DNA of 64,000 bases from Lysinibacillus macroides (GTDB lineage Bacteria > Bacillota > Bacilli > Bacillales_A > Planococcaceae), in contig NZ_LGCI01000010.1 of the NCBI RefSeq assembly GCF_001281525.1, positions 21,203-85,202 on the forward strand, read 5' to 3'. The position numbers were made by a program, and so were the translations under genes. The notes under the pieces are model-generated. The model was not told the origin of the DNA, searched no databases, and saw only the letters and a list, made by a program, of their open reading frames with translations. Shown piece after piece: positions 1 to 64,000 of the stretch (the first letter of the stretch is position 1; each line of letters begins with the position of its first letter).

Positions 1-2
1 TT

Positions 3-3000
3 ATTTCAATCCACTCTCTTCATACAAAGAGAGACAAATAGGGTGTTTTTATTTCTTCAAATAAGGAGTATTTCAATCCACTCTCTTCATACAAAGAGAG
101 ACCATCAAAAGCGCCTCGATTAATAATTGAACATGTAATTTCAATCCACTCTCTTCATACAAAGAGAGACCGAAAGCTTGGGCTTAGATGCAGCATTAGC
201 AGATGTAATTTCAATCCACTCTCTTCATACAAAGAGAGACCGAAAGCTTGGGCTTAGATGCAGCATTAGCAGATGTAATTTCAATCCACTCTCTTCATAC
301 AAAGAGAGACCGAGCTGGCTTTACATCTTGCAACAATTGCGAGCAATTTCAATCCACTCTCTTCATACAAAGAGAGACTCAAAAGACCTTTGTATTTTGT
401 TGTGAGCTGGGGGATTTCAATCCACTCTCTTCATACAAAGAGAGACGAGTACAAGTTCCCTAATTATAAAATTCCATTGATTTCAATCCACTCTCTTCAT
501 ACAAAGAGAGACATCTACAATGGGTTTCACAAGAAAAATTTAGTAATTTCAATCCACTCTCTTCATACAAAGAGAGACTACGGCAAACAAGCTAAATCAG
601 ATACGTTTATTAAATTTCAATCCACTCTCTTCATACAAAGAGAGACATGTTTTACGACCATTCCCACGATGACCAGACATTATTTCAATCCACTCTCTTC
701 ATACAAAGAGAGACAACTGCTGGTTAATGTACAAGCCAGCTCTGCATAATTTCAATCCACTCTCTTCATACAAAGAGAGACTAAAAAATTCGACAAACAG
801 TAACAAAATAATAATTTCAATCCACTCTCTTCATACAAAGAGAGACTTTGATGCCAGCAACATAAAAAGAGAAGCACCTATTTCAATCCACTCTCTTCAT
901 ACAAAGAGAGACTTATATATTTCACAGTTCAACACCTCCAAATTCCGATTTCAATCCACTCTCTTCATACAAAGAGAGACAGGGAGTATATGAGATGTCA
1001 ATTCAGGTTGGAATTTCAATCCACTCTCTTCATACAAAGAGAGACTATGACACCTATTAACACAGCAAAAGATGCGGTGGATTTCAATCCACTCTCTTCA
1101 TACAAAGAGAGACGCTGCTTTATTAGGATTGATTGGATAAATAGGCTATTTCAATCCACTCTCTTCATACAAAGAGAGACGAGCAGTTTTTAGCAAATTA
1201 TCAACTCGATATGATTTCAATCCACTCTCTTCATACAAAGAGAGACGCAAGGATATACTTTACAAAACTTATTTGGTTATATTTCAATCCACTCTCTTCA
1301 TACAAAGAGAGACAATCGCCATTGATTACTTTTTCACGTTGTAAATTATTTCAATCCACTCTCTTCATACAAAGAGAGACTTATTTGGTACACCACTCGA
1401 GGACTTAGGGCCATTTCAATCCACTCTCTTCATACAAAGAGAGACAGAGAGGGAATGATTTGAAGGAATCCATTAAAATATTTCAATCCACTCTCTTCAT
1501 ACAAAGAGAGACTTTCGTTTTCTCTTGGATCAATAGGAACATTACCATTTCAATCCACTCTCTTCATACAAAGAGAGACAATACTCATGATAGGGCAACT
1601 TACCATTATCAATTTCAATCCACTCTCTTCATACAAAGAGAGACGTTAATGATACTAAAGAAAAGGCGAGAGCTTGCAATTTCAATCCACTCTCTTCATA
1701 CAAAGAGAGACTACCATAGCAATTGCTGATGCAACAGCCGCAAATATTTCAATCCACTCTCTTCATACAAAGAGAGACACTTAGTGTGTTGCCAGTTGCT
1801 ACTACGCAACCCATTTCAATCCACTCTCTTCATACAAAGAGAGACAACGTATTAGCTCGCGATGATGTATACATTGATATTTCAATCCACTCTCTTCATA
1901 CAAAGAGAGACTATTGTATATATATGGATAGTAAGCACGAATCAAATTTCAATCCACTCTCTTCATACAAAGAGAGACAAATACTCATGATAGGGCAACT
2001 TACCATTATCAATTTCAATCCACTCTCTTCATACAAAGAGAGACAAGGATACCATCTTTATTTTACTGATTTTCAAACATTTCAATCCACTCTCTTCATA
2101 CAAAGAGAGACGAGCAAAACAAAATATAAACTAAGGAGTTGATTGATTTCAATCCACTCTCTTCATACAAAGAGAGACTAACAAAATAGATAAAATACAT
2201 AAATAAAGGGAATTTCAATCCACTCTCTTCATACAAAGAGAGACTCATGCACTGGCGTAGACGTAGCATGATGGGAGCATTTCAATCCACTCTCTTCATA
2301 CAAAGAGAGACCACGTTATTTATCATCGTTTTAAATATCAAGCAAATTTCAATCCACTCTCTTCATACAAAGAGAGACGACTATGATATAAACACTCACG
2401 AGGTCTTTAAAATTTCAATCCACTCTCTTCATACAAAGAGAGACAAAAGACAGTATGCCATTAGATACATTTTTAACAATTTCAATCCACTCTCTTCATA
2501 CAAAGAGAGACATGATTTTATGCGACTTGCCATATGGTACAACTATTTCAATCCACTCTCTTCATACAAAGAGAGACGAAAAATTCTCCTGCTATGAAGG
2601 TGTTAGGTGATCATTTCAATCCACTCTCTTCATACAAAGAGAGACGATGTTCTACTAAGAGATATTAAATATGTAACTGATTTCAATCCACTCTCTTCAT
2701 ACAAAGAGAGACGGTGAGCGTCAAGTGGGAAATCGTTCCTTTTATCATTTCAATCCACTCTCTTCATACAAAGAGAGACGTATTCAGCAAACCAAACAAG
2801 TGGCGAGATGATATTTCAATCCACTCTCTTCATACAAAGAGAGACAGACTTCGCAGCGTGTGGTTTGTTATTCCGTGAATTTCAATCCACTCTCTTCATA
2901 CAAAGAGAGACAGCTGATGGGTAGGATTGATACAAACGATTTGCTGATTTCAATCCACTCTCTTCATACAAAGAGAGACGTCAACATTAACGAGGGTTTA

Positions 3001-4473
3001 ATCAAAGGTATTATTTCAATCCACTCTCTTCATACAAAGAGAGACAATTCGATGATGTCCTCCACAGTATTAGTTGTGATTTCAATCCACTCTCTTCATA
3101 CAAAGAGAGACGACATATATGGTTATTACCTTCTACGAGACGAATTATTTCAATCCACTCTCTTCATACAAAGAGAGACCTACGGCTGTTGTTGAATACT
3201 TAGAGCGTATGAGATTTCAATCCACTCTCTTCATACAAAGAGAGACTAGCTAAACGAGATTTATTTTTATCTTTAGACAATTTCAATCCACTCTCTTCAT
3301 ACAAAGAGAGACCGATAACTGCTTATCAAGATTCGATTCTTAAGATTTCAATCCACTCTCTTCATACAAAGAGAGACACGCAAAGCACGATTCATTTGGT
3401 CTGAGGTTGCAATTTCAATCCACTCTCTTCATACAAAGAGAGACGTTAGCGTTCCCACTGCATTGTAAACATTAAAATAAATTTCAATCCACTCTCTTCA
3501 TACAAAGAGAGACAGATAACAGCATGGGAGCTGTTGCTAGTGGCAAATTTCAATCCACTCTCTTCATACAAAGAGAGACATGCGACATAAAAATATAGGA
3601 AGGTAGGTGATAGCATATTTCAATCCACTCTCTTCATACAAAGAGAGACAAGGACAAGCCAATCCAAAAAATCACACGTCTTATTTCAATCCACTCTCTT
3701 CATACAAAGAGAGACATGGCAAAAGAAATTTCCATGATTCAGCGTAATATTTCAATCCACTCTCTTCATACAAAGAGAGACTTTAGATTTAATGATGTAC
3801 ATGGTTTAACAGTTATTTCAATCCACTCTCTTCATACAAAGAGAGACTTTTGGCGCATTATAAAGCCATACACGTCCCTCATTTCAATCCACTCTCTTCA
3901 TACAAAGAGAGACCTATCATTGTCGTACTATCTTTCAGATCGTAATTTATTTCAATCCACTCTCTTCATACAAAGAGAGACTATTTTCTCCCTCATCACT
4001 ACGAGACTCACGACCAATTTCAATCCACTCTCTTCATACAAAGAGAGACACAAACATTCAAACAGTGGAAGTTGCAAAAAATGATTTCAATCCACTCTCT
4101 TCATACAAAGAGAGACAGGTAGTATGCGAATTGATAGCTTGCAACAACAGATTTCAATCCACTCTCTTCATACAAAGAGAGACCAAGAGCGTGTAGCCCA
4201 CGAATAGACGGTTATAGGGATTTCAATCCACTCTCTTCATACAAAGAGAGACCGGTGTTGTGGATGGCGTAATAAATAAAGCAAAATTTCAATCCACTCT
4301 CTTCATACAAAGAGAGACGTCGTTTTGATGGTCTAACACTGTTGTGGTTGTGATTTCAATCCACTCTCTTCATACAAAGAGAGACTCTCTTCATACAAAG
4401 AGAGACCAATATTTGTGCGACTAAGTGCAGTAATTGTTGTACAAAGAGAGACTCTCTTCATACAAAGAGAGAC
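3..4473 (-). CRISPR. Large type I-C-like CRISPR array (66 full repeats plus one truncated)
   Basis: Sixty-six copies of a 33-bp repeat occur every 65-70 bp, the first at 3-35 and the last full one at 4353-4385; I saw no substitutions among them by eye. Spacers are 32-37 bp. On the minus strand each repeat starts GTCTCTCTTTG, contains a CTCTCTT/AAGAGAG stem, and ends GTGGATTGAAAT, the 3' end typical of type I-C repeats, so crRNAs should be read leftward with the leader on the right. The first two bases of the window look like the tail of a further spacer and the left end is not degenerate, so the array probably continues beyond the edge. Two adjacent spacers are identical (171-207 and 241-277). 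Another protospacer occurs twice (1580-1611 and 1979-2011). An abnormal truncated repeat closes the right end. No cas genes are in the window. The type assignment rests on the repeat only. Confidence 0.97.
4353..4473 (-). repeat. Expanded first repeat (54 bp), 33-nt spacer and truncated leader-end repeat (34 bp)
   Basis: The last full repeat (4353-4385) is followed directly by a second copy of its 21-bp stem-loop part (4386-4406), making a 54-bp expanded repeat. Then come a spacer-length 33-nt segment (4407-4439) and a 34-bp element (4440-4473) bordering the leader. Read on the minus strand, this leader-most 34-bp element is identical to the first 34 nt of the 54-bp repeat and lacks the 3' part ending GTGGATTGAAAT. 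The simplest reading is slippage that expanded the first repeat, followed by one spacer acquisition in which only a fixed repeat length was copied. A crRNA from the 4407-4439 spacer would lack the normal 5' handle. Confidence 0.85.
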
Positions 4474-4640
4474 TGTGAAAAGCAATATAAAAATAATATT
4501 TATAATTGATTTTCATTATAAAATAAATCTATAAGGTCATAATAACCTAAGCTTCCTTCCATTTCAATGGAAAATTGGTTGTTTTATAGGTGCGAATCTC
4601 CCTGGGGAATCATGTTTGCTTCACATTCGCACCTACTAGT
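4474..4640 (-). promoter_or_regulatory. CRISPR leader with conserved-looking hairpin
   Basis: The AT-rich stretch directly right of the array lies on the side where a type I-C leader is expected. It contains a hairpin with perfect 10-bp arms (AGGTGCGAAT at 4588-4597 and its complement at 4625-4634), and a TTCCATT/AATGGAA inverted repeat around 4558-4573 that also contains the repeat-like motif ATTTCAAT. On the minus strand a TATAAT-like box near 4519 could serve the pre-crRNA promoter, but no strong -35 box is obvious. From memory, a GGTGCGAA...TTCGCACC hairpin recurs in type I-C leaders of Bacilli; this was not checked by alignment. From 4641 to 4855 I see no gene; a 60-codon Cys-rich reading frame at 4567-4749 overlaps the hairpin and is probably spurious. 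Confidence 0.6.
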
Positions 4641-4855
4641 TAACAAAGAGGCTTACACTATAAAAACTAGCATTCACGATTCCGGTACTTGTGCTTGCGG
4701 CTGTTGTGAAATGTGTGTATACCCTGTTTATTTAATTGCTCAACATTGAAACCTGAAATTCCTTTTGGTAATCACAACCCATTACCCCTTTATATTATCC
4801 CGATCACAGCACCTGCTCTATCCATAGCTAGAAACTTTTTCATTAAAATAAAAAC

Positions 4856-5470
4856 TTGAATCGAAATCATAACTTGCTGAGTCTAATAGCTGTAAAGGAG
4901 GCGATTTTCATTACAACAACACAACAATCATTAGTGGTCCTCGCTCAACATGGCGATGAGGAGGCATTTTACCAGCTAATTGAGCAGGAACAGCATAAGC
5001 TTTATCGTATGGCCTATGTTTATGTACAAAATGAAAATGATGCCATAGAAGTTTTTCAGCAAACGATTATTCGTGCTTATGAGGGCTTGCCACAATTAAA
5101 GGAGCCTCGCTATTTTGCCACCTGGCTCACCCGCATTATGATCAATTGCTGTAAAACATATATGGCTAAGAAAAATACCATTCAGCTTGTTGAACCACAG
5201 TCCTTAGCAGATTTAAACAGTACATCCCCTACATATATCGAGGAAGAACTAGATTTATGGCAGGCACTCTGTCAGCTTGAGGACAAGTATAAAACCGTAC
5301 TCCTGCTGCGTTTTTATCAGGATTACTCTGTAAAAGATATTGCTGTGATCCTGCAATGTCCTGAGGGTACTGTAAAAACACATATTCGCCGTGGTTTACA
5401 AGCATTACGACAACAATTAAAGGGGGCATATCTCGATGAGTGGGTTCAATCCGCTGAAAGAAGTCATTAA
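4856..5470 (+). CDS. ECF-type RNA polymerase sigma factor
   Basis: Sigma-70 family protein of the short extracytoplasmic-function class, which would redirect RNA polymerase to a small regulon. Region 2 is seen at about residues 30-100 (EAFYQLIEQEQHKLYRMAY, then a DAIEVFQQTIIRAY segment and ATWLTRIMIN). Region 4 lies at about residues 145-190 (YKTVLLLRFYQDYSVKDIA, then a helix-turn-helix ending EGTVKTHIRRGLQALR). The TTG at 4856 has no good ribosome binding site. A strong AAAGGAGG at 4894-4901 points instead to initiation at the in-frame ATT at 4910, a rare start codon. The last 35 bp overlap the following ABC ATPase gene, so sigma factor and transporter are probably one operon. No separate anti-sigma gene is present, which is unusual for ECF factors. 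Confidence 0.9.
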   Translation: MNRNHNLLSLIAVKEAIFITTTQQSLVVLAQHGDEEAFYQLIEQEQHKLYRMAYVYVQNENDAIEVFQQTIIRAYEGLPQLKEPRYFATWLTRIMINCCKTYMAKKNTIQLVEPQSLADLNSTSPTYIEEELDLWQALCQLEDKYKTVLLLRFYQDYSVKDIAVILQCPEGTVKTHIRRGLQALRQQLKGAYLDEWVQSAERSH

Positions 5471-6248
5471 TGCAATTCCCATCCCTGAAGGACGTTTAAC
5501 AGAGGTATTACGTGTTGAAGGGATGTCCAAAATTTATCAGCAAAAGCATCATACCGTAAACGCCTTAAAAAATATCCATTGCACCATTTATCAAGGGGAG
5601 ATGGTGGCGATCATGGGGACAAGTGGCTCTGGAAAAAGCACCTTGCTTAATATGATCAGTGCCATTGATGAGCCAACAGACGGGGCATTATTTTTATTTG
5701 GCAAGGAAGCTCAGGCTATTTATCAAGAGCCAAATGCATCGCAATTCCGAAAAGAAAATATCGGCTTTATCTTCCAATCCTTTCATCTATTAAAGGACTT
5801 GTCGGTGGAAGATAATATTGCGCTGCCCCTTATTTTAAATAATGTGGCTAGCAAAGATATTAAGCTACGTGTGCAGCAGATGATGGAACAATTAGCGATT
5901 GCCGCTTGGGCGAAGCATCGACCACATGAGCTATCGGGTGGACAAAAGCAGCGTGTCGCCATTGCACGTGCATTGATTGCCAACCCACCTATTTTGCTGG
6001 CAGATGAGCCGACAGGGGCATTGGATGTCAATACAACAGATGAGATTTTAGCACTGCTTGTCGATTTGCAACAAAAGAACCAGCAAACAATTTTACTCGT
6101 TACACATGACCCTTATGTGGCGATCTATGCCAATCGGGTATTGTTCTTCCATGATGGGGCGATTGTGGATTCCTATCAAAACCAGCAAAATAAAGAGGAT
6201 TTGGATTGTATTTTAATGAAATTTAAGCAAATTACGAGGGGTGATTGA
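5436..6248 (+). CDS. ABC transporter ATP-binding protein, MacB/LolD type
   Basis: Cytoplasmic ATPase (270 aa) that should pair with the FtsX-like permease encoded next. Visible motifs are Walker [10 protein letters not shown] (about residues 62-70), signature [15 protein letters not shown], Walker [13 protein letters not shown], and a switch histidine in VTHDP. This order and spacing are typical of the MacB/LolD/FtsE group, which drives mechanotransmission or substrate export without the transporter itself lining a channel. The ATG at 5436 follows AAAGGGGGC with good spacing and sits inside the end of the sigma factor gene, suggesting translational coupling. About 25 residues precede the usual beginning of the domain. 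This extension ([19 protein letters not shown]) resembles the N-terminus of some anti-sigma proteins and may be a relic of one. Confidence 0.93.
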
Positions 6249-6250
6249 TA

Positions 6251-8713
6251 TTGTTTACGATGCGTACCATTGCCATGAAGCTTTTTCGTGCTGCTTGGGC
6301 AAATGTCCTAATGAGTATTAGTATTATCACAATCTCAATTTGCCTTGTGATGACGATGACTGTCTACATTTGGAATGCCAATAGCCAAATGAAGGCTGAT
6401 ATCCAAGCACTGTATGGGGAAATGGATTTAATGGTCGGTTATAATCCCGATCAAGCCAAGCTGTTAACCACACAACAAGTAGAAGATTTTTCTACCTTAG
6501 CAGGCGTCACACAAGTGTCCAGTATATCTTTAGCTCATACAACAGTTGAACAAGAAAAGAATATCGTTTTTTATACCGTTGGCGTCGAAAATGATGACCT
6601 TGTCAAAAGTCGCTACCATTTTGAGGTAAATCTTGGTCCTAAGGATGCGATTCTTTCTGAAAATGTTGCACGTATTTTCAATAAACGTGTGGGAGACTCC
6701 ATTCATATTCAGTCAGAGAATTTTATTGTCCAAGAAATTTTACCAACTATCAAGGGCACTGACAGTCCTAATATTATCTTGTTGTCTAATGATATTGTGA
6801 AAAAATGGATGAATAATAGTCAACCACAAACTGCGGGGATATTTACACTCATCAAAACAGATGAGGGGCGTGCCAAGGTAGTAGGCGCAGAAATCAAACA
6901 GCTCGATAAAACATTGCGTGTAGATATCATGAATGATTATGATTTAATTAAAACAAATTTACAGAGCTTAATGGTTTTTATGATTGTGCTTTCTGTTTTT
7001 ATTTTACTCATTTCAAGTGTTTTATTGCTGTCCACCTTCCAGCTCTTATTCTATAAAATGAAAGAGCAGCTCATGATTTTACGAGCTCTTGGGGCATCAG
7101 TGCAACAAGTTGGGCGTATTGTTAAGCTGCAATTATCACTTATTATTAGCTTTGGTGTTATGCTTGGAACAACGATGAGCCTTCTGGTAATAAAAATCTG
7201 GCTACCACAATTAATTAGCCTTTTACATTTACCAGATGCTAGAACGGAACTGCCTATTGTCTTTGTACTAGTGATTGCCCTTTCCAGCTTGTTAATTCTT
7301 CAGGCGCTGACACAATGGCAAGTAGCGAAAAGCTCCAGACTGCTGCCATTACAAATCGCTTCAGACAATGAAAACTTGCAGCTACGTTGGACAAAGTGGA
7401 AAACGATTATGGTCAGTATCATAAGTGTGATCGCCTTCCTATTATTTTGGCAGGCACAATTAGTAGGAACAGGAAGTGGTCAAGGTGCACTATTTATTTT
7501 AATCGGTTCATTACTTGTCTGTGGGATTTTACTACTATTAATCCCCTACCTGTTTAAAGCCATTCTTTATATAGCTTTAAAGCCGATTCGGAAGGTACTT
7601 GGCAAAGAAGCCTATTTAGCGTGCCAGCAACTTATGCCACAAGTACGCAAAAATATGCCGATTGTACTCAGCATTATTGGCTTAATGGTCATTTTAACCT
7701 TTGGTAGCTCATTAATGAAAACCTTACAGCACAACGAACTTGCCTACACGGAATCGCAATATGATACAGCTATAAAAATTAAGAATGAACTAGATGACCC
7801 AACCCTTACGCCCACAATTTTACAGGAAATCGAAGCATTGCCAAGCGTGCAATATGCTTATGCACAAGGGAATAATACGTATATTGCGCTACAACTCGGA
7901 CAAAAATGGCTACCAGAGAATTATACAACGATCAATATTGAGAAATTAGTACAAATGGGAAAGCTGTCAAAAATCGAGGGCAATTTGCAGGATGGACTTA
8001 TAGTAACACAGAGCTTTGCACATCATCATCATTTATCGGTTGGTGATCGTGTCACGATTGGCTCCTACGATTTTGATGCCCAGCAGGATAGGCCTACTGG
8101 CGAATTACAGATTATCGGGATTATTGATGCACCTATTCATCATGCTGATTTAATTGTTGATTGGTCATCCTTCCTCACTGCTCGGGATTACACAATCATT
8201 GAAGACATTATGGTTGAAACAGCTAACCCTGACAAAGCTTTGGCTGATTTAGCATTCTTAAAAGAGCGCTGGCCAGCCTTGAAATTTACAGATAAAGCAA
8301 CGATGATTGAGCAATCCAATGAAATGCTCTTCCAGCGCTGGAGCCTATTTGTTGGTGTCTTTGTGATTTTAATTGCGGCGACTTGCCTTGGTGTTTTGCA
8401 AACATTGTTGCATACGATTTATACAAAGCGCAGCGATTACGCCATTCAACGATTAATTGGCTTATCACCAAATGGTTTAATGAAGCTGATCTTGACACAA
8501 GTCCTATCGTTTGTACTCTATGGTCTTACGGTCGGCACATTTATCGGGTTAGTTTTAACGACAATGCTAGGCTTTATTGAGAAAGTATCCTATGACTTCT
8601 TGACATTAGGCATTACAAGCATCGCCTTTCTAGCTGCGACACTGATCGTCTTTGCCCTACAAGGCTATTGGATTAGTCGCAAAAAGCTTGCCCATGAAAT
8701 GATCGACATGTAA
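6251..8713 (+). CDS. Large FtsX/MacB-type ABC permease
   Basis: About 820-residue membrane protein and partner of the preceding ATPase. One N-terminal transmembrane helix (about residues 22-45) is followed by an extracytoplasmic MacB-type domain. Three helices follow near residues 243-365, two more around 385-440, a second extracytoplasmic domain at about 500-690, and a last block of three helices at 695-810. This duplicated FtsX arrangement is shared by BceB-like and lipoprotein- or peptide-related exporters; the substrate cannot be told. The reading frame is open from a TTG at 6245 overlapping the stop of the ATPase gene. The ribosome binding site GAGGGGTG at 6235-6242 best fits TTG at 6251, with ATG at 6260 as an alternative. 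The sigma factor upstream suggests envelope-stress-dependent expression. Confidence 0.9.
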   Translation: MFTMRTIAMKLFRAAWANVLMSISIITISICLVMTMTVYIWNANSQMKADIQALYGEMDLMVGYNPDQAKLLTTQQVEDFSTLAGVTQVSSISLAHTTVEQEKNIVFYTVGVENDDLVKSRYHFEVNLGPKDAILSENVARIFNKRVGDSIHIQSENFIVQEILPTIKGTDSPNIILLSNDIVKKWMNNSQPQTAGIFTLIKTDEGRAKVVGAEIKQLDKTLRVDIMNDYDLIKTNLQSLMVFMIVLSVFILLISSVLLLSTFQLLFYKMKEQLMILRALGASVQQVGRIVKLQLSLIISFGVMLGTTMSLLVIKIWLPQLISLLHLPDARTELPIVFVLVIALSSLLILQALTQWQVAKSSRLLPLQIASDNENLQLRWTKWKTIMVSIISVIAFLLFWQAQLVGTGSGQGALFILIGSLLVCGILLLLIPYLFKAILYIALKPIRKVLGKEAYLACQQLMPQVRKNMPIVLSIIGLMVILTFGSSLMKTLQHNELAYTESQYDTAIKIKNELDDPTLTPTILQEIEALPSVQYAYAQGNNTYIALQLGQKWLPENYTTINIEKLVQMGKLSKIEGNLQDGLIVTQSFAHHHHLSVGDRVTIGSYDFDAQQDRPTGELQIIGIIDAPIHHADLIVDWSSFLTARDYTIIEDIMVETANPDKALADLAFLKERWPALKFTDKATMIEQSNEMLFQRWSLFVGVFVILIAATCLGVLQTLLHTIYTKRSDYAIQRLIGLSPNGLMKLILTQVLSFVLYGLTVGTFIGLVLTTMLGFIEKVSYDFLTLGITSIAFLAATLIVFALQGYWISRKKLAHEMIDM

Positions 8714-8717
8714 TAAA

Positions 8718-8745
8718 AGCAGCCTCCTCCATAGAGGGGGCTGTT
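8718..8745 (+). terminator. Rho-independent terminator after the sigma/ABC operon
   Basis: A GC-rich hairpin (CAGCC-CCTC arm, ATA loop, GAGGGGGCTG arm) begins a few bases after the permease stop codon. The T-tract is weak, so efficiency is uncertain. Confidence 0.6.
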
Positions 8746-8774
8746 ACCTTTGATAGTTATTGCTAAACATATAC

Positions 8775-8837
8775 GTTTTATTGCCCAACTTTTATGTTTT
8801 ATCGCCTAAATTATGTGTTTTATTACCCAACTTTTTT
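8775..8837. repeat. Three 21-bp tandem units
   Basis: Three consecutive 21-bp units start at 8775, 8796 and 8817, each beginning GTTTTAT followed by a GCCCAACTTTT-like core; the middle one is diverged. A single related unit occurs upstream of the DHFR-like gene at 49604-49624. They lie between the permease terminator and the tubby-like gene and do not encode anything. Confidence 0.6.
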
Positions 8838-8839
8838 CT

Positions 8840-9364
8840 TTATGCCCCAATAAACAATACAGCCTGTCCAATTGCAATAAAAAATGCTTCGTGCTGAATA
8901 GGGCTGCTATCCTCGATTTCTAGCGTAATCGCAAAATAGGTTTCATAAAAAATTGCCTGCCAGCGGGCTATTGGTTGATCCTCCACTGTAAAAACAGACC
9001 AGCCCTCCATTTCCTTGTTTAGCTTGATCTGCTGCGCTCCGTCGGTAATCAATAAATCAGGAATCATAATTTGCCAGCCATCATAGGCAATCGTGTAGTT
9101 CTTGCCTGTGACGAAATCCTTACCTTGGAAATGGACACGACCACGACGCGTTACTTTTTTACAGCTAAAAAGAGGCTGCCCCTGGATATCCTTTACATCA
9201 AAGCGCACAAAATAACGATAGTCCATTGTGCGATCAAACGCTTTTTTTAGTGCATTCGTGTAAATGCGCTGCACTGTCGATGATACTTGCCCTGCTTCAT
9301 TGAGGATGTCGATAACCTCTGTGGACTCGATTGCTGCGGGCTGCTTGTATGTATATGTTTTCAC
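8840..9364 (-). CDS. Tubby C-terminal-domain-like (LURP-one type) protein
   Basis: 174-residue soluble protein without signal peptide or membrane helix. It is built of beta-strand-like stretches with recurring aromatic and charged residues, such as YFVRFDVKDIQGQPLFSCKK, then HFQGKDFVTGKNYTIAYDG, and a C-terminal hydrophobic stretch AFFIAIGQAVLFIGA. Length and pattern fit the bacterial tubby-like/LURP-one (YxjI-type) fold, whose bacterial role is not established. It is read alone, facing the ABC operon. Start ATG at 9364 follows AGAAGGAGCGAAGG. The family call is from pattern recognition only. Confidence 0.65.
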   Translation of the reverse strand: MKTYTYKQPAAIESTEVIDILNEAGQVSSTVQRIYTNALKKAFDRTMDYRYFVRFDVKDIQGQPLFSCKKVTRRGRVHFQGKDFVTGKNYTIAYDGWQIMIPDLLITDGAQQIKLNKEMEGWSVFTVEDQPIARWQAIFYETYFAITLEIEDSSPIQHEAFFIAIGQAVLFIGA

Positions 9365-9405
9365 TACCTTCGCTCCTTCTCACCATTACGTTCTTTAAAT
9401 TATCA

Positions 9406-9451
9406 TAATAGCATAAAAATAGGCTAGTCAAAGTTCTCACTTTAACTAGCC
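9406..9451 (-). terminator. Terminator-like hairpin in the left 46-bp direct repeat
   Basis: A GGCTAGT...ACTAGCC hairpin (9422-9451) is followed on the minus strand by a TATTTTTATG run, as in a rho-independent terminator. The whole 46-bp segment is repeated exactly at 15599-15644, where it ends a copper-amine-oxidase-N gene. Here no intact gene precedes it: 9452-9527 shows only a short coding-like remnant. Confidence 0.6.
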
Positions 9452-9548
9452 CTATTTGATAATCCCCATCTTTCATCGTGACAAAGCCATGGTTCGGAGA
9501 AAATTGCTGATAGCTGTTGAAAAACATTCTTATTAGAGCTAATAATGT

Positions 9549-9814
9549 TCATTCAATCCCCACTAGGTTCATATCGAAATTTTTACTTTCAAAGGTCTCT
9601 CTTAATTTTTCTTTTTCATATTTTAATAACAATTGCTCTAAATTCATCTCTATAGATAGTAATATCTTTTTCGCTAACTGCATTTACATAAGAATACGCT
9701 TTAGTAATTTTTGTTCTTAATCAGTTTACCTAATAAAGAGCGTATTATTCTAGCTTTTATAGGATACATTTTATTTGGTGAAGAGCCATTTATTAATACT
9801 TGTCCCATTTTCAT
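9549..9814 (-). pseudogene. Frameshifted small-gene remnant
   Basis: On the minus strand three short coding-like stretches follow one another in different frames. The first begins MGQVLINGSSPNKMYPIKAR and ends near 9704. A middle piece reads SYVNAVSEKDITIYRDE. A last piece beginning MNLEQLLLKYEKEKLRETF stops at 9549. Together they could be one protein of about 88 residues broken by two frameshifts. I do not recognise the family. The stretch 9452-9847 otherwise holds nothing I can support. Confidence 0.3.
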
Positions 9815-9847
9815 GCCTAAAATCAAAATCTAGTTTATTTATTAGAA

Positions 9848-10558
9848 TTAATATCCTGAATTACATGGGTCTATGTATTCTTGAACGAGACCAGTAATTT
9901 CAATCAGTCCAGTATAATTTGAGTACTTATAAAAAGAAGTGTTAGAGGCACGCTTACAAGTATTAAATGTTCTATTTGCATCCACATAATGAGATTTTTT
10001 ATAATAAACTGTAGTTAATTCTAAACTTGCGAAAGTGGATGCAATGCTCATTGGTATTGCCCACCCAGCAGGAACACCTAAAAGTGTAGCGATGACACCT
10101 GCTATCAGACTAGCTTGCGCATATTTCCAAGAACTATTTCCAGAACTTGTAGATATATATTCCCATTTTATTGCTTGAGTAGTGAATTCATTGTTCTTAA
10201 TTAGAGCAGGATCTCCTTGTAACTCCTCTGTAATTTCAGAAATCTCAGCAAAAACCTCACCATCAACATAAATTTTGTTTCCAATTGCTTCGATTTTATG
10301 CTTCAATTCACCACTATCCGAGAACACATAATGAACATATTTTCCATCTTCAAGTATTGATTCTAAATACTCTACTTCACCAGTTTCTAAATTCTCTACC
10401 TTAACTTTACTGTATGTATCACTAACATTAAAAGGAGTAAATTTCACATTTTGAGTATTAGTATTCTCTTGTGCTTTAGCAGTACTAGGATTAAACATTA
10501 ATGTCGAATATATTAAACAAAAAATCATAATTGTAGAAAATAACTTATTTAGTTTCAT
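9848..10558 (-). CDS. Secreted protein with hydrophobic segment, possible toxin/bacteriocin
   Basis: 236-residue protein with a clear Sec signal peptide (KLNKLFSTIMIFCLIYSTLM, cleavage near AKA-QE). An acidic region of about 110 residues follows, then a long glycine-rich hydrophobic stretch (LIAGVIATLLGVPAGWAIPM), then a C-terminal part with two cysteines. Start ATG at 10558 follows GGAGAGATAGTT; the longer frame from 10606 is unlikely. It is not recognised as a named family. A secreted pro-region plus membrane-active helix, next to a small multi-helix membrane protein (10641-10982) on the same strand, is compatible with a large bacteriocin and its immunity protein, but this is inference. The pair sits between the 46-bp direct repeats, so it is likely accessory. 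Confidence 0.75.
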   Translation of the reverse strand: MKLNKLFSTIMIFCLIYSTLMFNPSTAKAQENTNTQNVKFTPFNVSDTYSKVKVENLETGEVEYLESILEDGKYVHYVFSDSGELKHKIEAIGNKIYVDGEVFAEISEITEELQGDPALIKNNEFTTQAIKWEYISTSSGNSSWKYAQASLIAGVIATLLGVPAGWAIPMSIASTFASLELTTVYYKKSHYVDANRTFNTCKRASNTSFYKYSNYTGLIEITGLVQEYIDPCNSGY

Positions 10559-10640
10559 AACTATCTCTCCTTCTATAGACATTAGTATATCAATGGTTTG
10601 ACCCATTTTTAGAGTAATGAAAAAATATTTTTACCATGGA

Positions 10641-10982
10641 TTAAATATAGTCTTTTCTTCTATTTTTATGTCGTGTGTTTTTTTGGCTAATTATTATATC
10701 AGCAATTATTAGAACTACACTTGTAAAAAGAAAGGCTTTGAATAAAATGCCTTTACTGATAAAAAAATATGCAAAAACTGCTAATAAAGACATTAAAAGA
10801 GCAAAGAGTGTCAGTTTACTAAAATCCCCTAATATACCCCCTAAAATTCCACTAAGTATAGCAATAGTCATGAGTATACCAATAGTATGAATGCTAACAG
10901 AATAATCGGACAGCGCTAAAAATAATGCTATAAGACCTATAATAGACCCAAACCTTGCAGTAATATTGGCTAATTTTTTAAT
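10641..10982 (-). CDS. Small four-helix membrane protein, possible immunity partner
   Basis: About 113 residues, almost entirely hydrophobic with four predicted membrane helices (FGSIIGLIALFLALSDYSV; TIGILMTIAILSGILGGIL; LTLFALLMSLLAVFAYFF; KAFLFTSVVLIIADII) and a basic C-terminal tail (KNTRHKNRRKDY). No ATG occurs until 10871, inside the second helix and without a ribosome binding site. A perfect GGGAGG at 10990-10995 sits seven bases before an in-frame ATT at 10982, directly after an in-frame stop, so ATT is the most likely start. The gene is about 80 bp upstream of the secreted protein on the same strand and may be cotranscribed with it. No family recognised. Confidence 0.6.
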   Translation of the reverse strand: MKKLANITARFGSIIGLIALFLALSDYSVSIHTIGILMTIAILSGILGGILGDFSKLTLFALLMSLLAVFAYFFISKGILFKAFLFTSVVLIIADIIISQKNTRHKNRRKDYI

Positions 10983-11065
10983 TTAAAAACCTCCCAACTT
11001 TTTAATCGAAAAATAAATTGATTAAGATATTTAATGTAATATTTTCATCATCCCTACTTTCAATC

Positions 11066-11303
11066 TTATTTAAGGATATTCGATATTGGCTCTTTACCAT
11101 AACTTGTGGTTGAACTAGCTTTGCTAATGTGCTTTGTTATTGTCGCTGAGTTGTCTCTAATCCCTTTAGAAATTACACTAGCACTACTTCAGTCAAGCTC
11201 GATTACATTCTAAAATATCAATCACATCTGTTGATGATGAAATATTAAACTTAATAATACTATAAAAATAGGTAATTTTCAATATTTTTTGATTATCTTC
11301 CAT
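11066..11303 (-). pseudogene. Broken small ORF next to the IS256 copy
   Basis: A 36-codon frame begins at 11303 (MEDNQKILKITYFYSIIKF) and stops at 11193. It is followed in another frame by a coding-like piece (SVISKGIRDNSATITKHISK) ending at 11066. They may be one small gene split by a frameshift. I cannot name it. The rest of 10996-11387 is AT-rich without a supportable gene. Confidence 0.3.
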
Positions 11304-11395
11304 TAATTTCATAACTAGAAATCTATAAACTCATAACTAAAATAAGTATTTCTTCATATATATAAGCATCTAATCTTTCACGTACAACTTTATCA

Positions 11396-12856
11396 GGTAC
11401 TGTCAATATTTTTGTGTAAATGACGATTCACCCGTTCAAGGGAACTCATCACCTGTGTATTCAATTGTACTTGTTCGAAGTGTTGATTTGAGTGTGTAGG
11501 AAAGGGCTAGCCCTTTCCTACACACTCAAATTTCGCGCTGGCGCGTCCCGGTCTAGTTTGCCGGTTCGTGCAGCTGCTCAAACATTTCTTCTAGCTTTGC
11601 ACGGGCCTGATTGAAGCCGATGTGGCAGCGTGTGGCGAAACGTTGATTATAGTCTTCGAACTGCGTCACTAAAAAGCGCTCCAACGATTCTTCGTTCGGG
11701 AACTGTTCCTTGCGCTTTGTATATTTTTTGATTTGCTTATTGAACGACTCGATTAAATTCGTCGAGTAGATGCTTCGCCAAATCGCCTTGGGAAAGCCGT
11801 AAAACGTCAGTAAATACGGGTTTTCGAGTAAGCCTTGTGCGACTTTTTTATACGATTTGCCCCATTTTTCGCAGAACGTCTCGAGCGCTTTTTTCGCTGC
11901 TTCAGCGTTCTTTGCCTGGTGAATCGTTTTAAAATCCTCGCACACTTCCTTGCGATCTTCTACTCGGACTTTATGCATGATATTGCGTGCCACATGGACA
12001 AGGCACACCTGATATTTTGCCTTTGGAAACACATTAAACACAGCGTCTGCCATGCCTTTTAAGCCGTCTGATACGAATAAAAGTACGTCTTCTACACCAC
12101 GGTCTTTGAGCTCTTGTAGTAGCTCCTGCCAGTTGTAGGCCGATTCTGTTGGGGCAATCGTATAGCCAAGCACTTCTTTAGAGCCGTCTTCACGAATACC
12201 AACTGCAATATAGACGGCCTCTTTTGACACCGTATCACGACGCACGGCAATATACGTCGCGTCTAAATACACGCATACGTAACGATTGTGCAAAGGACGG
12301 TTATTAAAGGCTTCTACCGTTTCTGAAACAGCCTTTGTCATATTCGAAATCGTTTGCGGCGTATAGTGATGCCCATACATTTTCTCAATTAATTGCGCAA
12401 TTTCCGCCATCGTAATGCCTTTTTTGAACAAGTGAATGACCGTTTCTTCCAGCGTATCGTTCGAGCGCTTATATGGTACCACTGTCTGTTGTTTAAACTC
12501 ACCGTTGCGATCCCGCGGGATTTGAAGCGTTAAATCGCCGTACTCCGTGTGAAGTGTACGCGAATAAGACCCATTGCGAGAATTGCCTGAGTTGAACCCG
12601 ATACGATCGTATTTTTCGTAATCCAAAAATTCCGTCAGCTCTGTCGCCAGTAGCGAGTTGATCGCCATTTCCAAGTGCGAACGAAAAACCTCGGTAATAT
12701 CTTGTTTTTTGACTAGTGCATCGACAATTTCTGTTGTAAACTGATTCATAGGGAAGACCTCTTTTCTAGGATTGGTTGTGGTGACTTAATTCTACCAAGA
12801 AAGGGTCTTCCTTTTTCTATGGAATTTTCTATTTACACAAAATATTTTATACTCTC
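11396..12856 (-). mobile_element. IS256-family insertion sequence, copy 1 (1461 bp)
   Basis: The element is bounded by perfect 8-bp target duplications CTTTATCA (11388-11395 and 12857-12864). Its ends are related imperfect inverted repeats sharing the core AATATTTTGTGTAAAT. Copies at 27316-28776 and 62267-63727 have the same length and ends. A perfect 46-bp palindrome (11486-11531) lies downstream of the transposase. It inserted into an already decayed intergenic area. Confidence 0.97.
11553..12749 (-). CDS. IS256-family (mutator-type) transposase, copy 1
   Basis: 398-residue DDE transposase that catalyses copy-out/paste-in transposition of the surrounding element. Family features are the IPRDRNGEF and Q-rich N-terminal DNA-binding region, the first catalytic Asp in YLDATYIAV, the second in LLFVSDGLKGM, the CLVHVARNIM block, and the glutamate-containing STNLIESFNKQIKK near the C-terminus. 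Length is normal for the family. The other two copies in the window give the same protein, residue for residue, so transposition was recent. Start ATG follows AAAAGAGGTCTTCCCT. Confidence 0.97.
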   Translation of the reverse strand: MNQFTTEIVDALVKKQDITEVFRSHLEMAINSLLATELTEFLDYEKYDRIGFNSGNSRNGSYSRTLHTEYGDLTLQIPRDRNGEFKQQTVVPYKRSNDTLEETVIHLFKKGITMAEIAQLIEKMYGHHYTPQTISNMTKAVSETVEAFNNRPLHNRYVCVYLDATYIAVRRDTVSKEAVYIAVGIREDGSKEVLGYTIAPTESAYNWQELLQELKDRGVEDVLLFVSDGLKGMADAVFNVFPKAKYQVCLVHVARNIMHKVRVEDRKEVCEDFKTIHQAKNAEAAKKALETFCEKWGKSYKKVAQGLLENPYLLTFYGFPKAIWRSIYSTNLIESFNKQIKKYTKRKEQFPNEESLERFLVTQFEDYNQRFATRCHIGFNQARAKLEEMFEQLHEPAN

Positions 12857-13040
12857 CTTTATCACTCGATCAATAATGTATTTTGAAACAATAAACGACG
12901 TAGACAACATTATTTCTTATAGTTTGATTTTTAATTGGTTATTGTGATTTTATCGAGGTAAGCGCCAAATACTACACACCTTCTAATAATTGCCGAGTTT
13001 TGTGATAATCACATTAACATCAATTGTTAGGAGGTTTTTT

Positions 13041-13364
13041 ATGTCACCAGAGGAACGAAAACAGATGTGGCAAGAACGCATCGATGCCTGTAGATCCAGT
13101 GGAGTGCCAAGTGTAAAAGCTTGGTGTAAACAAAATCAAGTAGGTGTCCAAAGTATGTATAGCTGGATGAAACGATTGGATACTGAACCGACTCACGTCG
13201 CTTATCCTCTTACACAATGGGTTGCCATCGATTCATCCAATTCGATTGAAGAAACATCTACTTTAACAGTTAAGGTAGGAGATGTTTCAATTGAAATTAA
13301 AGAAGGCTTCAATCATGCACTTTTTAATGAAGTGCTTCAGGTTCTTCAGTCACATGTTAAGTAA
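13041..13364 (+). CDS. tnpA: IS66 accessory protein TnpA
   Basis: 107-residue first gene of the IS66 element. The N-terminal helix-turn-helix-like segment (ERKQMWQERIDACRSSGVPS, followed by KAWCKQNQV and SMYSWMKRL) is the usual IS66 OrfA DNA-binding part. The start ATG at 13041 follows GTTAGGAGGTTTTTT; the frame open from 12990 begins in the terminal repeat and is unlikely. It overlaps tnpB by 11 bp. Required with TnpB for transposition in characterised IS66 members. Confidence 0.9.
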   Translation: MSPEERKQMWQERIDACRSSGVPSVKAWCKQNQVGVQSMYSWMKRLDTEPTHVAYPLTQWVAIDSSNSIEETSTLTVKVGDVSIEIKEGFNHALFNEVLQVLQSHVK

Positions 13365-13710
13365 AACACCCATTGAACGAGTCTATTTAGCGACGGGTTC
13401 AACAGATTTGCGAAAGTCGATCGATGGATTGGCAGCGATTGTTCAAATGAGTTTTCAACTGGATCCTTTCTCTTCCAATCTATTTGTCTTCTGTAATCGC
13501 AAACGAGATAAGTTAAAGATTCTCCATTGGGATCATAATGGGTTTTGGTTGTATTATCGCCGTCTTGAAAAAGGCATTTTTCAATGGCCAGACGAACAAA
13601 CATCCAACCCTCAATGCATTAGTCCTCGCCAATTAAATTGGTTGCTTGATGGACTTCCATTAGAACAAAAACAAGCACATCAAAAAATGGATGCAAAATT
13701 TATCATTTAA
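13354..13710 (+). CDS. tnpB: IS66 accessory protein TnpB
   Basis: 118-residue second gene of the element, starting ATG at 13354 inside tnpA. The family block [20 protein letters not shown], the [18 protein letters not shown] motif and the WLYYRRLE motif are characteristic of IS66 Orf2. An upstream in-frame start at 13282 is open but only duplicates tnpA sequence. The C-terminal 30 residues differ from the TnpB of the second copy, e.g. [10 protein letters not shown] versus [10 protein letters not shown]. Confidence 0.93.
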
Positions 13711-13757
13711 AGAGAGTTGACAATCCATGTCACCTCTCTTTATGGTATTCTATTTTC

Positions 13758-15353
13758 ATGGAAAAAAATACGCATGAACTACAAGATACAATTGAAGAAC
13801 TCGCAGCAAAAAATGCGGATTTAGAAAAACAAAAAGAAGTCCTAGAGGCAAAAGTAAAATGGTTGGAAGAACAATTCCGACTAAGCCAACAAAAGAGATT
13901 CGGGACATCTAGTGAAAAAACAAATCCGGATCAAATCGAACTATCTCTTTTTAATGAAGCTGAAATCACAGCGGATGTAAAAGTGGAAGAACCTACGCTT
14001 GAAACGATTACGTATAATCGAAAGAAGTATGTAGGACAACGAGATGCGAAACTTGAAAACTTGCCTACGGAAACGATTCATTATCGTTTATCCGAAGAAG
14101 AGCAGGTCTGTTTGTGTTGCGGTGAAACTGTGCATGAAATGAGTACGGAAACGCGACGAGAATTAAGGATTATCCCTGCTCAAGTGAAAGTCGTGGAGCA
14201 TATTCAACATATTTACAGCTGTCGTAAATGTGAACGTGAAGGAATCGAAACACCGATTGTCACAGCTAAAATGCCTGCGGCAGTTTTTCCAAAAAGTCTC
14301 GCTTCGCCTTCTTCAATGGCATATATCATGAATCAAAAATACGTAGAAGGAATGCCATTGTACCGAATTGAAAAACAATTTGAACGACTTGGTGTCTTTC
14401 TATCACGCCAAACGATTGCCAACTGGGTAATATATGGTTCAATGAAGTGGCTCTCACCGCTTTACAATCGCTTGCATGAGCTTCTACTTCAACTTGACCG
14501 TCTGCACGCAGACGAAACAACAGTTCAAGTTTTAGCAGAACCCGGAAAGGCTGCAAATTCCAAATCCTATATGTGGTTATACCGATCTGGCCGTGACATA
14601 ACACCGATTGTTTTATACGATTACCAGACTTCGCGCCACAGTAAGCACCCAAAGGCATTTCTTAAGGGGTTTTCGGGATACCTTCATGTCGATGGTTATG
14701 CAGGATACCACGATTTGAAGAATGTGGAGTTAGTTGGATGTCTAGCTCACGCACGAAGAAAGTTCGATGAAACGCTCAAATCGTTGCCTGCCAATGTAGA
14801 TAAATCTACAACTCTAGCGGCTGAAGGACTCCAATACTGTAATCAATTATTTAAAATTGAGAAACAGATAGATGAGGAAATCAAAAATTGTAGCCCAGAA
14901 CAACGGAAAGAAGAACGTCAAAAACGCAGTCAACCCGTGTTGGATGCTTTTTTAGCATGGCTAAAATCAAAACGCCCTCAAGTTCCACCAAAAAGCAAAC
15001 TAGGTGAAGCAATTAACTATAGTTTAAACCAATGGCCTAAACTTATTACCTTTATGAAAGATGGGCGTCTTGAAATTGATAATAATAGAGCGGAGCGTTC
15101 TATTAAACCATTCGTTATGGGGAGAAAATCGTGGCTGTTTTCCCAATCTATGAGAGGTGCAACTGCCAGTGCCATTATCTATAGCATTGTAGAAACTGCC
15201 AAAGAGAACCGGTTAAATCCCATGAGCTACTTAAACTATCTTTTTGAACAATTACCACAAATAGATCTAGATGATCAGGAAGCACTTGATCAGTTCCTTC
15301 CGTGGTCAAAAACCATTCCAAAGGAATGCCGTATTCCTGATAAAGTTAAGTAA
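13758..15353 (+). CDS. tnpC: IS66 transposase TnpC
   Basis: 531-residue DDE transposase. An N-terminal leucine-rich coiled coil (residues about 5-50) and a Cys4 zinc-finger-like CLCCGE...CRKCER segment (about residues 117-155) come first. The catalytic core follows, with the [13 protein letters not shown] Asp, the [13 protein letters not shown] Asp and the [20 protein letters not shown] block containing the Glu. Full length and apparently intact. Here the zinc motif reads CLCCGE; in the second copy it reads CLCCRE. Confidence 0.95.
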
Positions 15354-15406
15354 AGAATACACCAATGCCCACCTGAAAAACTAGGTGGGCATTATTTTAC
15401 GCTTAC

Positions 15407-15653
15407 TTATCGAGAAGTAAAGCGTGTAGAATAATATAAATTTTTTCGAATCAGTTCGTTTTCTACTATAAAACAGACTATATACCATTTTTTGGTCGAT
15501 CTTGAGATGCATTCGACAATCTCTGTTGACTTGATAGCTATATGTATAAGTGTTCACTATCTTCACTTCTTCTTGTCAGTACTTTCTTTAATAAAGCGTA
15601 ATAGCATAAAAATAGGCTAGTCAAAGTTCTCACTTTAACTAGCCACTCATTTA
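15407..15653. other. Gene-poor stretch with right 46-bp direct repeat and terminator
   Basis: Between the IS66 copy and the next gene there is no gene I can support. A minus-strand frame from a GTG at 15566 would run into the IS66 target site and, with the IS removed, give about 56 residues; its family is unknown. At 15599-15644 is the second copy of the 46-bp repeat seen at 9406-9451. Its GGCTAGT...ACTAGCC hairpin plus TATTTTTATG on the minus strand is the terminator of the following copper-amine-oxidase-N gene. Confidence 0.55.
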
Positions 15654-16781
15654 TCAATTTACAAGCTCGTGATGGTGTCCGTTTAGGTCGATTCGGTAAT
15701 GCCCAAATGTTGCTTTTCGTTCCTCGGCACTACCGCCAAAGCGTTGATAGCCAAATGTCTCAATACCCTGCTCGCTAATTGTCCAATCATGTGCCTTGCC
15801 CTCTGTATCAAAGACATAATAGAAGCCAGGCTTGCCTAAGTAATCTGATCCCCATTGTTCATTTTTCAGCGTTGCTACTTTTAAGTTGCTTGTTTCATGG
15901 GCATCCAGTATACCGCGCATATATTGTGTTACATAATAAACATTATTGCCATACATTTTTACTGCCTTAATTGGTGCTTTTTCAATCGCTACCCTTGTCA
16001 GCTTTTCACCATCAACATGGTATAAAATAAATTCCTGTGTTGTGGCATGGGCATAATGTAGATAGAAATTATCCATAGCTGTCTTCAACCATATACCGCC
16101 TAGTCGGACTGTATTTTTATCCTCCGCAAATTCCTGATAATTAAATGGCTCAAAATCATAGAAATTATCACTCGAGAATAACTGACCATTTTCTTTAATG
16201 ACAGCCATAAAACGATCACTATAAACAATGGGTTTCCCTTGATATAACAACTCGCAAGCACGTATTAAATTAAGATTCTCCAGTGCTGTGGCATGAGGCT
16301 CTCTAATAATAATTAAGTGATAGGCATTGTTTAGATAGACGACCTTTTTATCAAAGGCTTCGCCAATATAGCGTAAGGGAATGTATGTTGAATGATTGGA
16401 AAGACTTGCGGCAATATCCATTTGTATCGTTTTACCATTTACAGTAAGCACCTTGTCTCCTAGTTTCAAGGTGATGGTTTTAGTAGTGGATTTAATGGTG
16501 ATGGCCTGATTTTTAGTGTTGAAATCTACCTTTGCACCAAATCCTTCAGCGATGAAACGTAGTGGTACAAGGGTTCTGCCATCTTTAGCAATGGGCTGCA
16601 CGGCTGAAGTCATGTGTCCATTCACAAATGCCTTCGAGCTGTCGAGCGATAGGATTATACTATTTTTTACATCCTTTTCTGTCACATCAGCATAATAGTC
16701 AGTAAGATTTTCTGCCTGAGCTGTATAACCAAATGCAAAAAATAATACAAATGTTAATACCGTAGTAAGTCTTTTCTTCAT
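15654..16781 (-). CDS. Secreted copper amine oxidase N-terminal (stalk) domain protein
   Basis: 375 residues with a Sec signal peptide (KKRLTTVLTFVLFFAFGYTA, cleavage after AQA). A tandem copper-amine-oxidase-N-like stalk domain follows at about residues 48-160, with the hallmark sequences GRTLVPLRFIAEGFGAKVDF and YIPLRYIGEAFDKKV. The C-terminal 210 residues are unassigned and rich in aromatic residues. In Bacilli this domain occurs as a cell-surface module, not as an enzyme, so amine oxidase activity is not implied. ATG start follows GGGGGGAGAAAA. Single gene, terminated by the 46-bp repeat hairpin. Confidence 0.88.
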   Translation of the reverse strand: MKKRLTTVLTFVLFFAFGYTAQAENLTDYYADVTEKDVKNSIILSLDSSKAFVNGHMTSAVQPIAKDGRTLVPLRFIAEGFGAKVDFNTKNQAITIKSTTKTITLKLGDKVLTVNGKTIQMDIAASLSNHSTYIPLRYIGEAFDKKVVYLNNAYHLIIIREPHATALENLNLIRACELLYQGKPIVYSDRFMAVIKENGQLFSSDNFYDFEPFNYQEFAEDKNTVRLGGIWLKTAMDNFYLHYAHATTQEFILYHVDGEKLTRVAIEKAPIKAVKMYGNNVYYVTQYMRGILDAHETSNLKVATLKNEQWGSDYLGKPGFYYVFDTEGKAHDWTISEQGIETFGYQRFGGSAEERKATFGHYRIDLNGHHHELVN

Positions 16782-17115
16782 TTTTCTCCCCCCTCTTCAG
16801 TGATTGCTTATTTTAGGGATGCATATATTACCAACAGAAGACTTATCTAAATTATATATTTTTCCATTAGACGCTACTAGTATTTTATTAAAAGGTTTGT
16901 TTAAGAGAGGCTCCTACAAGGAAAATAACTTACTACCAATATAAAGCTATTCATTTCCAATAAACACCTTATATATAAGATGTTTTTTTCTAGGAATTTT
17001 TGCTGACATCTGCCTGACATAAATATTTTTTATAGTAAACCATGTGGACAAAAGAATAACTAAAATATACAGCGCTGATTTAAGAAACACTATAAATTTT
17101 TTGGAGATGATTGGT
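16782..17115. promoter_or_regulatory. Divergent intergenic region
   Basis: This spacer separates the divergently read stalk-domain and acyltransferase genes. A small hairpin (AACACCTTA/TAAGATGTT, about 16961-16984) followed by seven T could be a terminator or attenuator ahead of the acyltransferase. AT-rich promoter-like boxes are present on both strands, but none is convincing enough to name. Confidence 0.35.
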
Positions 17116-18249
17116 ATGAAGCGAGCCCATGTTTATGAATTAGATATTACGCGTGCATTAGCCATTTTAGCAGTACTTTTGATTCATGCTACTAGCACAC
17201 CTGTCACCGCTTTACCCAGTGACTCAAAGCTCTATCCGCTATATGTTGCGTTAAATATTTTTCCGAAATTTGCTGTGCCTGTATTTATCTTTTTAAGTGG
17301 CTTTGTGTTATTTTACAACTATATCCAAAAGGACCTTACGAAAGAGCTGATTGTACGTTTTTATCAAAAGCGAGTCACGCAAATTGTTATTCCGTATCTC
17401 TTTTTTTCTATCTTTTATTATGCCGCCACACGACTTTTTCTGACGCATGACCTAGCCCTTACATGGCAGGCATTATTTAGCATGGAATTTTTGGAAAAAC
17501 TATTAATCGGCAAAGCCTATACGCATTTATATTATATTTTTATTATGGTGCAATTCTATGTAATGTTCCCACTTATGCTCTATATCATTAAGAAAAAACC
17601 AGTCGTATCGCCTCATCTTATTTGGATTGGCTTCGTCCTACAGTGGGCATTTATTTTATTAAATGCTGCGTTTTGGCAGTATCCCTATCGTGGAAGTATT
17701 GCATTCTCGTATCTTTTTTATTTCCTAGCAGGTGGATTTTTAGGTATTTATTTTGAAAAATATAAAAAATGGCTCCAGCTAAAAAGGGAAAATTTCTCGA
17801 TTGCTATTTTGCTTATTTGGCTGCTATGGCTATTTGCTACTTGCTATAATATTTATTTATATTATTTTGTGTTTTCATCACAGACCTATTTAGCAAGCAG
17901 TATTGTCTTTGAGCTTGCTTTTGAGCTGCAAGCCATTACAGCTAGCATTGTGTTATTACAGCTGTCGTTCTGGATTTATCATCAATGGCATAGAGCTATT
18001 GTCAATAGCTTGATTAACCTAGGAACACTATCCTTTGGTATTTATTTATTGCATCCATTTTTCCTGTTTCTTTATCGACAAATTCCTATTAGTGGCAATA
18101 GTCTGGTATTCCACGTATGGAGTGTGGGTGGCTTTGTGATTGCCTTATTTGTCACTTGGTGGGTGGTCTTGGTCATTGGAAAATATATTAACTATCATTG
18201 GATTGCCTTTGGACCGATTCCAAAAACATTTCCATATAAAAAAAGTTGA
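17116..18249 (+). CDS. Membrane acyltransferase 3 family protein
   Basis: 377-residue integral membrane protein of the acyltransferase-3 (OatA/YfiQ-like) family, which moves acyl groups onto cell-envelope carbohydrates. Typical features are the N-terminal ELDITRALAILAVLLIHATS with the conserved Arg and His, about ten membrane helices, and the second helix FPKFAVPVFIFLSGFVLFYN. There is no C-terminal SGNH hydrolase domain, so it is the short form. The frame is open from 17044, but GGAG at 17103-17106 supports ATG at 17116 (ATG at 17107 is an alternative). Substrate unknown; exopolysaccharide or lipid-linked sugar is plausible. Confidence 0.87.
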   Translation: MKRAHVYELDITRALAILAVLLIHATSTPVTALPSDSKLYPLYVALNIFPKFAVPVFIFLSGFVLFYNYIQKDLTKELIVRFYQKRVTQIVIPYLFFSIFYYAATRLFLTHDLALTWQALFSMEFLEKLLIGKAYTHLYYIFIMVQFYVMFPLMLYIIKKKPVVSPHLIWIGFVLQWAFILLNAAFWQYPYRGSIAFSYLFYFLAGGFLGIYFEKYKKWLQLKRENFSIAILLIWLLWLFATCYNIYLYYFVFSSQTYLASSIVFELAFELQAITASIVLLQLSFWIYHQWHRAIVNSLINLGTLSFGIYLLHPFFLFLYRQIPISGNSLVFHVWSVGGFVIALFVTWWVVLVIGKYINYHWIAFGPIPKTFPYKKS

Positions 18250-18281
18250 AAGACGTCCTCCTGTCTTTCAACTTTTTTAGT
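18239..18281. terminator. Bidirectional terminator between convergent genes
   Basis: A near-perfect hairpin (AAAAAGTTGAAAGAC / GTCTTTCAACTTTTT) has an A-run on the left and a T-run on the right. It serves the acyltransferase gene and the convergent toast-rack lipoprotein gene. Confidence 0.9.
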
Positions 18282-18997
18282 TATTGATCTACGGTAAATG
18301 TAATTTCTCCGATGCCCATTTCAGCTTTGACGTCTAATACAACATCTGCGTTTTCGTAGGCTTCATTGACATAGACACCATCACCTTGTGCAGTAAAGCC
18401 TTCAATAGTGGAGGAGCCAATGCCCTTTTCCAGTGTTAATTTTACCCCCACTGCTGAAGGTAAAATCACCGTTGTTTTTCCTACCCCTGTTTCAATATTC
18501 GTTGTAAAACTTTTGTGCCAATCGCCACCTAGATTGACCGTTACATCGCCTACACCCGCTTCAATCTCTAAATTTTCAAGCTGTAGTCCTTGCAAATCAA
18601 GATTTGCTTTCGAAGCCCCTGTTTCAACTGTTAAATCGATTGGCACATCATTATTGAGCTGCATCGTCCAACTATTTTTTACTTTGGATAGCTTTGGCTT
18701 TGCTGTATTTTTATGCTCAATGACAATTTCTCCTCTATCCTTCTTTATAGTGTAGCTTACTTGGGGCGCAAGCTTTTCCATATTATAGCTAGCACTGCCC
18801 TCTACCCATTCCTCTGCGCCACCTGTAAGCGACATTTCACCAAGGCCAAAATTAATATCTACCTCTAATGCCTTTGCCTGATCCTTCTCCACCACAATGG
18901 CTTCCTCCTGCATTTTGCCCGGAATAAAGGAAAAGCACCCCGCTAACAGCAACGCCGACGTCCCCATCACAGCCGCTAAACCCGCTACTTTTTTCAT
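18281..18997 (-). CDS. Toast-rack (DUF2154-like) lipoprotein
   Basis: 238-residue predicted lipoprotein: a signal sequence ending in the lipobox LLLAGC (about residue 21), then a beta-solenoid-like domain of repeated short strands. These include GLGEMSLTGGAEEWVEG, then IDLTVETGASKANLDLQG, GVGDVTVNLGG and GVGKTTVILPS. The recurring G(V/I)G-xxxx pattern is the signature of toast-rack/LiaF C-terminal-type domains. It would be anchored outside the membrane; the function in stand-alone proteins is not known. ATG start follows GGGAGGAATTCA. Single gene. Confidence 0.82.
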   Translation of the reverse strand: MKKVAGLAAVMGTSALLLAGCFSFIPGKMQEEAIVVEKDQAKALEVDINFGLGEMSLTGGAEEWVEGSASYNMEKLAPQVSYTIKKDRGEIVIEHKNTAKPKLSKVKNSWTMQLNNDVPIDLTVETGASKANLDLQGLQLENLEIEAGVGDVTVNLGGDWHKSFTTNIETGVGKTTVILPSAVGVKLTLEKGIGSSTIEGFTAQGDGVYVNEAYENADVVLDVKAEMGIGEITFTVDQ

Positions 18998-19087
18998 AAT
19001 TGAATTCCTCCCGCTATCTAATAAATATATTATAACAGGAGCACCTCTATCACCAATACGTCCCTGCGCTTGAAAATTCTCTCAGAC

Positions 19088-19462
19088 CTAAGACGTAGTA
19101 CCCTCTAGTAATGCCTTTAAATAAGCAAGGGAAGCATCGTAGCCAGCCATATTAAAGCGAACCGTTGTACCACCTTGCGGCTCCTCTGCTATCGATATGG
19201 CAATCACGGTTTCGGGAACCTCCAAGTAAAATGCAAATTCCTGATGTTTACTAACACGCTCAATCTTTAGCTCCATGGGCAGTGGCTCTGTTAGCTGATT
19301 ATGCTCGCTTGGCATTAATGTAAATATCATCTTTTCGCCCGCTGCCAAGCGTGGAATCGCCCAAGTAGACCCCGGCGCATACCATTTTGATAATGGCTCC
19401 TCCTCTGTAATTGCCTGCCATACTTGCTCAATGGCTGCATCAATCCAAATCGAACTCGTCAC
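19088..19462 (-). CDS. SRPBCC / AHSA1-domain protein
   Basis: About 124-residue soluble protein with the START-like (Bet v1) fold. An N-terminal strand (SSIWIDAAIEQVWQAITEEE) is followed by the LSKWYAPG motif and strands ending in the PQGGTTVRFNMAGYD hairpin and a C-terminal helix. These small domains bind hydrophobic ligands; no substrate can be named. GGAGGGATTGTGT precedes GTG at 19462, preferred over the open ATG at 19477, which lies within the ribosome binding site. Confidence 0.85.
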   Translation of the reverse strand: MTSSIWIDAAIEQVWQAITEEEPLSKWYAPGSTWAIPRLAAGEKMIFTLMPSEHNQLTEPLPMELKIERVSKHQEFAFYLEVPETVIAISIAEEPQGGTTVRFNMAGYDASLAYLKALLEGTTS

Positions 19463-19519
19463 ACACAATCCCTCCACTTATCAGTTTCCATTATTTTACC
19501 GAATCTTTAAGCGATAAAC

Positions 19520-19556
19520 AAAAAAACGAAACTCTATTCAAAGTATGAGTTTCGTT
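19520..19556 (-). terminator. Terminator overlapping the end of the following gene
   Basis: AACGAAACTC/GAGTTTCGTT hairpin with a TTTTTTT run on the minus strand. The hairpin overlaps the last codons of the 19534-20565 gene. Confidence 0.85.
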
Positions 19557-20565
19557 GCTTTATCATGGTAGCCGTGCCCTGAGCGGGGTAGGATTCATTG
19601 TAAGCGCCTGTTGTCCATATAGCCACTCGATCACCAACCGCAAAGGGGCTTGTATCTGGATAGGATACTGTTAACGCATTTGGCTTGGCGATTGCTAAAA
19701 TTTCTTGTTTTGTTTTCGCCGCAATGTCTTGTGCTGACACATTCCAAACAATCGTTAGCGTTTTAGCTGTTTTGTCCATAACAATTCCCTCTGCATCCGC
19801 CGCGTGATCTGCATAAAACATCCCCATTGCTAGAGCGCTCCAGCACTGGGCAGTGCCAATGGGATACGACATGGTATAAAATGTTATAGCAGAAAGCCCT
19901 GTGGCACAGCCTGACGCTTTTATGGCTAAAGCCTCTGCTGCTTTATCTACATAATAGATTTGAAATAATGCTGCATCTTGCTTTGTTAGATTACGTAGGT
20001 TAGTCGATGCTTCCGCTATTGAGTGTTTTCTCGTTATGCCTACGATGATTTTTTGATGACTAAAATCAACACTTGCATATTGGATATTGAGTGCTGCCTG
20101 ATTGGCATAAATCGTTGCCATAACCTTATTCAAATCTGCCTCAGAATAATGGGCTTGATAAAATTGAATCGGCAATGCCTCACCATAGGCTGCTAAAATA
20201 GCTTGCTCTACCTCTGTTACCGCTGCCCCGTGTCGTATGCCAATATTCACCACACCGCCATTTGCCTGATCAATATACATCCCTAGATAATCCTTAGCAT
20301 CTAGCATCGTTGCTAGCGTCTGCTGGATTTGAGGAATGACGCTGCTTTGTGTTTGAAACCGCTGCTCTAGTACAGCCTCCTCCTCTGGTGATAAGTACAT
20401 ATTGTACACTGCCGAGTATGGCAATGACTGGATAAGCTCAGGGTCTGTTGATAAGCCATATGCTTTGCGTCCTTCAATTTTTGCTTGGTCATCTATAGCT
20501 AATGCTTCGCTTCCAATCAATAGCGTAGCTAGTATAACTATGCATAGCGTAAGTATTTGCCTCAT
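19534..20565 (-). CDS. Secreted protein of unknown function
   Basis: 343 residues with an N-terminal signal peptide (RQILTLCIVILATLLIGSEA, cleavage after ALA). I do not recognise the mature part. It contains alternating helical and strand segments, with IEGRKAYGLSTDPELIQSLP near the N-terminus, a middle repeated alpha/beta pattern ending in ILAIAKPNALTVSYPDT, and a single Cys pair region ASGCATGLSA...GTAQCWSA, which could be a disulfide. Start ATG follows GAAGGAGGAGGACA. Monocistronic. Confidence 0.8.
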   Translation of the reverse strand: MRQILTLCIVILATLLIGSEALAIDDQAKIEGRKAYGLSTDPELIQSLPYSAVYNMYLSPEEEAVLEQRFQTQSSVIPQIQQTLATMLDAKDYLGMYIDQANGGVVNIGIRHGAAVTEVEQAILAAYGEALPIQFYQAHYSEADLNKVMATIYANQAALNIQYASVDFSHQKIIVGITRKHSIAEASTNLRNLTKQDAALFQIYYVDKAAEALAIKASGCATGLSAITFYTMSYPIGTAQCWSALAMGMFYADHAADAEGIVMDKTAKTLTIVWNVSAQDIAAKTKQEILAIAKPNALTVSYPDTSPFAVGDRVAIWTTGAYNESYPAQGTATMIKQRNSYFE

Positions 20566-20624
20566 TGTCCTCCTCCTTCTAACCGCTTAGACGTATGATA
20601 GCTGAAAGTGTTACATAGAGAAAA

Positions 20625-20653
20625 GGCTGCCGAGAACAATATTCTCAACAGCC
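20625..20653 (-). terminator. Terminator of the DUF1801 gene
   Basis: GGCTG-GAGAA / TTCTC-CAGCC hairpin immediately downstream of the minus-strand gene that ends at 20661, followed by TTTTC on the minus strand. Confidence 0.75.
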
Positions 20654-20660
20654 AAATGTC

Positions 20661-21089
20661 TTATGCCTCTTCTGATGGATAGGTTTTTTGTAGAAAGGCT
20701 ATAGATTGCTGGATCAGAGCCTTTAACACGTCAATATCAATATCCGCTAGCTTATTAATATAGACACACGCTTTTCCAGTTGTATGCTTGCCAAATTGCT
20801 GGAGTAGCTGCTCACGCTCTGGATCGCCCGGTGCAAAGTATAGACTAATTTTTGCTTTGCGAGGGGAAAAGCTTACAAGTGGTGCATCCCCTTCATGCCC
20901 TGTTTGATATTTATAATGGTATTTCCCAAAACCGATAATGCTTGGACCCCACATTTTTGCCTCATAGCCTGACACTTCCGTAAAAATATCAACAAGCTGA
21001 TATGCATCCTCGCGCTTTTTTGGATGGTCTACGCTTTCAATAAATTCAATAACACTGGCATCCGTTTCTGTTGTTTTTAATTCATACAT
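20661..21089 (-). CDS. DUF1801 (YdhG-like) domain protein
   Basis: 142-residue soluble protein. The YdhG/YjbR-like fold is indicated by ETDASVIEFIESVDHPKKRE at the start, the MWGPSIIGFGKYHYKY core, the FSPRKAKISLYFAPG strand pair, and GKACVYINKLADIDIDVLKA before the C-terminal helix. Length is normal. The biochemical role of the family is unresolved. ATG start follows GCGAGGGGTTTAT. Confidence 0.85.
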   Translation of the reverse strand: MYELKTTETDASVIEFIESVDHPKKREDAYQLVDIFTEVSGYEAKMWGPSIIGFGKYHYKYQTGHEGDAPLVSFSPRKAKISLYFAPGDPEREQLLQQFGKHTTGKACVYINKLADIDIDVLKALIQQSIAFLQKTYPSEEA

Positions 21090-21130
21090 ATAAACCCCTC
21101 GCCTTCTGAAAGATGTATATCTATTATTCC

Positions 21131-22945
21131 CTATTCTACCTGCTCTAACAATAGCTTTTGTTGCAGTTCGTAATAAATGCCCTGCTGCTGCATTAATGCT
21201 TGATGATTGCCTTGCTCCACAATTTCCCCCTGCTGAATCACAAGGATTTTATCGGCATTTTCAATCGTTTTTAAGCGATGGGCAATCACAAAGCTTGTGC
21301 GCCCCTGCATTAAATGCTGTAGGCCCTTTTGAATATCGACCTCTGTTTGTGTATCCACGCTTGATGTTGCTTCATCTAAAATTAAAATATCCGCATTTTC
21401 TAAAATGGCACGAGCAATGGCAATTAGCTGGCGTTGTCCCTGACTTAAGTTAGCACCACCAGCCTGCACATGTGTATCGTACTGGGCTGGCAAATATTTA
21501 ATAAAGTGATGGGCATTAGCAATTTTTGCCGCCTCCTCGACCTCTGCATCTGTTGCATCGAGCCGACCGAAGCGAATATTTTCTCGAACTGTGCCAGAGA
21601 ACAAATACGTATCCTGCAATACAACGCCAACTTTTTGCCGAATGGTTGCCATTTGATAATGCTCAATCGGCTGCCCATCAATGAGAATTGTTCCTTGGTC
21701 AACATCATAAAAACGTGTTAGTAAATTAATAATCGTTGTTTTGCCTGAGCCTGTTGGACCAACAAGGGCAATGGTTTCCCCTGCCTTAGCATGGAAGCAA
21801 ATGTTTTTAAGCACAGGCTTATCGGGTGTATAGCTAAATGATACATTGTTAAAAGCCACATCTCCTCGGAATGCGGGGACATCAATGGCATGTGGTCGGT
21901 CAGCTACCTCTGATGGCTCATCAAGTATTTCAAACACACGCTCCGCACCAGCAATAGCGGATTGAAATGTATTCAGCAAATTCGAGAGCTGGTTAAGCGG
22001 ACGGAAAAATTGGCGTGTGTATGTTACAAAGGCTGCAATAATACCGACAGATACAATGCCGTTCACCGCCAGCAATGCCCCTGTGCCAATCACAATGGCT
22101 AAGCCAAGGTTATTCATAAAGTTATTAATCGGTCCTAATAAGCCAGAGGTAATTTCTGCGCGCTGGGCAGAGTGACGCAACGCTTCATTTTGCTGACGGA
22201 ACATAGCAATTGTTTGCTGCTCCTTACCAAAAAGCGTTACTACCTCCGCGCCTGTAATCATCTCCTCAATATAGCCGTTTAGCTTACCAAGATCACGCTG
22301 ACGTGCCGCATAATTTTTACTGCTGCGCTTGACAATTTGCTTTGTTGAGAAAACAATAAGCGGAATAATAATGAGTGTCACAAGCGCCAATTGCCAGCTT
22401 AAGGCAAACATCGCAATGCTGACACCAATCACCGTTAAAATGGACGATACAATTTGTGTCACGCTTTGGGCAAGTGCTGTATTGAGGTTATCAATATCAT
22501 TCGTTACACGACTCATTAAATCGCCCAATGCACGCTGGTCAAAAAAGCGTAATGTTAATGCTTGCAGCTTTTGAAAGAGCGCTAAGCGCAATGTGCGAAT
22601 CGTTGTCATGGCCACACGAATCATGACATAGGTTTGCAGCCATGTAAAAATGGATGCCGCACTAAAAATAATAGCGAGCACAATGCTTTGGCGAATTGCT
22701 CCTGCAATATCCTTTGTTAAAATATATTCATCAATGATATGCCCAATCATATAGGGGCCTGCCAAGCTTAAAAAGGTCGATGCTAGCACAAAAAAGATGG
22801 CAAAAAACAGCCCGATTTTTTGCTGCTTCACATAGTGTCCTATTCTAATGAGTGTGGCTTGCTGATTTTTCGCTTTTTCAGCGGGTCCTGCCACACGAGG
22901 CCCACGTCCAAAATTCATTTGCTTTGGTTGCTGCTGTTGACTCAT
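21131..22945 (-). CDS. ABC exporter half-transporter with the canonical ATPase site
   Basis: 604 residues: six membrane helices in an N-terminal permease domain (about residues 35-320) and a nucleotide-binding domain (about 350-595). The motifs are Walker A VGPTGSGKTTIIN, signature LSQGQRQLIAIARAIL, Walker B ILILDEATSSVD with the catalytic Glu, and switch His in VIAHRLKTI. Its ATG overlaps the stop of the upstream 577-residue half by four bases. Together the pair makes a heterodimeric multidrug-type exporter like YfiB/YfiC, YknU/YknV or BmrC/BmrD of B. subtilis. Lengths (577/604) are closest to the Yfi and Ykn pairs, but the exact ortholog is not certain. Confidence 0.93.
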   Translation of the reverse strand: MSQQQQPKQMNFGRGPRVAGPAEKAKNQQATLIRIGHYVKQQKIGLFFAIFFVLASTFLSLAGPYMIGHIIDEYILTKDIAGAIRQSIVLAIIFSAASIFTWLQTYVMIRVAMTTIRTLRLALFQKLQALTLRFFDQRALGDLMSRVTNDIDNLNTALAQSVTQIVSSILTVIGVSIAMFALSWQLALVTLIIIPLIVFSTKQIVKRSSKNYAARQRDLGKLNGYIEEMITGAEVVTLFGKEQQTIAMFRQQNEALRHSAQRAEITSGLLGPINNFMNNLGLAIVIGTGALLAVNGIVSVGIIAAFVTYTRQFFRPLNQLSNLLNTFQSAIAGAERVFEILDEPSEVADRPHAIDVPAFRGDVAFNNVSFSYTPDKPVLKNICFHAKAGETIALVGPTGSGKTTIINLLTRFYDVDQGTILIDGQPIEHYQMATIRQKVGVVLQDTYLFSGTVRENIRFGRLDATDAEVEEAAKIANAHHFIKYLPAQYDTHVQAGGANLSQGQRQLIAIARAILENADILILDEATSSVDTQTEVDIQKGLQHLMQGRTSFVIAHRLKTIENADKILVIQQGEIVEQGNHQALMQQQGIYYELQQKLLLEQVE

Positions 22946-24675
22946 GCTTGTTCACCAGCCTTTTGCTGTGATGCATAAATTGCTTGATAGTGCGGATTTG
23001 TTTGTAGAAGCTCCTGATGTGTGCCCTGCCCAACAATTTCACCATCCGCTAAGACAAGAATCATATCCGCCTGCTGAATCGAGGTAATTTTCGATGCTAC
23101 GATAAATGTTGTTGTATCCGCATAATTTGCAGCAATCGCCTGCTGTACATGCCTCTCAGAGCCACTATCAAGTGCCGAGGTTGTATCATCCAGCACTAAA
23201 ATGGCAGGCTTGCGAATAAGCGCTCGACTTAACGCAAGCCGCTGCTTTTGCCCACCGGAAAGATTGGTAGCCCCCTGTGCTAATGGATATGCCAAGCCCT
23301 GCTCAAGCCGCTCCACAAATTCACTGGCACAAGCCGCATCTAAAGCCTGCTGTAGCTCCTCTGCGCTTGCCTCGTCCTTGCCAAGACGAACATTGCTGTC
23401 AATTGTCCCTGAAAATAGCAATGCTCTTTGTGGTGTAAAGCCAATATATGCTCGTAATGTAGCCAATGCATAGGATTTGAGTGGCTTGCCATCTACACGG
23501 ATTTCCCCGCCTGTTGGGTCAAATAGACGTGGCAATAGCTTGACGAGCGTCGATTTACCGCTGCCTGTTTTCCCAATAATGCCCACCGTTTGCCCAGGCT
23601 GCACCGAAAATGAAATATTTTTCAAGACATCCTCTGCGGTATCGTAGTAGCGATAGCTTACATGGTCAAAATCTATTGCTCCTGCTAGCGGCTCAGCAAG
23701 CGCATTGGCGGCTTCCTTCACCACAACATCCTTATGTAATACATCGACAATACGTTCTCCTGAGGGCAGTGCGCGCGCAATTTGCATCAGCACCATGCTG
23801 GAGGACATTAAGCCATTTAAAATCATTGTTAAATAGTTAATAAAGGCAAGAATAACCCCAACCTGTAAAGTGCCTGCCTCCACCTTGATCGCGCCAAGCC
23901 AGAGCGCTGCCACAATGCCAAGATTAACCACAAACATGGTAAAAGGCACAAGCACCCCAACAATTTGCTCGGCGGTCATAAAACGCTTTGTCAGCGCATG
24001 ATTCAAGCTACTAAATTGCGAAATTTGCTGCTGTTCACGTCGAAAGGCCTTCACCACACGAATTCCAGCAAGATTTTCCTGTAGCTTTGTATTGACCGCA
24101 TCAATTGCCTCCTGCACACGGCGATAAAGCATGCCTGAATACTTTGTAAAAAAGTACATGGCAATAATTAAAATGGGTACGATAATCAGCAGAATGGAAA
24201 AAAGCTCCCGCGCTGTGATAAAAACAATAATAACTGCTCCGATAAATAGCAATGGCCCACGCACAAAAATACGCAATGTCATCATAAATGCGCGCTGAAT
24301 GCTTTCTACATCACTTGTTAAAATTGTAATCAGCCTGCCTGTTGTCAAGGTATCGCGCTCTCTTGCTGAATAGCTCATCATTTTTTCATAAAGTGCCTGT
24401 CGAATATCTGAGGCAAAATGAATCGCCGCCTTTGAGCTGTAATACGAGCAGCCGATACCGCCTACTAGCCCAAGCACCGCGCTTATCAGCATCCAGCCAA
24501 ACATTTTGAACACATATGGATGATCTTCATTGGCAATGCCTGTATCAATCATATGCTGCATAATGGTTGGCTGTAGCAAATCCATTGTTACCTCTAGCAC
24601 CATTAGCAGTGGTGCAATAATGGTTAAAAATTTGTAGGGCGCTAAATACTGCCCTAATTGTTTAATTGCTTGCAT
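22942..24675 (-). CDS. ABC exporter half-transporter with a degenerate ATPase site
   Basis: 577 residues and first gene of the pair. Six membrane helices (about residues 15-310) precede a nucleotide-binding domain with Walker A IGKTGSGKSTLVK and signature [16 protein letters not shown]. Walker B reads ILVLDDTTSALD, with Asp where the catalytic Glu is expected, and the switch region reads IVASKITSI without the usual His. Both losses mark a non-catalytic site, as in heterodimeric exporters such as BmrC and TM287. ATP hydrolysis would occur mainly at the site completed by the partner gene. ATG start follows AGAGAACGGAGCGACAGT. Confidence 0.93.
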   Translation of the reverse strand: MQAIKQLGQYLAPYKFLTIIAPLLMVLEVTMDLLQPTIMQHMIDTGIANEDHPYVFKMFGWMLISAVLGLVGGIGCSYYSSKAAIHFASDIRQALYEKMMSYSARERDTLTTGRLITILTSDVESIQRAFMMTLRIFVRGPLLFIGAVIIVFITARELFSILLIIVPILIIAMYFFTKYSGMLYRRVQEAIDAVNTKLQENLAGIRVVKAFRREQQQISQFSSLNHALTKRFMTAEQIVGVLVPFTMFVVNLGIVAALWLGAIKVEAGTLQVGVILAFINYLTMILNGLMSSSMVLMQIARALPSGERIVDVLHKDVVVKEAANALAEPLAGAIDFDHVSYRYYDTAEDVLKNISFSVQPGQTVGIIGKTGSGKSTLVKLLPRLFDPTGGEIRVDGKPLKSYALATLRAYIGFTPQRALLFSGTIDSNVRLGKDEASAEELQQALDAACASEFVERLEQGLAYPLAQGATNLSGGQKQRLALSRALIRKPAILVLDDTTSALDSGSERHVQQAIAANYADTTTFIVASKITSIQQADMILVLADGEIVGQGTHQELLQTNPHYQAIYASQQKAGEQA

Positions 24676-24796
24676 ACTGTCGCTCCGTTCTCTTTAAATC
24701 CCATTCGTTTTCCATTATAACTGAAAATCATTCGCAATTGGCAATGTTTTTTCGAGTCACGTAATAATTAAATAAAGAGGCTCATAGCTTTTTTGA

Positions 24797-24960
24797 ATGG
24801 CAGAACTTTCTTTTGAGTGACTCTTTTACTTTTTTGAGCGGAGAGACCCTTCTTTTGAGCGACTCTTTCTCCTTTTTGAGCGGGGATCTCCTTCTTTTGA
24901 GCGACTCCTTCATCTTTTTGAGCGGGGATCTCCTTCTTTTGAGCAACTCTGCGATGTATT
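24797..24960. repeat. Minisatellite with 42-bp units between ABC genes and IS remnant
   Basis: About three and a half tandem units of 42 bp, each with two TTTTGAGCG-type motifs and a GGGGATCTCCTTC or similar core. On the minus strand this gives an artificial open frame of 14-residue repeats (AQKKEIPAQKDEGV-like). No start site or family supports a real protein. Confidence 0.75.
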
Positions 24961-24969
24961 GAGGTCACA

Positions 24970-25216
24970 TTGGTATGAAGCTACATCAACACGTTTAAAC
25001 AATAGACAATCATCGCCATGTACACTTGATTCTGCACATCCTGCTGTAGAATTTTTTAATGTTCAAGTGCGGCTTCATCCATTTGAAAGACAATTCCATC
25101 ACCAAAGATGTCTTGTACAGTTCAGCGATTTCATCTGCACGTCAGTCAAAGTGGTTCATCATCAAATGAAGCTCGTTTCTTTTTGATGGTTGAATTATTT
25201 TAATGCAACGCTAGTG
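24970..25216 (-). pseudogene. Internally deleted IS4-family element remnant
   Basis: The right boundary (about 25192-25216) matches, in reverse, the outer 25 bp of the intact IS4-type element at 52883-54289, including CGCTAGTG. A minus-strand stretch then encodes a damaged version of its C-terminal transposase segment: DEIAELYK, KWMKPHLNIKKFYS and YCLNVL are recognisable. Most of the transposase and the left end are missing. The area 25217-25490 carries a hairpin with AAGTCGATTTA/TAAATCGACTT arms at 25251-25289 and otherwise nothing I can name. Confidence 0.7.
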
Positions 25217-25490
25217 ATTTTTTATGATTAATCTATTTCATAAACATAAAAAGTCGATTTACACCAAATCCGTTGGCATAAATCGACTTGTTCAGTGTCC
25301 TCCGTAACAAAATATTTTTCCATAAAATCACCATCCAAAAGTTGTCGATAATTGTCGATAATTAACTATTTTTGCATAAAATATTTACTATTAAGTCCAT
25401 TTATTTTATATTTCGATACGTGGTGTAAGTCTTTTCATTTCAATCTTTAATTATTTTAGGTTCATTACATTAAGAAAGAGGGAAAAAAAG

Positions 25491-25868
25491 ATAAAAGTCA
25501 TGGCAGCTACTGGTGTAGTTGGCGTAATGACTTCAGCTATGGGTGCTGCCGCGGCAACATGGGAGAACTACTCAGCCAATGTACCAACCTTTAGTGACTA
25601 TGAAACATCAACTATCACAAAAACGACTACTGGATCAGCTTACAATGAAGTTGGTTATATTGAAAAAGATGGAAAATTAGTTTCTTGGATTGAAGATGCA
25701 TCAGGCTCAAATATTTCTTCAAAGGTTTCTTATTCAACAACAGGAAGAAAAACAATGGACTATACAGCTGCTAGTACATGGAAAGATAAAAAAGTTCGTC
25801 TTAATATCTCGACTTCCTCTGGAACATTTGAAGATATTCAAACTTCAGGAGAATGGACGCCTAATTAA
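25491..25868 (+). CDS. Small secreted protein heading an ABC-2 exporter operon
   Basis: About 125 residues: a short signal peptide (VMAATGVVGVMTSAMGAAAA) followed by a roughly 100-residue Ser/Thr-rich mature part starting TWENYSANVPTFSDYE and ending GEWTPN, without cysteines. The only ATG (25500) lies inside the signal peptide. GAGGG at 25478-25482 is ideally placed for an ATA at 25491, giving MKVMAATG, so a non-ATG start is likely. It precedes three membrane genes and an ATPase, the layout of B. subtilis yybN-M-L-K-J, where the first gene also encodes a small exported protein of unknown role. Possible substrate or signal of the exporter; not recognised as lactococcin 972. Confidence 0.75.
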   Translation: MKVMAATGVVGVMTSAMGAAAATWENYSANVPTFSDYETSTITKTTTGSAYNEVGYIEKDGKLVSWIEDASGSNISSKVSYSTTGRKTMDYTAASTWKDKKVRLNISTSSGTFEDIQTSGEWTPN

Positions 25869-26011
25869 TAAGCTATCTATTATAATTAGCATTAGCTACA
25901 TATCATCCTAATATTTCGGATAATAATAATGCTTTTGATTTTCATAAATGATAGACTGCACCACAAATTTAGAGTTATATAATAAAATGAATGTGTTTTG
26001 AGGTGTTATAT

Positions 26012-26791
26012 ATGAATTCTTATATAAAAGAGGAATTTAAACGAGCATTTTTCTCAAAAATAACCCTTTTTACATCCATCTTTTCCATAGTTTTAGTATT
26101 TGGAGGTATGTTTGAATACATAAGTTGGATTAAATATGGTGATATATCCGTTTTATATTTATTTTTATCAGGCTATAATTCAGGAACAGCTAATTTTTTA
26201 ATTGTTGTTTTTCCAATTATCAGTTGTTTACCCTTTGCAGCATCATATGTAAGTGATTGTAAGACAGGATTAAATAAATATATCTATATTCGGATGAGTA
26301 AAACTAGCTATAGATTGATAAGGCTACTTGTAAATGGACTTGTTGGAGGATTTGTTTTGTTTATTGGTCCATTTATTTCATTGTTATTTCTTTTGGGAAT
26401 CAAAGTTTTTACACATATTCCAATGGCAAAAGAACAAATGGAAACGTTTGAATACTTCAAAAGTTTAGGTATCCATTCACCTATTATAGCCATTTTAATT
26501 ATTTTAATCGTTTTGTTTTTCTGTGGATTTACCTTTGCTACTTTTGCTTTAGGTATATCAACATTTATCCAAAATATTTATTTGGCTGTATTGTTACCTT
26601 TTATCTATTATATTTTTTCTGCAACCGTATTAATTAACATTCATACCTATTTAAATGCAGTAGTATTATATGATGTTAATCATTTTGGGGTGAATTTTGC
26701 ACAACGATGCTTGTATGGAATTATATTATGTATGGTTGGAATCATAACTTTCTTTATAGGAGGTTATAAGGTTGAACAAAAAAACACGTAA
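26012..26791 (+). CDS. ABC-2-type exporter membrane subunit 1
   Basis: 259-residue integral membrane protein with six predicted helices. These are around residues 18-40, 55-80, 100-125, 150-180 (IAILIILIVLFFCGFTFATF), 185-205, and a C-terminal one (LYGIILCMVGIITFFIGGYK). It resembles YybM/YybK-type (DUF2705-like) subunits that replace a conventional ABC-2 permease. ATG at 26012 follows TTGAGGTG; the open frame from 25991 adds seven unlikely residues. It overlaps the next gene by 20 bp, so the subunits are translationally coupled. Intact, unlike its two sister genes. Confidence 0.8.
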   Translation: MNSYIKEEFKRAFFSKITLFTSIFSIVLVFGGMFEYISWIKYGDISVLYLFLSGYNSGTANFLIVVFPIISCLPFAASYVSDCKTGLNKYIYIRMSKTSYRLIRLLVNGLVGGFVLFIGPFISLLFLLGIKVFTHIPMAKEQMETFEYFKSLGIHSPIIAILIILIVLFFCGFTFATFALGISTFIQNIYLAVLLPFIYYIFSATVLINIHTYLNAVVLYDVNHFGVNFAQRCLYGIILCMVGIITFFIGGYKVEQKNT

Positions 26792-27315
26792 TCATGAACT
26801 GATAAAGGTTTTTTATAACAAAAATATTAATATATTCATTTTTATTTTGCTTTCACTATACAGTCTAGATCTTTTATTTTCAACAGTGGAGAATGATTTA
26901 GAGACGAATGTATATGATTTGTTGATGAAGATAACGGGATTTCTTCCATTATCCTATATAATGATACCAACGTTTTTAATAATTATTACTGTACATTTTT
27001 CAGCAGGTGAGGTGCAAAATTATATAGCCTTTAGATTTAAGAGTAAACGACAATGGTATCAAATGAATGTAATTTTTATTGCTCAACTAACGGCTATTTT
27101 TTCCCTTACCGTTGTTGGTATTATGCTGCTGCAATCTGCATTTATTCTTAGTTTTAAGAATAATTGGAGTGAATTTGCTCTTAGTTATTATGAAAATTAT
27201 GCTACTTTTTTATCTAATTATTCCCCTATACTGTACTCCATAGTAACCATCATATTGCTATGGCTTATTTTATTTTTACTAGGATTAATTTATTTTCTGA
27301 TATTTTTATGGACAA

Positions 27316-28776
27316 GAGAGTATAAAATATTTTGTGTAAATAGAAAATTCCATAGAAAAAGGAAGACCCTTTCTTGGTAGAATTAAGTCACCACAACCAA
27401 TCCTAGAAAAGAGGTCTTCCCTATGAATCAGTTTACAACAGAAATTGTCGATGCACTAGTCAAAAAACAAGATATTACCGAGGTTTTTCGTTCGCACTTG
27501 GAAATGGCGATCAACTCGCTACTGGCGACAGAGCTGACGGAATTTTTGGATTACGAAAAATACGATCGTATCGGGTTCAACTCAGGCAATTCTCGCAATG
27601 GGTCTTATTCGCGTACACTTCACACGGAGTACGGCGATTTAACGCTTCAAATCCCGCGGGATCGCAACGGTGAGTTTAAACAACAGACAGTGGTACCATA
27701 TAAGCGCTCGAACGATACGCTGGAAGAAACGGTCATTCACTTGTTCAAAAAAGGCATTACGATGGCGGAAATTGCGCAATTAATTGAGAAAATGTATGGG
27801 CATCACTATACGCCGCAAACGATTTCGAATATGACAAAGGCTGTTTCAGAAACGGTAGAAGCCTTTAATAACCGTCCTTTGCACAATCGTTACGTATGCG
27901 TGTATTTAGACGCGACGTATATTGCCGTGCGTCGTGATACGGTGTCAAAAGAGGCCGTCTATATTGCAGTTGGTATTCGTGAAGACGGCTCTAAAGAAGT
28001 GCTTGGCTATACGATTGCCCCAACAGAATCGGCCTACAACTGGCAGGAGCTACTACAAGAGCTCAAAGACCGTGGTGTAGAAGACGTACTTTTATTCGTA
28101 TCAGACGGCTTAAAAGGCATGGCAGACGCTGTGTTTAATGTGTTTCCAAAGGCAAAATATCAGGTGTGCCTTGTCCATGTGGCACGCAATATCATGCATA
28201 AAGTCCGAGTAGAAGATCGCAAGGAAGTGTGCGAGGATTTTAAAACGATTCACCAGGCAAAGAACGCTGAAGCAGCGAAAAAAGCGCTCGAGACGTTCTG
28301 CGAAAAATGGGGCAAATCGTATAAAAAAGTCGCACAAGGCTTACTCGAAAACCCGTATTTACTGACGTTTTACGGCTTTCCCAAGGCGATTTGGCGAAGC
28401 ATCTACTCGACGAATTTAATCGAGTCGTTCAATAAGCAAATCAAAAAATATACAAAGCGCAAGGAACAGTTCCCGAACGAAGAATCGTTGGAGCGCTTTT
28501 TAGTGACGCAGTTCGAAGACTATAATCAACGTTTCGCCACACGCTGCCACATCGGCTTCAATCAGGCCCGTGCAAAGCTAGAAGAAATGTTTGAGCAGCT
28601 GCACGAACCGGCAAACTAGACCGGGACGCGCCAGCGCGAAATTTGAGTGTGTAGGAAAGGGCTAGCCCTTTCCTACACACTCAAATCAACACTTCGAACA
28701 AGTACAATTGAATACACAGGTGATGAGTTCCCTTGAACGGGTGAATCGTCATTTACACAAAAATATTGACAGTACC
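27316..28776 (+). mobile_element. IS256-family insertion sequence, copy 2 (1461 bp)
   Basis: Same ends and length as the copies at 11396 and 62267, opposite orientation. Target duplication ATGGACAA is at 27308-27315 and 28777-28784. It interrupts the second membrane gene of the exporter operon. The 46-bp perfect palindrome lies at 28641-28686. Confidence 0.97.
27423..28619 (+). CDS. IS256-family transposase, copy 2
   Basis: 398 residues, identical in protein sequence to the products at 11553-12749 and 62424-63620, with the same catalytic blocks (LDATYIAV, FVSDGLKGM, NLIESFNKQIKK). Intact and potentially active. It is read in the same direction as the interrupted exporter genes, so read-through from or into the operon is possible. 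Confidence 0.97.
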   Translation: MNQFTTEIVDALVKKQDITEVFRSHLEMAINSLLATELTEFLDYEKYDRIGFNSGNSRNGSYSRTLHTEYGDLTLQIPRDRNGEFKQQTVVPYKRSNDTLEETVIHLFKKGITMAEIAQLIEKMYGHHYTPQTISNMTKAVSETVEAFNNRPLHNRYVCVYLDATYIAVRRDTVSKEAVYIAVGIREDGSKEVLGYTIAPTESAYNWQELLQELKDRGVEDVLLFVSDGLKGMADAVFNVFPKAKYQVCLVHVARNIMHKVRVEDRKEVCEDFKTIHQAKNAEAAKKALETFCEKWGKSYKKVAQGLLENPYLLTFYGFPKAIWRSIYSTNLIESFNKQIKKYTKRKEQFPNEESLERFLVTQFEDYNQRFATRCHIGFNQARAKLEEMFEQLHEPAN

Positions 28777-29224
28777 ATGGACAAAAAAAACGATGATTTC
28801 ATTTATGGTGGTTTTTATAGTAAATTTGCTAAATGTTGCAATAACATTGGGTAAATTTGATGGTATATCCCGTTATCTTTTTACTGACCATGTAAATATT
28901 ATTCAATATATTTATAGATTTAATTTAAGTCAGCAACATTTTCCATATAGTATAGTTCTATATTGGATTTTCTTAATTTTTTCCATCTATTTGATGGGTT
29001 TATTTATTGTTAACCGAGTAGATATTCTTTTAGAGAAAGAGAGTAAGAATGATGTTAGCTAGAATTATAAATTACCACTTTTTATGTATAATAACACCAA
29101 AAAAATTATTATTCATCATCGCCACATTTATTGCAAATGTACTTCTAGTCTTTTCTATGTACAGCCATAAGGTAAGCGTAAAATAATGCCCACCTAGTTT
29201 TTCAGGTGGGCATTGGTGTATTCT

Positions 29225-30820
29225 TTACTTAACTTTATCAGGAATACGGCATTCCTTTGGAATGGTCTTTGACCACGGAAGGAACTGATCAAGTGCTTCC
29301 TGATCATCTAGATCTATTTGTGGTAATTGTTCAAAAAGATAGTTTAAGTAGCTCATGGGATTTAACCGGTTCTCTTTGGCAGTTTCTACAATGCTATAGA
29401 TAATGGCACTGGCAGTTGCACCTCTCATAGATTGGGAAAACAGCCACGATTTTCTCCCCATAACGAATGGTTTAATAGAACGCTCCGCTCTATTATTATC
29501 AATTTCAAGACGCCCATCTTTCATAAAGGTAATAAGTTTAGGCCATTGGTTTAAACTATAGTTAATTGCTTCACCTAGTTTGCTTTTTGGTGGAACTTGA
29601 GGGCGTTTTGATTTTAGCCATGCTAAAAAAGCATCCAACACGGGTTGACTGCGTTTTTGACGTTCTTCTTTCCGTTGTTCTGGGCTACAATTTTTGATTT
29701 CCTCATCTATCTGTTTCTCAATTTTAAATAATTGATTACAGTATTGGAGTCCTTCAGCCGCTAGAGTTGTAGATTTATCTACATTGGCAGGCAACGATTT
29801 GAGCGTTTCATCGAACTTTCTTCGTGCGTGAGCTAGACATCCAACTAACTCCACATTCTTCAAATCGTGGTATCCCGCATAACCATCGACATGAAGGTAT
29901 CCCGAAAACCCCTTAAGAAATGCCTTTGGGTGCTTACTGTGGCGCGAAGTCTGGTAATCGTATAAAACAATCGGTGTTATGTCACGGCCAGATCGGTATA
30001 ACCACATATAGGATTTGGAATTTGCAGCCTTTCCGGGTTCTGCTAAAACTTGAACTGTTGTTTCGTCTGCGTGCAGGCGGTCAAGTTGAAGTAGAAGCTC
30101 ATGCAAGCGATTATAAAGCGGTGAGAGCCACTTCATTGAACCATATATTACCCAGTTGGCAATCGTTTGGCGTGATAGAAAGACACCAAGTCGTTCAAAT
30201 TGTTTTTCAATTCGGTACAATGGCATTCCTTCTACGTATTTTTGATTCATGATATACGCCATTGAAGAAGGAGAAGCGAGACTTTTTGGAAAAACTGCCG
30301 CTGGCATTTTAGCTGTGACAATCGGTGTTTCGATTCCTTCACGTTCACATTTACGGCAGCTGTAAATATGTTGAATATGCTCCACGACTTTCACTTGAGC
30401 AGGGATAATCTTTAATTCTCGTCGTGTTTCCGTACTCATTTCATGCACAGTTTCACGGCAACACAAACAGACCTGCTCTTCTTCGGATAAACGATAATGA
30501 ATCGTTTCCATAGGCAAGTTTTCAAGTTTCGCATCTCGTTGTCCTACATATTTCTTTCGATTATACATAATCGTTTCGAGTGTAGGTTCCTCCACTTTTG
30601 CATCCGCTGTGATTTCAGCTTCATTAAAAAGAGAAAGTTCGATTTGGTCCGGATTTGTTTTTTCACTAGATGTCCCGAATCTCTTTTGTTGGCTTAGTCG
30701 GAATTGTTCTTCCAACCATTTCACTTTTGCCTCTAGGACTTCTTTTTGCTTTTCTAAATCCGCATTTTTTGCTGCGAGTTCTTCAATTGTATCTTGTAGT
30801 TCATTCGTATTTTTTTCCAT
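29225..30820 (-). CDS. tnpC: IS66 transposase TnpC, second copy
   Basis: 531 residues and nearly identical to the first copy. The differences I see are confined to the first 150 residues, e.g. THEL to TNEL, DVKV to DAKV, and CCGE to CCRE in the zinc-finger region. The catalytic blocks ([39 protein letters not shown]) are unchanged. Loss of Gly beside the Cys pair might not affect metal binding. Confidence 0.95.
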
Positions 30821-30867
30821 GAAAATAGAATACCATAAAGAGAGGTGACATAGATGGTCAATTCTCT

Positions 30868-31224
30868 CTAAATGATAACTTTTGCATCCATTTTTGGATG
30901 GGCTTGTTTTTGTTCATAGCTAATCCCATCAAGTAACCAATTCAATTGGCGAGGACTAATCGCTAGATGCGTAGCTGTTTGTTCATCTGGCCATTCAAAA
31001 ACGCCTTCTTCAAGACGACGATAATACAACCAAAAACCATTATGATCCCAATGGAGAATCTTCAACTTATCACGTTTGCGATTACAGAAGACAAATAGAT
31101 TGGAAGAGAAAGGGTCGAGTTGAAAACTCATTTGAACAATCGCTGCCAATCCATCAATCGACTTCCGTAAATCTGTTGCACCCGTTGCTAAATAGACCCG
31201 GTTAATCGGAGTTTTACTTAACAT
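30868..31224 (-). CDS. tnpB: IS66 accessory protein TnpB, second copy
   Basis: 118 residues with the same family blocks ([37 protein letters not shown]) as copy 1. It differs most in the C-terminal third ([18 protein letters not shown]). Start ATG at 31224 overlaps the end of tnpA. Confidence 0.92.
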
Positions 31225-31537
31225 GGGATTGAAGAACCTGAAGCACTTCATTGAAAAGTGAATGGCTGAAGCCTTCTTTAATTTCGATTGAAACATCTCC
31301 TACCTTAACTGTTAGAGTAGATGTTTCTTCCATCGAGTTGGATGAATCGATGGCAACCCATTGTGTAAGGGGATAAGCGACGTGAGTCGGTTCAGTTTCC
31401 AATCGTTTCATCCAGCTATACATACTTTGGACACCTACTTGATTTTGTTTACACCAAGCTTTTACACTCGGCACCCCACTGGATTTGTAGGCATCGATGC
31501 GATCTTGCCACATCTGTTTTCGTTCATCTAGTAACAT
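31214..31537 (-). CDS. tnpA: IS66 accessory protein TnpA, second copy
   Basis: 107 residues starting MLLDERKQMWQDRIDAYKSS after GTTAGGAGGTTTTTT. Homologous to copy 1, with several substitutions in the first 25 residues and near the C-terminus (SHSLFNEVL versus NHALFNEVL). Helix-turn-helix-like DNA-binding subunit of the transposition machinery. Confidence 0.9.
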   Translation of the reverse strand: MLLDERKQMWQDRIDAYKSSGVPSVKAWCKQNQVGVQSMYSWMKRLETEPTHVAYPLTQWVAIDSSNSMEETSTLTVKVGDVSIEIKEGFSHSLFNEVLQVLQSHVK

Positions 31538-32321
31538 AAAAAACCTCCTAACAATTGATGTTAATGTGATTATCACAAAACTCGGCAATTATTAGAAGGT
31601 GTGTAGTATTTGGCGCTTACGCCATAAGATTATCCCTCAAGAGACTATACGAGCAACCATATTTATCTTTTATTTGCCAATAAATTTCAAGCTAGATATG
31701 TTTAGATGTATATTGATTTTATTACCTATTCTGACTATATTCGGTTTATTTATACATACTGAAATAAGGGAACGAACAGCCTATCTACTGTTGCATGTGA
31801 AAAGTTTGAGTCATTGGTTTTACAGTCTTATTTTTGTATTGTTTATTTTTATTTTCTTAACTTTTACAACAGGTTTTCTTACAACTATGGGGATTCTTAC
31901 TTTTATACCAAGAGAAAAAGTATCCAATGATTGGATTCAGACATTAAATTATTTATACACTTCTAATTCTCTCAATTTGATTATTAACCAGTTTTGTTTA
32001 CTTATATTATCCTTTTTTTTACTAGCATTAATCAATTTATTTTTTATTTTTTTGATAGATAATCTCGCCTTTACTTTTTTATTAACCCTAATGTGTTTTA
32101 TCCTATCTATAACAATAGGGAGCACCTTTCCTAGTATATTGAAATGGTTGCCTTTAACATCTGGTTTATTAGCCTTTCACGAATTAAATAATTATTCATT
32201 AATGTGGTGTTACTTTAACGTGTTAATTAGTATTGTTGTATTAATTGTTGTTAATTTCAGGCTATTTAAAATTCGCAGAGAGTATCTTTTTATGCGGCAT
32301 GAATAAAGGAGAATATGTATA

Positions 32322-32960
32322 ATGAATACTATACTAGAAATACAAAATTTATCGAAAGAAATAAAGAATCGTACATTGTTAAAAAATATTCACATGAAAA
32401 TAGATAAACCAGGAATATATGGAATAATAGGAAGAAATGGTTCTGGCAAAAGTATATTATTTAAAACAATTGCTGGGCTTCTTGTTCCATCTAAAGGTGT
32501 GGTTAAAGTTTTCGATGAAGATATTGGAACAGGAAAATTCCCTAAAAATTTTGGCGCTTTATTAGATATTCCTGGTTTTCTTCCACACTATTCAGGTATT
32601 CGTAATTTAAAATTATTAGGATCTATTCAAAATCGTGTAACTGAAGAAGATATCAGAAAGGTCCTCACTTTAGTTGGTCTGAATCCAGATGATAAAAATG
32701 CTGTGCGTAAATATTCCCTTGGTATGAAGCAGCGTCTTGGAATTGCCCAAGCCATTATGGAAAAACCAGAACTCTTAATTTTGGATGAACCAATGAATGG
32801 ACTTGATGAATCTGGCGTATCGGATATTCGAAATATGCTAATAAATTTCAAAAAACAGGGAATGACTATTTTGCTAGCTAGTCATAATGCTGAAGATATA
32901 TCTCTTTTATGTGACAGCGTGTATAAAATGGATAATGGTGAATTAACACAACTCCATTAG
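32322..32960 (+). CDS. ABC exporter ATPase (YybJ-like)
   Basis: 212-residue stand-alone ATPase that ends the exporter operon. Motifs: Walker A IIGRNGSGKSILFK (about residues 36-49), signature KYSLGMKQRLGIAQAI, Walker B LLILDEPMNGLDESG, switch His in LLASHNAED. It belongs to the CcmA/NatA/BcrA-type group that partners ABC-2 permeases, as does YybJ in the similar B. subtilis operon. Start ATG follows AAAGGAGAATATGTATA, 15 bp after the third membrane gene. Intact, but its membrane partners are broken by insertions, so expression may be silent or rely on promoters inside the IS elements. Confidence 0.88.
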   Translation: MNTILEIQNLSKEIKNRTLLKNIHMKIDKPGIYGIIGRNGSGKSILFKTIAGLLVPSKGVVKVFDEDIGTGKFPKNFGALLDIPGFLPHYSGIRNLKLLGSIQNRVTEEDIRKVLTLVGLNPDDKNAVRKYSLGMKQRLGIAQAIMEKPELLILDEPMNGLDESGVSDIRNMLINFKKQGMTILLASHNAEDISLLCDSVYKMDNGELTQLH

Positions 32961-32996
32961 CCTTAATGTATCAACATCTTTCAGTTTCAATACTCA

Positions 32997-33037
32997 GAAA
33001 CAGCTTGCTCGCTTTTTACGCGAACAAGCTGTTTTGT
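32997..33037. terminator. Terminator between the exporter operon and nrd genes
   Basis: AAACAGCTTG...CAAGCTGTTT hairpin with an inner CGC/GCG stem, flanked by AAA on one side and TTTTG on the other. Placed to end both the exporter operon (+) and the ribonucleotide reductase operon (-). Confidence 0.85.
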
Positions 33038-33087
33038 TTCCCGCTATAAAGGCTGGTACAATTGACCGCGAACAAGGCAGGAAGGTG

Positions 33088-34131
33088 TTATAAATCATCA
33101 AAACCATTATCTTCTACATTCACTTTAACATATTGACGTGAACGCTGCTCAAAGAAGTCTGTTTTGCCTTGGTCCACATCCTCATAAGCCTTAATCCATT
33201 TCAATGGATTTTTGCGATAGCCGTCAAATGGGCGGTCAACGCCAAGCTGATTACAGCGCACATTGGCATAGAAGTGGACATAATCATGGACGTCCTCAAC
33301 ATCAAGACCTTCAATTTTATCGCCAATCACTTCATTTGCCCAGTCAATTTCAAGCTGCACGGCTTCACGGAAAATATCCTGTACCCTCTCTTTACGCTCA
33401 GGTGTATCATATTCTGGATATTCCGTTAATAGCTCCTGATAAATTTTTACAAATAAATCGACATGTAGCTGCTCATCGCGATTAATATAATTGATCATCG
33501 TAGACGTAGCAACCATTTTTTGATTGCGCGCTAAATGATAGAAGAAGGCAAAACCTGAATAGAAAAATAAGCCCTCTAAAATTACATCATAAATAATGGC
33601 CTCTAGCATATTATCAACCGTTGGCTCCTCGGAAAATGCACGGTAGCCTTTAATCACAAAATCATTGCGACGCTCTAGCACAGGCTCCGTACGCCAAAAA
33701 TCAAAGGTACGATCCTGCTCAGCTTTATTAACGATACTTGATAGCACATAGGAATAGGAGTGGTTATGAATCACCTCCTGCTGCGCTAAAATAATCATTA
33801 ACGCATTCAAGCTGGAATCGGTTAAATAGTCTGCCACTTTGCCAGCAAAATCCGTTTGTACACTATCCAATAGTGCAAGTAAGCCAATAATTTTTAAAAA
33901 GGATTCTTGCTCATCTCTTGTCAGCTCTGAGAACTGCTTAACATCATTGCTCATATTAATTTCAAAGGGTGTCCAGAAGTTACCGAGCATTTTTTTATAC
34001 TTAGGATACGCCCAGCTAAAGCGGACGTCATCCCAGTTTAAAATATTGGAGGAGCGCCCGTTCACAATACCTGTGGAACGGTTTGGCGCTTCCTTATCCA
34101 TAATTTGTCGTTTCGTAATTGTTGTCATCGT
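33088..34131 (-). CDS. nrdF: Class I ribonucleotide reductase beta (radical) subunit
   Basis: 347-residue small subunit that carries the metal cofactor and radical for reduction of ribonucleotides to deoxyribonucleotides. Metal ligands and radical Tyr are visible: Asp in LLALLDSVQ, EVIHNHSYSY (Glu, His, Tyr), LEGLFFYSGF (Glu), and INRDEQLHVDL (Glu, His). The C-terminal tail ends NVEDNGFDDL, the part that docks on the large subunit. ATG at 34131 after GCTAGGAGGAATAAAACG is better than the open start at 34161. It lies 10 bp after the large-subunit gene. No nrdI is nearby; whether it is NrdB or NrdF type I cannot settle, so the symbol is tentative. Confidence 0.9.
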   Translation of the reverse strand, partial: TMTTITKRQIMDKEAPNRSTGIVNGRSSNILNWDDVRFSWAYPKYKKMLGNFWTPFEINMSNDVKQFSELTRDEQESFLKIIGLLALLDSVQTDFAGKVADYLTDSSLNALMIILAQQEVIHNHSYSYVLSSIVNKAEQDRTFDFWRTEPVLERRNDFVIKGYRAFSEEPTVDNMLEAIIYDVILEGLFFYSGFAFFYHLARNQKMVATSTMINYINRDEQLHVDLFVKIYQELLTEYPEYDTPERKERVQDIFREAVQLEIDWANEVIGDKIEGLDVEDVHDYVHFYANVRCNQLGVDRPFDGYRKNPLKWIKAYEDVDQGKTDFFEQRSRQYVKVNVEDNGFDDL

Positions 34132-34141
34132 TTTATTCCTC

Positions 34142-36358
34142 CTAGCTTGCACAAGACTCACATTCTAATAATTCGACAGATGTGGAGCGTACATAATAGG
34201 TTGTTTTCACACCACTTGCCCAAGCGTTCATATGCAGTGCCAGTAAATCCTTCGCCTTAATGGTATTTTGAACATATAAATTCAATGAAATGCCTTGGTC
34301 GATATGGCGGGCACGGGCTGCATTTTGCTTAATTGTCCAATTTTGATCGATGAAATAAGCAGATTTATAGTACCAAGTCGTTACTGGTGATAAATCAGGC
34401 ACAGTCACAGGAATTTTGTAGTCCTTCTTCTCCTCTGAGTAGCTCTTTTGGAAAATCGGGTCAATCGTTGCTGTACTACCTGCTAAAATCGATGTCGATG
34501 AATTTGGAGCAATGGCCATCACATAGCCATTACGCATTCCCTCTTTCGCCACTGCCTCACGTAAAGCATTCCATTTGTCGCTATGATAGCCACGCTTGTC
34601 AAAGTAGGCTCCTGTTTGCCAATCAGAGCCCTTAAACAAAGGATACGCTCCTTTTTCACTTGCTAAGGCATTTGAAGCACGAATCGTTAAATAGGCAATT
34701 TCCTCATACAGCTTGTCCGCGTATTCTACGGCTTCCTCAGACTCCCATTGAATTTCCTTCAGCGCTAATAAATGATGCCAGCCAAATGTGCCAAGTCCAA
34801 TACCACGGTAACGTAAATTGGTGCGCTCTGCCTGCTTTACGGGAATCGTATTTAACGCAATGACATTATCAAGCATACGTACTTGAATCGGAATTAAACG
34901 CTCTAATACACCCGCAGGTACAGCTTTGCCTAAATTAACAGACGATAGATTACATACAACAAAATCGCCCGGCTTGCGACGAGTCACGATAACATCATCT
35001 TCTAGTGTGATCGATTCAAATTCCGTAGATGACATGTTTTGGCATATTTCAGTACACAAATTCGAACTGTAAATCATGCCTTCATGCTGATTCGGATTCA
35101 TGCGGTTCACTTCATCACGGTAGAACATAAATGGCACACCTGTTTCGAGCTGTGAGCGCATAATTCGCTTCATAATATCAATGGCTGGTACGACTTCACG
35201 GCTTAATAATGGATTTGCCACACATGCAGCATAGTTCGTGCGGAAGGAACCATTGCCCTTTGCTTCATCGTAGGAATCCTCTAAGGAGAAGCCCATCACC
35301 TCACGTACTTCATGCGGGTCAAATAAATGCCAATCCTCACGTGCCTCCACTGCTTCCATAAAAATATCTGGTATGCATAGCCCTGTAAAAATATCATGGG
35401 CACGTAAACGCTCATCCCCATTATTTAGACGTAAATCTAAAAATGTAAAAACATCTTTATGCCAAACATCTAAATAAACAGCGATGGCTCCTTGACGTTG
35501 TCCAAGCTGGTCAACCGAAACAGCTGTATTATTCAGCTGCTTAATCCACGGTAGCACGCCACTGGATGCGCCCTTAAAGCCTTTAATGGAGGAGCCACGG
35601 CTACGAATTTTGCCCATATAAACGCCGATACCACCGCCATATTTTGATAATGTCGCCACATCGGTATTTGTATCATAAATGCTTTGTAGGCTATCATCGA
35701 CTGTATCGATAAAGCAGCTAGAAAGCTGACCATGTGTTTTCCCAGCATTGGATAATGTCGGTGTCGCTACTGTCATATATAAATTACTCATCGCCCAATA
35801 GGCTTCTCGAACTTTTTCAAGACGATTTTCTGTTTCATCCTGCATTAATGTCATGGCGATGACCATCCAGCGCTCCTGAGGAAGCTCTACAGGTGTTTTT
35901 GTATAATCACGCACAACATAACGATCCATTAACGTCTTTAAGCCAATATAAGTAAATAGCTCATCACGGCTAGGCTCTAAATAACTTGCTAATTGTTGAA
36001 GCTCTTGCTCACTATATTTTGTTGTTAAGCTTTCATGATATAAGCCAGCCTCTGTATAACGAGCTAATTGCGCGGGAAATACTTGATAAACATCCTTTGG
36101 TGAAACACCACGGCGCGTCGCAAATTGATCGTATAGTTTTGCTAAATAAATGCGTGCAGCCACAAATGTCCAGTAGGGCTCCTCCTCATCAATCAGGCTA
36201 AGTGCTTGTAAAATCATCGCATCTGCCCATGCTTCAAATGTGGCATTGTCATTTTTGCGTAGCCAACGATCTGATAGTCTGACAAAGCTTTCAAGTTCAT
36301 CCTCCGTGTAACTATTTTTTAACTTCGCCATTTGCTGTTCAATTTGCACTGTCATCTC
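34142..36358 (-). CDS. nrdE: Class I ribonucleotide reductase alpha (catalytic) subunit
   Basis: About 738 residues. Catalytic features include the STPTLSNAG-type start of the barrel (VATPTLSNAGKTHGQLSSCF with its Cys), the NLCTEICQNMSS finger loop (Asn, Cys, Glu), IAPNSSTSILAGSTATIDPI, and the C-terminal thiol-shuttle CESCAS. No ATP-cone is seen at the N-terminus. The open frame extends to 36526, but ATG at 36358 after GGGAGAAAGGGAGAAGAG gives the normal family length. The extra upstream sequence is the riboswitch terminator. Expressed with the beta subunit and, by inference, repressed by cobalamin through the upstream riboswitch. The nrdE/nrdA distinction is uncertain. Confidence 0.93.
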   Translation of the reverse strand, partial: EMTVQIEQQMAKLKNSYTEDELESFVRLSDRWLRKNDNATFEAWADAMILQALSLIDEEEPYWTFVAARIYLAKLYDQFATRRGVSPKDVYQVFPAQLARYTEAGLYHESLTTKYSEQELQQLASYLEPSRDELFTYIGLKTLMDRYVVRDYTKTPVELPQERWMVIAMTLMQDETENRLEKVREAYWAMSNLYMTVATPTLSNAGKTHGQLSSCFIDTVDDSLQSIYDTNTDVATLSKYGGGIGVYMGKIRSRGSSIKGFKGASSGVLPWIKQLNNTAVSVDQLGQRQGAIAVYLDVWHKDVFTFLDLRLNNGDERLRAHDIFTGLCIPDIFMEAVEAREDWHLFDPHEVREVMGFSLEDSYDEAKGNGSFRTNYAACVANPLLSREVVPAIDIMKRIMRSQLETGVPFMFYRDEVNRMNPNQHEGMIYSSNLCTEICQNMSSTEFESITLEDDVIVTRRKPGDFVVCNLSSVNLGKAVPAGVLERLIPIQVRMLDNVIALNTIPVKQAERTNLRYRGIGLGTFGWHHLLALKEIQWESEEAVEYADKLYEEIAYLTIRASNALASEKGAYPLFKGSDWQTGAYFDKRGYHSDKWNALREAVAKEGMRNGYVMAIAPNSSTSILAGSTATIDPIFQKSYSEEKKDYKIPVTVPDLSPVTTWYYKSAYFIDQNWTIKQNAARARHIDQGISLNLYVQNTIKAKDLLALHMNAWASGVKTTYYVRSTSVELLECESCAS

Positions 36359-36383
36359 TTCTCTCCCTTTCTCCCAACAACAT

Positions 36384-36425
36384 AAAAAAGCGATCCTGCA
36401 ACATCTATCGGTTGCGGGATCGCTG
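36384..36425 (-). terminator. Expression-platform terminator of the cobalamin riboswitch
   Basis: Strong hairpin with 14-bp arms (AGCGATCCTGCAAC / GTTGCGGGATCGCT, one G-T pair) followed on the minus strand by a run of T, between the riboswitch core and the start of the large RNR subunit. It suggests control by premature termination. Confidence 0.88.
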
Positions 36426-36519
36426 TAAAATCGGAAATGGAAATGAAGGACATGCACACAAAGAAGTGAACAAATCTCTCGCCTCCACTTCTCAATCCCC
36501 GAAGAATGTGTTGCTGTCT

Positions 36520-36690
36520 TGAACAATGCGGCAGGTCTCCTGGCTTATGCTTCCTCCAAATAATCACCTTCCCATTAAAAAACAGTGGCTTTTCGATTAT
36601 TTGTCAGCACGTACAGTTGCGGGGACAGCTTCGGCTTGCAAGCATACTTGCTCCGAATTCCCTTTTAAACCATCTTGGTACCGCTTGTCC
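36520..36690 (-). ncRNA. Cobalamin (B12) riboswitch upstream of class I RNR genes
   Basis: Read on the minus strand, the conserved elements of the cobalamin aptamer appear in order: GAATTCGGAGCAAG, GCCGAAGCTGTCCCCGCAAC, AAGCCACTG, AATGGGAAGG, then AAGCCAGGAGACCTGCC at the 3' end (the B12-box-type sequence). It precedes a terminator and the class I (B12-independent) ribonucleotide reductase genes. The logic would be that sufficient adenosylcobalamin lowers expression of the B12-independent enzyme in favour of a B12-dependent class II enzyme encoded elsewhere, which is an inference. Reading frames crossing this stretch are artefacts. Confidence 0.95.
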
Positions 36691-36810
36691 AACATACTAT
36701 ATATTGTGTTTTGATTCCTAAACAAATCTAACATATTGTGTTTCGTGTTGCAATAGGTGTTTCGTCCCTTGCCATTTTCAACACAGCTCATCTGCTCGAA
36801 ACAAGCCCTA

Positions 36811-37494
36811 TTACAGTGTAGTTTTGCGTAATTTTTCAAAATTTCTTAGGAAAAATTTTTCTGCCTGCTGCTCTTTTTCAGGATCAATGCCAAGCAAAAT
36901 GACTGTACAGGGCCCGGCTGATTTGGTTATATCAAGAGAGCATTCAGGCTGCTGTTCTCTAAAAAGACGAACCAATTCTCCCTGCAGCCCCTTTGACCCG
37001 ACTGGCCATACTTGCTGCACAATTTCTGCCTGCCAGGCCTGAAAAATGGGTTGAAGCTGTGCAACATCTTCAGGCTGCGCTACTACCTCTGCGCCAACAA
37101 GCGGCAAACCATAAGTGTACCAGCTAAGCTTTTCATGGTCAAACGCTGCACGTTGTTGTGGCTCGCCAAGCATTGTAATCGCTAAGCCTGATTGTTTCGT
37201 TGGCATATTGGATTCTGTGCTCCCCGCAACGGCAGGACACGCAAGACCGATTTCCTTAAAGACCTGTTGTATCCCTGCAATATACCGCGCCCATGCGGCA
37301 TCCCCTGAAAAATTCGCCAGTAAAATTTGCGTAGGAATGGCTTGTGCGGCAAGCTGCTCTAAAAAGGTGACACGGGCTGTCATATAGGCTGTAAGCTCAT
37401 CCGATGCTGCTACACTATCTTGCGTTTTTTGCCCAATAGCTGCCGCATTATCCATCGTGGCAATCAAGTTCCCTACCTTTATCGCATTTCTCAT
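36811..37494 (-). CDS. cblS: Alpha-ribazole kinase CblS-like
   Basis: 227-residue protein of PurM/AIR-synthase-like character (KVGNLIATMDNAAAIGQ at the start, AGPCTVILLGI near the end). It overlaps the upstream transporter gene by four bases. A small PurM-like protein paired with a CblT-type ECF component is the known arrangement of alpha-ribazole salvage in Geobacillus and Listeria: CblT imports alpha-ribazole and CblS phosphorylates it, feeding CobS. That pathway context fits the genes upstream exactly. Sequence identity with CblS could not be tested here. Confidence 0.75.
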   Translation of the reverse strand: MRNAIKVGNLIATMDNAAAIGQKTQDSVAASDELTAYMTARVTFLEQLAAQAIPTQILLANFSGDAAWARYIAGIQQVFKEIGLACPAVAGSTESNMPTKQSGLAITMLGEPQQRAAFDHEKLSWYTYGLPLVGAEVVAQPEDVAQLQPIFQAWQAEIVQQVWPVGSKGLQGELVRLFREQQPECSLDITKSAGPCTVILLGIDPEKEQQAEKFFLRNFEKLRKTTL

Positions 37495-37988
37495 GATACG
37501 CTACCTTCCTTGCGTACAAAAACTTTTCTTAACACAGGCATCACGATTGCCACAATGACTAAATTGAGCGCTGTTGCTGTACAAATACTTATCAATGCGC
37601 CCCAGAAAAATGCTGGGCTAATCAGAAAATAAAAAGGCACGGGCGCAATAATGCCATTTAGCACAAAAGCAATAGGCCATTTCCAAATATGCATACCTTT
37701 TTTATGCATAACGCCAAAAACCCATACAACAATAAACATTTCAACAGCAATGATCAAATGCAGTGGTCCAAATGGAAAGCCCGCTGTGAGTGCTGTAAGA
37801 AAATGACCGAGCATTCCTGCCGTCCCTGCCAATACAGGTGGTAAAAATACGACACCTAAAAAGGCAGGTGCTGAGTCAAGTGCAGCCGTTGACACAAATG
37901 GGATTGGTACTTTAATCATCGCACCTACTGCACAAATAGCTGCTAGCATCGCTGCCAATAGCCATGTCATCAATTTTTGTCGCTTCAT
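37491..37988 (-). CDS. cblT: Alpha-ribazole ECF transporter S component CblT-like
   Basis: 165-residue integral membrane protein with five to six helices. The S-component pattern reads AMIKVPIPFVSTAALDSAPA near the N-terminus, then LPPVLAGTAGMLGHFL and FPFGPLHLIIAVEMFIV, and PVPFYFL in the C-terminal half. It would bind alpha-ribazole and use a shared ECF ATPase/T module from elsewhere in the genome. Located between the cobalamin nucleotide-loop genes and cblS, with a four-base overlap to the latter. ATG start follows GAAGAGGAGAAATGGA. Role assigned mainly from context. Confidence 0.75.
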   Translation of the reverse strand: MKRQKLMTWLLAAMLAAICAVGAMIKVPIPFVSTAALDSAPAFLGVVFLPPVLAGTAGMLGHFLTALTAGFPFGPLHLIIAVEMFIVVWVFGVMHKKGMHIWKWPIAFVLNGIIAPVPFYFLISPAFFWGALISICTATALNLVIVAIVMPVLRKVFVRKEGSVS

Positions 37989-38005
37989 TCCATTTCTCCT
38001 CTTCC

Positions 38006-38398
38006 TTACTTGATTTGCTCACCAATGCCATACCAAATGCGGACAATTTGCTCTGCCTCTGCAAATAAAGCTTGGTATAAACGTCCACAAGTATCGCGCA
38101 GTAGTCGTGCCCGCTTATCCATCGGTACAACGCCACGTCCCATATCGGTCACAATAACTGCTAAGGTACACTGCTGTGCCAATGTCTTAAGCCTTGTTAC
38201 AACCGTTTGAATTACCCTATCATCTTCCTCAAGTTGTTGCGTCAGTAGCCATGTTTCCAAATTTTTGATAACTAGTACATCACAAGTTGGCACATTCATT
38301 GGGACTTCCCCCTCTATAAGAACCACCTGTTGCGGCTGATAAAAGCGCATTACATAGTCGGTTTTGCCATTATAGGCCCCGCCAATAAAGATATGCAT
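38006..38398 (-). CDS. Short CobU-like P-loop protein
   Basis: 130-residue protein starting MHIFIGGAYNGKTDYVMRFY; GGAYNGKT is a P-loop. The rest follows the CobU pattern in shortened form: a mid-protein VIKNLETWLL and a C-terminal part resembling CobU (VTDMGRGVVPMDKRARLLRD then GRLYQAL and VRIWYGIGEQIK). A full-size CobU is encoded at 39718-40293, so this is a second, smaller paralog, perhaps a specialised cobinamide kinase or a guanylyl-transfer partner. ATG at 38398 follows GGAGGAGGGAGCAAG inside the end of the preceding gene. Confidence 0.75.
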   Translation of the reverse strand: MHIFIGGAYNGKTDYVMRFYQPQQVVLIEGEVPMNVPTCDVLVIKNLETWLLTQQLEEDDRVIQTVVTRLKTLAQQCTLAVIVTDMGRGVVPMDKRARLLRDTCGRLYQALFAEAEQIVRIWYGIGEQIK

Positions 38399-38946
38399 CT
38401 TGCTCCCTCCTCCCAAGCCTGACGGGTAAACGTTAAGGTAAATTGCTGGTCATGTGGTACATGATACGACCAAAACGGTTGTTCAGTTGGGGCAAATACC
38501 ACAAGTAAGGCACGAATCACACCACCATGGACAACGAGATAATAACTATCTTCATCTTTTGGTAAAGAACGGAAGCCCGCTACTACACGTGCTGTAAATG
38601 TCGCCAAACGCTCTCCTTGTGGCGGTGGCGTCTGATTAGGATCTTCTAGCCAGGCTCGATACTGAGGATTGGCTTGTAAATCCATATACGTCTTGCCCTC
38701 AAATGCCCCAAAATTCATCTCACGCAATCTTGCATCTGCACAATAGCTAGCATGTGGAAAATAATAAGACGCCGTTGTTTGACAGCGCAGCAAATCACTA
38801 CCATATACTTGTTGAACGGTAGCATCCATCACAGCAAGTGCTGTTGGATTAGCTAATGGTGCATCCGTCCAGCCAAGATAGCGTTTTTCTATATTGGCAG
38901 TTGTTGGCGCATGTCTGATTAAGCGCACAGTAACAATGTCCCCCAT
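38350..38946 (-). CDS. cobC: Histidine phosphatase, probable alpha-ribazole-phosphate phosphatase
   Basis: 198 residues of the histidine phosphatase superfamily. The phosphohistidine motif is RLIRHAPTTAN near the N-terminus, with the second catalytic His in VVHGGVIRALLVV. The LIRHAPT form is typical of CobC-type phosphatases of the cobalamin nucleotide loop. It overlaps the end of cobS, so the two are coupled. A second histidine phosphatase (40306-40911) lies in the same operon. Which of them is the true CobC cannot be decided from sequence alone, but the CobS neighbour favours this one. Confidence 0.8.
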   Translation of the reverse strand: MGDIVTVRLIRHAPTTANIEKRYLGWTDAPLANPTALAVMDATVQQVYGSDLLRCQTTASYYFPHASYCADARLREMNFGAFEGKTYMDLQANPQYRAWLEDPNQTPPPQGERLATFTARVVAGFRSLPKDEDSYYLVVHGGVIRALLVVFAPTEQPFWSYHVPHDQQFTLTFTRQAWEEGARCISLLAGPIMAKPTM

Positions 38947-39695
38947 AGCACAACCTCCATTCCTTCAATTGAAGCGCCCAATAAATCCCCTGATACACCG
39001 CCAAAGTTACGCAATGTAAACTGTCGAAATAGCACAAGCGCTATCCCTAAAACAATGACAAGGATCACTGGTAGCATCGAAAACTGTGTCACAGCAAGCA
39101 ACACCGCCAGCCCCAAGACAAGTGATAGCAGCATCCCAATGTTTAAGTGAGCTGCATCAATATGTGACCGAAAATAATAGGCAAGACCTTTTTCCTTAGC
39201 ACATTTTAGTGAAAGAAAATAAAAGCTCATTCCTACTCGTGTTAAGAAAGGTACAACGATAACCATCCATAAGACAAATTTTTGCTGGACAAATAGTTCA
39301 TGGAGAATAACAAATTTCCCCATTAATAAAAACAATACAGACAGTACACCAAATGCACCAACACGCGGATCATCTAAAATTTCTAGCCGTTTCTCACGAT
39401 CTCGATAAGAAAAATAAGCATCCCCCATATCAATAAAGCCATCTAAATGTAAGCCACCTGTCCATAAAGCAAATAGCCCCAGCACAATAAACGCCAGCAT
39501 TACCTCACTGCTTGTCGTCCACTGTGTCATGCTATAGAGGATTGCTGCCACGGTTGTCCCCATCAATGCCCCTATCCATGGGAGGCAGACAAACATTCCT
39601 GTAATCGTTGTTCTTGTTAATGGCAGTTCTTTATGTACAGGCAACACCGTAAAAAATTGAAATGCTAGCAGTAGGCTATGCCAAATAGTTTTCAT
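38919..39695 (-). CDS. cobS: Adenosylcobinamide-GDP ribazoletransferase (cobalamin synthase)
   Basis: 258-residue membrane enzyme that joins adenosylcobinamide-GDP with alpha-ribazole (or its phosphate) in the last step of cobalamin assembly. Hallmarks are LLAFQFFTVLPVHKELPLT at the start, LWTGGLHLDGFIDMGDAYFS with the acidic metal-binding residues, and FGVLSVLFLLMGKF. Start ATG at 39695 follows AAGGCAGGACA; the open frame to 39770 runs back over cobU. Overlaps the next phosphatase gene. Confidence 0.93.
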   Translation of the reverse strand: MKTIWHSLLLAFQFFTVLPVHKELPLTRTTITGMFVCLPWIGALMGTTVAAILYSMTQWTTSSEVMLAFIVLGLFALWTGGLHLDGFIDMGDAYFSYRDREKRLEILDDPRVGAFGVLSVLFLLMGKFVILHELFVQQKFVLWMVIVVPFLTRVGMSFYFLSLKCAKEKGLAYYFRSHIDAAHLNIGMLLSLVLGLAVLLAVTQFSMLPVILVIVLGIALVLFRQFTLRNFGGVSGDLLGASIEGMEVVLWGTLLLCA

Positions 39696-39717
39696 TGTCC
39701 TGCCTTCTTTCTCTCTA

Positions 39718-40293
39718 TTATTTCCACTTTTTAACGATACCGTAATGGATTTCATAGGCTTCTCGAGCAATAGCTACAAACCATTGGTGAAATTGACCTA
39801 ATGTCTGTCGATAAAGCTCCACCTCATAGCTTGCATAGGAGGGCTCATCAAACAGCTCATTGGACACCACCAGCAAGGTAACACCCCTTTTCAACAGTGC
39901 CTCAATAGCCTGCTTCACACGCGTAAGTTTATGATCTACACAACCAGGCTGTGCAAGACATGGTGTGCCACTCTCAAAACCTTCGTAAAAAGCATTTGTC
40001 AGCCACGTTGTGACACAATCCCATAGCACAATATCATCAGCTTGATAGATTGCGAGCGCATCAGCTATTGCATAGGGAGCTTCCATCGTTTGCCATTCGA
40101 TGGGCTGTGCCTGTCGATCTGCCTGATGACGTAAAATCCGTTGCTGCATTTCCTCATCCAAGGCAATACCAGAGGCAAGATAAATTAAGCGGTTCGCTGT
40201 AGAGGACTGTGCTTGATAATAATGCATCGCCATTTGTTCAGCGAAATGGGATTTTCCACTACGCACACCCCCTGTTATAAAAATCAGTGGCAT
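39718..40293 (-). CDS. cobU: Adenosylcobinamide kinase/guanylyltransferase
   Basis: 191 residues. CobU phosphorylates and then guanylylates adenosylcobinamide. The P-loop ITGGVRSGKSHFAEQ is at the N-terminus, and DIVLWDCVTTWLTNAF, VVSNELFDEPSYAS and LGQFHQWFVAIAREAYEI follow in the usual order. Length is normal. ATG start follows AGGAGGTGTCATAG. It lies between a phosphatase gene and cobS with short gaps, in one operon. Confidence 0.92.
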   Translation of the reverse strand: MPLIFITGGVRSGKSHFAEQMAMHYYQAQSSTANRLIYLASGIALDEEMQQRILRHQADRQAQPIEWQTMEAPYAIADALAIYQADDIVLWDCVTTWLTNAFYEGFESGTPCLAQPGCVDHKLTRVKQAIEALLKRGVTLLVVSNELFDEPSYASYEVELYRQTLGQFHQWFVAIAREAYEIHYGIVKKWK

Positions 40294-40305
40294 CTATGAC
40301 ACCTC

Positions 40306-40911
40306 CTATTGTAAATGATCGATTTTGCCAATTTCTTTAACAAGCCATTGTTGGTCTTTATAGTCAATAATCGTTACACTTGTTCCATGTAAGGAGGCTG
40401 TCCATAGCTCGCTAATATTGCGTTGTAAAATCGCATTTAGCATACAGTTAATGGTAACAGCATGTGACACAACTAGTATATATTCTTTCTGGTGCTGCTC
40501 GGCGATTTTTTTCAGCGTAAACATGGCTCTTTCTGTGACAGCTCCAAAGCTTTCGGTATGTACCGCTATATATTGCGCCGGATAATGCGTATATAGCTCA
40601 TAATCCAGTCCGTCTGTCGCAATAATATCTTCAATCTTCTGGCCTTGCCAATTTCCTAAATAGATTTCTCGTAAATCAGCCTCATAATAGATAGGTAGCT
40701 GTCGCTTAGCCGTTAAAATTTCCATGGTTGCCTGTGCTCGGCCGCTTGAGCTACTATAAGCAGCCGCAAAGGGAATGGCCTGTAATTGCTGCTGAAGCTT
40801 TTGAGCAGCCTCTCTACCATTAGCCGTTAATGGAGAGTCTAACCAGCCCTGTAATCGCTGCTCTTGATTCCACACGGTTTCTCCATGCCTTACTACATAA
40901 AAAGTTGTCAC
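40306..40911 (-). CDS. Histidine phosphatase family protein, second in the operon
   Basis: 201 residues with the FYVVRHGETVWNQEQRLQGW phosphohistidine motif and the second His in VVSHAVTINCMLNA. This is the general phosphoglycerate-mutase-like/CobC-like pattern. It overlaps the cobD gene by four bases. Acting in the same pathway is likely from position, either as alpha-ribazole phosphatase or on a precursor phosphate. Confidence 0.85.
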   Translation of the reverse strand: MTTFYVVRHGETVWNQEQRLQGWLDSPLTANGREAAQKLQQQLQAIPFAAAYSSSSGRAQATMEILTAKRQLPIYYEADLREIYLGNWQGQKIEDIIATDGLDYELYTHYPAQYIAVHTESFGAVTERAMFTLKKIAEQHQKEYILVVSHAVTINCMLNAILQRNISELWTASLHGTSVTIIDYKDQQWLVKEIGKIDHLQ

Positions 40912-41996
40912 GTTGCTCTCTCCTCATTAAACCATCCTTGCAAGCAATGATATAAGTAAGTCATCGCTGTTCCATCTTTGATGCCAATGCGGAACCATTG
41001 CCCCTGTAAGCCTTGAAAGTTTTTGGTATGGCGCATCACAACGCCCTTTGCTAAACAATATGTAAAAAAGCGATCCACCTGCTGGTCACGAGGTAAAGAG
41101 AAACAAACATAATTGGTCACGCTATTTGTTACTTGACAGCCATTTTCCTGTAAATAGCGCTTTAGTTGCTCCCGTTGTGTGGTAACATAGGCAATCGCCT
41201 GCTGACAATAGTGCTGCTCATCCAAGCAGCCTGCTCCAATGACTAGTGCAAAGGCATTTATATTCCAATGTGGTAGCACCTCTCGCAATGTCGCTACAAT
41301 TTGCGGATGGGCGATTAAATAGCCAAGCCGTAAGCCTGGAATCGCATACATTTTTGTCATGGAACGTACCACGATGACATGCGGATTTTTGATACTAGCA
41401 TGAATCATGGAAGATGCCTCGTCCACCCAATCCATAAAAGCCTCATCCAGCACAAGCTCACAGCCAACTGCGGCTCCATGCGCTATTAATGCCTCTATAT
41501 CCTCTTTTTTAGGCAATACTCCTGTTGGATTATTAGGCGTACAAAGATAAAGCGCATCCGCCTGCACCATTGCCTGCTTAAGCTGTTCCATTGGCAATGT
41601 ATACGCCATAAAATCTGTGACAATCACTGACATAATCGTTGCCCCGACAGTACGTAGTGTACGCTCATATTCGGAGAAGGTTGGATGCACAATAATGACA
41701 CGCTTCTGTGCATAACGTCTTGCCAGCGCATTAAATAGCTCTGCTGCGCCATTTCCTAGGACAATTCTATCCTTTGCCACTTGATGAAAGGCTGCTACCT
41801 TTGTTAGAAAAGGCTCGCCATGTGGATCTGGATAACGTTGAAGCAATGGATAAAATGTTTGCCAGCATGCCTCCACAAAGGCTGGTGGTCCTGCGGCATT
41901 GACATTTTCACTAAAATCATAGACCTTCGTTGGCATCTGCAAGCCTAATTGCTGATAAACATGCTGCGGATTTGCGCCATGATTAGGTAATAACAT
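40908..41996 (-). CDS. cobD: Threonine-phosphate decarboxylase
   Basis: 362-residue class I/II PLP aminotransferase-fold enzyme. It makes (R)-1-amino-2-propanol phosphate, the linker of the nucleotide loop. Motifs: VYDFSENVNAAGPP at the N-terminus, LGNGAAELFNALARRY, CTPNNPTGVLP, LVLDEAFMDW, and the PLP lysine in VVRSMTKMYAIPGLRLGY. Overlaps cbiB by 14 bp and the following phosphatase by four. Distinguished from histidinol-phosphate aminotransferase mainly by context and by the MTKMYAIPGLRLGY block. Confidence 0.9.
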   Translation of the reverse strand: MLLPNHGANPQHVYQQLGLQMPTKVYDFSENVNAAGPPAFVEACWQTFYPLLQRYPDPHGEPFLTKVAAFHQVAKDRIVLGNGAAELFNALARRYAQKRVIIVHPTFSEYERTLRTVGATIMSVIVTDFMAYTLPMEQLKQAMVQADALYLCTPNNPTGVLPKKEDIEALIAHGAAVGCELVLDEAFMDWVDEASSMIHASIKNPHVIVVRSMTKMYAIPGLRLGYLIAHPQIVATLREVLPHWNINAFALVIGAGCLDEQHYCQQAIAYVTTQREQLKRYLQENGCQVTNSVTNYVCFSLPRDQQVDRFFTYCLAKGVVMRHTKNFQGLQGQWFRIGIKDGTAMTYLYHCLQGWFNEERAT

Positions 41997-42939
41997 AGAT
42001 CAACACCTCCACTGTCACCATGACAAGCGTAAAGAGCAATGTAGCCATACGCATGTGCGTAATGGATGCTACAATATGCTCCTTCGTTAATGGCACTAGC
42101 TTTTCTCCCATTAATGCACGGTGAGAAATAGCCCCTTGATAGCTATTTTTGCCTCCAAGCTGCACCCCAAGCTGTACAGCCGTTGCTGCCTCTAAATAGC
42201 CACTATTAGGACTTGGATGCTTCCTGGCATCCTGCACCCAACGCTTTAAGCGCTTGCCAAGCGACCAGTTTGTTTCATTTTTTGTACCTAGCACCATTAG
42301 TAAGCCTGTTAGACGACTTGGAATAAAGTTTAACACATCATCCAGCTTCGCCGAGAACATGCCAAAGTCCTGATATTTTTCATTTTTATAGCCAACCATG
42401 GAATCTAATGTATTGACAGCCTTATAGCCCCATAAGCCAATCGCGCCAAAGAGTAACGCATAAAAAAGCGGAGCCGTTACACCATCGCTTGTATTTTCAG
42501 AAACGGTTTCCACCACGCCACGGACAATTTCATCCTCGCCAAGCTGATCGGTATCACGTCCTACAATCCATGATAGCTTCACACGTGCTTCAGCAAAATC
42601 TCCCTGTACAAGCGGTTCATATACCGCCAGCGCCGCTTCCTTTAAGCTACGCTGTGCCAAGCCAATACCAATGAGCAGCCCTTCTACTACAATGCCAAAG
42701 AGCAAGCTTACCTGATAGCTCAGCAGCACAATCAGTGTAACCACAAACATCGTTGTACCAACAACAGCTAGTGCCATCACCATGCCACGCAGCTTACGCC
42801 ATTTCCCCTTATTCCATAAAGCGGTTTGTGCTTGAATGAGCTTACCAATCCAGCGCACGGGATGCGGCAGCTTTGGCGGGTCTCCCACCACTAAATCAAA
42901 TAACAGTCCTATTAGACAGGCAATGATCAGTGTCAACAT
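41983..42939 (-). CDS. cbiB: Adenosylcobinamide-phosphate synthase
   Basis: 318-residue membrane protein that attaches aminopropanol (phosphate) to adenosylcobyric acid. Family signatures: FDLVVGDPPKLPHPVRWIGK at the start, VETVSENTSDGVTAPLFYAL, VNTLDSMVGYKNEKYQDFG, and DARKHPSPNSGYLEAATA. Four to five helices. Overlaps cbiZ by seven bases. With cbiZ it rebuilds cobinamide from cobyric acid after side-chain removal. Confidence 0.93.
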   Translation of the reverse strand: MLTLIIACLIGLLFDLVVGDPPKLPHPVRWIGKLIQAQTALWNKGKWRKLRGMVMALAVVGTTMFVVTLIVLLSYQVSLLFGIVVEGLLIGIGLAQRSLKEAALAVYEPLVQGDFAEARVKLSWIVGRDTDQLGEDEIVRGVVETVSENTSDGVTAPLFYALLFGAIGLWGYKAVNTLDSMVGYKNEKYQDFGMFSAKLDDVLNFIPSRLTGLLMVLGTKNETNWSLGKRLKRWVQDARKHPSPNSGYLEAATAVQLGVQLGGKNSYQGAISHRALMGEKLVPLTKEHIVASITHMRMATLLFTLVMVTVEVLIYVIT

Positions 42940-43619
42940 TGTGCCTTCTCCTCTTTATCCTTTTTATAGTTGCCAATCGCCTCACGCATCGTTGTATAGA
43001 CACCATAACCAATCACCTTGCCCAGCGTCGTAATGGGTCCTGCATATTGATGGTAGTCGCCCTCTTCGGTAGAGGCAATTAGTAAACTATCTGTAGAGGT
43101 ACCTGTAGCCTGTGTACCCGTTGTGGGGTCTGTCACCTCTTCATCCATCAGGGCTTTCACCTTCGCCTCTGTTGTGGAAATCATCGCCTGAAATAATGCT
43201 TCATCAGACAGCTTACCATTAATGAGCACCCATGTATTAATGGTGCCTGCATGATACTGCTCCGTACGATGAAAAGCATGTGTAATATCAACAGCATTTC
43301 CTAGCCCTGCTGTAATCATAATAACAATATGGATACCTTCATATGTAAATTCCCGAACAGTTGCAAACTTGGCTTGGACAGCCGTCATCATTGCCACTGT
43401 ATTGTCGATAGGAAAGCCCTGTGCCTGCAAAAATTGCTGGTATTCACGGTGGGGCTGTCTTTCATCATATGTAATCGGCACTGTGCGGTTCATCAAATGT
43501 GTATAATAGCCAAAGCCAGGATTATGCATCGCCGAGGATACAACCTTTAATGGCGAAGCGGCTCGTAGGGCAATATAGTTGTCAACAACTTCAATATGCT
43601 CCTTACTAAGTATGGGCAT
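42933..43619 (-). CDS. cbiZ: Adenosylcobinamide amidohydrolase
   Basis: 228 residues. CbiZ cleaves the aminopropanol side chain of adenosylcobinamide, returning it to adenosylcobyric acid so that CbiB can rebuild it. Features include the start of the domain AASPLKVVSSAMHNPGFGYY, NTVAMMTAVQAKFATVRE, IVIMITAGLGNAVDI, and TINTWVLINGKLSDEALFQA. It is the first gene of the ten-gene operon. Start ATG follows AAAAGGAGATGAGAAG. I see no riboswitch directly upstream of it. Confidence 0.88.
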   Translation of the reverse strand: MPILSKEHIEVVDNYIALRAASPLKVVSSAMHNPGFGYYTHLMNRTVPITYDERQPHREYQQFLQAQGFPIDNTVAMMTAVQAKFATVREFTYEGIHIVIMITAGLGNAVDITHAFHRTEQYHAGTINTWVLINGKLSDEALFQAMISTTEAKVKALMDEEVTDPTTGTQATGTSTDSLLIASTEEGDYHQYAGPITTLGKVIGYGVYTTMREAIGNYKKDKEEKAQC

Positions 43620-43654
43620 CTTCTCATCTCCTTTTTATTCGTCTGGAATGGCAC

Positions 43655-43692
43655 ATAAAAAAACAAATTCTTGCAAGAAGAATTTGTACTGT
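43655..43692 (-). terminator. Terminator between the small membrane gene and cbiZ
   Basis: ACAAATTCTT/AAGAATTTGT-type hairpin followed on the minus strand by TTTTTTTATG. It ends the 43740-43922 gene and separates it from the cob operon. Confidence 0.85.
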
Positions 43693-43739
43693 TGATGCTC
43701 TAACATTATACTTAAATTATTTATGCTTGCCCAGCACTG

Positions 43740-43922
43740 TTATTGTTTTTGTTTAAGATGCTTAAAGCGAATGACAGAACCAATAATAATAAAGATCCAT
43801 CCAATGACTATGTAGACAATTTTCATCGTGTTTGTTGATGACGGTAAAATATCCATAATCGTTAAACAGACAATAACGATCCCAATAACCGAAAATAACA
43901 TACCGATTGATAAATTTTTCAT
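43740..43922 (-). CDS. Small two-helix membrane protein
   Basis: 60 residues with two predicted helices (IGMLFSVIGIVIVCLTIMDI and MKIVYIVIGWIFIIIGSVIR) and a basic C-terminus (RFKHLKQKQ). ATG at 43922 follows GGGAGGAGCTTGC; five extra codons are open upstream. No family recognised. It stands alone between the aspartokinase and cob operons. Confidence 0.7.
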   Translation of the reverse strand: MKNLSIGMLFSVIGIVIVCLTIMDILPSSTNTMKIVYIVIGWIFIIIGSVIRFKHLKQKQ

Positions 43923-43974
43923 GCAAGCTCCTCCCAACTATGTACGCCCTCGATTTTACCGTATTCTCCGCAAA

Positions 43975-44014
43975 AAGAAAACACCAATCCAAGCAAAGAA
44001 CACCTGGATTAGTG
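43975..44014 (-). terminator. Terminator of the aspartokinase gene
   Basis: ACAC-AATCCA/TGGATT-GTGT hairpin just after the minus-strand aspartokinase stop, followed by TTTTCTTTTT on the minus strand. Confidence 0.8.
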
Positions 44015-44025
44015 TGGATGTTGTA

Positions 44026-45384
44026 TTAAGCTTTCGCATGTGCAAAAAACTCTTCATATAGCGCTTGTAAAATGCGGTTTTCATATTCCTGAAGGACACC
44101 GAAAACAAGACTTACTTCAGACGAACCTTGATTGATCATTTCAATGTTTGCACCTGTTTTTGAAATCGCTGTAGCAGCGCGGGCAGCTAATCCTGTATTA
44201 TGACGCATTCCTTCCCCAACAATCACAATCATGGAAAAGCCATGACGCATCTCTACGTGCTCTGCATGTAACTCTTCTTTCACACGGCTAATAATGCGTG
44301 CTTCACTTTCTGGTGTTAGCTGATTTGAACGCATAATAACGGAAATATCATCTAAACCAGATGGTGTGTGCTCATAGGAAATATGCTCATCCTCTAAAAC
44401 TTGTAGTAGCTTCCGTCCGAAGCCTACTTCACGGTTCATTAAATATTTAGAGACATATAGAGTTGAAAAGCCACTGTCTGCCGAGATACCTGTAACGGGA
44501 CGACCTGTTGCAGGGCGGCTTGGTACAATACGTGTACCTGGGGCTGAAGGGTTATTTGTATTTTTGATGTTCACTGGCACCCCAATCTTATAAACAGGCA
44601 TTAACGCTTCATCATGGAATACGGAAAAGCCTGCATAGGATAATTCACGCATTTCGCGATACGTAATTTCTTTAATTTCCACTGGATCATTGACAACCTT
44701 CGGATTTGCAGAGAACACACAATCTACATCCGTAAAGTTTTCATAGAGCTCCGCTTCAACGGCTGCGGCTAAAATAGAGCCTGTAATATCAGAGCCACCG
44801 CGGTCAAATGTTCGCAATACGCCCGCTTTAGTGTAACCGAAGAAACCTGGGAACACAATAATTTCTTTTGTCTCTTTTAATGGGGCTAAATTTGTATAAG
44901 CCTCTGGTAAAGCAAATGTACGTTCTGGTAAATCATTGACCACCAAACCTTCCTTCGGACTTACATAGCGAGCAGGCATACCGATTGCATTAAAATAAGC
45001 GGCAATCAGCTTTGCGTTATTATCTTCACCTGCTGCTTTAATGTTATCGACAAATAAATCAATATTCGTTTTATCGCCTTGCACACGTTCACGTAAATCT
45101 TCAGCAATAATATCACAAATGGCATGGTCTAATGCTAAACCGTCTGCAATCGCCTGATAGCGAGCAACAACCAGCTGTAATTTTTCCTCGATATTCTCCT
45201 GCTGTAGCGCTGCATTTGCTAGTTGTATTAATAGGTCCGTTACTTTTATATCGTCACCAGAGCGTTTCCCTGGCGCTGAAACAGCAACGATTTTACGTGC
45301 TGGATTAGATTGCACAATATTTGCTACTTTTTGAATTTGCTCTGCGCTTGCTACAGATGTTCCACCAAATTTACATACGATCAT
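44026..45384 (-). CDS. Aspartokinase (YclM/ThrD-like)
   Basis: 452-residue enzyme phosphorylating aspartate, the first step to lysine, threonine, methionine and diaminopimelate. The N-terminal KFGGTSVASAEQI substrate motif, VSAPGKRSGDDIKVTDLL, FDRGGSDITGSILAAA and two C-terminal ACT domains (about residues 310-450) are visible. Length matches monofunctional aspartokinase III-type enzymes such as B. subtilis YclM. ATG at 45384 (MIVCKFGG) is preferred to the open codons three residues upstream. A promoter with an overlapping palindrome lies about 60 bp upstream. Confidence 0.92.
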   Translation of the reverse strand: MIVCKFGGTSVASAEQIQKVANIVQSNPARKIVAVSAPGKRSGDDIKVTDLLIQLANAALQQENIEEKLQLVVARYQAIADGLALDHAICDIIAEDLRERVQGDKTNIDLFVDNIKAAGEDNNAKLIAAYFNAIGMPARYVSPKEGLVVNDLPERTFALPEAYTNLAPLKETKEIIVFPGFFGYTKAGVLRTFDRGGSDITGSILAAAVEAELYENFTDVDCVFSANPKVVNDPVEIKEITYREMRELSYAGFSVFHDEALMPVYKIGVPVNIKNTNNPSAPGTRIVPSRPATGRPVTGISADSGFSTLYVSKYLMNREVGFGRKLLQVLEDEHISYEHTPSGLDDISVIMRSNQLTPESEARIISRVKEELHAEHVEMRHGFSMIVIVGEGMRHNTGLAARAATAISKTGANIEMINQGSSEVSLVFGVLQEYENRILQALYEEFFAHAKA

Positions 45385-45440
45385 ATCTATCAAATCCTAA
45401 CTTTTTCAAATTAATTGTATTCCTATAAAAAACATTTGAC

Positions 45441-45476
45441 TGTACACAGTGTACAAATTATCATTTCCCACGTCAA
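45441..45476 (-). promoter_or_regulatory. Aspartokinase promoter with overlapping palindromic operator
   Basis: On the minus strand TTGACG (45471-45476) and TACACT (45448-45453) are separated by exactly 17 bp. The perfect 15-bp palindrome TGTACACAGTGTACA (45441-45455) covers the -10 box, a layout typical of a repressor site. Lysine- or threonine-responsive control is plausible, but no T-box or L-box is seen in the short leader. The remaining 45477-45750 has no gene that I can support. Confidence 0.55.
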
Positions 45477-45750
45477 TACAATTTCAAAAATTCACGCAAC
45501 TTATCGAGAAAATGAACAATTTTCGTACTATTTGATTTATTATACGGATTTCATTTGAAATAGTTAAGGTTTTTATGCTTTTTTTTCAGGATGTTCACAT
45601 AACTTTAATGAAGAAAACGCTTACTCTTCCTATAATATGCTTTATAAGGAACGATGTTTGTGTTTATTAAGATTTTGTGAAAGTGCAAGGGGTTTACGTG
45701 ACGAAATTCGTTCTCCTTTTTTTATTAAGGAAGCCCTCTTAGTCCATAGA

Positions 45751-45789
45751 AAAAAACTAGGCTCACATTGCTGTGATACCTAGTTTTTG
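45751..45789 (-). terminator. Terminator of the SDR gene
   Basis: AAAACTAGG...CCTAGTTTTT hairpin with inner TCACA/TGTGA pairing, located just after the minus-strand dehydrogenase stop. Confidence 0.85.
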
Positions 45790-45798
45790 TTCATGCTA

Positions 45799-46551
45799 TT
45801 AAATAGCTGTCCAGCCACCATCAATAACTAGCTCCGCACCTGTCATAAAGCGTGATTCATCAGAGGCAAGGAAAACAACACCATACGCTACATCTTCAGG
45901 CTCCCCAAAGTACGGTAGCTGTGTATAGGCTTGGTAATAAGGAAGTGCGCCACCTTCCTCCATTGTTGGCGCTGTCATCGGTGTTACAATAATACCAGGA
46001 TGCACCGAATTGACGCGGATTTTATCTTTGCCATACTCAATAGCAGCCGATTTGGAAAGCACACGTAGCGCTCCTTTTGCAGCGGTATAGGGGCTTGTCC
46101 CAGCCATCCCCACAATACCACCAATGGAAGAAATATTGATGATTGAACCGCCACCAGCCTTTTGCATTTCGGGAATGACATATTTCATGCCAATGATACA
46201 GCCATTCAAATTAATATCCATGACTTTATTCCATTCATCCATTTCCATATTGGCAATCGTTTTTGGTGATGAAACACCTGCATTGTTGACAAGCACATCG
46301 ACTTTGCCATAAGCCTTTACTGCCTCTGCAATCACAGCTTTCCACTCATCCTCAGAAGTTACATTATGCTGAAGACCAATAATATCTCCACCATTTTCTT
46401 TAATATCTGCGACTAAGTTCATCAATGGCTCAATTTGTACATCTGTTGCAATCACCTTTGCTCCTTCTTGCGCAAAAAGCTTTGCCTCTGAGGCACCCAT
46501 ACCCATTGCTGCCCCTGTAATAATCGCTACTTTTCCCGTTAAACGACCCAT
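45799..46551 (-). CDS. Short-chain dehydrogenase/reductase
   Basis: 250-residue NAD(P)-dependent oxidoreductase of the classical SDR family. It has the GAAMGMGAS cofactor-binding glycine motif at the N-terminus, NNAGVSSP, the catalytic Ser in IINISSIGGIVGM, the Tyr and Lys in SPYTAAKGALR, and the SVHPGIIVTPMT segment after them. Resembles 3-alpha/20-beta-hydroxysteroid and cyclohexanol-type dehydrogenases; the substrate is unknown. Divergent from a TetR regulator across a region with two palindromes, so probably controlled by it. Confidence 0.92.
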   Translation of the reverse strand: MGRLTGKVAIITGAAMGMGASEAKLFAQEGAKVIATDVQIEPLMNLVADIKENGGDIIGLQHNVTSEDEWKAVIAEAVKAYGKVDVLVNNAGVSSPKTIANMEMDEWNKVMDINLNGCIIGMKYVIPEMQKAGGGSIINISSIGGIVGMAGTSPYTAAKGALRVLSKSAAIEYGKDKIRVNSVHPGIIVTPMTAPTMEEGGALPYYQAYTQLPYFGEPEDVAYGVVFLASDESRFMTGAELVIDGGWTAI

Positions 46552-46601
46552 CTAAAAAACTTCCCTTCTATTCTATAAATGAACAATCCGTGAACACATT
46601 A

Positions 46602-46631
46602 ACAACTAGTTGTATTATCGACACTGTGTCG
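46602..46631. promoter_or_regulatory. Two palindromes, candidate TetR operators
   Basis: ACAACTAGTTGT (46602-46613) and CGACACTGTGTCG (46619-46631) are perfect inverted repeats in the divergent SDR/TetR intergenic region. Two further near-symmetric TTGACA-containing stretches lie at about 46694-46725, which could be promoter or operator of the regulator gene. Confidence 0.5.
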
Positions 46632-46754
46632 TTAATATAATTATAACCGTTTGCGCTCAAAGGGCAAACAACACTCTCACCATTTACGACGCATTGACAA
46701 CATTTAAGATAAGTATGTTGACAAAACAATACATTTAATACAAGGAGCTTGAAA

Positions 46755-47366
46755 ATGTCGAAAAAACTAGACCCCCGTGTAAGAAGAACACGTCAACTAT
46801 TAAGAGATGCATTAGTGGAATTAATTGATGAACAAGGCTACGAGAAAATTACGGTGCAAGATATTACACAACGCGCAACCTTAAACCGTGCCACTTTTTA
46901 TTTACATTATCGTGATAAGCTAGATTTACTGTATCAAAGCTCAGCGGAGATTTTGCAGGAATTAGTAAGCAGTATTCAGCCAGCCGTGCGAGAAAAGAAG
47001 GAAGTTGATTTATTGCCCAATTATGACCAGCCACATGAAACATTTATGCATTTATTTGAGCAAATTGCGCTTAATAGCAAGCTTTATAAGGTTTATTTAA
47101 CAGAGCAAACGATTCCGTATTTTGCGGCTGGCTTAAAGGATATTATTATTGAGTTTGTGGCAAACGGTATTGCTTTAATGGAGCCTAACGATCAGAAGCT
47201 AACTGTGCCGCGTGATATGGCTGTGCGCTTTTATGCCGCTGCCTTTCTCGAGGTCATTATTTGGTGGCTTGAGCACGATATGCCCTATACGCCCAAATTT
47301 ATGGCGACACAGCTTATGCATATTACGATAAAGGGGCCGTATATGGACAACCCCTTTCAGCAATAG
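46755..47366 (+). CDS. TetR/AcrR-family transcriptional regulator
   Basis: 203-residue regulator. The N-terminal helix-turn-helix is clear (RRTRQLLRDALVELIDEQGY then KITVQDITQRATLNRATFYLHY and RDKLDLLYQ). The C-terminal ligand-binding region has an AVRFYAAAFLEVIIWWLEHD signature of the TetR_C group seen with DhaS-like regulators. ATG at 46755 follows AAGGAGCTTGAAA. Likely represses the divergent SDR gene and itself. It ends one base before the convergent topB gene. Confidence 0.9.
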   Translation: MSKKLDPRVRRTRQLLRDALVELIDEQGYEKITVQDITQRATLNRATFYLHYRDKLDLLYQSSAEILQELVSSIQPAVREKKEVDLLPNYDQPHETFMHLFEQIALNSKLYKVYLTEQTIPYFAAGLKDIIIEFVANGIALMEPNDQKLTVPRDMAVRFYAAAFLEVIIWWLEHDMPYTPKFMATQLMHITIKGPYMDNPFQQ

Positions 47367-49514
47367 CTATTGATTTTTATCTGGAAAATGCATCTGCCAG
47401 CTAAAATAGTCGTTATCTGCATTCTTTGTATATTGTAAATAAGCATCAAATTTCTGCCCTTTTTTACTTGTTAAGCCTTTCACCAGTACTGTCCCTTTGG
47501 TAAGTAAGGCTTTCACCATTGTTTTCGTTGGCTTTTTCTTTAATGCTGCAAGAAATTTATCGTTTTTCCAAATAACAAATTGACAGCCATTTTTCCAATT
47601 GCTACAGCCAAAGCCCTTATGCCCTTCAATGACTTGATGACTGCATAGAGGGCATTTGCCAACTGCCTCAAACTTTTTCTTCGTATGTGTGACCTTATTT
47701 AACGTCACATCTTCACTACTTTTAATGGTTTCTACAGCTTGAACTGTAAATTGGCAAATAAACTGTAAAAACTGCTCCTTGGAATACCTTCTTTTTTCAA
47801 TATCAGCCAATGTTTTTTCTAGCCGTCCTGTAAATTCTAAATCAAATAAATCTTTCACAGGAAAGGTTTCCACTAAATTGCGCCCAAGCTCTGTGCATAC
47901 TAAGCTTTTATTGTCCATGGTGATATAGCCAACCGTCAGCAGCTTTTTAATCGTTTCGGCGCGTGTAGCAGGTGTGCCAATACTATAGCCGCTTAAAATG
48001 GCCGCCATTGTATCAGGGTCATCCACACCCTTTCCACATGTTTCCATTACACGCAGCAATGTTTTTTCGCTATGGCGCTTAGGTGGTGTTGTTACATGCT
48101 TGGTAATTTGATGCTCCGTAATATGAACAGGCTCATTAACATGCACAAGTGGCAAAATAATATCCGTTGAGGCAATGGCTTCAACCTTTTTCCAGCCCTC
48201 TACTAATTGCACCCTCCCCTTTGTCGCAAAAATTCCCGGTATCTCCTGCACCTTCGTTGTAATACGTGTTTCCTCATATTCTGCAACAGGCATAAACTGC
48301 ATCATAAAACGGTTTTTAATAGCCTGATAAACAATTGCCTCATCTGTTGCTAATGATTTCGGTAGCACATATGTAGGAATAATAGCACTATGGCTTTCCA
48401 CTTTTGCATTGTCAAAAATTCGCTTGTTCTTTGTAAACTGAATCTCATGCTCATACGGTAAGCCTGCTTTTAGACGCTCCAGCACGTTAGCGGTTTTCTC
48501 CACTAAGCTTTCCTCTAACACGACGCTGGCTGTACGAGGATACGTAATATACTTTTTCTCATAAAGTGTTTGTGCCACTTTAAGCACCTTATCAGATGTC
48601 CAGCCCTTATATTTACTTGTAATAAAGCCCTGTAAATTCGATAAATTAAAGAGCATTGGTGGATATTCCTTTTTACGCTCTACCTTTTTATCCACAATCA
48701 TGGCTTGCTGCTGATCAAGCGCCTGCTCAATACGCTCTAAATCCTCTCTATTTTTAAACCTATCGACCTTATTTTCATAATAAATGCCCTCATAGGCTCG
48801 CCCATCCTCGGTGCTAAATTGTGCGGCTAATTTAAAATAGTCCTCAGGGACAAAGCGTTCGATTTCCTGATCGCGATCATAAATGATTTTTAATGTAGGC
48901 AAAAGCACACGCCCAATGTTTAACGCTTTACCTGTGCCTTGCTGATATTTTAATGTCGCAACAGATGTTAAGTTAATGCCAATCAGCCAGTCCGCCCATT
49001 GACGGCTTACCCCTGCATCCTGCAATGGCTTTAATTCACTATTCGGCTTGATCGTCGCCAGCCCTTTACGCACCTCATCCGCTGTCCATTCATTTAATAG
49101 CAAACGGTACACAGGCTTTTGGCGATTTAGCTGATAAATAATACTATCTCCAATAATTTGCCCCTCACGATCAAAATCACAGGCTGAAATAATCATCTGT
49201 ACATCTGAACGATTAATTAGGCGTTGAATAATTTGTAATTGCTTTCTTGCGCCCGCATCCTCCTTACCACGCTTTTTCGCATCCATTTTCACCTTGTAGC
49301 GAAAGTGCTCTGGCATAAATGGAAAGTTCTCCATCTGCCATTTTGTCATTTTGGGATCATAGTCCTTCGCATCATAAAGCTGTAATAGATGGCCAAAAGC
49401 CCACGAAATAATATAACCATTGCCCTCAAAGAAGCCGTCCTGCCTCTGTTTAATATATAAGGCATCTGCAATATTTTTCGCAACAGATGGCTTCTCGGCT
49501 AAAATAAATTTCAT
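47367..49514 (-). CDS. topB: DNA topoisomerase III
   Basis: 715-residue type IA topoisomerase. The N-terminal TOPRIM (KFILAEKPSVAKNIADAL and the SACDFDREGQIIGDSI acidic motif), the active-site Tyr in YEKKYITYPRTASVVL, RAETIKKLLTVGYI and a C-terminal CPLCSHQVIEGHKGFGCSNW zinc-finger-like segment are visible in the order of B. subtilis TopB. Intact. ATG start follows AAGGAGCGTTTAGCT. The convergent TetR gene ends one base away without a spacer. Confidence 0.95.
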   Translation of the reverse strand: MKFILAEKPSVAKNIADALYIKQRQDGFFEGNGYIISWAFGHLLQLYDAKDYDPKMTKWQMENFPFMPEHFRYKVKMDAKKRGKEDAGARKQLQIIQRLINRSDVQMIISACDFDREGQIIGDSIIYQLNRQKPVYRLLLNEWTADEVRKGLATIKPNSELKPLQDAGVSRQWADWLIGINLTSVATLKYQQGTGKALNIGRVLLPTLKIIYDRDQEIERFVPEDYFKLAAQFSTEDGRAYEGIYYENKVDRFKNREDLERIEQALDQQQAMIVDKKVERKKEYPPMLFNLSNLQGFITSKYKGWTSDKVLKVAQTLYEKKYITYPRTASVVLEESLVEKTANVLERLKAGLPYEHEIQFTKNKRIFDNAKVESHSAIIPTYVLPKSLATDEAIVYQAIKNRFMMQFMPVAEYEETRITTKVQEIPGIFATKGRVQLVEGWKKVEAIASTDIILPLVHVNEPVHITEHQITKHVTTPPKRHSEKTLLRVMETCGKGVDDPDTMAAILSGYSIGTPATRAETIKKLLTVGYITMDNKSLVCTELGRNLVETFPVKDLFDLEFTGRLEKTLADIEKRRYSKEQFLQFICQFTVQAVETIKSSEDVTLNKVTHTKKKFEAVGKCPLCSHQVIEGHKGFGCSNWKNGCQFVIWKNDKFLAALKKKPTKTMVKALLTKGTVLVKGLTSKKGQKFDAYLQYTKNADNDYFSWQMHFPDKNQ

Positions 49515-49603
49515 AGCTAAACGCTCCTTACCCGAATGTTTGTTCTTTATTATACTAAGAAATTAGCAATGTTTCAAAGCAACTTTATTCCCTCACTTCA
49601 TGC

Positions 49604-49624
49604 GTTTATCACCCAACTTTTCTT
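49604..49624. repeat. Dispersed 21-bp unit related to 8775-8837
   Basis: A single GTTTATCACCCAACTTTTCTT unit, close to the tandem units at 8775-8837, in the spacer between topB and the DHFR-like gene. It suggests a dispersed intergenic repeat family. Confidence 0.45.
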
Positions 49625-49678
49625 GTGTATTTCATTTCATCATGATAGAATCAAGCTTCTCTCGAAAGGAGTGTAACT

Positions 49679-50227
49679 ATGGCAGATAGAAAAATCATAT
49701 TAGATTTAGCGGTTACATTAGATGGCTTTATTGAAGGTAAAAACGGTGAAGTGGATTGGTGCATTATGGAGCCTGACATGGAATTTACAAGCTTTTTGCA
49801 CGAGATTGATACTATTTTATATGGTAGAAAAAGCTATGATGCATGGGGACAATATACACCGACAACAAATGATGCAGAAGAACAACAATTCTGGTCGCTC
49901 ATCCATAGCAAAGACAAGTATGTCATTTCAAAAACACAGCAAGACGGTCATGAGAATGTTATCTTTATTCGAGAAAATATTGCCGAGGAAATGCTCAAGC
50001 TCAAGCATCAGCAGGGCAAAAATATTTGGCTTTATGGTGGTTCAAGTCTGATTACAACGTTTATCAGTTTAGGACTGATAGATGAATTTCGCTTATCTGT
50101 TCACCCTATTGTGTTAGGTGAAGGCAAGCCATTATTGACAAATCTCACAAAGCGACTTCAGTTAACACTCATCCACACAAAAACATTTTCTTCTGGTGTT
50201 GTACAGCTTATCTATTGCCGTCACTAA
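49679..50227 (+). CDS. Dihydrofolate reductase-like (RibD C-terminal domain) protein
   Basis: 182 residues of the DHFR/RibD-C fold (YwjB/YyaP type). Seen are ILDLAVTLDGFIEGKNGEVD, ILYGRKSYDAWG, the NADPH-binding NIWLYGGSSLITTFI glycine stretch and LIDEFRLSVHPIVLGEGKPL. These proteins are not the housekeeping DHFR, and their substrate is generally unknown. ATG follows GAAAGGAGTGTAACT. Single gene with its own terminator. Confidence 0.9.
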   Translation: MADRKIILDLAVTLDGFIEGKNGEVDWCIMEPDMEFTSFLHEIDTILYGRKSYDAWGQYTPTTNDAEEQQFWSLIHSKDKYVISKTQQDGHENVIFIRENIAEEMLKLKHQQGKNIWLYGGSSLITTFISLGLIDEFRLSVHPIVLGEGKPLLTNLTKRLQLTLIHTKTFSSGVVQLIYCRH

Positions 50228-50228
50228 T

Positions 50229-50275
50229 AAAAAACGAACGATCCCCAAGAGTACTTGCGGAGATCGTTCGTTTTC
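50229..50275. terminator. Bidirectional terminator
   Basis: AAAACGAACGATC...GATCGTTCGTTTT hairpin between the convergent DHFR-like and beta-hexosaminidase-like genes. Confidence 0.9.
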
Positions 50276-50279
50276 ATGA

Positions 50280-51932
50280 TTATTTCATATAAGTATTCAA
50301 TACCTTGTCAATCGCTGTGTTGAGCTTGTGGAGATCAACAGTTGCTGCTGGATGATTGTTTAGCTCATATTTTTGTTTAAGCTGAATAATTCTGCGAACA
50401 CTTTCATCCATACGCTCTTCTGTGAGTTCGCCACTAGAAACAGCTGTTTTCATTGCCTCTACAGCCGCTTGCACATTGGCATACTCATGGGCAATTAACA
50501 CAATATCATTGCCGGCTTTGATGGCATCCACCGTCGCTTGCCCAATCTCAAAATGATTAGTAATTGCCTTCATGGTTATATCATCTGTCATCACAACACC
50601 ATCAAAGCCAAGCTGATTGCGTAAAATGCCTGTAATAATGGCATTTGACATGGAGGAAGGATTTTGGGCATCCATCTCTGGCAATAAAATATGTGCCACC
50701 ATGACCACATCTGCACCATTCTCAATAGCAGCCTTAAATGGAATCAGCTCTAGCTGCTGCAAATCTGCCAAGCTTTTTGTGACCTTTGGCAATTCTAAAT
50801 GAGAATCCACTGCTGTATCACCATGTCCTGGGAAATGCTTTACCACTGGAATAACCTGCTGAGACGCTAGCCCCTTCATTGTTTGAATACCGAGTTCACT
50901 CACAATATCAGGATGACTTGCAAACGCACGATCACCGATAATTGGATTATTGGGATTACTGTTCACATCTAACACAGGAGCAAAATTAAGATTAAAGCTA
51001 AATGCTTGTAATTGCTCCCCTAGCAATTGACCAATCTCATAGGAAAATTGCGCTTCATTGACCTCTCCGATTTCTTGATTGGTTGGAAAATTTTTCAGAC
51101 CATCAGGTAGCCTTGTCACAGCGCCCCCCTCCTGATCTGTGCCAATAAACAGCGGGAAACGATTGGAAGCATTTTCAGCCTTTATGGCATTGATCAGTGC
51201 TATTGTTTGCTCAGGTGTTGCAAGATTATTCGCGTAGAAAATAAGCCCTCCCACCTTAACATCATGAATCAAACTTGCTGTTTCCTGCTGAAGTGTTGTA
51301 CCTGACACACCTGCAAATAGCATTTGACCAACTTTTTCATCTAAGCTCATTTGCTCCACAATATCCTCCTCTAATGCGGTATAGACAGAAATATGATGGA
51401 CAACAGGATTTGCATTGGCATCTGTTGGCTTTGGCAAAATCCATTTTAGCTGGTATATGTCCGTTACCTGATAAACTAAAATGATTTGATCTGCTGTATC
51501 ATCCTGATAAAAGCGGACTTCATCAGGCTCACCCATTGTTTGCTGAATTGCTGCTAGATCAATGGCTTGTATATCGGCTTGAAAGGAGCGAATATCAAAG
51601 GCACGTGTTCCTTGATAGCCAATTGTGACCTGCTGATCGACATACTCCTCATACTCGCCACCTGCTGCTTGTGCTACTTGCTGAGGCTCTCCCCATTGCT
51701 GATAAACGGCTTTTTTCTGTGCCTCGCCCACTACAAATGGCACTGCTGGCACTTTCCCTTCCTTCGCCAAGCTTGCAACCTCCTGAATCAATGCCTGATG
51801 ATTCGGCGTATCCTCTTCAACGGGAGGCGGCGCTGACTCTTTTGCTGGTTGCATCCTTACACCAATCAATACTAGACAAACTGCAATAAGAAGTACAATG
51901 ACTAGCAGCAAGGCACGTTTTCTGTTGTGCAT
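50280..51932 (-). CDS. Glycoside hydrolase family 3 (NagZ-type beta-N-acetylhexosaminidase), membrane-anchored
   Basis: 550 residues. An N-terminal membrane anchor or signal (RKRALLLVIVLLIAVCLVLI) is followed by a roughly 140-residue region of unknown fold, then a GH3 domain from about residue 190. The GH3 motifs are LFIGTDQEGGAVTRLPDG, FAPVLDVNSNPNNPIIGDRA, VVKHFPGHGDTAVDSHLELP and the nucleophile Asp in FDGVVMTDDITMKAI. KHFPGHG and the DSH triad are specific to NagZ-type enzymes that cut N-acetylglucosamine from muropeptides. ATG at 51932 follows GAAAGGAGGTTGCCT. Confidence 0.92.
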   Translation of the reverse strand: MHNRKRALLLVIVLLIAVCLVLIGVRMQPAKESAPPPVEEDTPNHQALIQEVASLAKEGKVPAVPFVVGEAQKKAVYQQWGEPQQVAQAAGGEYEEYVDQQVTIGYQGTRAFDIRSFQADIQAIDLAAIQQTMGEPDEVRFYQDDTADQIILVYQVTDIYQLKWILPKPTDANANPVVHHISVYTALEEDIVEQMSLDEKVGQMLFAGVSGTTLQQETASLIHDVKVGGLIFYANNLATPEQTIALINAIKAENASNRFPLFIGTDQEGGAVTRLPDGLKNFPTNQEIGEVNEAQFSYEIGQLLGEQLQAFSFNLNFAPVLDVNSNPNNPIIGDRAFASHPDIVSELGIQTMKGLASQQVIPVVKHFPGHGDTAVDSHLELPKVTKSLADLQQLELIPFKAAIENGADVVMVAHILLPEMDAQNPSSMSNAIITGILRNQLGFDGVVMTDDITMKAITNHFEIGQATVDAIKAGNDIVLIAHEYANVQAAVEAMKTAVSSGELTEERMDESVRRIIQLKQKYELNNHPAATVDLHKLNTAIDKVLNTYMK

Positions 51933-51965
51933 AGGCAACCTCCTTTCTTCTCTATAGCAAGAAAG

Positions 51966-52010
51966 GAGGCTGCCTAGAAAGAGTTATCTCTCCAGACAGC
52001 CTCTTATTCT
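51966..52010 (-). terminator. Terminator of the stalk-domain gene
   Basis: GAGGCTG...CAGCCTC hairpin with GAGAG/CTCTT inner pairing between the minus-strand genes at 52030 and 51932. Confidence 0.75.
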
Positions 52011-52029
52011 TAGCATACTATAGTATTCC

Positions 52030-52800
52030 CTAATTGATCGGCTGATCCTCAAAAATGGTTTGATAGTCATCGACCACTAGCTGACCATTTTCCTCGATAA
52101 ATGTTAAGATTTCCTTTGTTTGATAAAATGCAGGCTCACTTGTTGTCGTTTTATACGTAATCGTTGCAGTCATATCATCGATCGTAAAATCAAACGCAAC
52201 AACCCATGGGCTTGATACACCAATTACAAATTTGCCTTCTTCCCCATTTACATGGAGTTGCTCCTGCATAAATCGTTCCTTAGCCTTGTCTGACATCATC
52301 TGATAGCGCGGCATACCATCCCTTGTTTTTAAGGCATTGGCCCAAATGGCTGTTAAGCTTTCGATATCGTGAAATTCAATGGAGATTCCTCGCTGCTGTT
52401 GATCGAACTGCACTGTTCCACCAAATGATTCGGCAATAAAGCGCAAATTCACATACATACGACCATTGATAATTTGTGGTGCTTGTTGAAGCTGTACCTC
52501 TTTGCCATTTAGCAACACTGCTTTTTTACCAGCAGTAAGCGACAGTGTTGTATGATCATTTGTTGCCACAACGGTTTTTGTGTCATTATTAAAGGTTGCT
52601 TTCATATTTAGTACGGCAAAAAACTCTTTAAATGGGACAAGTGTATGCCCGCTTGGCGTAATTATTCCTTGTAATGTCTGCTGTGTGCCATTAATAACAA
52701 TTGTTGGATGGTCAACTGGAGTCGCCTCAACAGCCTGTCCATTCGTCCATAGTAAACTACTACATAATAGCCCACTTAATAAAAATGCTGAACGTTTCAT
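52030..52800 (-). CDS. Secreted copper amine oxidase N-terminal (stalk) domain protein
   Basis: 256 residues with a signal peptide (KRSAFLLSGLLCSSLLWTNG, cleavage after QAVEA) and a stalk domain at about residues 30-150. The domain shows the typical HTLVPFKEFFAVLNMKATF and GRMYVNLRFIAESFGGTVQF blocks. The C-terminal 100 residues contain a region that may be NTF2-like (ESLTAIWANALKTRDGMPRY). Same surface module as the 15654-16781 gene. ATG start follows AGGGAGTGATAGCTAG. Confidence 0.88.
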   Translation of the reverse strand: MKRSAFLLSGLLCSSLLWTNGQAVEATPVDHPTIVINGTQQTLQGIITPSGHTLVPFKEFFAVLNMKATFNNDTKTVVATNDHTTLSLTAGKKAVLLNGKEVQLQQAPQIINGRMYVNLRFIAESFGGTVQFDQQQRGISIEFHDIESLTAIWANALKTRDGMPRYQMMSDKAKERFMQEQLHVNGEEGKFVIGVSSPWVVAFDFTIDDMTATITYKTTTSEPAFYQTKEILTFIEENGQLVVDDYQTIFEDQPIN

Positions 52801-52882
52801 CTAGCTATCACTCCCTCTATAAATATTGATATATCAATGGCTTGCACCATTATAAGTGTTAAAAAATTTTTAACACCTATAT

Positions 52883-54289
52883 CACTAGTGTCGCATTAAA
52901 ATAATCTCGGTATGGCAATAAGAACTGAATATTCAGCAAATAAACTTATTCATAACAAAATCCTTTATAATGGTTTGGTGGTAGGTACCTATCCAAATCC
53001 AAAATAAAGGATCAATCGCATGGATAAGTTTACACGAAACACATCATTTGAACAATGGCTTTCACCTATTTCCAATAATTTATTTGAGGAACAAGTGAAA
53101 GTCTATCAGCTAAATACCTATACGAAGAAGCTATATATGGCCTCATTTTTGAAATTATTACTCTATGCACAACTCCAAGAAACGGAGAGTATGCGTGCAT
53201 TAAGTGATTGTGTGTTTTCAGAAGAATTACAGAACGCAATCCAACTTGAAACCATAAGTTTCTCTCAACTAGGTAGGCGATTAAGTCAAGTTCCAACTGA
53301 GTTCTTTCAAACCATTTTTCTTGATTTAGTCACACAAATTCACACAAAAACTGATTTTCAAACAAGAAGAAAAACGACAACTCCCCTAAAAATCATTGAT
53401 TCAAGTACATTACCATTGAATTTGAACAATCATAAGTGGGCAAAATTTCGCAAAACGAAATCTGGTCTAAAGCTTCATCTACGCCTTGTATTGATGGAAA
53501 AAGGATGTTCTTATCCAGACCAGTCGGTACTTACGAATGCCCACAAACATGACCGCAGCCAACTTGAAGTGCTTGTCGATGACAAAGAATGCATGTATGT
53601 GTTTGACCGTGGCTATTTGGATTATGAGCGATTTGATTGCATGACAGATGAAGGTTATTGCTTTGTTTCTCGCTTGCGTAAAAATGCGGTTGTGCGTAAG
53701 CTCGAAACATTTTCATTGCCAGAAAATTCTTCGGTGTTATCAGATGAAATGATCGTGATTGGAACCACACAAAATCGGGCTGAGAATGGATTCCGTTTGA
53801 TCAAAGTGCTTGATACGAAAGGAAATGAGCTACACCTCCTAACCAATCGCTTTGATTTACGTGCAGAGGAAATCGCTGAACTTTACAAATCACGCTGGGC
53901 CATTGAACTGTTTTTTAAATGGATGAAACAACATTTAAACATCAAAAAATTCTATGGTCAAAGTGAGCAAGCTGTTCATAACCAAGTATACATCGCAATG
54001 ATCACGTACTGTTTGAATGTACTAGCTCAGTTAAACACAAAAAGCACACGGACGTATTTACAAATCAGTCGGTTTTTAAAAGCAGCTTTATGGAAACCGG
54101 CACACATTTGGTTGCGTAAAATTGGAGGAAATACCGTCCCATAAGGTTTCCAACGTATCTGTTGCTTTAGTCAAAGGTTATAGTAAAAAAATGGATGTTA
54201 CCTACCTCTAGTTAATCGTCTTTCTTTTTACTCTAAATTGAACAAGCTTAAAAACAGAAAATTCAATCAGCGTTTATGCGACGCTAGTG
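52883..54289 (+). mobile_element. IS4-family insertion sequence
   Basis: The ends CACTAGTGTCGCAT and ATGCGACGCTAGTG are imperfect inverted repeats, about 137 bp before and 145 bp after the transposase gene. No clear target duplication is visible, so exact borders may be off by a few bases. A deleted relative lies at 24970-25216. Confidence 0.8.
53020..54144 (+). CDS. IS4-family transposase
   Basis: 374-residue DDE transposase. Catalytic blocks are PLKIIDSSTLPLN (first Asp), CMYVFDRGYLDYERFD (second Asp), and the YREK-like SRWAIELFFKWMKQHLNIKK with Glu. The length is at the lower end of the family. It resembles transposases of the IS4/IS231-type group common in Bacillales. ATG start follows AAAGGATCAATCGC. 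Frame intact, so it may be functional. Confidence 0.92.
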   Translation: MDKFTRNTSFEQWLSPISNNLFEEQVKVYQLNTYTKKLYMASFLKLLLYAQLQETESMRALSDCVFSEELQNAIQLETISFSQLGRRLSQVPTEFFQTIFLDLVTQIHTKTDFQTRRKTTTPLKIIDSSTLPLNLNNHKWAKFRKTKSGLKLHLRLVLMEKGCSYPDQSVLTNAHKHDRSQLEVLVDDKECMYVFDRGYLDYERFDCMTDEGYCFVSRLRKNAVVRKLETFSLPENSSVLSDEMIVIGTTQNRAENGFRLIKVLDTKGNELHLLTNRFDLRAEEIAELYKSRWAIELFFKWMKQHLNIKKFYGQSEQAVHNQVYIAMITYCLNVLAQLNTKSTRTYLQISRFLKAALWKPAHIWLRKIGGNTVP

Positions 54290-54304
54290 TACATATTTAT
54301 ACTT

Positions 54305-55354
54305 TTATTTTACTACTTGTATGTTATTCAAAAAACCAGTTTTTGGAGCATATATTTCTGTGAACTTTTTAGATTTAATATTATATAGATACATCCCTCT
54401 TTTATTATTGACCATTGTTATAGCATAGATATTCTCCTCATCTAAAGAATAATTGGCATCTCCAACCTGTAAACGGCTAGAATTCCATTTATTTTTCTTA
54501 AGAGAATTATCTAAAAGATTATATTGTATAAGATTTGATGGAGTTTCCGCATCATTATATTGTTTATCACTCAATGCAATTACATAGTTCTCTTTAGTCA
54601 TTAGTGTCCGAATCCACTCATGTTCACTAAATAATTTACGTGTGTTTTCAAATGAAAAATCTGTTTCATACACAGTATGTAACGGCATTTTAAAATTGTT
54701 TTGCCCTGGAGGACCATCTTGATGTAGAACATTATATCTTCTTTCAGAATCAGAGTAAGCAGAGATATAGATACGTTCATTTTTCCTATCAACTGTTATA
54801 ACTTCAATATTAATATCCTCAATAGTATCTTCATTACCCCAATACAAAATCTCTCCTGTATTTATATCTAGCAAACCTAATTTTAGTACATTTGAACCTA
54901 AAGGTCTTGCTACAAAAAATAATGAGTCATCTAAAGCATACATATTATTCACAGCAAACAAACTATCTGTAAGTTGAATTTCCTCATTATTATTTAAATC
55001 AGTTAAAAATATTTGATCACCTGATAAATCATTTTCAATATCTATATTTTTAGTATAATAAACTCGCTTATTTTTTTTATCATAAAATCCTAATGGATAC
55101 TGTGATGTGTATTCTGATTCAAAAACTTTATTTAATTTTTCAGCAGAACTATCGTAATATAAAATCTCATTCACAATGGGGCTATTTACCTCTCCTGTAA
55201 CATTCTTTGAAAATGTTAAAGTAACATACTCATCTTCACCTCTGTTATTGTCGGAATCCTGACTACAAGCAGTAGATAAAATTACAGTATTCAACACAAT
55301 TAATATAAAAAAAATACTTTTAGTTTTATTAATAGATATCTTAAAAAATTTCAA
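54305..55354 (-). CDS. Lipoprotein with beta-propeller-like repeats
   Basis: About 349 residues. The signal sequence (KTKSIFFILIVLNTVIL) ends in a lipobox STAC followed by an acidic linker. The mature part has repeated blade-like motifs (GFYDKKNKRVYYTKN, ITVDRKNERIYISAY and YSLDEENIYAITMVN), like TolB/DUF5050-type propellers. Start TTG at 55354 follows GGAGG at a long spacing; the open frame runs to 55390. It may form a unit with the secreted protein upstream (55455-56324), 65-100 bp away on the same strand. Function unknown. Confidence 0.75.
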   Translation of the reverse strand: MKFFKISINKTKSIFFILIVLNTVILSTACSQDSDNNRGEDEYVTLTFSKNVTGEVNSPIVNEILYYDSSAEKLNKVFESEYTSQYPLGFYDKKNKRVYYTKNIDIENDLSGDQIFLTDLNNNEEIQLTDSLFAVNNMYALDDSLFFVARPLGSNVLKLGLLDINTGEILYWGNEDTIEDINIEVITVDRKNERIYISAYSDSERRYNVLHQDGPPGQNNFKMPLHTVYETDFSFENTRKLFSEHEWIRTLMTKENYVIALSDKQYNDAETPSNLIQYNLLDNSLKKNKWNSSRLQVGDANYSLDEENIYAITMVNNKRGMYLYNIKSKKFTEIYAPKTGFLNNIQVVK

Positions 55355-55454
55355 TAGAAGATATACCTCCACAAATACTAATAATATCACAAAATGGGCT
55401 GTTTAAAGTTAAAGCTTTTATATCACAACCCATTTTGTTCAATTTAAGACTTAT

Positions 55455-56324
55455 TTAGTATTGATAATAATATCTTCCTGGGAAAGATAATGTATCACTA
55501 TAAGTATAACCAAACATAGAATTATTCCATCCCCAAAAATAAACATCAAGGACAGCGCTAGGCATTGTTCCAATATCATTTTTAAAAACTGTTTTTACAA
55601 CATTTGTATTTAAAGCTCTAGCACTGATAGCAGTATTATGCTTCGGATTATCTACCTGTCTTTTAGTAGCTACGTCTCCTGCTGTAAGAGTTTTACCACT
55701 TGAGCCTACACTACCTGAGCCACCTACACCAGCACGGTATACTGTAAAACGACCTTCTCCAGTAACTGCGCCTGGAGTAATTGTTATAACTTGATTAGTA
55801 CCATAGTTATATACACCAGGTGCTAGTCTACCAGGGTAAGGCACAGTGGTAGTAGGAATCCCTGCTAACGGACTAATTTTTTCTTCCTTTTGGTTTGCAT
55901 CAACTTCTAATTCATTATAATAACGGTTAATGAGACCATCAGTACCATAAATTACAACTAGTCCTGGTTCAGGGTTAGGAAGATCATATCCTAAATCAAC
56001 AGTAGGTAGTCCTAGTCTTTTTGCTTCTTCCGATACAGAAGCAAAAAATTCATCTTCAGCAGCTCTACCTTCTATATCAACTTCTTCATCTGAATTCGCT
56101 GAAAATTGATTTAAATTTTGAACATCTACATCATTATGTTCAATTAAAGGATTAATATATTGATCATATTTCAATATAGTTCCAGGGTCCATTTTAACAG
56201 GTATTTTATTTTTTAAATCTGAAATTTTATTATTTTGTATATCGGCTGCACCAACTGTAGTTGGGAATAACAATCCAACTGTTAGTACACTTAGCGTTAA
56301 TATTTTACTATATTTCTTTTTCAT
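55455..56324 (-). CDS. Secreted protein of unknown function
   Basis: 289 residues with a signal peptide (KKKYSKILTLSVLTVGLLFP, cleavage near VGA-AD). An acidic, low-complexity N-terminal half follows, then a Gly/Ser/Thr-rich C-terminal half (TPGAVTGEGRFTVYRAGVGG) and a Tyr-rich end (GYTYSDTLSFPGRYYYQY). I do not recognise the family. ATG start follows GGTAAAGAGATTGAA. The lipoprotein gene downstream may be coexpressed. Confidence 0.75.
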   Translation of the reverse strand: MKKKYSKILTLSVLTVGLLFPTTVGAADIQNNKISDLKNKIPVKMDPGTILKYDQYINPLIEHNDVDVQNLNQFSANSDEEVDIEGRAAEDEFFASVSEEAKRLGLPTVDLGYDLPNPEPGLVVIYGTDGLINRYYNELEVDANQKEEKISPLAGIPTTTVPYPGRLAPGVYNYGTNQVITITPGAVTGEGRFTVYRAGVGGSGSVGSSGKTLTAGDVATKRQVDNPKHNTAISARALNTNVVKTVFKNDIGTMPSAVLDVYFWGWNNSMFGYTYSDTLSFPGRYYYQY

Positions 56325-56614
56325 TTCAATCTCTTTACCTCCATAATTATATTTGAATCGATTCTACTCAAATTTACCATAAAATATATATATTTGTAAA
56401 TATGATAAAATAACATTTATTTTAAATTAATTAACTAATTATGTAAAATTACCCAATTAATCTATAAACAGATTTCTATTTAATGTTAACGGATTTCTAA
56501 TATGGATTCAAATGCATATATTAAATAGAAATGCTTTTTTCTTAAAACATTATCGTAAGCTAGCAACATTAGACAGAATGGTGTTAAAATATGCTTATAA
56601 AGGGGGATGCTGCA
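56325..56614. other. Intergenic region between divergent genes
   Basis: Very AT-rich 290-bp spacer between the secreted-protein gene (-) and a small membrane-anchored gene (+). No hairpin, repeat or short gene that I can support. Confidence 0.4.
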
Positions 56615-57010
56615 ATGAGAAAATTAAGTAAAAGGAATATATTATGGATTATACCTATTGCAATTTTAGGGATATTTTGGTACTTCTATGGTCCACAAAA
56701 AGATATAACAGACAATGAATACATTACATATGTAAAAAATTATTCTTATGAAGAGAACACAAAAACATTAGAGGATGCCTTTGCCTCTGCCTGTGAAAAT
56801 CCATATTGGGTCTATTTTGAAACACAAAAGGGACAGGACGTTGTTGAATTCGAGGGAGATTGCACTATTAACAAAAAAGTCGCAAAGGTCAATGTCCAAT
56901 TTCTTGTAGATAGTGAGATGAGCAACGTGCAATCTGGAGCGATGCTAGTAGATAGTAAAATGCAGGAAGAAACAGATCGCGATCAATTTCTACTGGCACT
57001 TGTTCAATAG
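56615..57010 (+). CDS. Small membrane-anchored protein of unknown function
   Basis: 131 residues: a single N-terminal helix (ILWIIPIAILGIFWYFYGP) and an extracytoplasmic part with two cysteines (SACENPYW and EGDCTINKK), which could form a disulfide. ATG at 56615 follows AAAGGGGGATGCTGCA. No recognised family. Ends in a strong terminator. Confidence 0.7.
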   Translation: MRKLSKRNILWIIPIAILGIFWYFYGPQKDITDNEYITYVKNYSYEENTKTLEDAFASACENPYWVYFETQKGQDVVEFEGDCTINKKVAKVNVQFLVDSEMSNVQSGAMLVDSKMQEETDRDQFLLALVQ

Positions 57011-57019
57011 ATAGATAGA

Positions 57020-57053
57020 AAAGAAGCTCCTAAACGTGAGCTTCTTTTTTAAT
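57020..57053 (+). terminator. Terminator
   Basis: AAGAAGCTC/GAGCTTCTT hairpin followed by TTTTTT, just after the small membrane-anchored gene. Confidence 0.9.
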
Positions 57054-57084
57054 GGAAAATGTATGTGCATATGTTGAGCGACTA

Positions 57085-57300
57085 TTAACAATTTTCCATA
57101 GAACGAGAGGATCGTAAAATCGTTCGTTCAATCAGTCGAATTTCATTATTTAGCTTAGCAATCGCCGCTTCAATTTGTCGATAGCGCTCCAGTTGATTGA
57201 TTTTCTCAGTCGGTATGGAATCTTTTAATGCGGCCTGCCCTGCATATAAACTTGCTAATAAATCTAGCTTTTGAAAATAAGCTGTGCTATATTGCTCCAT
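57085..57300 (-). CDS. Small coiled-coil protein of unknown function
   Basis: 71 residues, predicted all-helical with a heptad-like C-terminal half (IEAAIAKLNNEIRLIERTIL). No signal or membrane segment. ATG start follows AGGGGCTGGGTGAC. No family recognised. The following 57301-57576 holds no further gene that I can support. Confidence 0.6.
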   Translation of the reverse strand: MEQYSTAYFQKLDLLASLYAGQAALKDSIPTEKINQLERYRQIEAAIAKLNNEIRLIERTILRSSRSMENC

Positions 57301-57576
57301 GTCACCCAGCCCCTCACCTATAGCTTTTTAATAATGGAATGAATTAATGCTCATATTAGCACTATAACCGAAAATAGTTACGACAAAACTCCATCTAATT
57401 TATTATTTATTCACCAAATTAAGGTAAGTAATCATCCTTACAAATTACCTATACTCTTGAATATATCAATTTTTCATTAAATATCTATGAAATATAGCCT
57501 TATACTTAGAGATTTTAACAAATATAGTCAGGAAGCACCCTCTATTTTCAGTTATCGTTCTCTATTAAAAAAGAAT

Positions 57577-57604
57577 AGGACAAACCGTGCTCGTCGTTTG
57601 TCCT
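57577..57604 (-). terminator. Terminator
   Basis: AGGACAAAC...GTTTGTCCT hairpin followed on the minus strand by ATTCTTTTTT, ending the 57619-58128 gene. Confidence 0.85.
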
Positions 57605-57618
57605 GCTATTGCCTTGTG

Positions 57619-58128
57619 CTATGCTTGAAAATAATAATCCACTACGTCCTGCGCTGACTGAAACACTTTATTACCTTGTGTTTTATAAATAAATGTTGGA
57701 TTTGTGCAAGCTTTTTGTAGGCTTTTCGCTTGCTTTAGTGTATCGGTCATTTGCTCAATAATATCTGTATATCCATCTAGTTGATTGGATATTCTTGGCA
57801 TCATAATAGGTGACATATCTAATACAATGCCTACTTGATCCTTTGCATAGCTATTTAAGTTAATGTAAAACCATTCCTCTAAATTTTTTGAATGCTTATC
57901 CACATTAATCGTTGCCTCTTGATAATTGGCAATTAAGCCCGTGGATGTCTTGGTCACCGTAAAGCCCTGCTTTGATAGCTTATCTTCTATTAGCTTCAGC
58001 AAGCGGTCAACCTCTGCCTGTAATTTTGGTGTAACCGTCGATTCAATGATATGCGTACACTGTTGATAAATTTTATCTATTTCTGCTTGCTTGTCAACAA
58101 GTATTTTAAAATTGGCGATGGAATACAT
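57619..58128 (-). CDS. Cytoplasmic protein of unknown function
   Basis: 169 residues, soluble, mainly helical at both ends with a beta-rich middle (KQGFTVTKTSTGLIANYQEA). The ending SAQDVVDYYFQA and lack of a signal suggest a cytoplasmic role. ATG follows GGGAGGATGAGGT. Not recognised. It is divergent from the NUDIX gene. Confidence 0.75.
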   Translation of the reverse strand: MYSIANFKILVDKQAEIDKIYQQCTHIIESTVTPKLQAEVDRLLKLIEDKLSKQGFTVTKTSTGLIANYQEATINVDKHSKNLEEWFYINLNSYAKDQVGIVLDMSPIMMPRISNQLDGYTDIIEQMTDTLKQAKSLQKACTNPTFIYKTQGNKVFQSAQDVVDYYFQA

Positions 58129-58210
58129 ACCTCATCCTCCCTTTTTACTAAGCTAGACATTCCATACACATTTTAGTCATACCATTACAAATAAGTGAGG
58201 CGATTGATAA

Positions 58211-58663
58211 ATGATTAGAAATTCTGTAAAAGCTATACTGATCGTGGACGATCATCTATTATTAACAAAAAATCAAGATGCAGAAGGCTATTTTTATCTT
58301 TGTCCCGGAGGTGGACAGGAGCATGGAGAAACATTTCATGCCACACTCCAACGAGAATGCCTTGAAGAAATTGGTGCTTCCGTTGCCATCGGTGAGTTGC
58401 TTTTTATTCGAGAATATATTGGCAAAAACCATGAACATACCGCATTTGACGCAAATGTTCATCAAGTAGAATATTATTTTTTATGTCAATTAAATGACAT
58501 GACACATCAGCCCATCCAGCCTGATTGCCATCAAGTCGGTATAGAATGGATATCTTTGGACCAGCTGGCTAGCTACCGACTATATCCAAAAGCTCTTATT
58601 CCCCAACTACAACAATATAGACAGGGACAAAAAACAGCGATTTATTTAGGTGATGTAAACTAA
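58211..58663 (+). CDS. NUDIX hydrolase
   Basis: 150 residues with a full Nudix box GGGQEHGETFHATLQRECLE-EIG (Gly, Glu, Arg, Glu-Glu all present), about residues 38-60. It should hydrolyse a nucleoside diphosphate linked to another moiety; substrate unknown. ATG start follows AAGTGAGGCGATTGATAA. 63 bp upstream of the YkuS-like gene, possibly cotranscribed. Confidence 0.92.
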   Translation: MIRNSVKAILIVDDHLLLTKNQDAEGYFYLCPGGGQEHGETFHATLQRECLEEIGASVAIGELLFIREYIGKNHEHTAFDANVHQVEYYFLCQLNDMTHQPIQPDCHQVGIEWISLDQLASYRLYPKALIPQLQQYRQGQKTAIYLGDVN

Positions 58664-58726
58664 GCCGCTTTATTCTATGCATAAGAAGCAATAGGAAATG
58701 GCACATTAGTTATAGGAGGTGGATAA

Positions 58727-58975
58727 ATGATGTCTAAAATTATTGGTATTGAACAATCCTTATCCAATATTGAGAATGCTTTAAAGGCAAAGGGCTTTGA
58801 GGTGATTCAACTACGCAATGAAGAGGATGCTAAAAAATGTGATGCTTGCATTATTACAGGACAGGATCGCGATATCATGGGAATGAGTAATCCTGTAATA
58901 GATGGACCTGTGATTGATGCTGATGGACTTTCAGCAAATGACGTTGTTCAACGAGTTGAAAAGTATTTCCATTAA
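58727..58975 (+). CDS. YkuS family protein (UPF0180)
   Basis: 82 residues matching the YkuS/UPF0180 pattern: IGIEQSLSNIENALKAKGFE, then ACIITGQDRDIMGMSN and PVIDADGLSANDV. Function of the family unknown. GGAGGTGGATAA precedes two consecutive ATG codons (58727 and 58730); either could start. Downstream to 59236 the DNA contains a short coding-like piece (MTPCAMTFATEV, about 59049-59126) that I cannot assign. Confidence 0.88.
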   Translation: MMSKIIGIEQSLSNIENALKAKGFEVIQLRNEEDAKKCDACIITGQDRDIMGMSNPVIDGPVIDADGLSANDVVQRVEKYFH

Positions 58976-59236
58976 ATAGATGTATCTGCATCACCCATCT
59001 TTAGCATGTTAGAAATCCGCTTTAGCTTTCGCAAGCATCGGTCATGCATGACGCCTTGTGCTATGACCTTTGCTACAGAAGTTAACGCGGATTTTCATGC
59101 TTATATTAAAAAAATAACACAATAAGCTTTCCTGGCTCACCCTATATTTTCTTTAAGTCATCGCTATTTTACTTATAATACATATATTTTTAGTCCACAC
59201 TAGGGTACATGAACTTCAAAAAAAGTAGGGAGACAT

Positions 59237-60400
59237 ATGCACAAAAAAAATATAGTGATTGTTACTTTTATGCTAGCTACTACATTATTGCTAACAGGCT
59301 GTTGGGATGTAGCAGAGCCACAGCGAATGTATTATGTACAGGGTGTTGGTGTTGATTATAAGGATGGTGAATATATCACTTATTTACAAGTCATCAACTT
59401 TGCCACTGTTGTAAAAACAGACCAGGCGAATCCAGAGGCTGCCCCTACTGAAATTGGTCAAGCAAGAGGGAAAACAATAGAGGAAGCTATCTATAAATTA
59501 TACCGGTCGATGGATCTGGAAGTATTTTGGGGGCATATGACATTTCTTCTTTTATCAAAGAAAGCCTTGGAAAATGAGCATGCTATTTCAGTAGTTGATA
59601 CTTTTTTACGCTTTCGAGAAACTCGGTATCAAATTTGGGTCTATTGTACACAAGACCCAATCGAAGACATATTATTAGTGCCGCCATTATTAAAACGCTC
59701 ACCAACCAGTGCAAAGCTAAGTAACCCTGAAAATATTACAAAACAAGATTCATTTGTCGATCCTGTTAATTTAAGACAGCTTGTCATTGGTTTAAACGAG
59801 CCGAGCTACGAGGTGAGTATTCCCTATATCACGCTCAATAAAAGCTGGAAAACAGCGGAAGAACAAACAACAGAAACTAGTTTTGCAGGTGTCGGTATTT
59901 TAACGAAAGACAGTTTCAAAGGCTTTATCGAAGGAAAAAGTGCCCGTGGTATTGAATGGATGAGCGATGAAACACAGCAAGGAGAAATCACAGTCCTACT
60001 AGATGATAGCGAACAGGATTATTTAACGGTTGATATAAAAAAATTAAGTGTGAAGGTAAAGCCCATTGTTCGCAACAAGCAAGCAACATTTGAGGTATTC
60101 TTGAAATTCAATGTGATTTTAAATGGCTTTAAAGGCAGGCTCACATCTGATGAGGTACGAGAAAAAGTGGCAGCAGAAATCAAAAAAGAAATAGTAAATA
60201 CCTTTGAAGAAGGTCTAAAAATGGACGTGGATGTATTTCGTTTATCTGAATATCTATACCGCTCCGATGTCAAGGCATGGAAAAGGCTAGAAGAGGATGG
60301 CAAAATTCCACTAACAAAAGAGTCTATTAGCAAAATTGATATTCACATTAATAAAATAAGCCCTGGCCGAAAATCGTTTGCAGAAACCGTTGAAGAATAA
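59237..60400 (+). CDS. Ger(x)C-family spore germination lipoprotein
   Basis: 387 residues, C subunit of a germinant receptor. It has a lipoprotein signal ending LLLTGCWD, where the CWD after the lipobox is a family hallmark, then RMYYVQGVGVDYKDGEYITY, GHMTFLLLSKKALE and a C-terminal SEYLYRSDVKAWKRLEEDG region. Length is normal. The A and B subunit genes usually upstream are absent here, so this is an orphan C gene, with its own ribosome binding site (AGTAGGGAGACAT) and terminator. It supports a spore-forming host. Confidence 0.93.
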   Translation: MHKKNIVIVTFMLATTLLLTGCWDVAEPQRMYYVQGVGVDYKDGEYITYLQVINFATVVKTDQANPEAAPTEIGQARGKTIEEAIYKLYRSMDLEVFWGHMTFLLLSKKALENEHAISVVDTFLRFRETRYQIWVYCTQDPIEDILLVPPLLKRSPTSAKLSNPENITKQDSFVDPVNLRQLVIGLNEPSYEVSIPYITLNKSWKTAEEQTTETSFAGVGILTKDSFKGFIEGKSARGIEWMSDETQQGEITVLLDDSEQDYLTVDIKKLSVKVKPIVRNKQATFEVFLKFNVILNGFKGRLTSDEVREKVAAEIKKEIVNTFEEGLKMDVDVFRLSEYLYRSDVKAWKRLEEDGKIPLTKESISKIDIHINKISPGRKSFAETVEE

Positions 60401-60404
60401 AACT

Positions 60405-60442
60405 AGCGAAAGACCACCCATTCTTGGGGTGGTCTTTCGTTA
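60405..60442 (+). terminator. Terminator after gerC
   Basis: CGAAAGACCACCC/GGGGTGGTCTTTCG hairpin with a short T-rich tail, also usable from the minus strand. Confidence 0.9.
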
Positions 60443-60540
60443 TGGCTAGCCCTAAAAAATGTACAATGTCTGGCGATTTTGATTGAAGGTGATATAAAAT
60501 AAAGACCTTCTCACCTATATGCATAGAGACGATGATGGGA

Positions 60541-62266
60541 TTAAGATGTATAAGCTTGCGGGTGATAACCTTCACTTACGCGAATGTGAATTGTCATCCC
60601 TTCTCCAACTTTTGTATCTAATGTGAATTTCCCATTAAACGCCTGAACACGCTCCTGCATACCACGAATACCCATCGAGTCAGCACGTAGAAGATCATCC
60701 ATATTACAGCCTATGCCATCATCTGTATAGAGAATTTCAAAGCCTTCGTCTGTGCTAAGCAAATGCACTTCAACGGTATCGGCACAGGCATGTTTGAGGG
60801 CATTGTTTAATAGCTCTTGGAACAGGCGATAAATCATTAAATTTAAACGCTCATCCTCTAAATATAGACGATCCATCGTATAAATTAACAGAAAATCAGC
60901 ACGCTTATTAATTTTTTGAACAAGCTTTTCAAGTGCTGCATTTAATCCCAATGTATCCAATAATGGCGGCTTTAAACTCTCACAATACCCTCTTAAATCA
61001 TTTAAGGAAATTACCATCTGTTCATGCACCTTCACAAGCTGGGACGTGATTGCTTTTGTGTCCTTCGCATGGATCAGCGCATCGACTTCCCTGGCGATAT
61101 GAAGTTGTTCTTGTAAAATCGTATCATGCAGTTCTTGTGCCAATTGATATTTCTCTTCCTCAAAACGTAGCCATAGTAATTTATTGAGCCAGGATAACTC
61201 CTGATTACCAGCTGTTTTCATATGCTTGAGCTGCTGTAAAAGATCCTCTACCATTTTTGTATTTTCAATAAAATTATTGACGTACAATAGCAATAATTCC
61301 AACCAGAGCAATTCCTCATCTTTCAGGTAAATCGATTGACGATGATCAATGACAAGAATTCGTTTAGAATGGGCATCTTGGTGAATAAAGGCTAAGTAAA
61401 AATAGTCTGTTTTTTGGATGTCGCCTAAGTTTAATCGTTCCAACAGGGCTTCATCAATGTACTGCATATATGTTTGGGATTGATCGGTTAAGGTAACGCG
61501 GTGGGTGTGAAAATCGTAGGTCAGAATAGAAACATTTTCAACCTCAAGCTGTAGCACCACTTCCTGCACAAATCGCGCCAACAAATCTTCAATTTTGACC
61601 ACTCTACCAATACTATCAATAGTGGTATACAGATGATGAATATAATCACCTTTGGTAGAGAAAAGAATCTTGCGCTTCCCATAATCAATGCGTTCCTTTA
61701 TGTAAAACAGCGCCATTAATGAAAGAAACGAAAAAAAGAAAATCTCTGTTAGGCGAGCCATTGGTAAATCCGTTAAAAAGTAGAGTCCTAGTAATAGCCA
61801 AAGGGCAAAGACAAAGGAAAAATTAAAATAATAGCGCAGCCTCGAAATATAATATTCCATATCAAAGATACGCTCAGTAAGCTGTGTGAAAATAAAGCTA
61901 AATGGTATAAGCATTAAGAATAATGAACATATATCGGCTGATAGTAATTGCTTATTAAATAAAATTTGTGGTAAAGCATAAAGAAATAAAAAGGGTAAAA
62001 ATGGAATAATAATACTACTTATTAATATTTTTAATTGCGGAGTTTTATATTTGAAATATCCTACTATTATTATTCCTAAAATGACTAACAATAAAAAGAA
62101 AAATAGTCCTAAAATAATGTATGAACTTTGAAAATGAATAGAAGGATTTAAAATGCCAAAAATACTAAGTAATACACCTATTATAGGAAAAATGTAGAAT
62201 ATATTAACTCTTCTAATAAATAACCATTTTAAATTCATATTTAAACTTATAAATTCAAAATATATC
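60541..62266 (-). pseudogene. ComP-like sensor histidine kinase, C-terminal part (split by IS256)
   Basis: This 575-codon part holds several membrane helices, then a linker, a HisKA_3 dimerisation/phosphoacceptor region (YQLAQELHDTILQEQLHIAR) and a HATPase with the N box (QELLNNALKHACAD) and G box (YTDDGIGCN...GIRGMQERV). The ELHDTILQEQL form resembles ComP of B. subtilis. The frame remains open a few codons into the IS, but the true start is on the other side: removing the IS and one AATATATC duplication rejoins it in frame with 63728-64000 (junction LKIYFEFISLN). No comA-type regulator follows downstream, unlike in Bacillus. Confidence 0.9.
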
Positions 62267-63727
62267 GGTACTGTCAATATTTTTGTGTAAATGACGATTC
62301 ACCCGTTCAAGGGAACTCATCACCTGTGTATTCAATTGTACTTGTTCGAAGTGTTGATTTGAGTGTGTAGGAAAGGGCTAGCCCTTTCCTACACACTCAA
62401 ATTTCGCGCTGGCGCGTCCCGGTCTAGTTTGCCGGTTCGTGCAGCTGCTCAAACATTTCTTCTAGCTTTGCACGGGCCTGATTGAAGCCGATGTGGCAGC
62501 GTGTGGCGAAACGTTGATTATAGTCTTCGAACTGCGTCACTAAAAAGCGCTCCAACGATTCTTCGTTCGGGAACTGTTCCTTGCGCTTTGTATATTTTTT
62601 GATTTGCTTATTGAACGACTCGATTAAATTCGTCGAGTAGATGCTTCGCCAAATCGCCTTGGGAAAGCCGTAAAACGTCAGTAAATACGGGTTTTCGAGT
62701 AAGCCTTGTGCGACTTTTTTATACGATTTGCCCCATTTTTCGCAGAACGTCTCGAGCGCTTTTTTCGCTGCTTCAGCGTTCTTTGCCTGGTGAATCGTTT
62801 TAAAATCCTCGCACACTTCCTTGCGATCTTCTACTCGGACTTTATGCATGATATTGCGTGCCACATGGACAAGGCACACCTGATATTTTGCCTTTGGAAA
62901 CACATTAAACACAGCGTCTGCCATGCCTTTTAAGCCGTCTGATACGAATAAAAGTACGTCTTCTACACCACGGTCTTTGAGCTCTTGTAGTAGCTCCTGC
63001 CAGTTGTAGGCCGATTCTGTTGGGGCAATCGTATAGCCAAGCACTTCTTTAGAGCCGTCTTCACGAATACCAACTGCAATATAGACGGCCTCTTTTGACA
63101 CCGTATCACGACGCACGGCAATATACGTCGCGTCTAAATACACGCATACGTAACGATTGTGCAAAGGACGGTTATTAAAGGCTTCTACCGTTTCTGAAAC
63201 AGCCTTTGTCATATTCGAAATCGTTTGCGGCGTATAGTGATGCCCATACATTTTCTCAATTAATTGCGCAATTTCCGCCATCGTAATGCCTTTTTTGAAC
63301 AAGTGAATGACCGTTTCTTCCAGCGTATCGTTCGAGCGCTTATATGGTACCACTGTCTGTTGTTTAAACTCACCGTTGCGATCCCGCGGGATTTGAAGCG
63401 TTAAATCGCCGTACTCCGTGTGAAGTGTACGCGAATAAGACCCATTGCGAGAATTGCCTGAGTTGAACCCGATACGATCGTATTTTTCGTAATCCAAAAA
63501 TTCCGTCAGCTCTGTCGCCAGTAGCGAGTTGATCGCCATTTCCAAGTGCGAACGAAAAACCTCGGTAATATCTTGTTTTTTGACTAGTGCATCGACAATT
63601 TCTGTTGTAAACTGATTCATAGGGAAGACCTCTTTTCTAGGATTGGTTGTGGTGACTTAATTCTACCAAGAAAGGGTCTTCCTTTTTCTATGGAATTTTC
63701 TATTTACACAAAATATTTTATACTCTC
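62267..63727 (-). mobile_element. IS256-family insertion sequence, copy 3 (1461 bp)
   Basis: Same ends, length and palindrome (62357-62402) as the other two copies. Target duplication AATATATC is at 62259-62266 and 63728-63735. It interrupts the ComP-like kinase in its membrane-sensor region, in the same orientation as the kinase gene. Confidence 0.97.
62424..63620 (-). CDS. IS256-family transposase, copy 3
   Basis: 398 residues with the same sequence as the two other copies, including the DDE blocks LDATYIAV, FVSDGLKGM and NLIESFNKQIKK. Intact. Three identical products in 52 kb indicate recent amplification. Confidence 0.97.
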   Translation of the reverse strand: MNQFTTEIVDALVKKQDITEVFRSHLEMAINSLLATELTEFLDYEKYDRIGFNSGNSRNGSYSRTLHTEYGDLTLQIPRDRNGEFKQQTVVPYKRSNDTLEETVIHLFKKGITMAEIAQLIEKMYGHHYTPQTISNMTKAVSETVEAFNNRPLHNRYVCVYLDATYIAVRRDTVSKEAVYIAVGIREDGSKEVLGYTIAPTESAYNWQELLQELKDRGVEDVLLFVSDGLKGMADAVFNVFPKAKYQVCLVHVARNIMHKVRVEDRKEVCEDFKTIHQAKNAEAAKKALETFCEKWGKSYKKVAQGLLENPYLLTFYGFPKAIWRSIYSTNLIESFNKQIKKYTKRKEQFPNEESLERFLVTQFEDYNQRFATRCHIGFNQARAKLEEMFEQLHEPAN

Positions 63728-64000
63728 AATATATCTTCAAAAAGTGTATTAATATTGCTAAACAAAGTAACATACTACTTCGATTAATTATAATTCCTAC
63801 AACATTTAATCGACTAGCCGCTCCACTGCTAACATAAGCTAAAGAAATTGTTAGAATGAAAAGAATTAACAGATTTATAAGAATCGTATTTTTTTGTTTA
63901 TAATATAAATATAAAGTGATAGACAATGTAAGGAGAAAATAACAAAAAGGAACTACTAAAACATAATAAAATTGCTGAGGTATATCGAATAGGCTTACTT
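63728..64000 (-). pseudogene. ComP-like sensor histidine kinase, N-terminal membrane part (runs off the window)
   Basis: The minus-strand frame is open from the window edge (SLFDIPQQFYYVLVVP) through at least two to three helices to KIY at the insertion site, where it hits a stop inside the IS. It joins in frame with 60541-62266. The beginning of the gene, and any comQ/comX-like genes, would lie beyond the right edge. Confidence 0.85.

Follow-up and report, generated by a model that had tools for sequence, protein, structure and literature searches.

Probable footprint of distance-set spacer integration at an expanded type I-C CRISPR repeat

How far from the leader the second integrase cut falls has been addressed in several CRISPR subtypes. 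In the type II-A system of S. thermophilus, the available text of Kim et al. 2019 (PMC6895254) describes a second cut that stays at a fixed distance when indels are engineered downstream of the ruler element. The same portions of that paper also describe new type II-A repeats that lose their 3′ base or take one from the neighboring spacer. Repeat-size rulers have been attributed to type I-E (Goren et al. 2016) and type I-B (Wang et al. 2016), as these studies are cited in the accessible parts of PMC6895254 and PMC13034035. For type V-A of F. novicida, the accessible part of PMC13034035 infers a ruler component from repeat-length mutants. A study of type I-C adaptation (PMC6519985) deals, in its available sections, with prespacer processing, and the “ruler” named there is Cas4 cleavage, not repeat length. 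Here we describe a type I-C array in which the repeat copy nearest the leader and the next repeat differ in length from all other repeats and are related to each other in a way that bears on how the second cut is placed.

Structure of the leader end of the array

We analyzed a stretch of 64,000 nucleotides of Lysinibacillus macroides DNA (the window; G000:C8:21203-85202), which opens within a minus-strand CRISPR array. Most of the array, at 3..4385, consists of 66 type I-C repeats of 33 bp (GTCTCTCTTTGTATGAAGAGAGTGGATTGAAAT, hereafter R33), all of them identical, and 65 spacers of 32 to 37 nt. RNA folding gives an 8-bp hairpin in R33. The same repeat recurs left of an adjoining run of N, down to about C8:11880. 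The leader occupies 4474..4632, also on the minus strand, and meets the array at 4473/4474. In minus-strand order, the elements after the leader are a 34-bp repeat copy, R34 (4473-4440); the newest spacer, S1 (4439-4407); an expanded repeat of 54 bp, R54 (4406-4353); and S2 (4319..4352), a 34-nt spacer taken up before S1 that adjoins the intact 3′ end of R54. The leader-most of the 66 normal repeats is the distal part of R54.

Comparison letter by letter bore out the preliminary description of this locus, in which the last normal repeat was said to be enlarged to 54 bp by a tandem 21-bp stem-loop segment and to be followed, toward the leader, by a 33-nt spacer and a 34-bp terminal repeat equal to its first 34 nt. 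R54 is exactly the first 21 bp of R33 joined to a complete R33, with the extra stem-loop copy at 4386-4406 and the intact 33-bp repeat at 4353-4385. TRF independently called the 21-bp unit (4363-4406, period 21, 2.1 copies, 100% match), and the R54 pair is the only one among the 68 stems in the window whose members lie <45 nt apart. R34 is identical to the first 34 nt of R54 and lacks TGAAGAGAGTGGATTGAAAT. The block common to R34 and R54 starts exactly at the leader junction, with no extra matching base leaderward, and ends after 34 nt. One ambiguity attaches to the spacer: the 34th common base (A, 4440) may belong to S1, which would then have 34 nt in place of 33. Both lengths are ordinary for this array, since 20 of the 65 spacers between intact repeats have 33 nt and 23 have 34 nt (range, 32 to 37). 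We concluded that an exact 34-nt prefix beside a 21-bp tandem duplication is not a product of chance.

Because repeats are hard to assemble and this draft genome comprises 15 contigs, with a run of N, possibly an assembly gap, at C8:16543-21202 immediately to the left of the window, we considered whether the arrangement is an assembly artifact. The R34/R54 structure is ~4.3 kb away from that run. It covers only 121 bp and adjoins unique leader and spacer sequence, and a misassembly would not be expected to yield an exact 34-nt prefix beside a unique spacer of normal length. We regard an artifact as highly improbable.

Three further features of the window were recorded. The same spacer is present in two neighboring units, at 171-207 and 241-277, which amounts to a tandem duplication of one repeat-spacer unit. 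One spacer sequence occurs with 32 nt at 1580-1611 and with 33 nt at 1979-2011, six units apart, the single-base difference in length being at the non-PAM end; perhaps one target was caught twice. Compared with Rfam at gathering scores, the window gives a single match, a cobalamin riboswitch at 36512-36700 on the minus strand.

Leader junction, cas genes, and spacer targets

Four other arrays of the same genome have leaders homologous to that of the window array, at C15:11212 (91%), C1:1258504 (88%), C8:775024 (80%), and C1:1269138 (77% identity over 183 nt, including the repeat start; this is the cas-adjacent array). The alignments span 182 to 197 nt, that is, the leader plus the initial repeat bases. 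With all four leaders, a complete normal repeat begins at the position matching the start of R34; the leader at C1:1258504 ends one base earlier. By alignment, then, the leader-repeat junction is confirmed by four homologous leaders. Since these homologues place the repeat start at the start of R34, the block shared by R34 and R54 begins at the leader-repeat junction. The block has the geometry of a target-site duplication, and the duplication begins where a ruler would have it begin, at that junction.

The window repeat fits the description of type I-C repeats (32 to 33 bp, an end of GTGGATTGAAA[T/C], and a hairpin). A complete I-C operon, cas3-cas5c-cas8c-cas7c-cas4-cas1c-cas2c, lies outside the window at C1:1261248-1269124, and a homologous leader and array follow directly after it. 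A second cas set (cas3, cas4, and cas1, with the best fit to type I-B models) is found 16 to 20 kb beyond the I-C operon, and neither of the two cas1 matches of the genome is in the window. Because the window array and the array beside the I-C operon have the leader and the repeat family in common, we presume that the operon on C1 supplies the window array in trans.

At an E value of 0.1 or better, 90 phage records match the window array. We inspected two of these 90 and found the targets of four spacers (none of them S1), with 1 to 4 mismatches, preceded by TTC, TTT, CTC, and TTC; exact TTC thus stands beside two of the four. Type I-C prespacers carry the complementary GAA, according to the available text of PMC6519985. 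The target flanks appear to fit the direction of the array, the boundary of the 33-bp repeat, and the I-C PAM. Three of the four are consecutive spacers, at 2780-2946, and match the same strand of Bacillus phage SDFMU_Pfc, for which Lysinibacillus fusiformis is recorded as the host. Their targets fall within ~1.6 kb, the genes hit being that for the large terminase and two hypothetical neighbors, and this clustering suggests primed acquisition.

We searched for the origin of S1 in several ways. No protospacer was found in phage records, where the best matches were of 21 to 22 nt with E values of 1 to 4. Among 151 genomes of the family (this one included), S1 matched only its own locus at up to 3 mismatches. 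Viral contigs contained no exact 22-mer of S1, four codon-degenerate S1 patterns gave no match, and neither did a 19-mer. An 18-mer of S1 retrieved eight stretches identical at 21 to 26 of 33 positions, but 18 of those identities are there by construction, and we took these matches as chance. We accordingly treat S1 as a spacer of presumed foreign origin and give the copied length as 33 to 34 bp.

The genome as a whole carries a very heavy CRISPR load, with 403 matches to the repeat core at up to 3 mismatches, five arrays of this leader family, and cas1 genes of both I-C and I-B type. The cas-adjacent I-C array has two peculiarities of its own. At C1:1271004-1271061, a 62-nt “spacer” is made up of ACTCTCATTATGAGAGTGTGGATTGAAAT (29 bp) twice in tandem, with 4 nt besides. 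Each copy, with GTC prefixed, would make a 32-bp I-C-type repeat of a different sequence, and no further copy of ACTCTCATTATGAGAGTGTGGATTGAAAT was found in the genome at up to 2 mismatches. Near C1:1276142-1276343, a spacer-repeat unit is present three times in nearly identical form, with the variant repeat end GTGGGTTGAAAT; we read the triplicated unit as a likely sign of tandem array rearrangement.

Proposed history of the expanded repeat and its partial copy

In our view, the arrangement is very probably the scar of a single type I-C acquisition at a previously lengthened repeat, during which 33 to 34 bp, not 54 bp, were copied and the second cut was placed by distance. In a first step, the repeat that now lies beside S2, at that time the leader-proximal one, would have gained a tandem duplicate of its first 21 bp (GT plus the stem-loop) and so become R54. 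The 21-bp unit starts with GT and has GT after it, a pattern such as slippage would leave, and it is from this pattern that we infer the mechanism of the duplication. In a second step, Cas1-Cas2, together with Cas4 in this subtype, would have integrated S1. One strand would have been attacked at the leader junction and the other 33 to 34 bp downstream, inside the second stem-loop copy and not at the true repeat end 54 bp off. Gap repair would then have duplicated just those 33 to 34 bp, placing R34 on the leader side and keeping the whole of R54 beside S2. On this account, what placed the second cut would have been its distance from the leader junction and/or the first stem-loop; the GTGGATTGAAAT end would not have determined it.

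The length of the copied segment, 33 to 34 of 54 bp, compares with 33 bp for a normal repeat, and the uncopied 20 nt are found on the distal copy only. Recognition of the repeat end would have given a 54-bp duplicate; since 33 to 34 bp are seen, the 3′ end of the repeat would not have been recognized. We concluded that the footprint is evidence for a ruler and against the GTGGATTGAAAT end having been recognized. The preliminary description had proposed that a normal-length segment was copied from the leader side, which holds now that the segment is seen to start at the confirmed junction. It had further proposed an integrase that measures a fixed distance from the leader junction and ignores the 3′ end. 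The ruler and the unrecognized end are retained from that proposal, and the leader is one of two options for the anchor. A ruler anchored at the leader and one anchored at the first stem predict the same cut and are inseparable here, because the duplicated 21 bp hold the whole stem-loop. The footprint stands single, with no replicate acquisition in the data examined, and the intermediate with the expansion only (leader-R54-S2) was not seen in collections that hold one genome per species.

A different course of events would be a normal acquisition that made a full 54-bp copy, with the leader-side copy later losing the 20 bp of TGAAGAGAGTGGATTGAAAT. Two events suffice for this after the expansion, and arrays do rearrange, as is seen in the duplicated spacer unit in the window and the triplicated one on C1. 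However, the ends of such a deletion share 0 bp of microhomology on either side, and slippage would have taken 21 bp and restored R33 instead of taking 20 bp. It would also have to be a coincidence that the deletion ended exactly at the repeat-spacer boundary and left 33 to 34 bp behind. We therefore judge a later deletion very improbable.

Variation in repeat length among relatives also bears on the ruler. Some relatives have type I-C repeats of 32 bp and some of 33 bp, and this difference is found even between arrays with ~81% identical Cas1 proteins; in one 32/33-bp pair, Cas1 is 90% identical, and the 33-bp repeat of that pair is unusual. Such pairs suggest that Cas1 does not rigidly fix the ruler at 33. 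The mixed lengths would fit some anchoring within the repeat and are not decisive between a protein-set and a repeat-set ruler.

We surveyed arrays near I-C-type cas1 genes and near related leaders in other genomes. We left out loci of the L. macroides genome itself, arrays lacking a TTGAAA[T/C] end, and those in which a 14-nt seed occurred fewer than three times; after identical arrays had been merged, 112 distinct arrays at 109 loci with 2,651 repeats remained. Homology to cas1_DVULG above the cut-off was present in 62 of 398 genomes of the class and 92 of 398 genomes of the phylum, of whose loci a part was taken, and many of the surveyed loci show only ~16 repeats. Repeats were 32 or 33 bp long in 93 of the 112 arrays. 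The 95 arrays with repeats of 31 to 34 bp (2,346 copies) made up the I-C-like set, the 17 with 37-bp repeats being left out of it; in 93 of the 95, the first repeat is the exact consensus. None of the 112 arrays had two stems <45 nt apart, and none had a first repeat without its tail. The same test applied to the window array flags both R34 and R54. A degenerate pattern for a duplicated I-C stem occurred once in this genome and in none of the other 397 genomes of the class set. In the genus, a search with the leader plus R34 gave matches in 7 of 32 genomes, this one included. Four of the other six matches were weak (E, ~1e-4), and two (G016 and G025) had clearly homologous leaders; five of the six leader loci in these two genomes have normal first repeats, and the sixth (L021) has one repeat after its leader, of normal appearance. 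We concluded that the arrangement is rare, being found in 0 of 95 I-C-like arrays elsewhere.

The survey figures bear on one more history, in which S1 was acquired normally (leader-R33-S1-R33) and both repeats were changed afterward by template switching or gene conversion between them. DNA palindromes can provoke template switching. The repeats are palindromic, and R54 as RNA is predicted to form one long 19-bp hairpin of −22.8 kcal/mol, compared with −8.7 kcal/mol for R33. However, at least two complex events would have to yield R34 as an exact prefix of R54 while leaving normal repeat and spacer lengths, and no tandem stem was flagged among the 2,346 repeats of the I-C-like arrays. Such a history has, we believe, a very slim chance of being correct.

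The survey test flagged 15 of the 109 loci for some feature. The first repeats of L156 (3 mismatches) and L170 (5 mismatches) are off consensus, each being an isolated upstream copy, and that of L187 is 1 mismatch off. In L056, L162, and L195, internal repeats are one base short, alone among normal neighbors, and are uninformative on the ruler. By eye, we judged L072, L079, L080, L083, L110, L152, and L177 to have degenerate repeats, most of them toward the far end, or to have been flagged through chance matches. In L171 (G879), the first repeat is 1 mismatch off the array consensus, and all of the seven newest repeats shown have this deviating base; the pattern suggests that acquisition handed on a change in the leader-proximal repeat. 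In L135 (G526), the presumed leader contains a degenerate repeat-like element of 38 bp, ~60 to 100 nt ahead of the first repeat; the consensus repeat of this array is 32 bp.

Predicted consequences and relation to known rulers

R34 keeps a foldable hairpin and ends in UCUCUCUUUGUA instead of UGGAUUGAAAU. The handle of a type I-C crRNA is the last 11 nt of the repeat. Hence, the crRNA of S1 would begin with UCUCUCUUUGU(A), not with UGGAUUGAAAU, and so would carry a foreign 5′ handle. Any later acquisition at this array would be expected to copy R34 again, still without the tail. A broader conjecture, which we put forward tentatively and on the doubtful side of even, is that the I-C Cas4-Cas1-Cas2 complex cuts purely by distance, from the leader or the first stem-loop, without regard to the 3′ end. 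A single slippage event in the first repeat could then poison an array, with each later acquisition copying a tail-less repeat of 33 to 34 bp and later spacers lacking a working handle, while sister arrays with the same leader still work. If the distance-set reading is true, the conserved GTGGATTGAAAT end, which is the source of the crRNA handle, does not tell the integrase where to cut. It would also point to a route by which an array loses function, in that an insertion in the leader-proximal repeat becomes a defective template and is not corrected. R54 is a ready substrate for separating leader anchoring from stem-loop anchoring of the I-C ruler.

As in the type II-A system of S. thermophilus, the second cut here would lie at a fixed distance. 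The two cases differ in their Cas1-Cas2 and repeat and in the nature of the change, which was an engineered one of 1 to 3 nt there and is a natural duplication of 21 bp here. The type I-E and I-B rulers, as far as the citing texts describe them, likewise set the second cut by distance, with motifs within the repeat as anchors; unlike the present case, they were derived from engineered repeats and in other subtypes. In type V-A, according to the accessible part of the F. novicida source, the second cut also needs the conserved spacer-proximal end of the repeat, whereas here that end is absent at the cut. The type I-C Cas4-Cas1-Cas2 system of B. halodurans (PMC6519985) has the same subtype and adaptation genes, and its repeat is given as 32 bp in the available sections. 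We found no earlier report of an I-C or a natural repeat-ruler case in our searches of open-access papers. It seems that the experiment for which others engineered repeats has occurred here naturally, and in a subtype for which those searches gave no mapped repeat ruler. By comparison with these systems, we regard the locus as a natural, type I-C instance of a behavior already known from engineered repeats.
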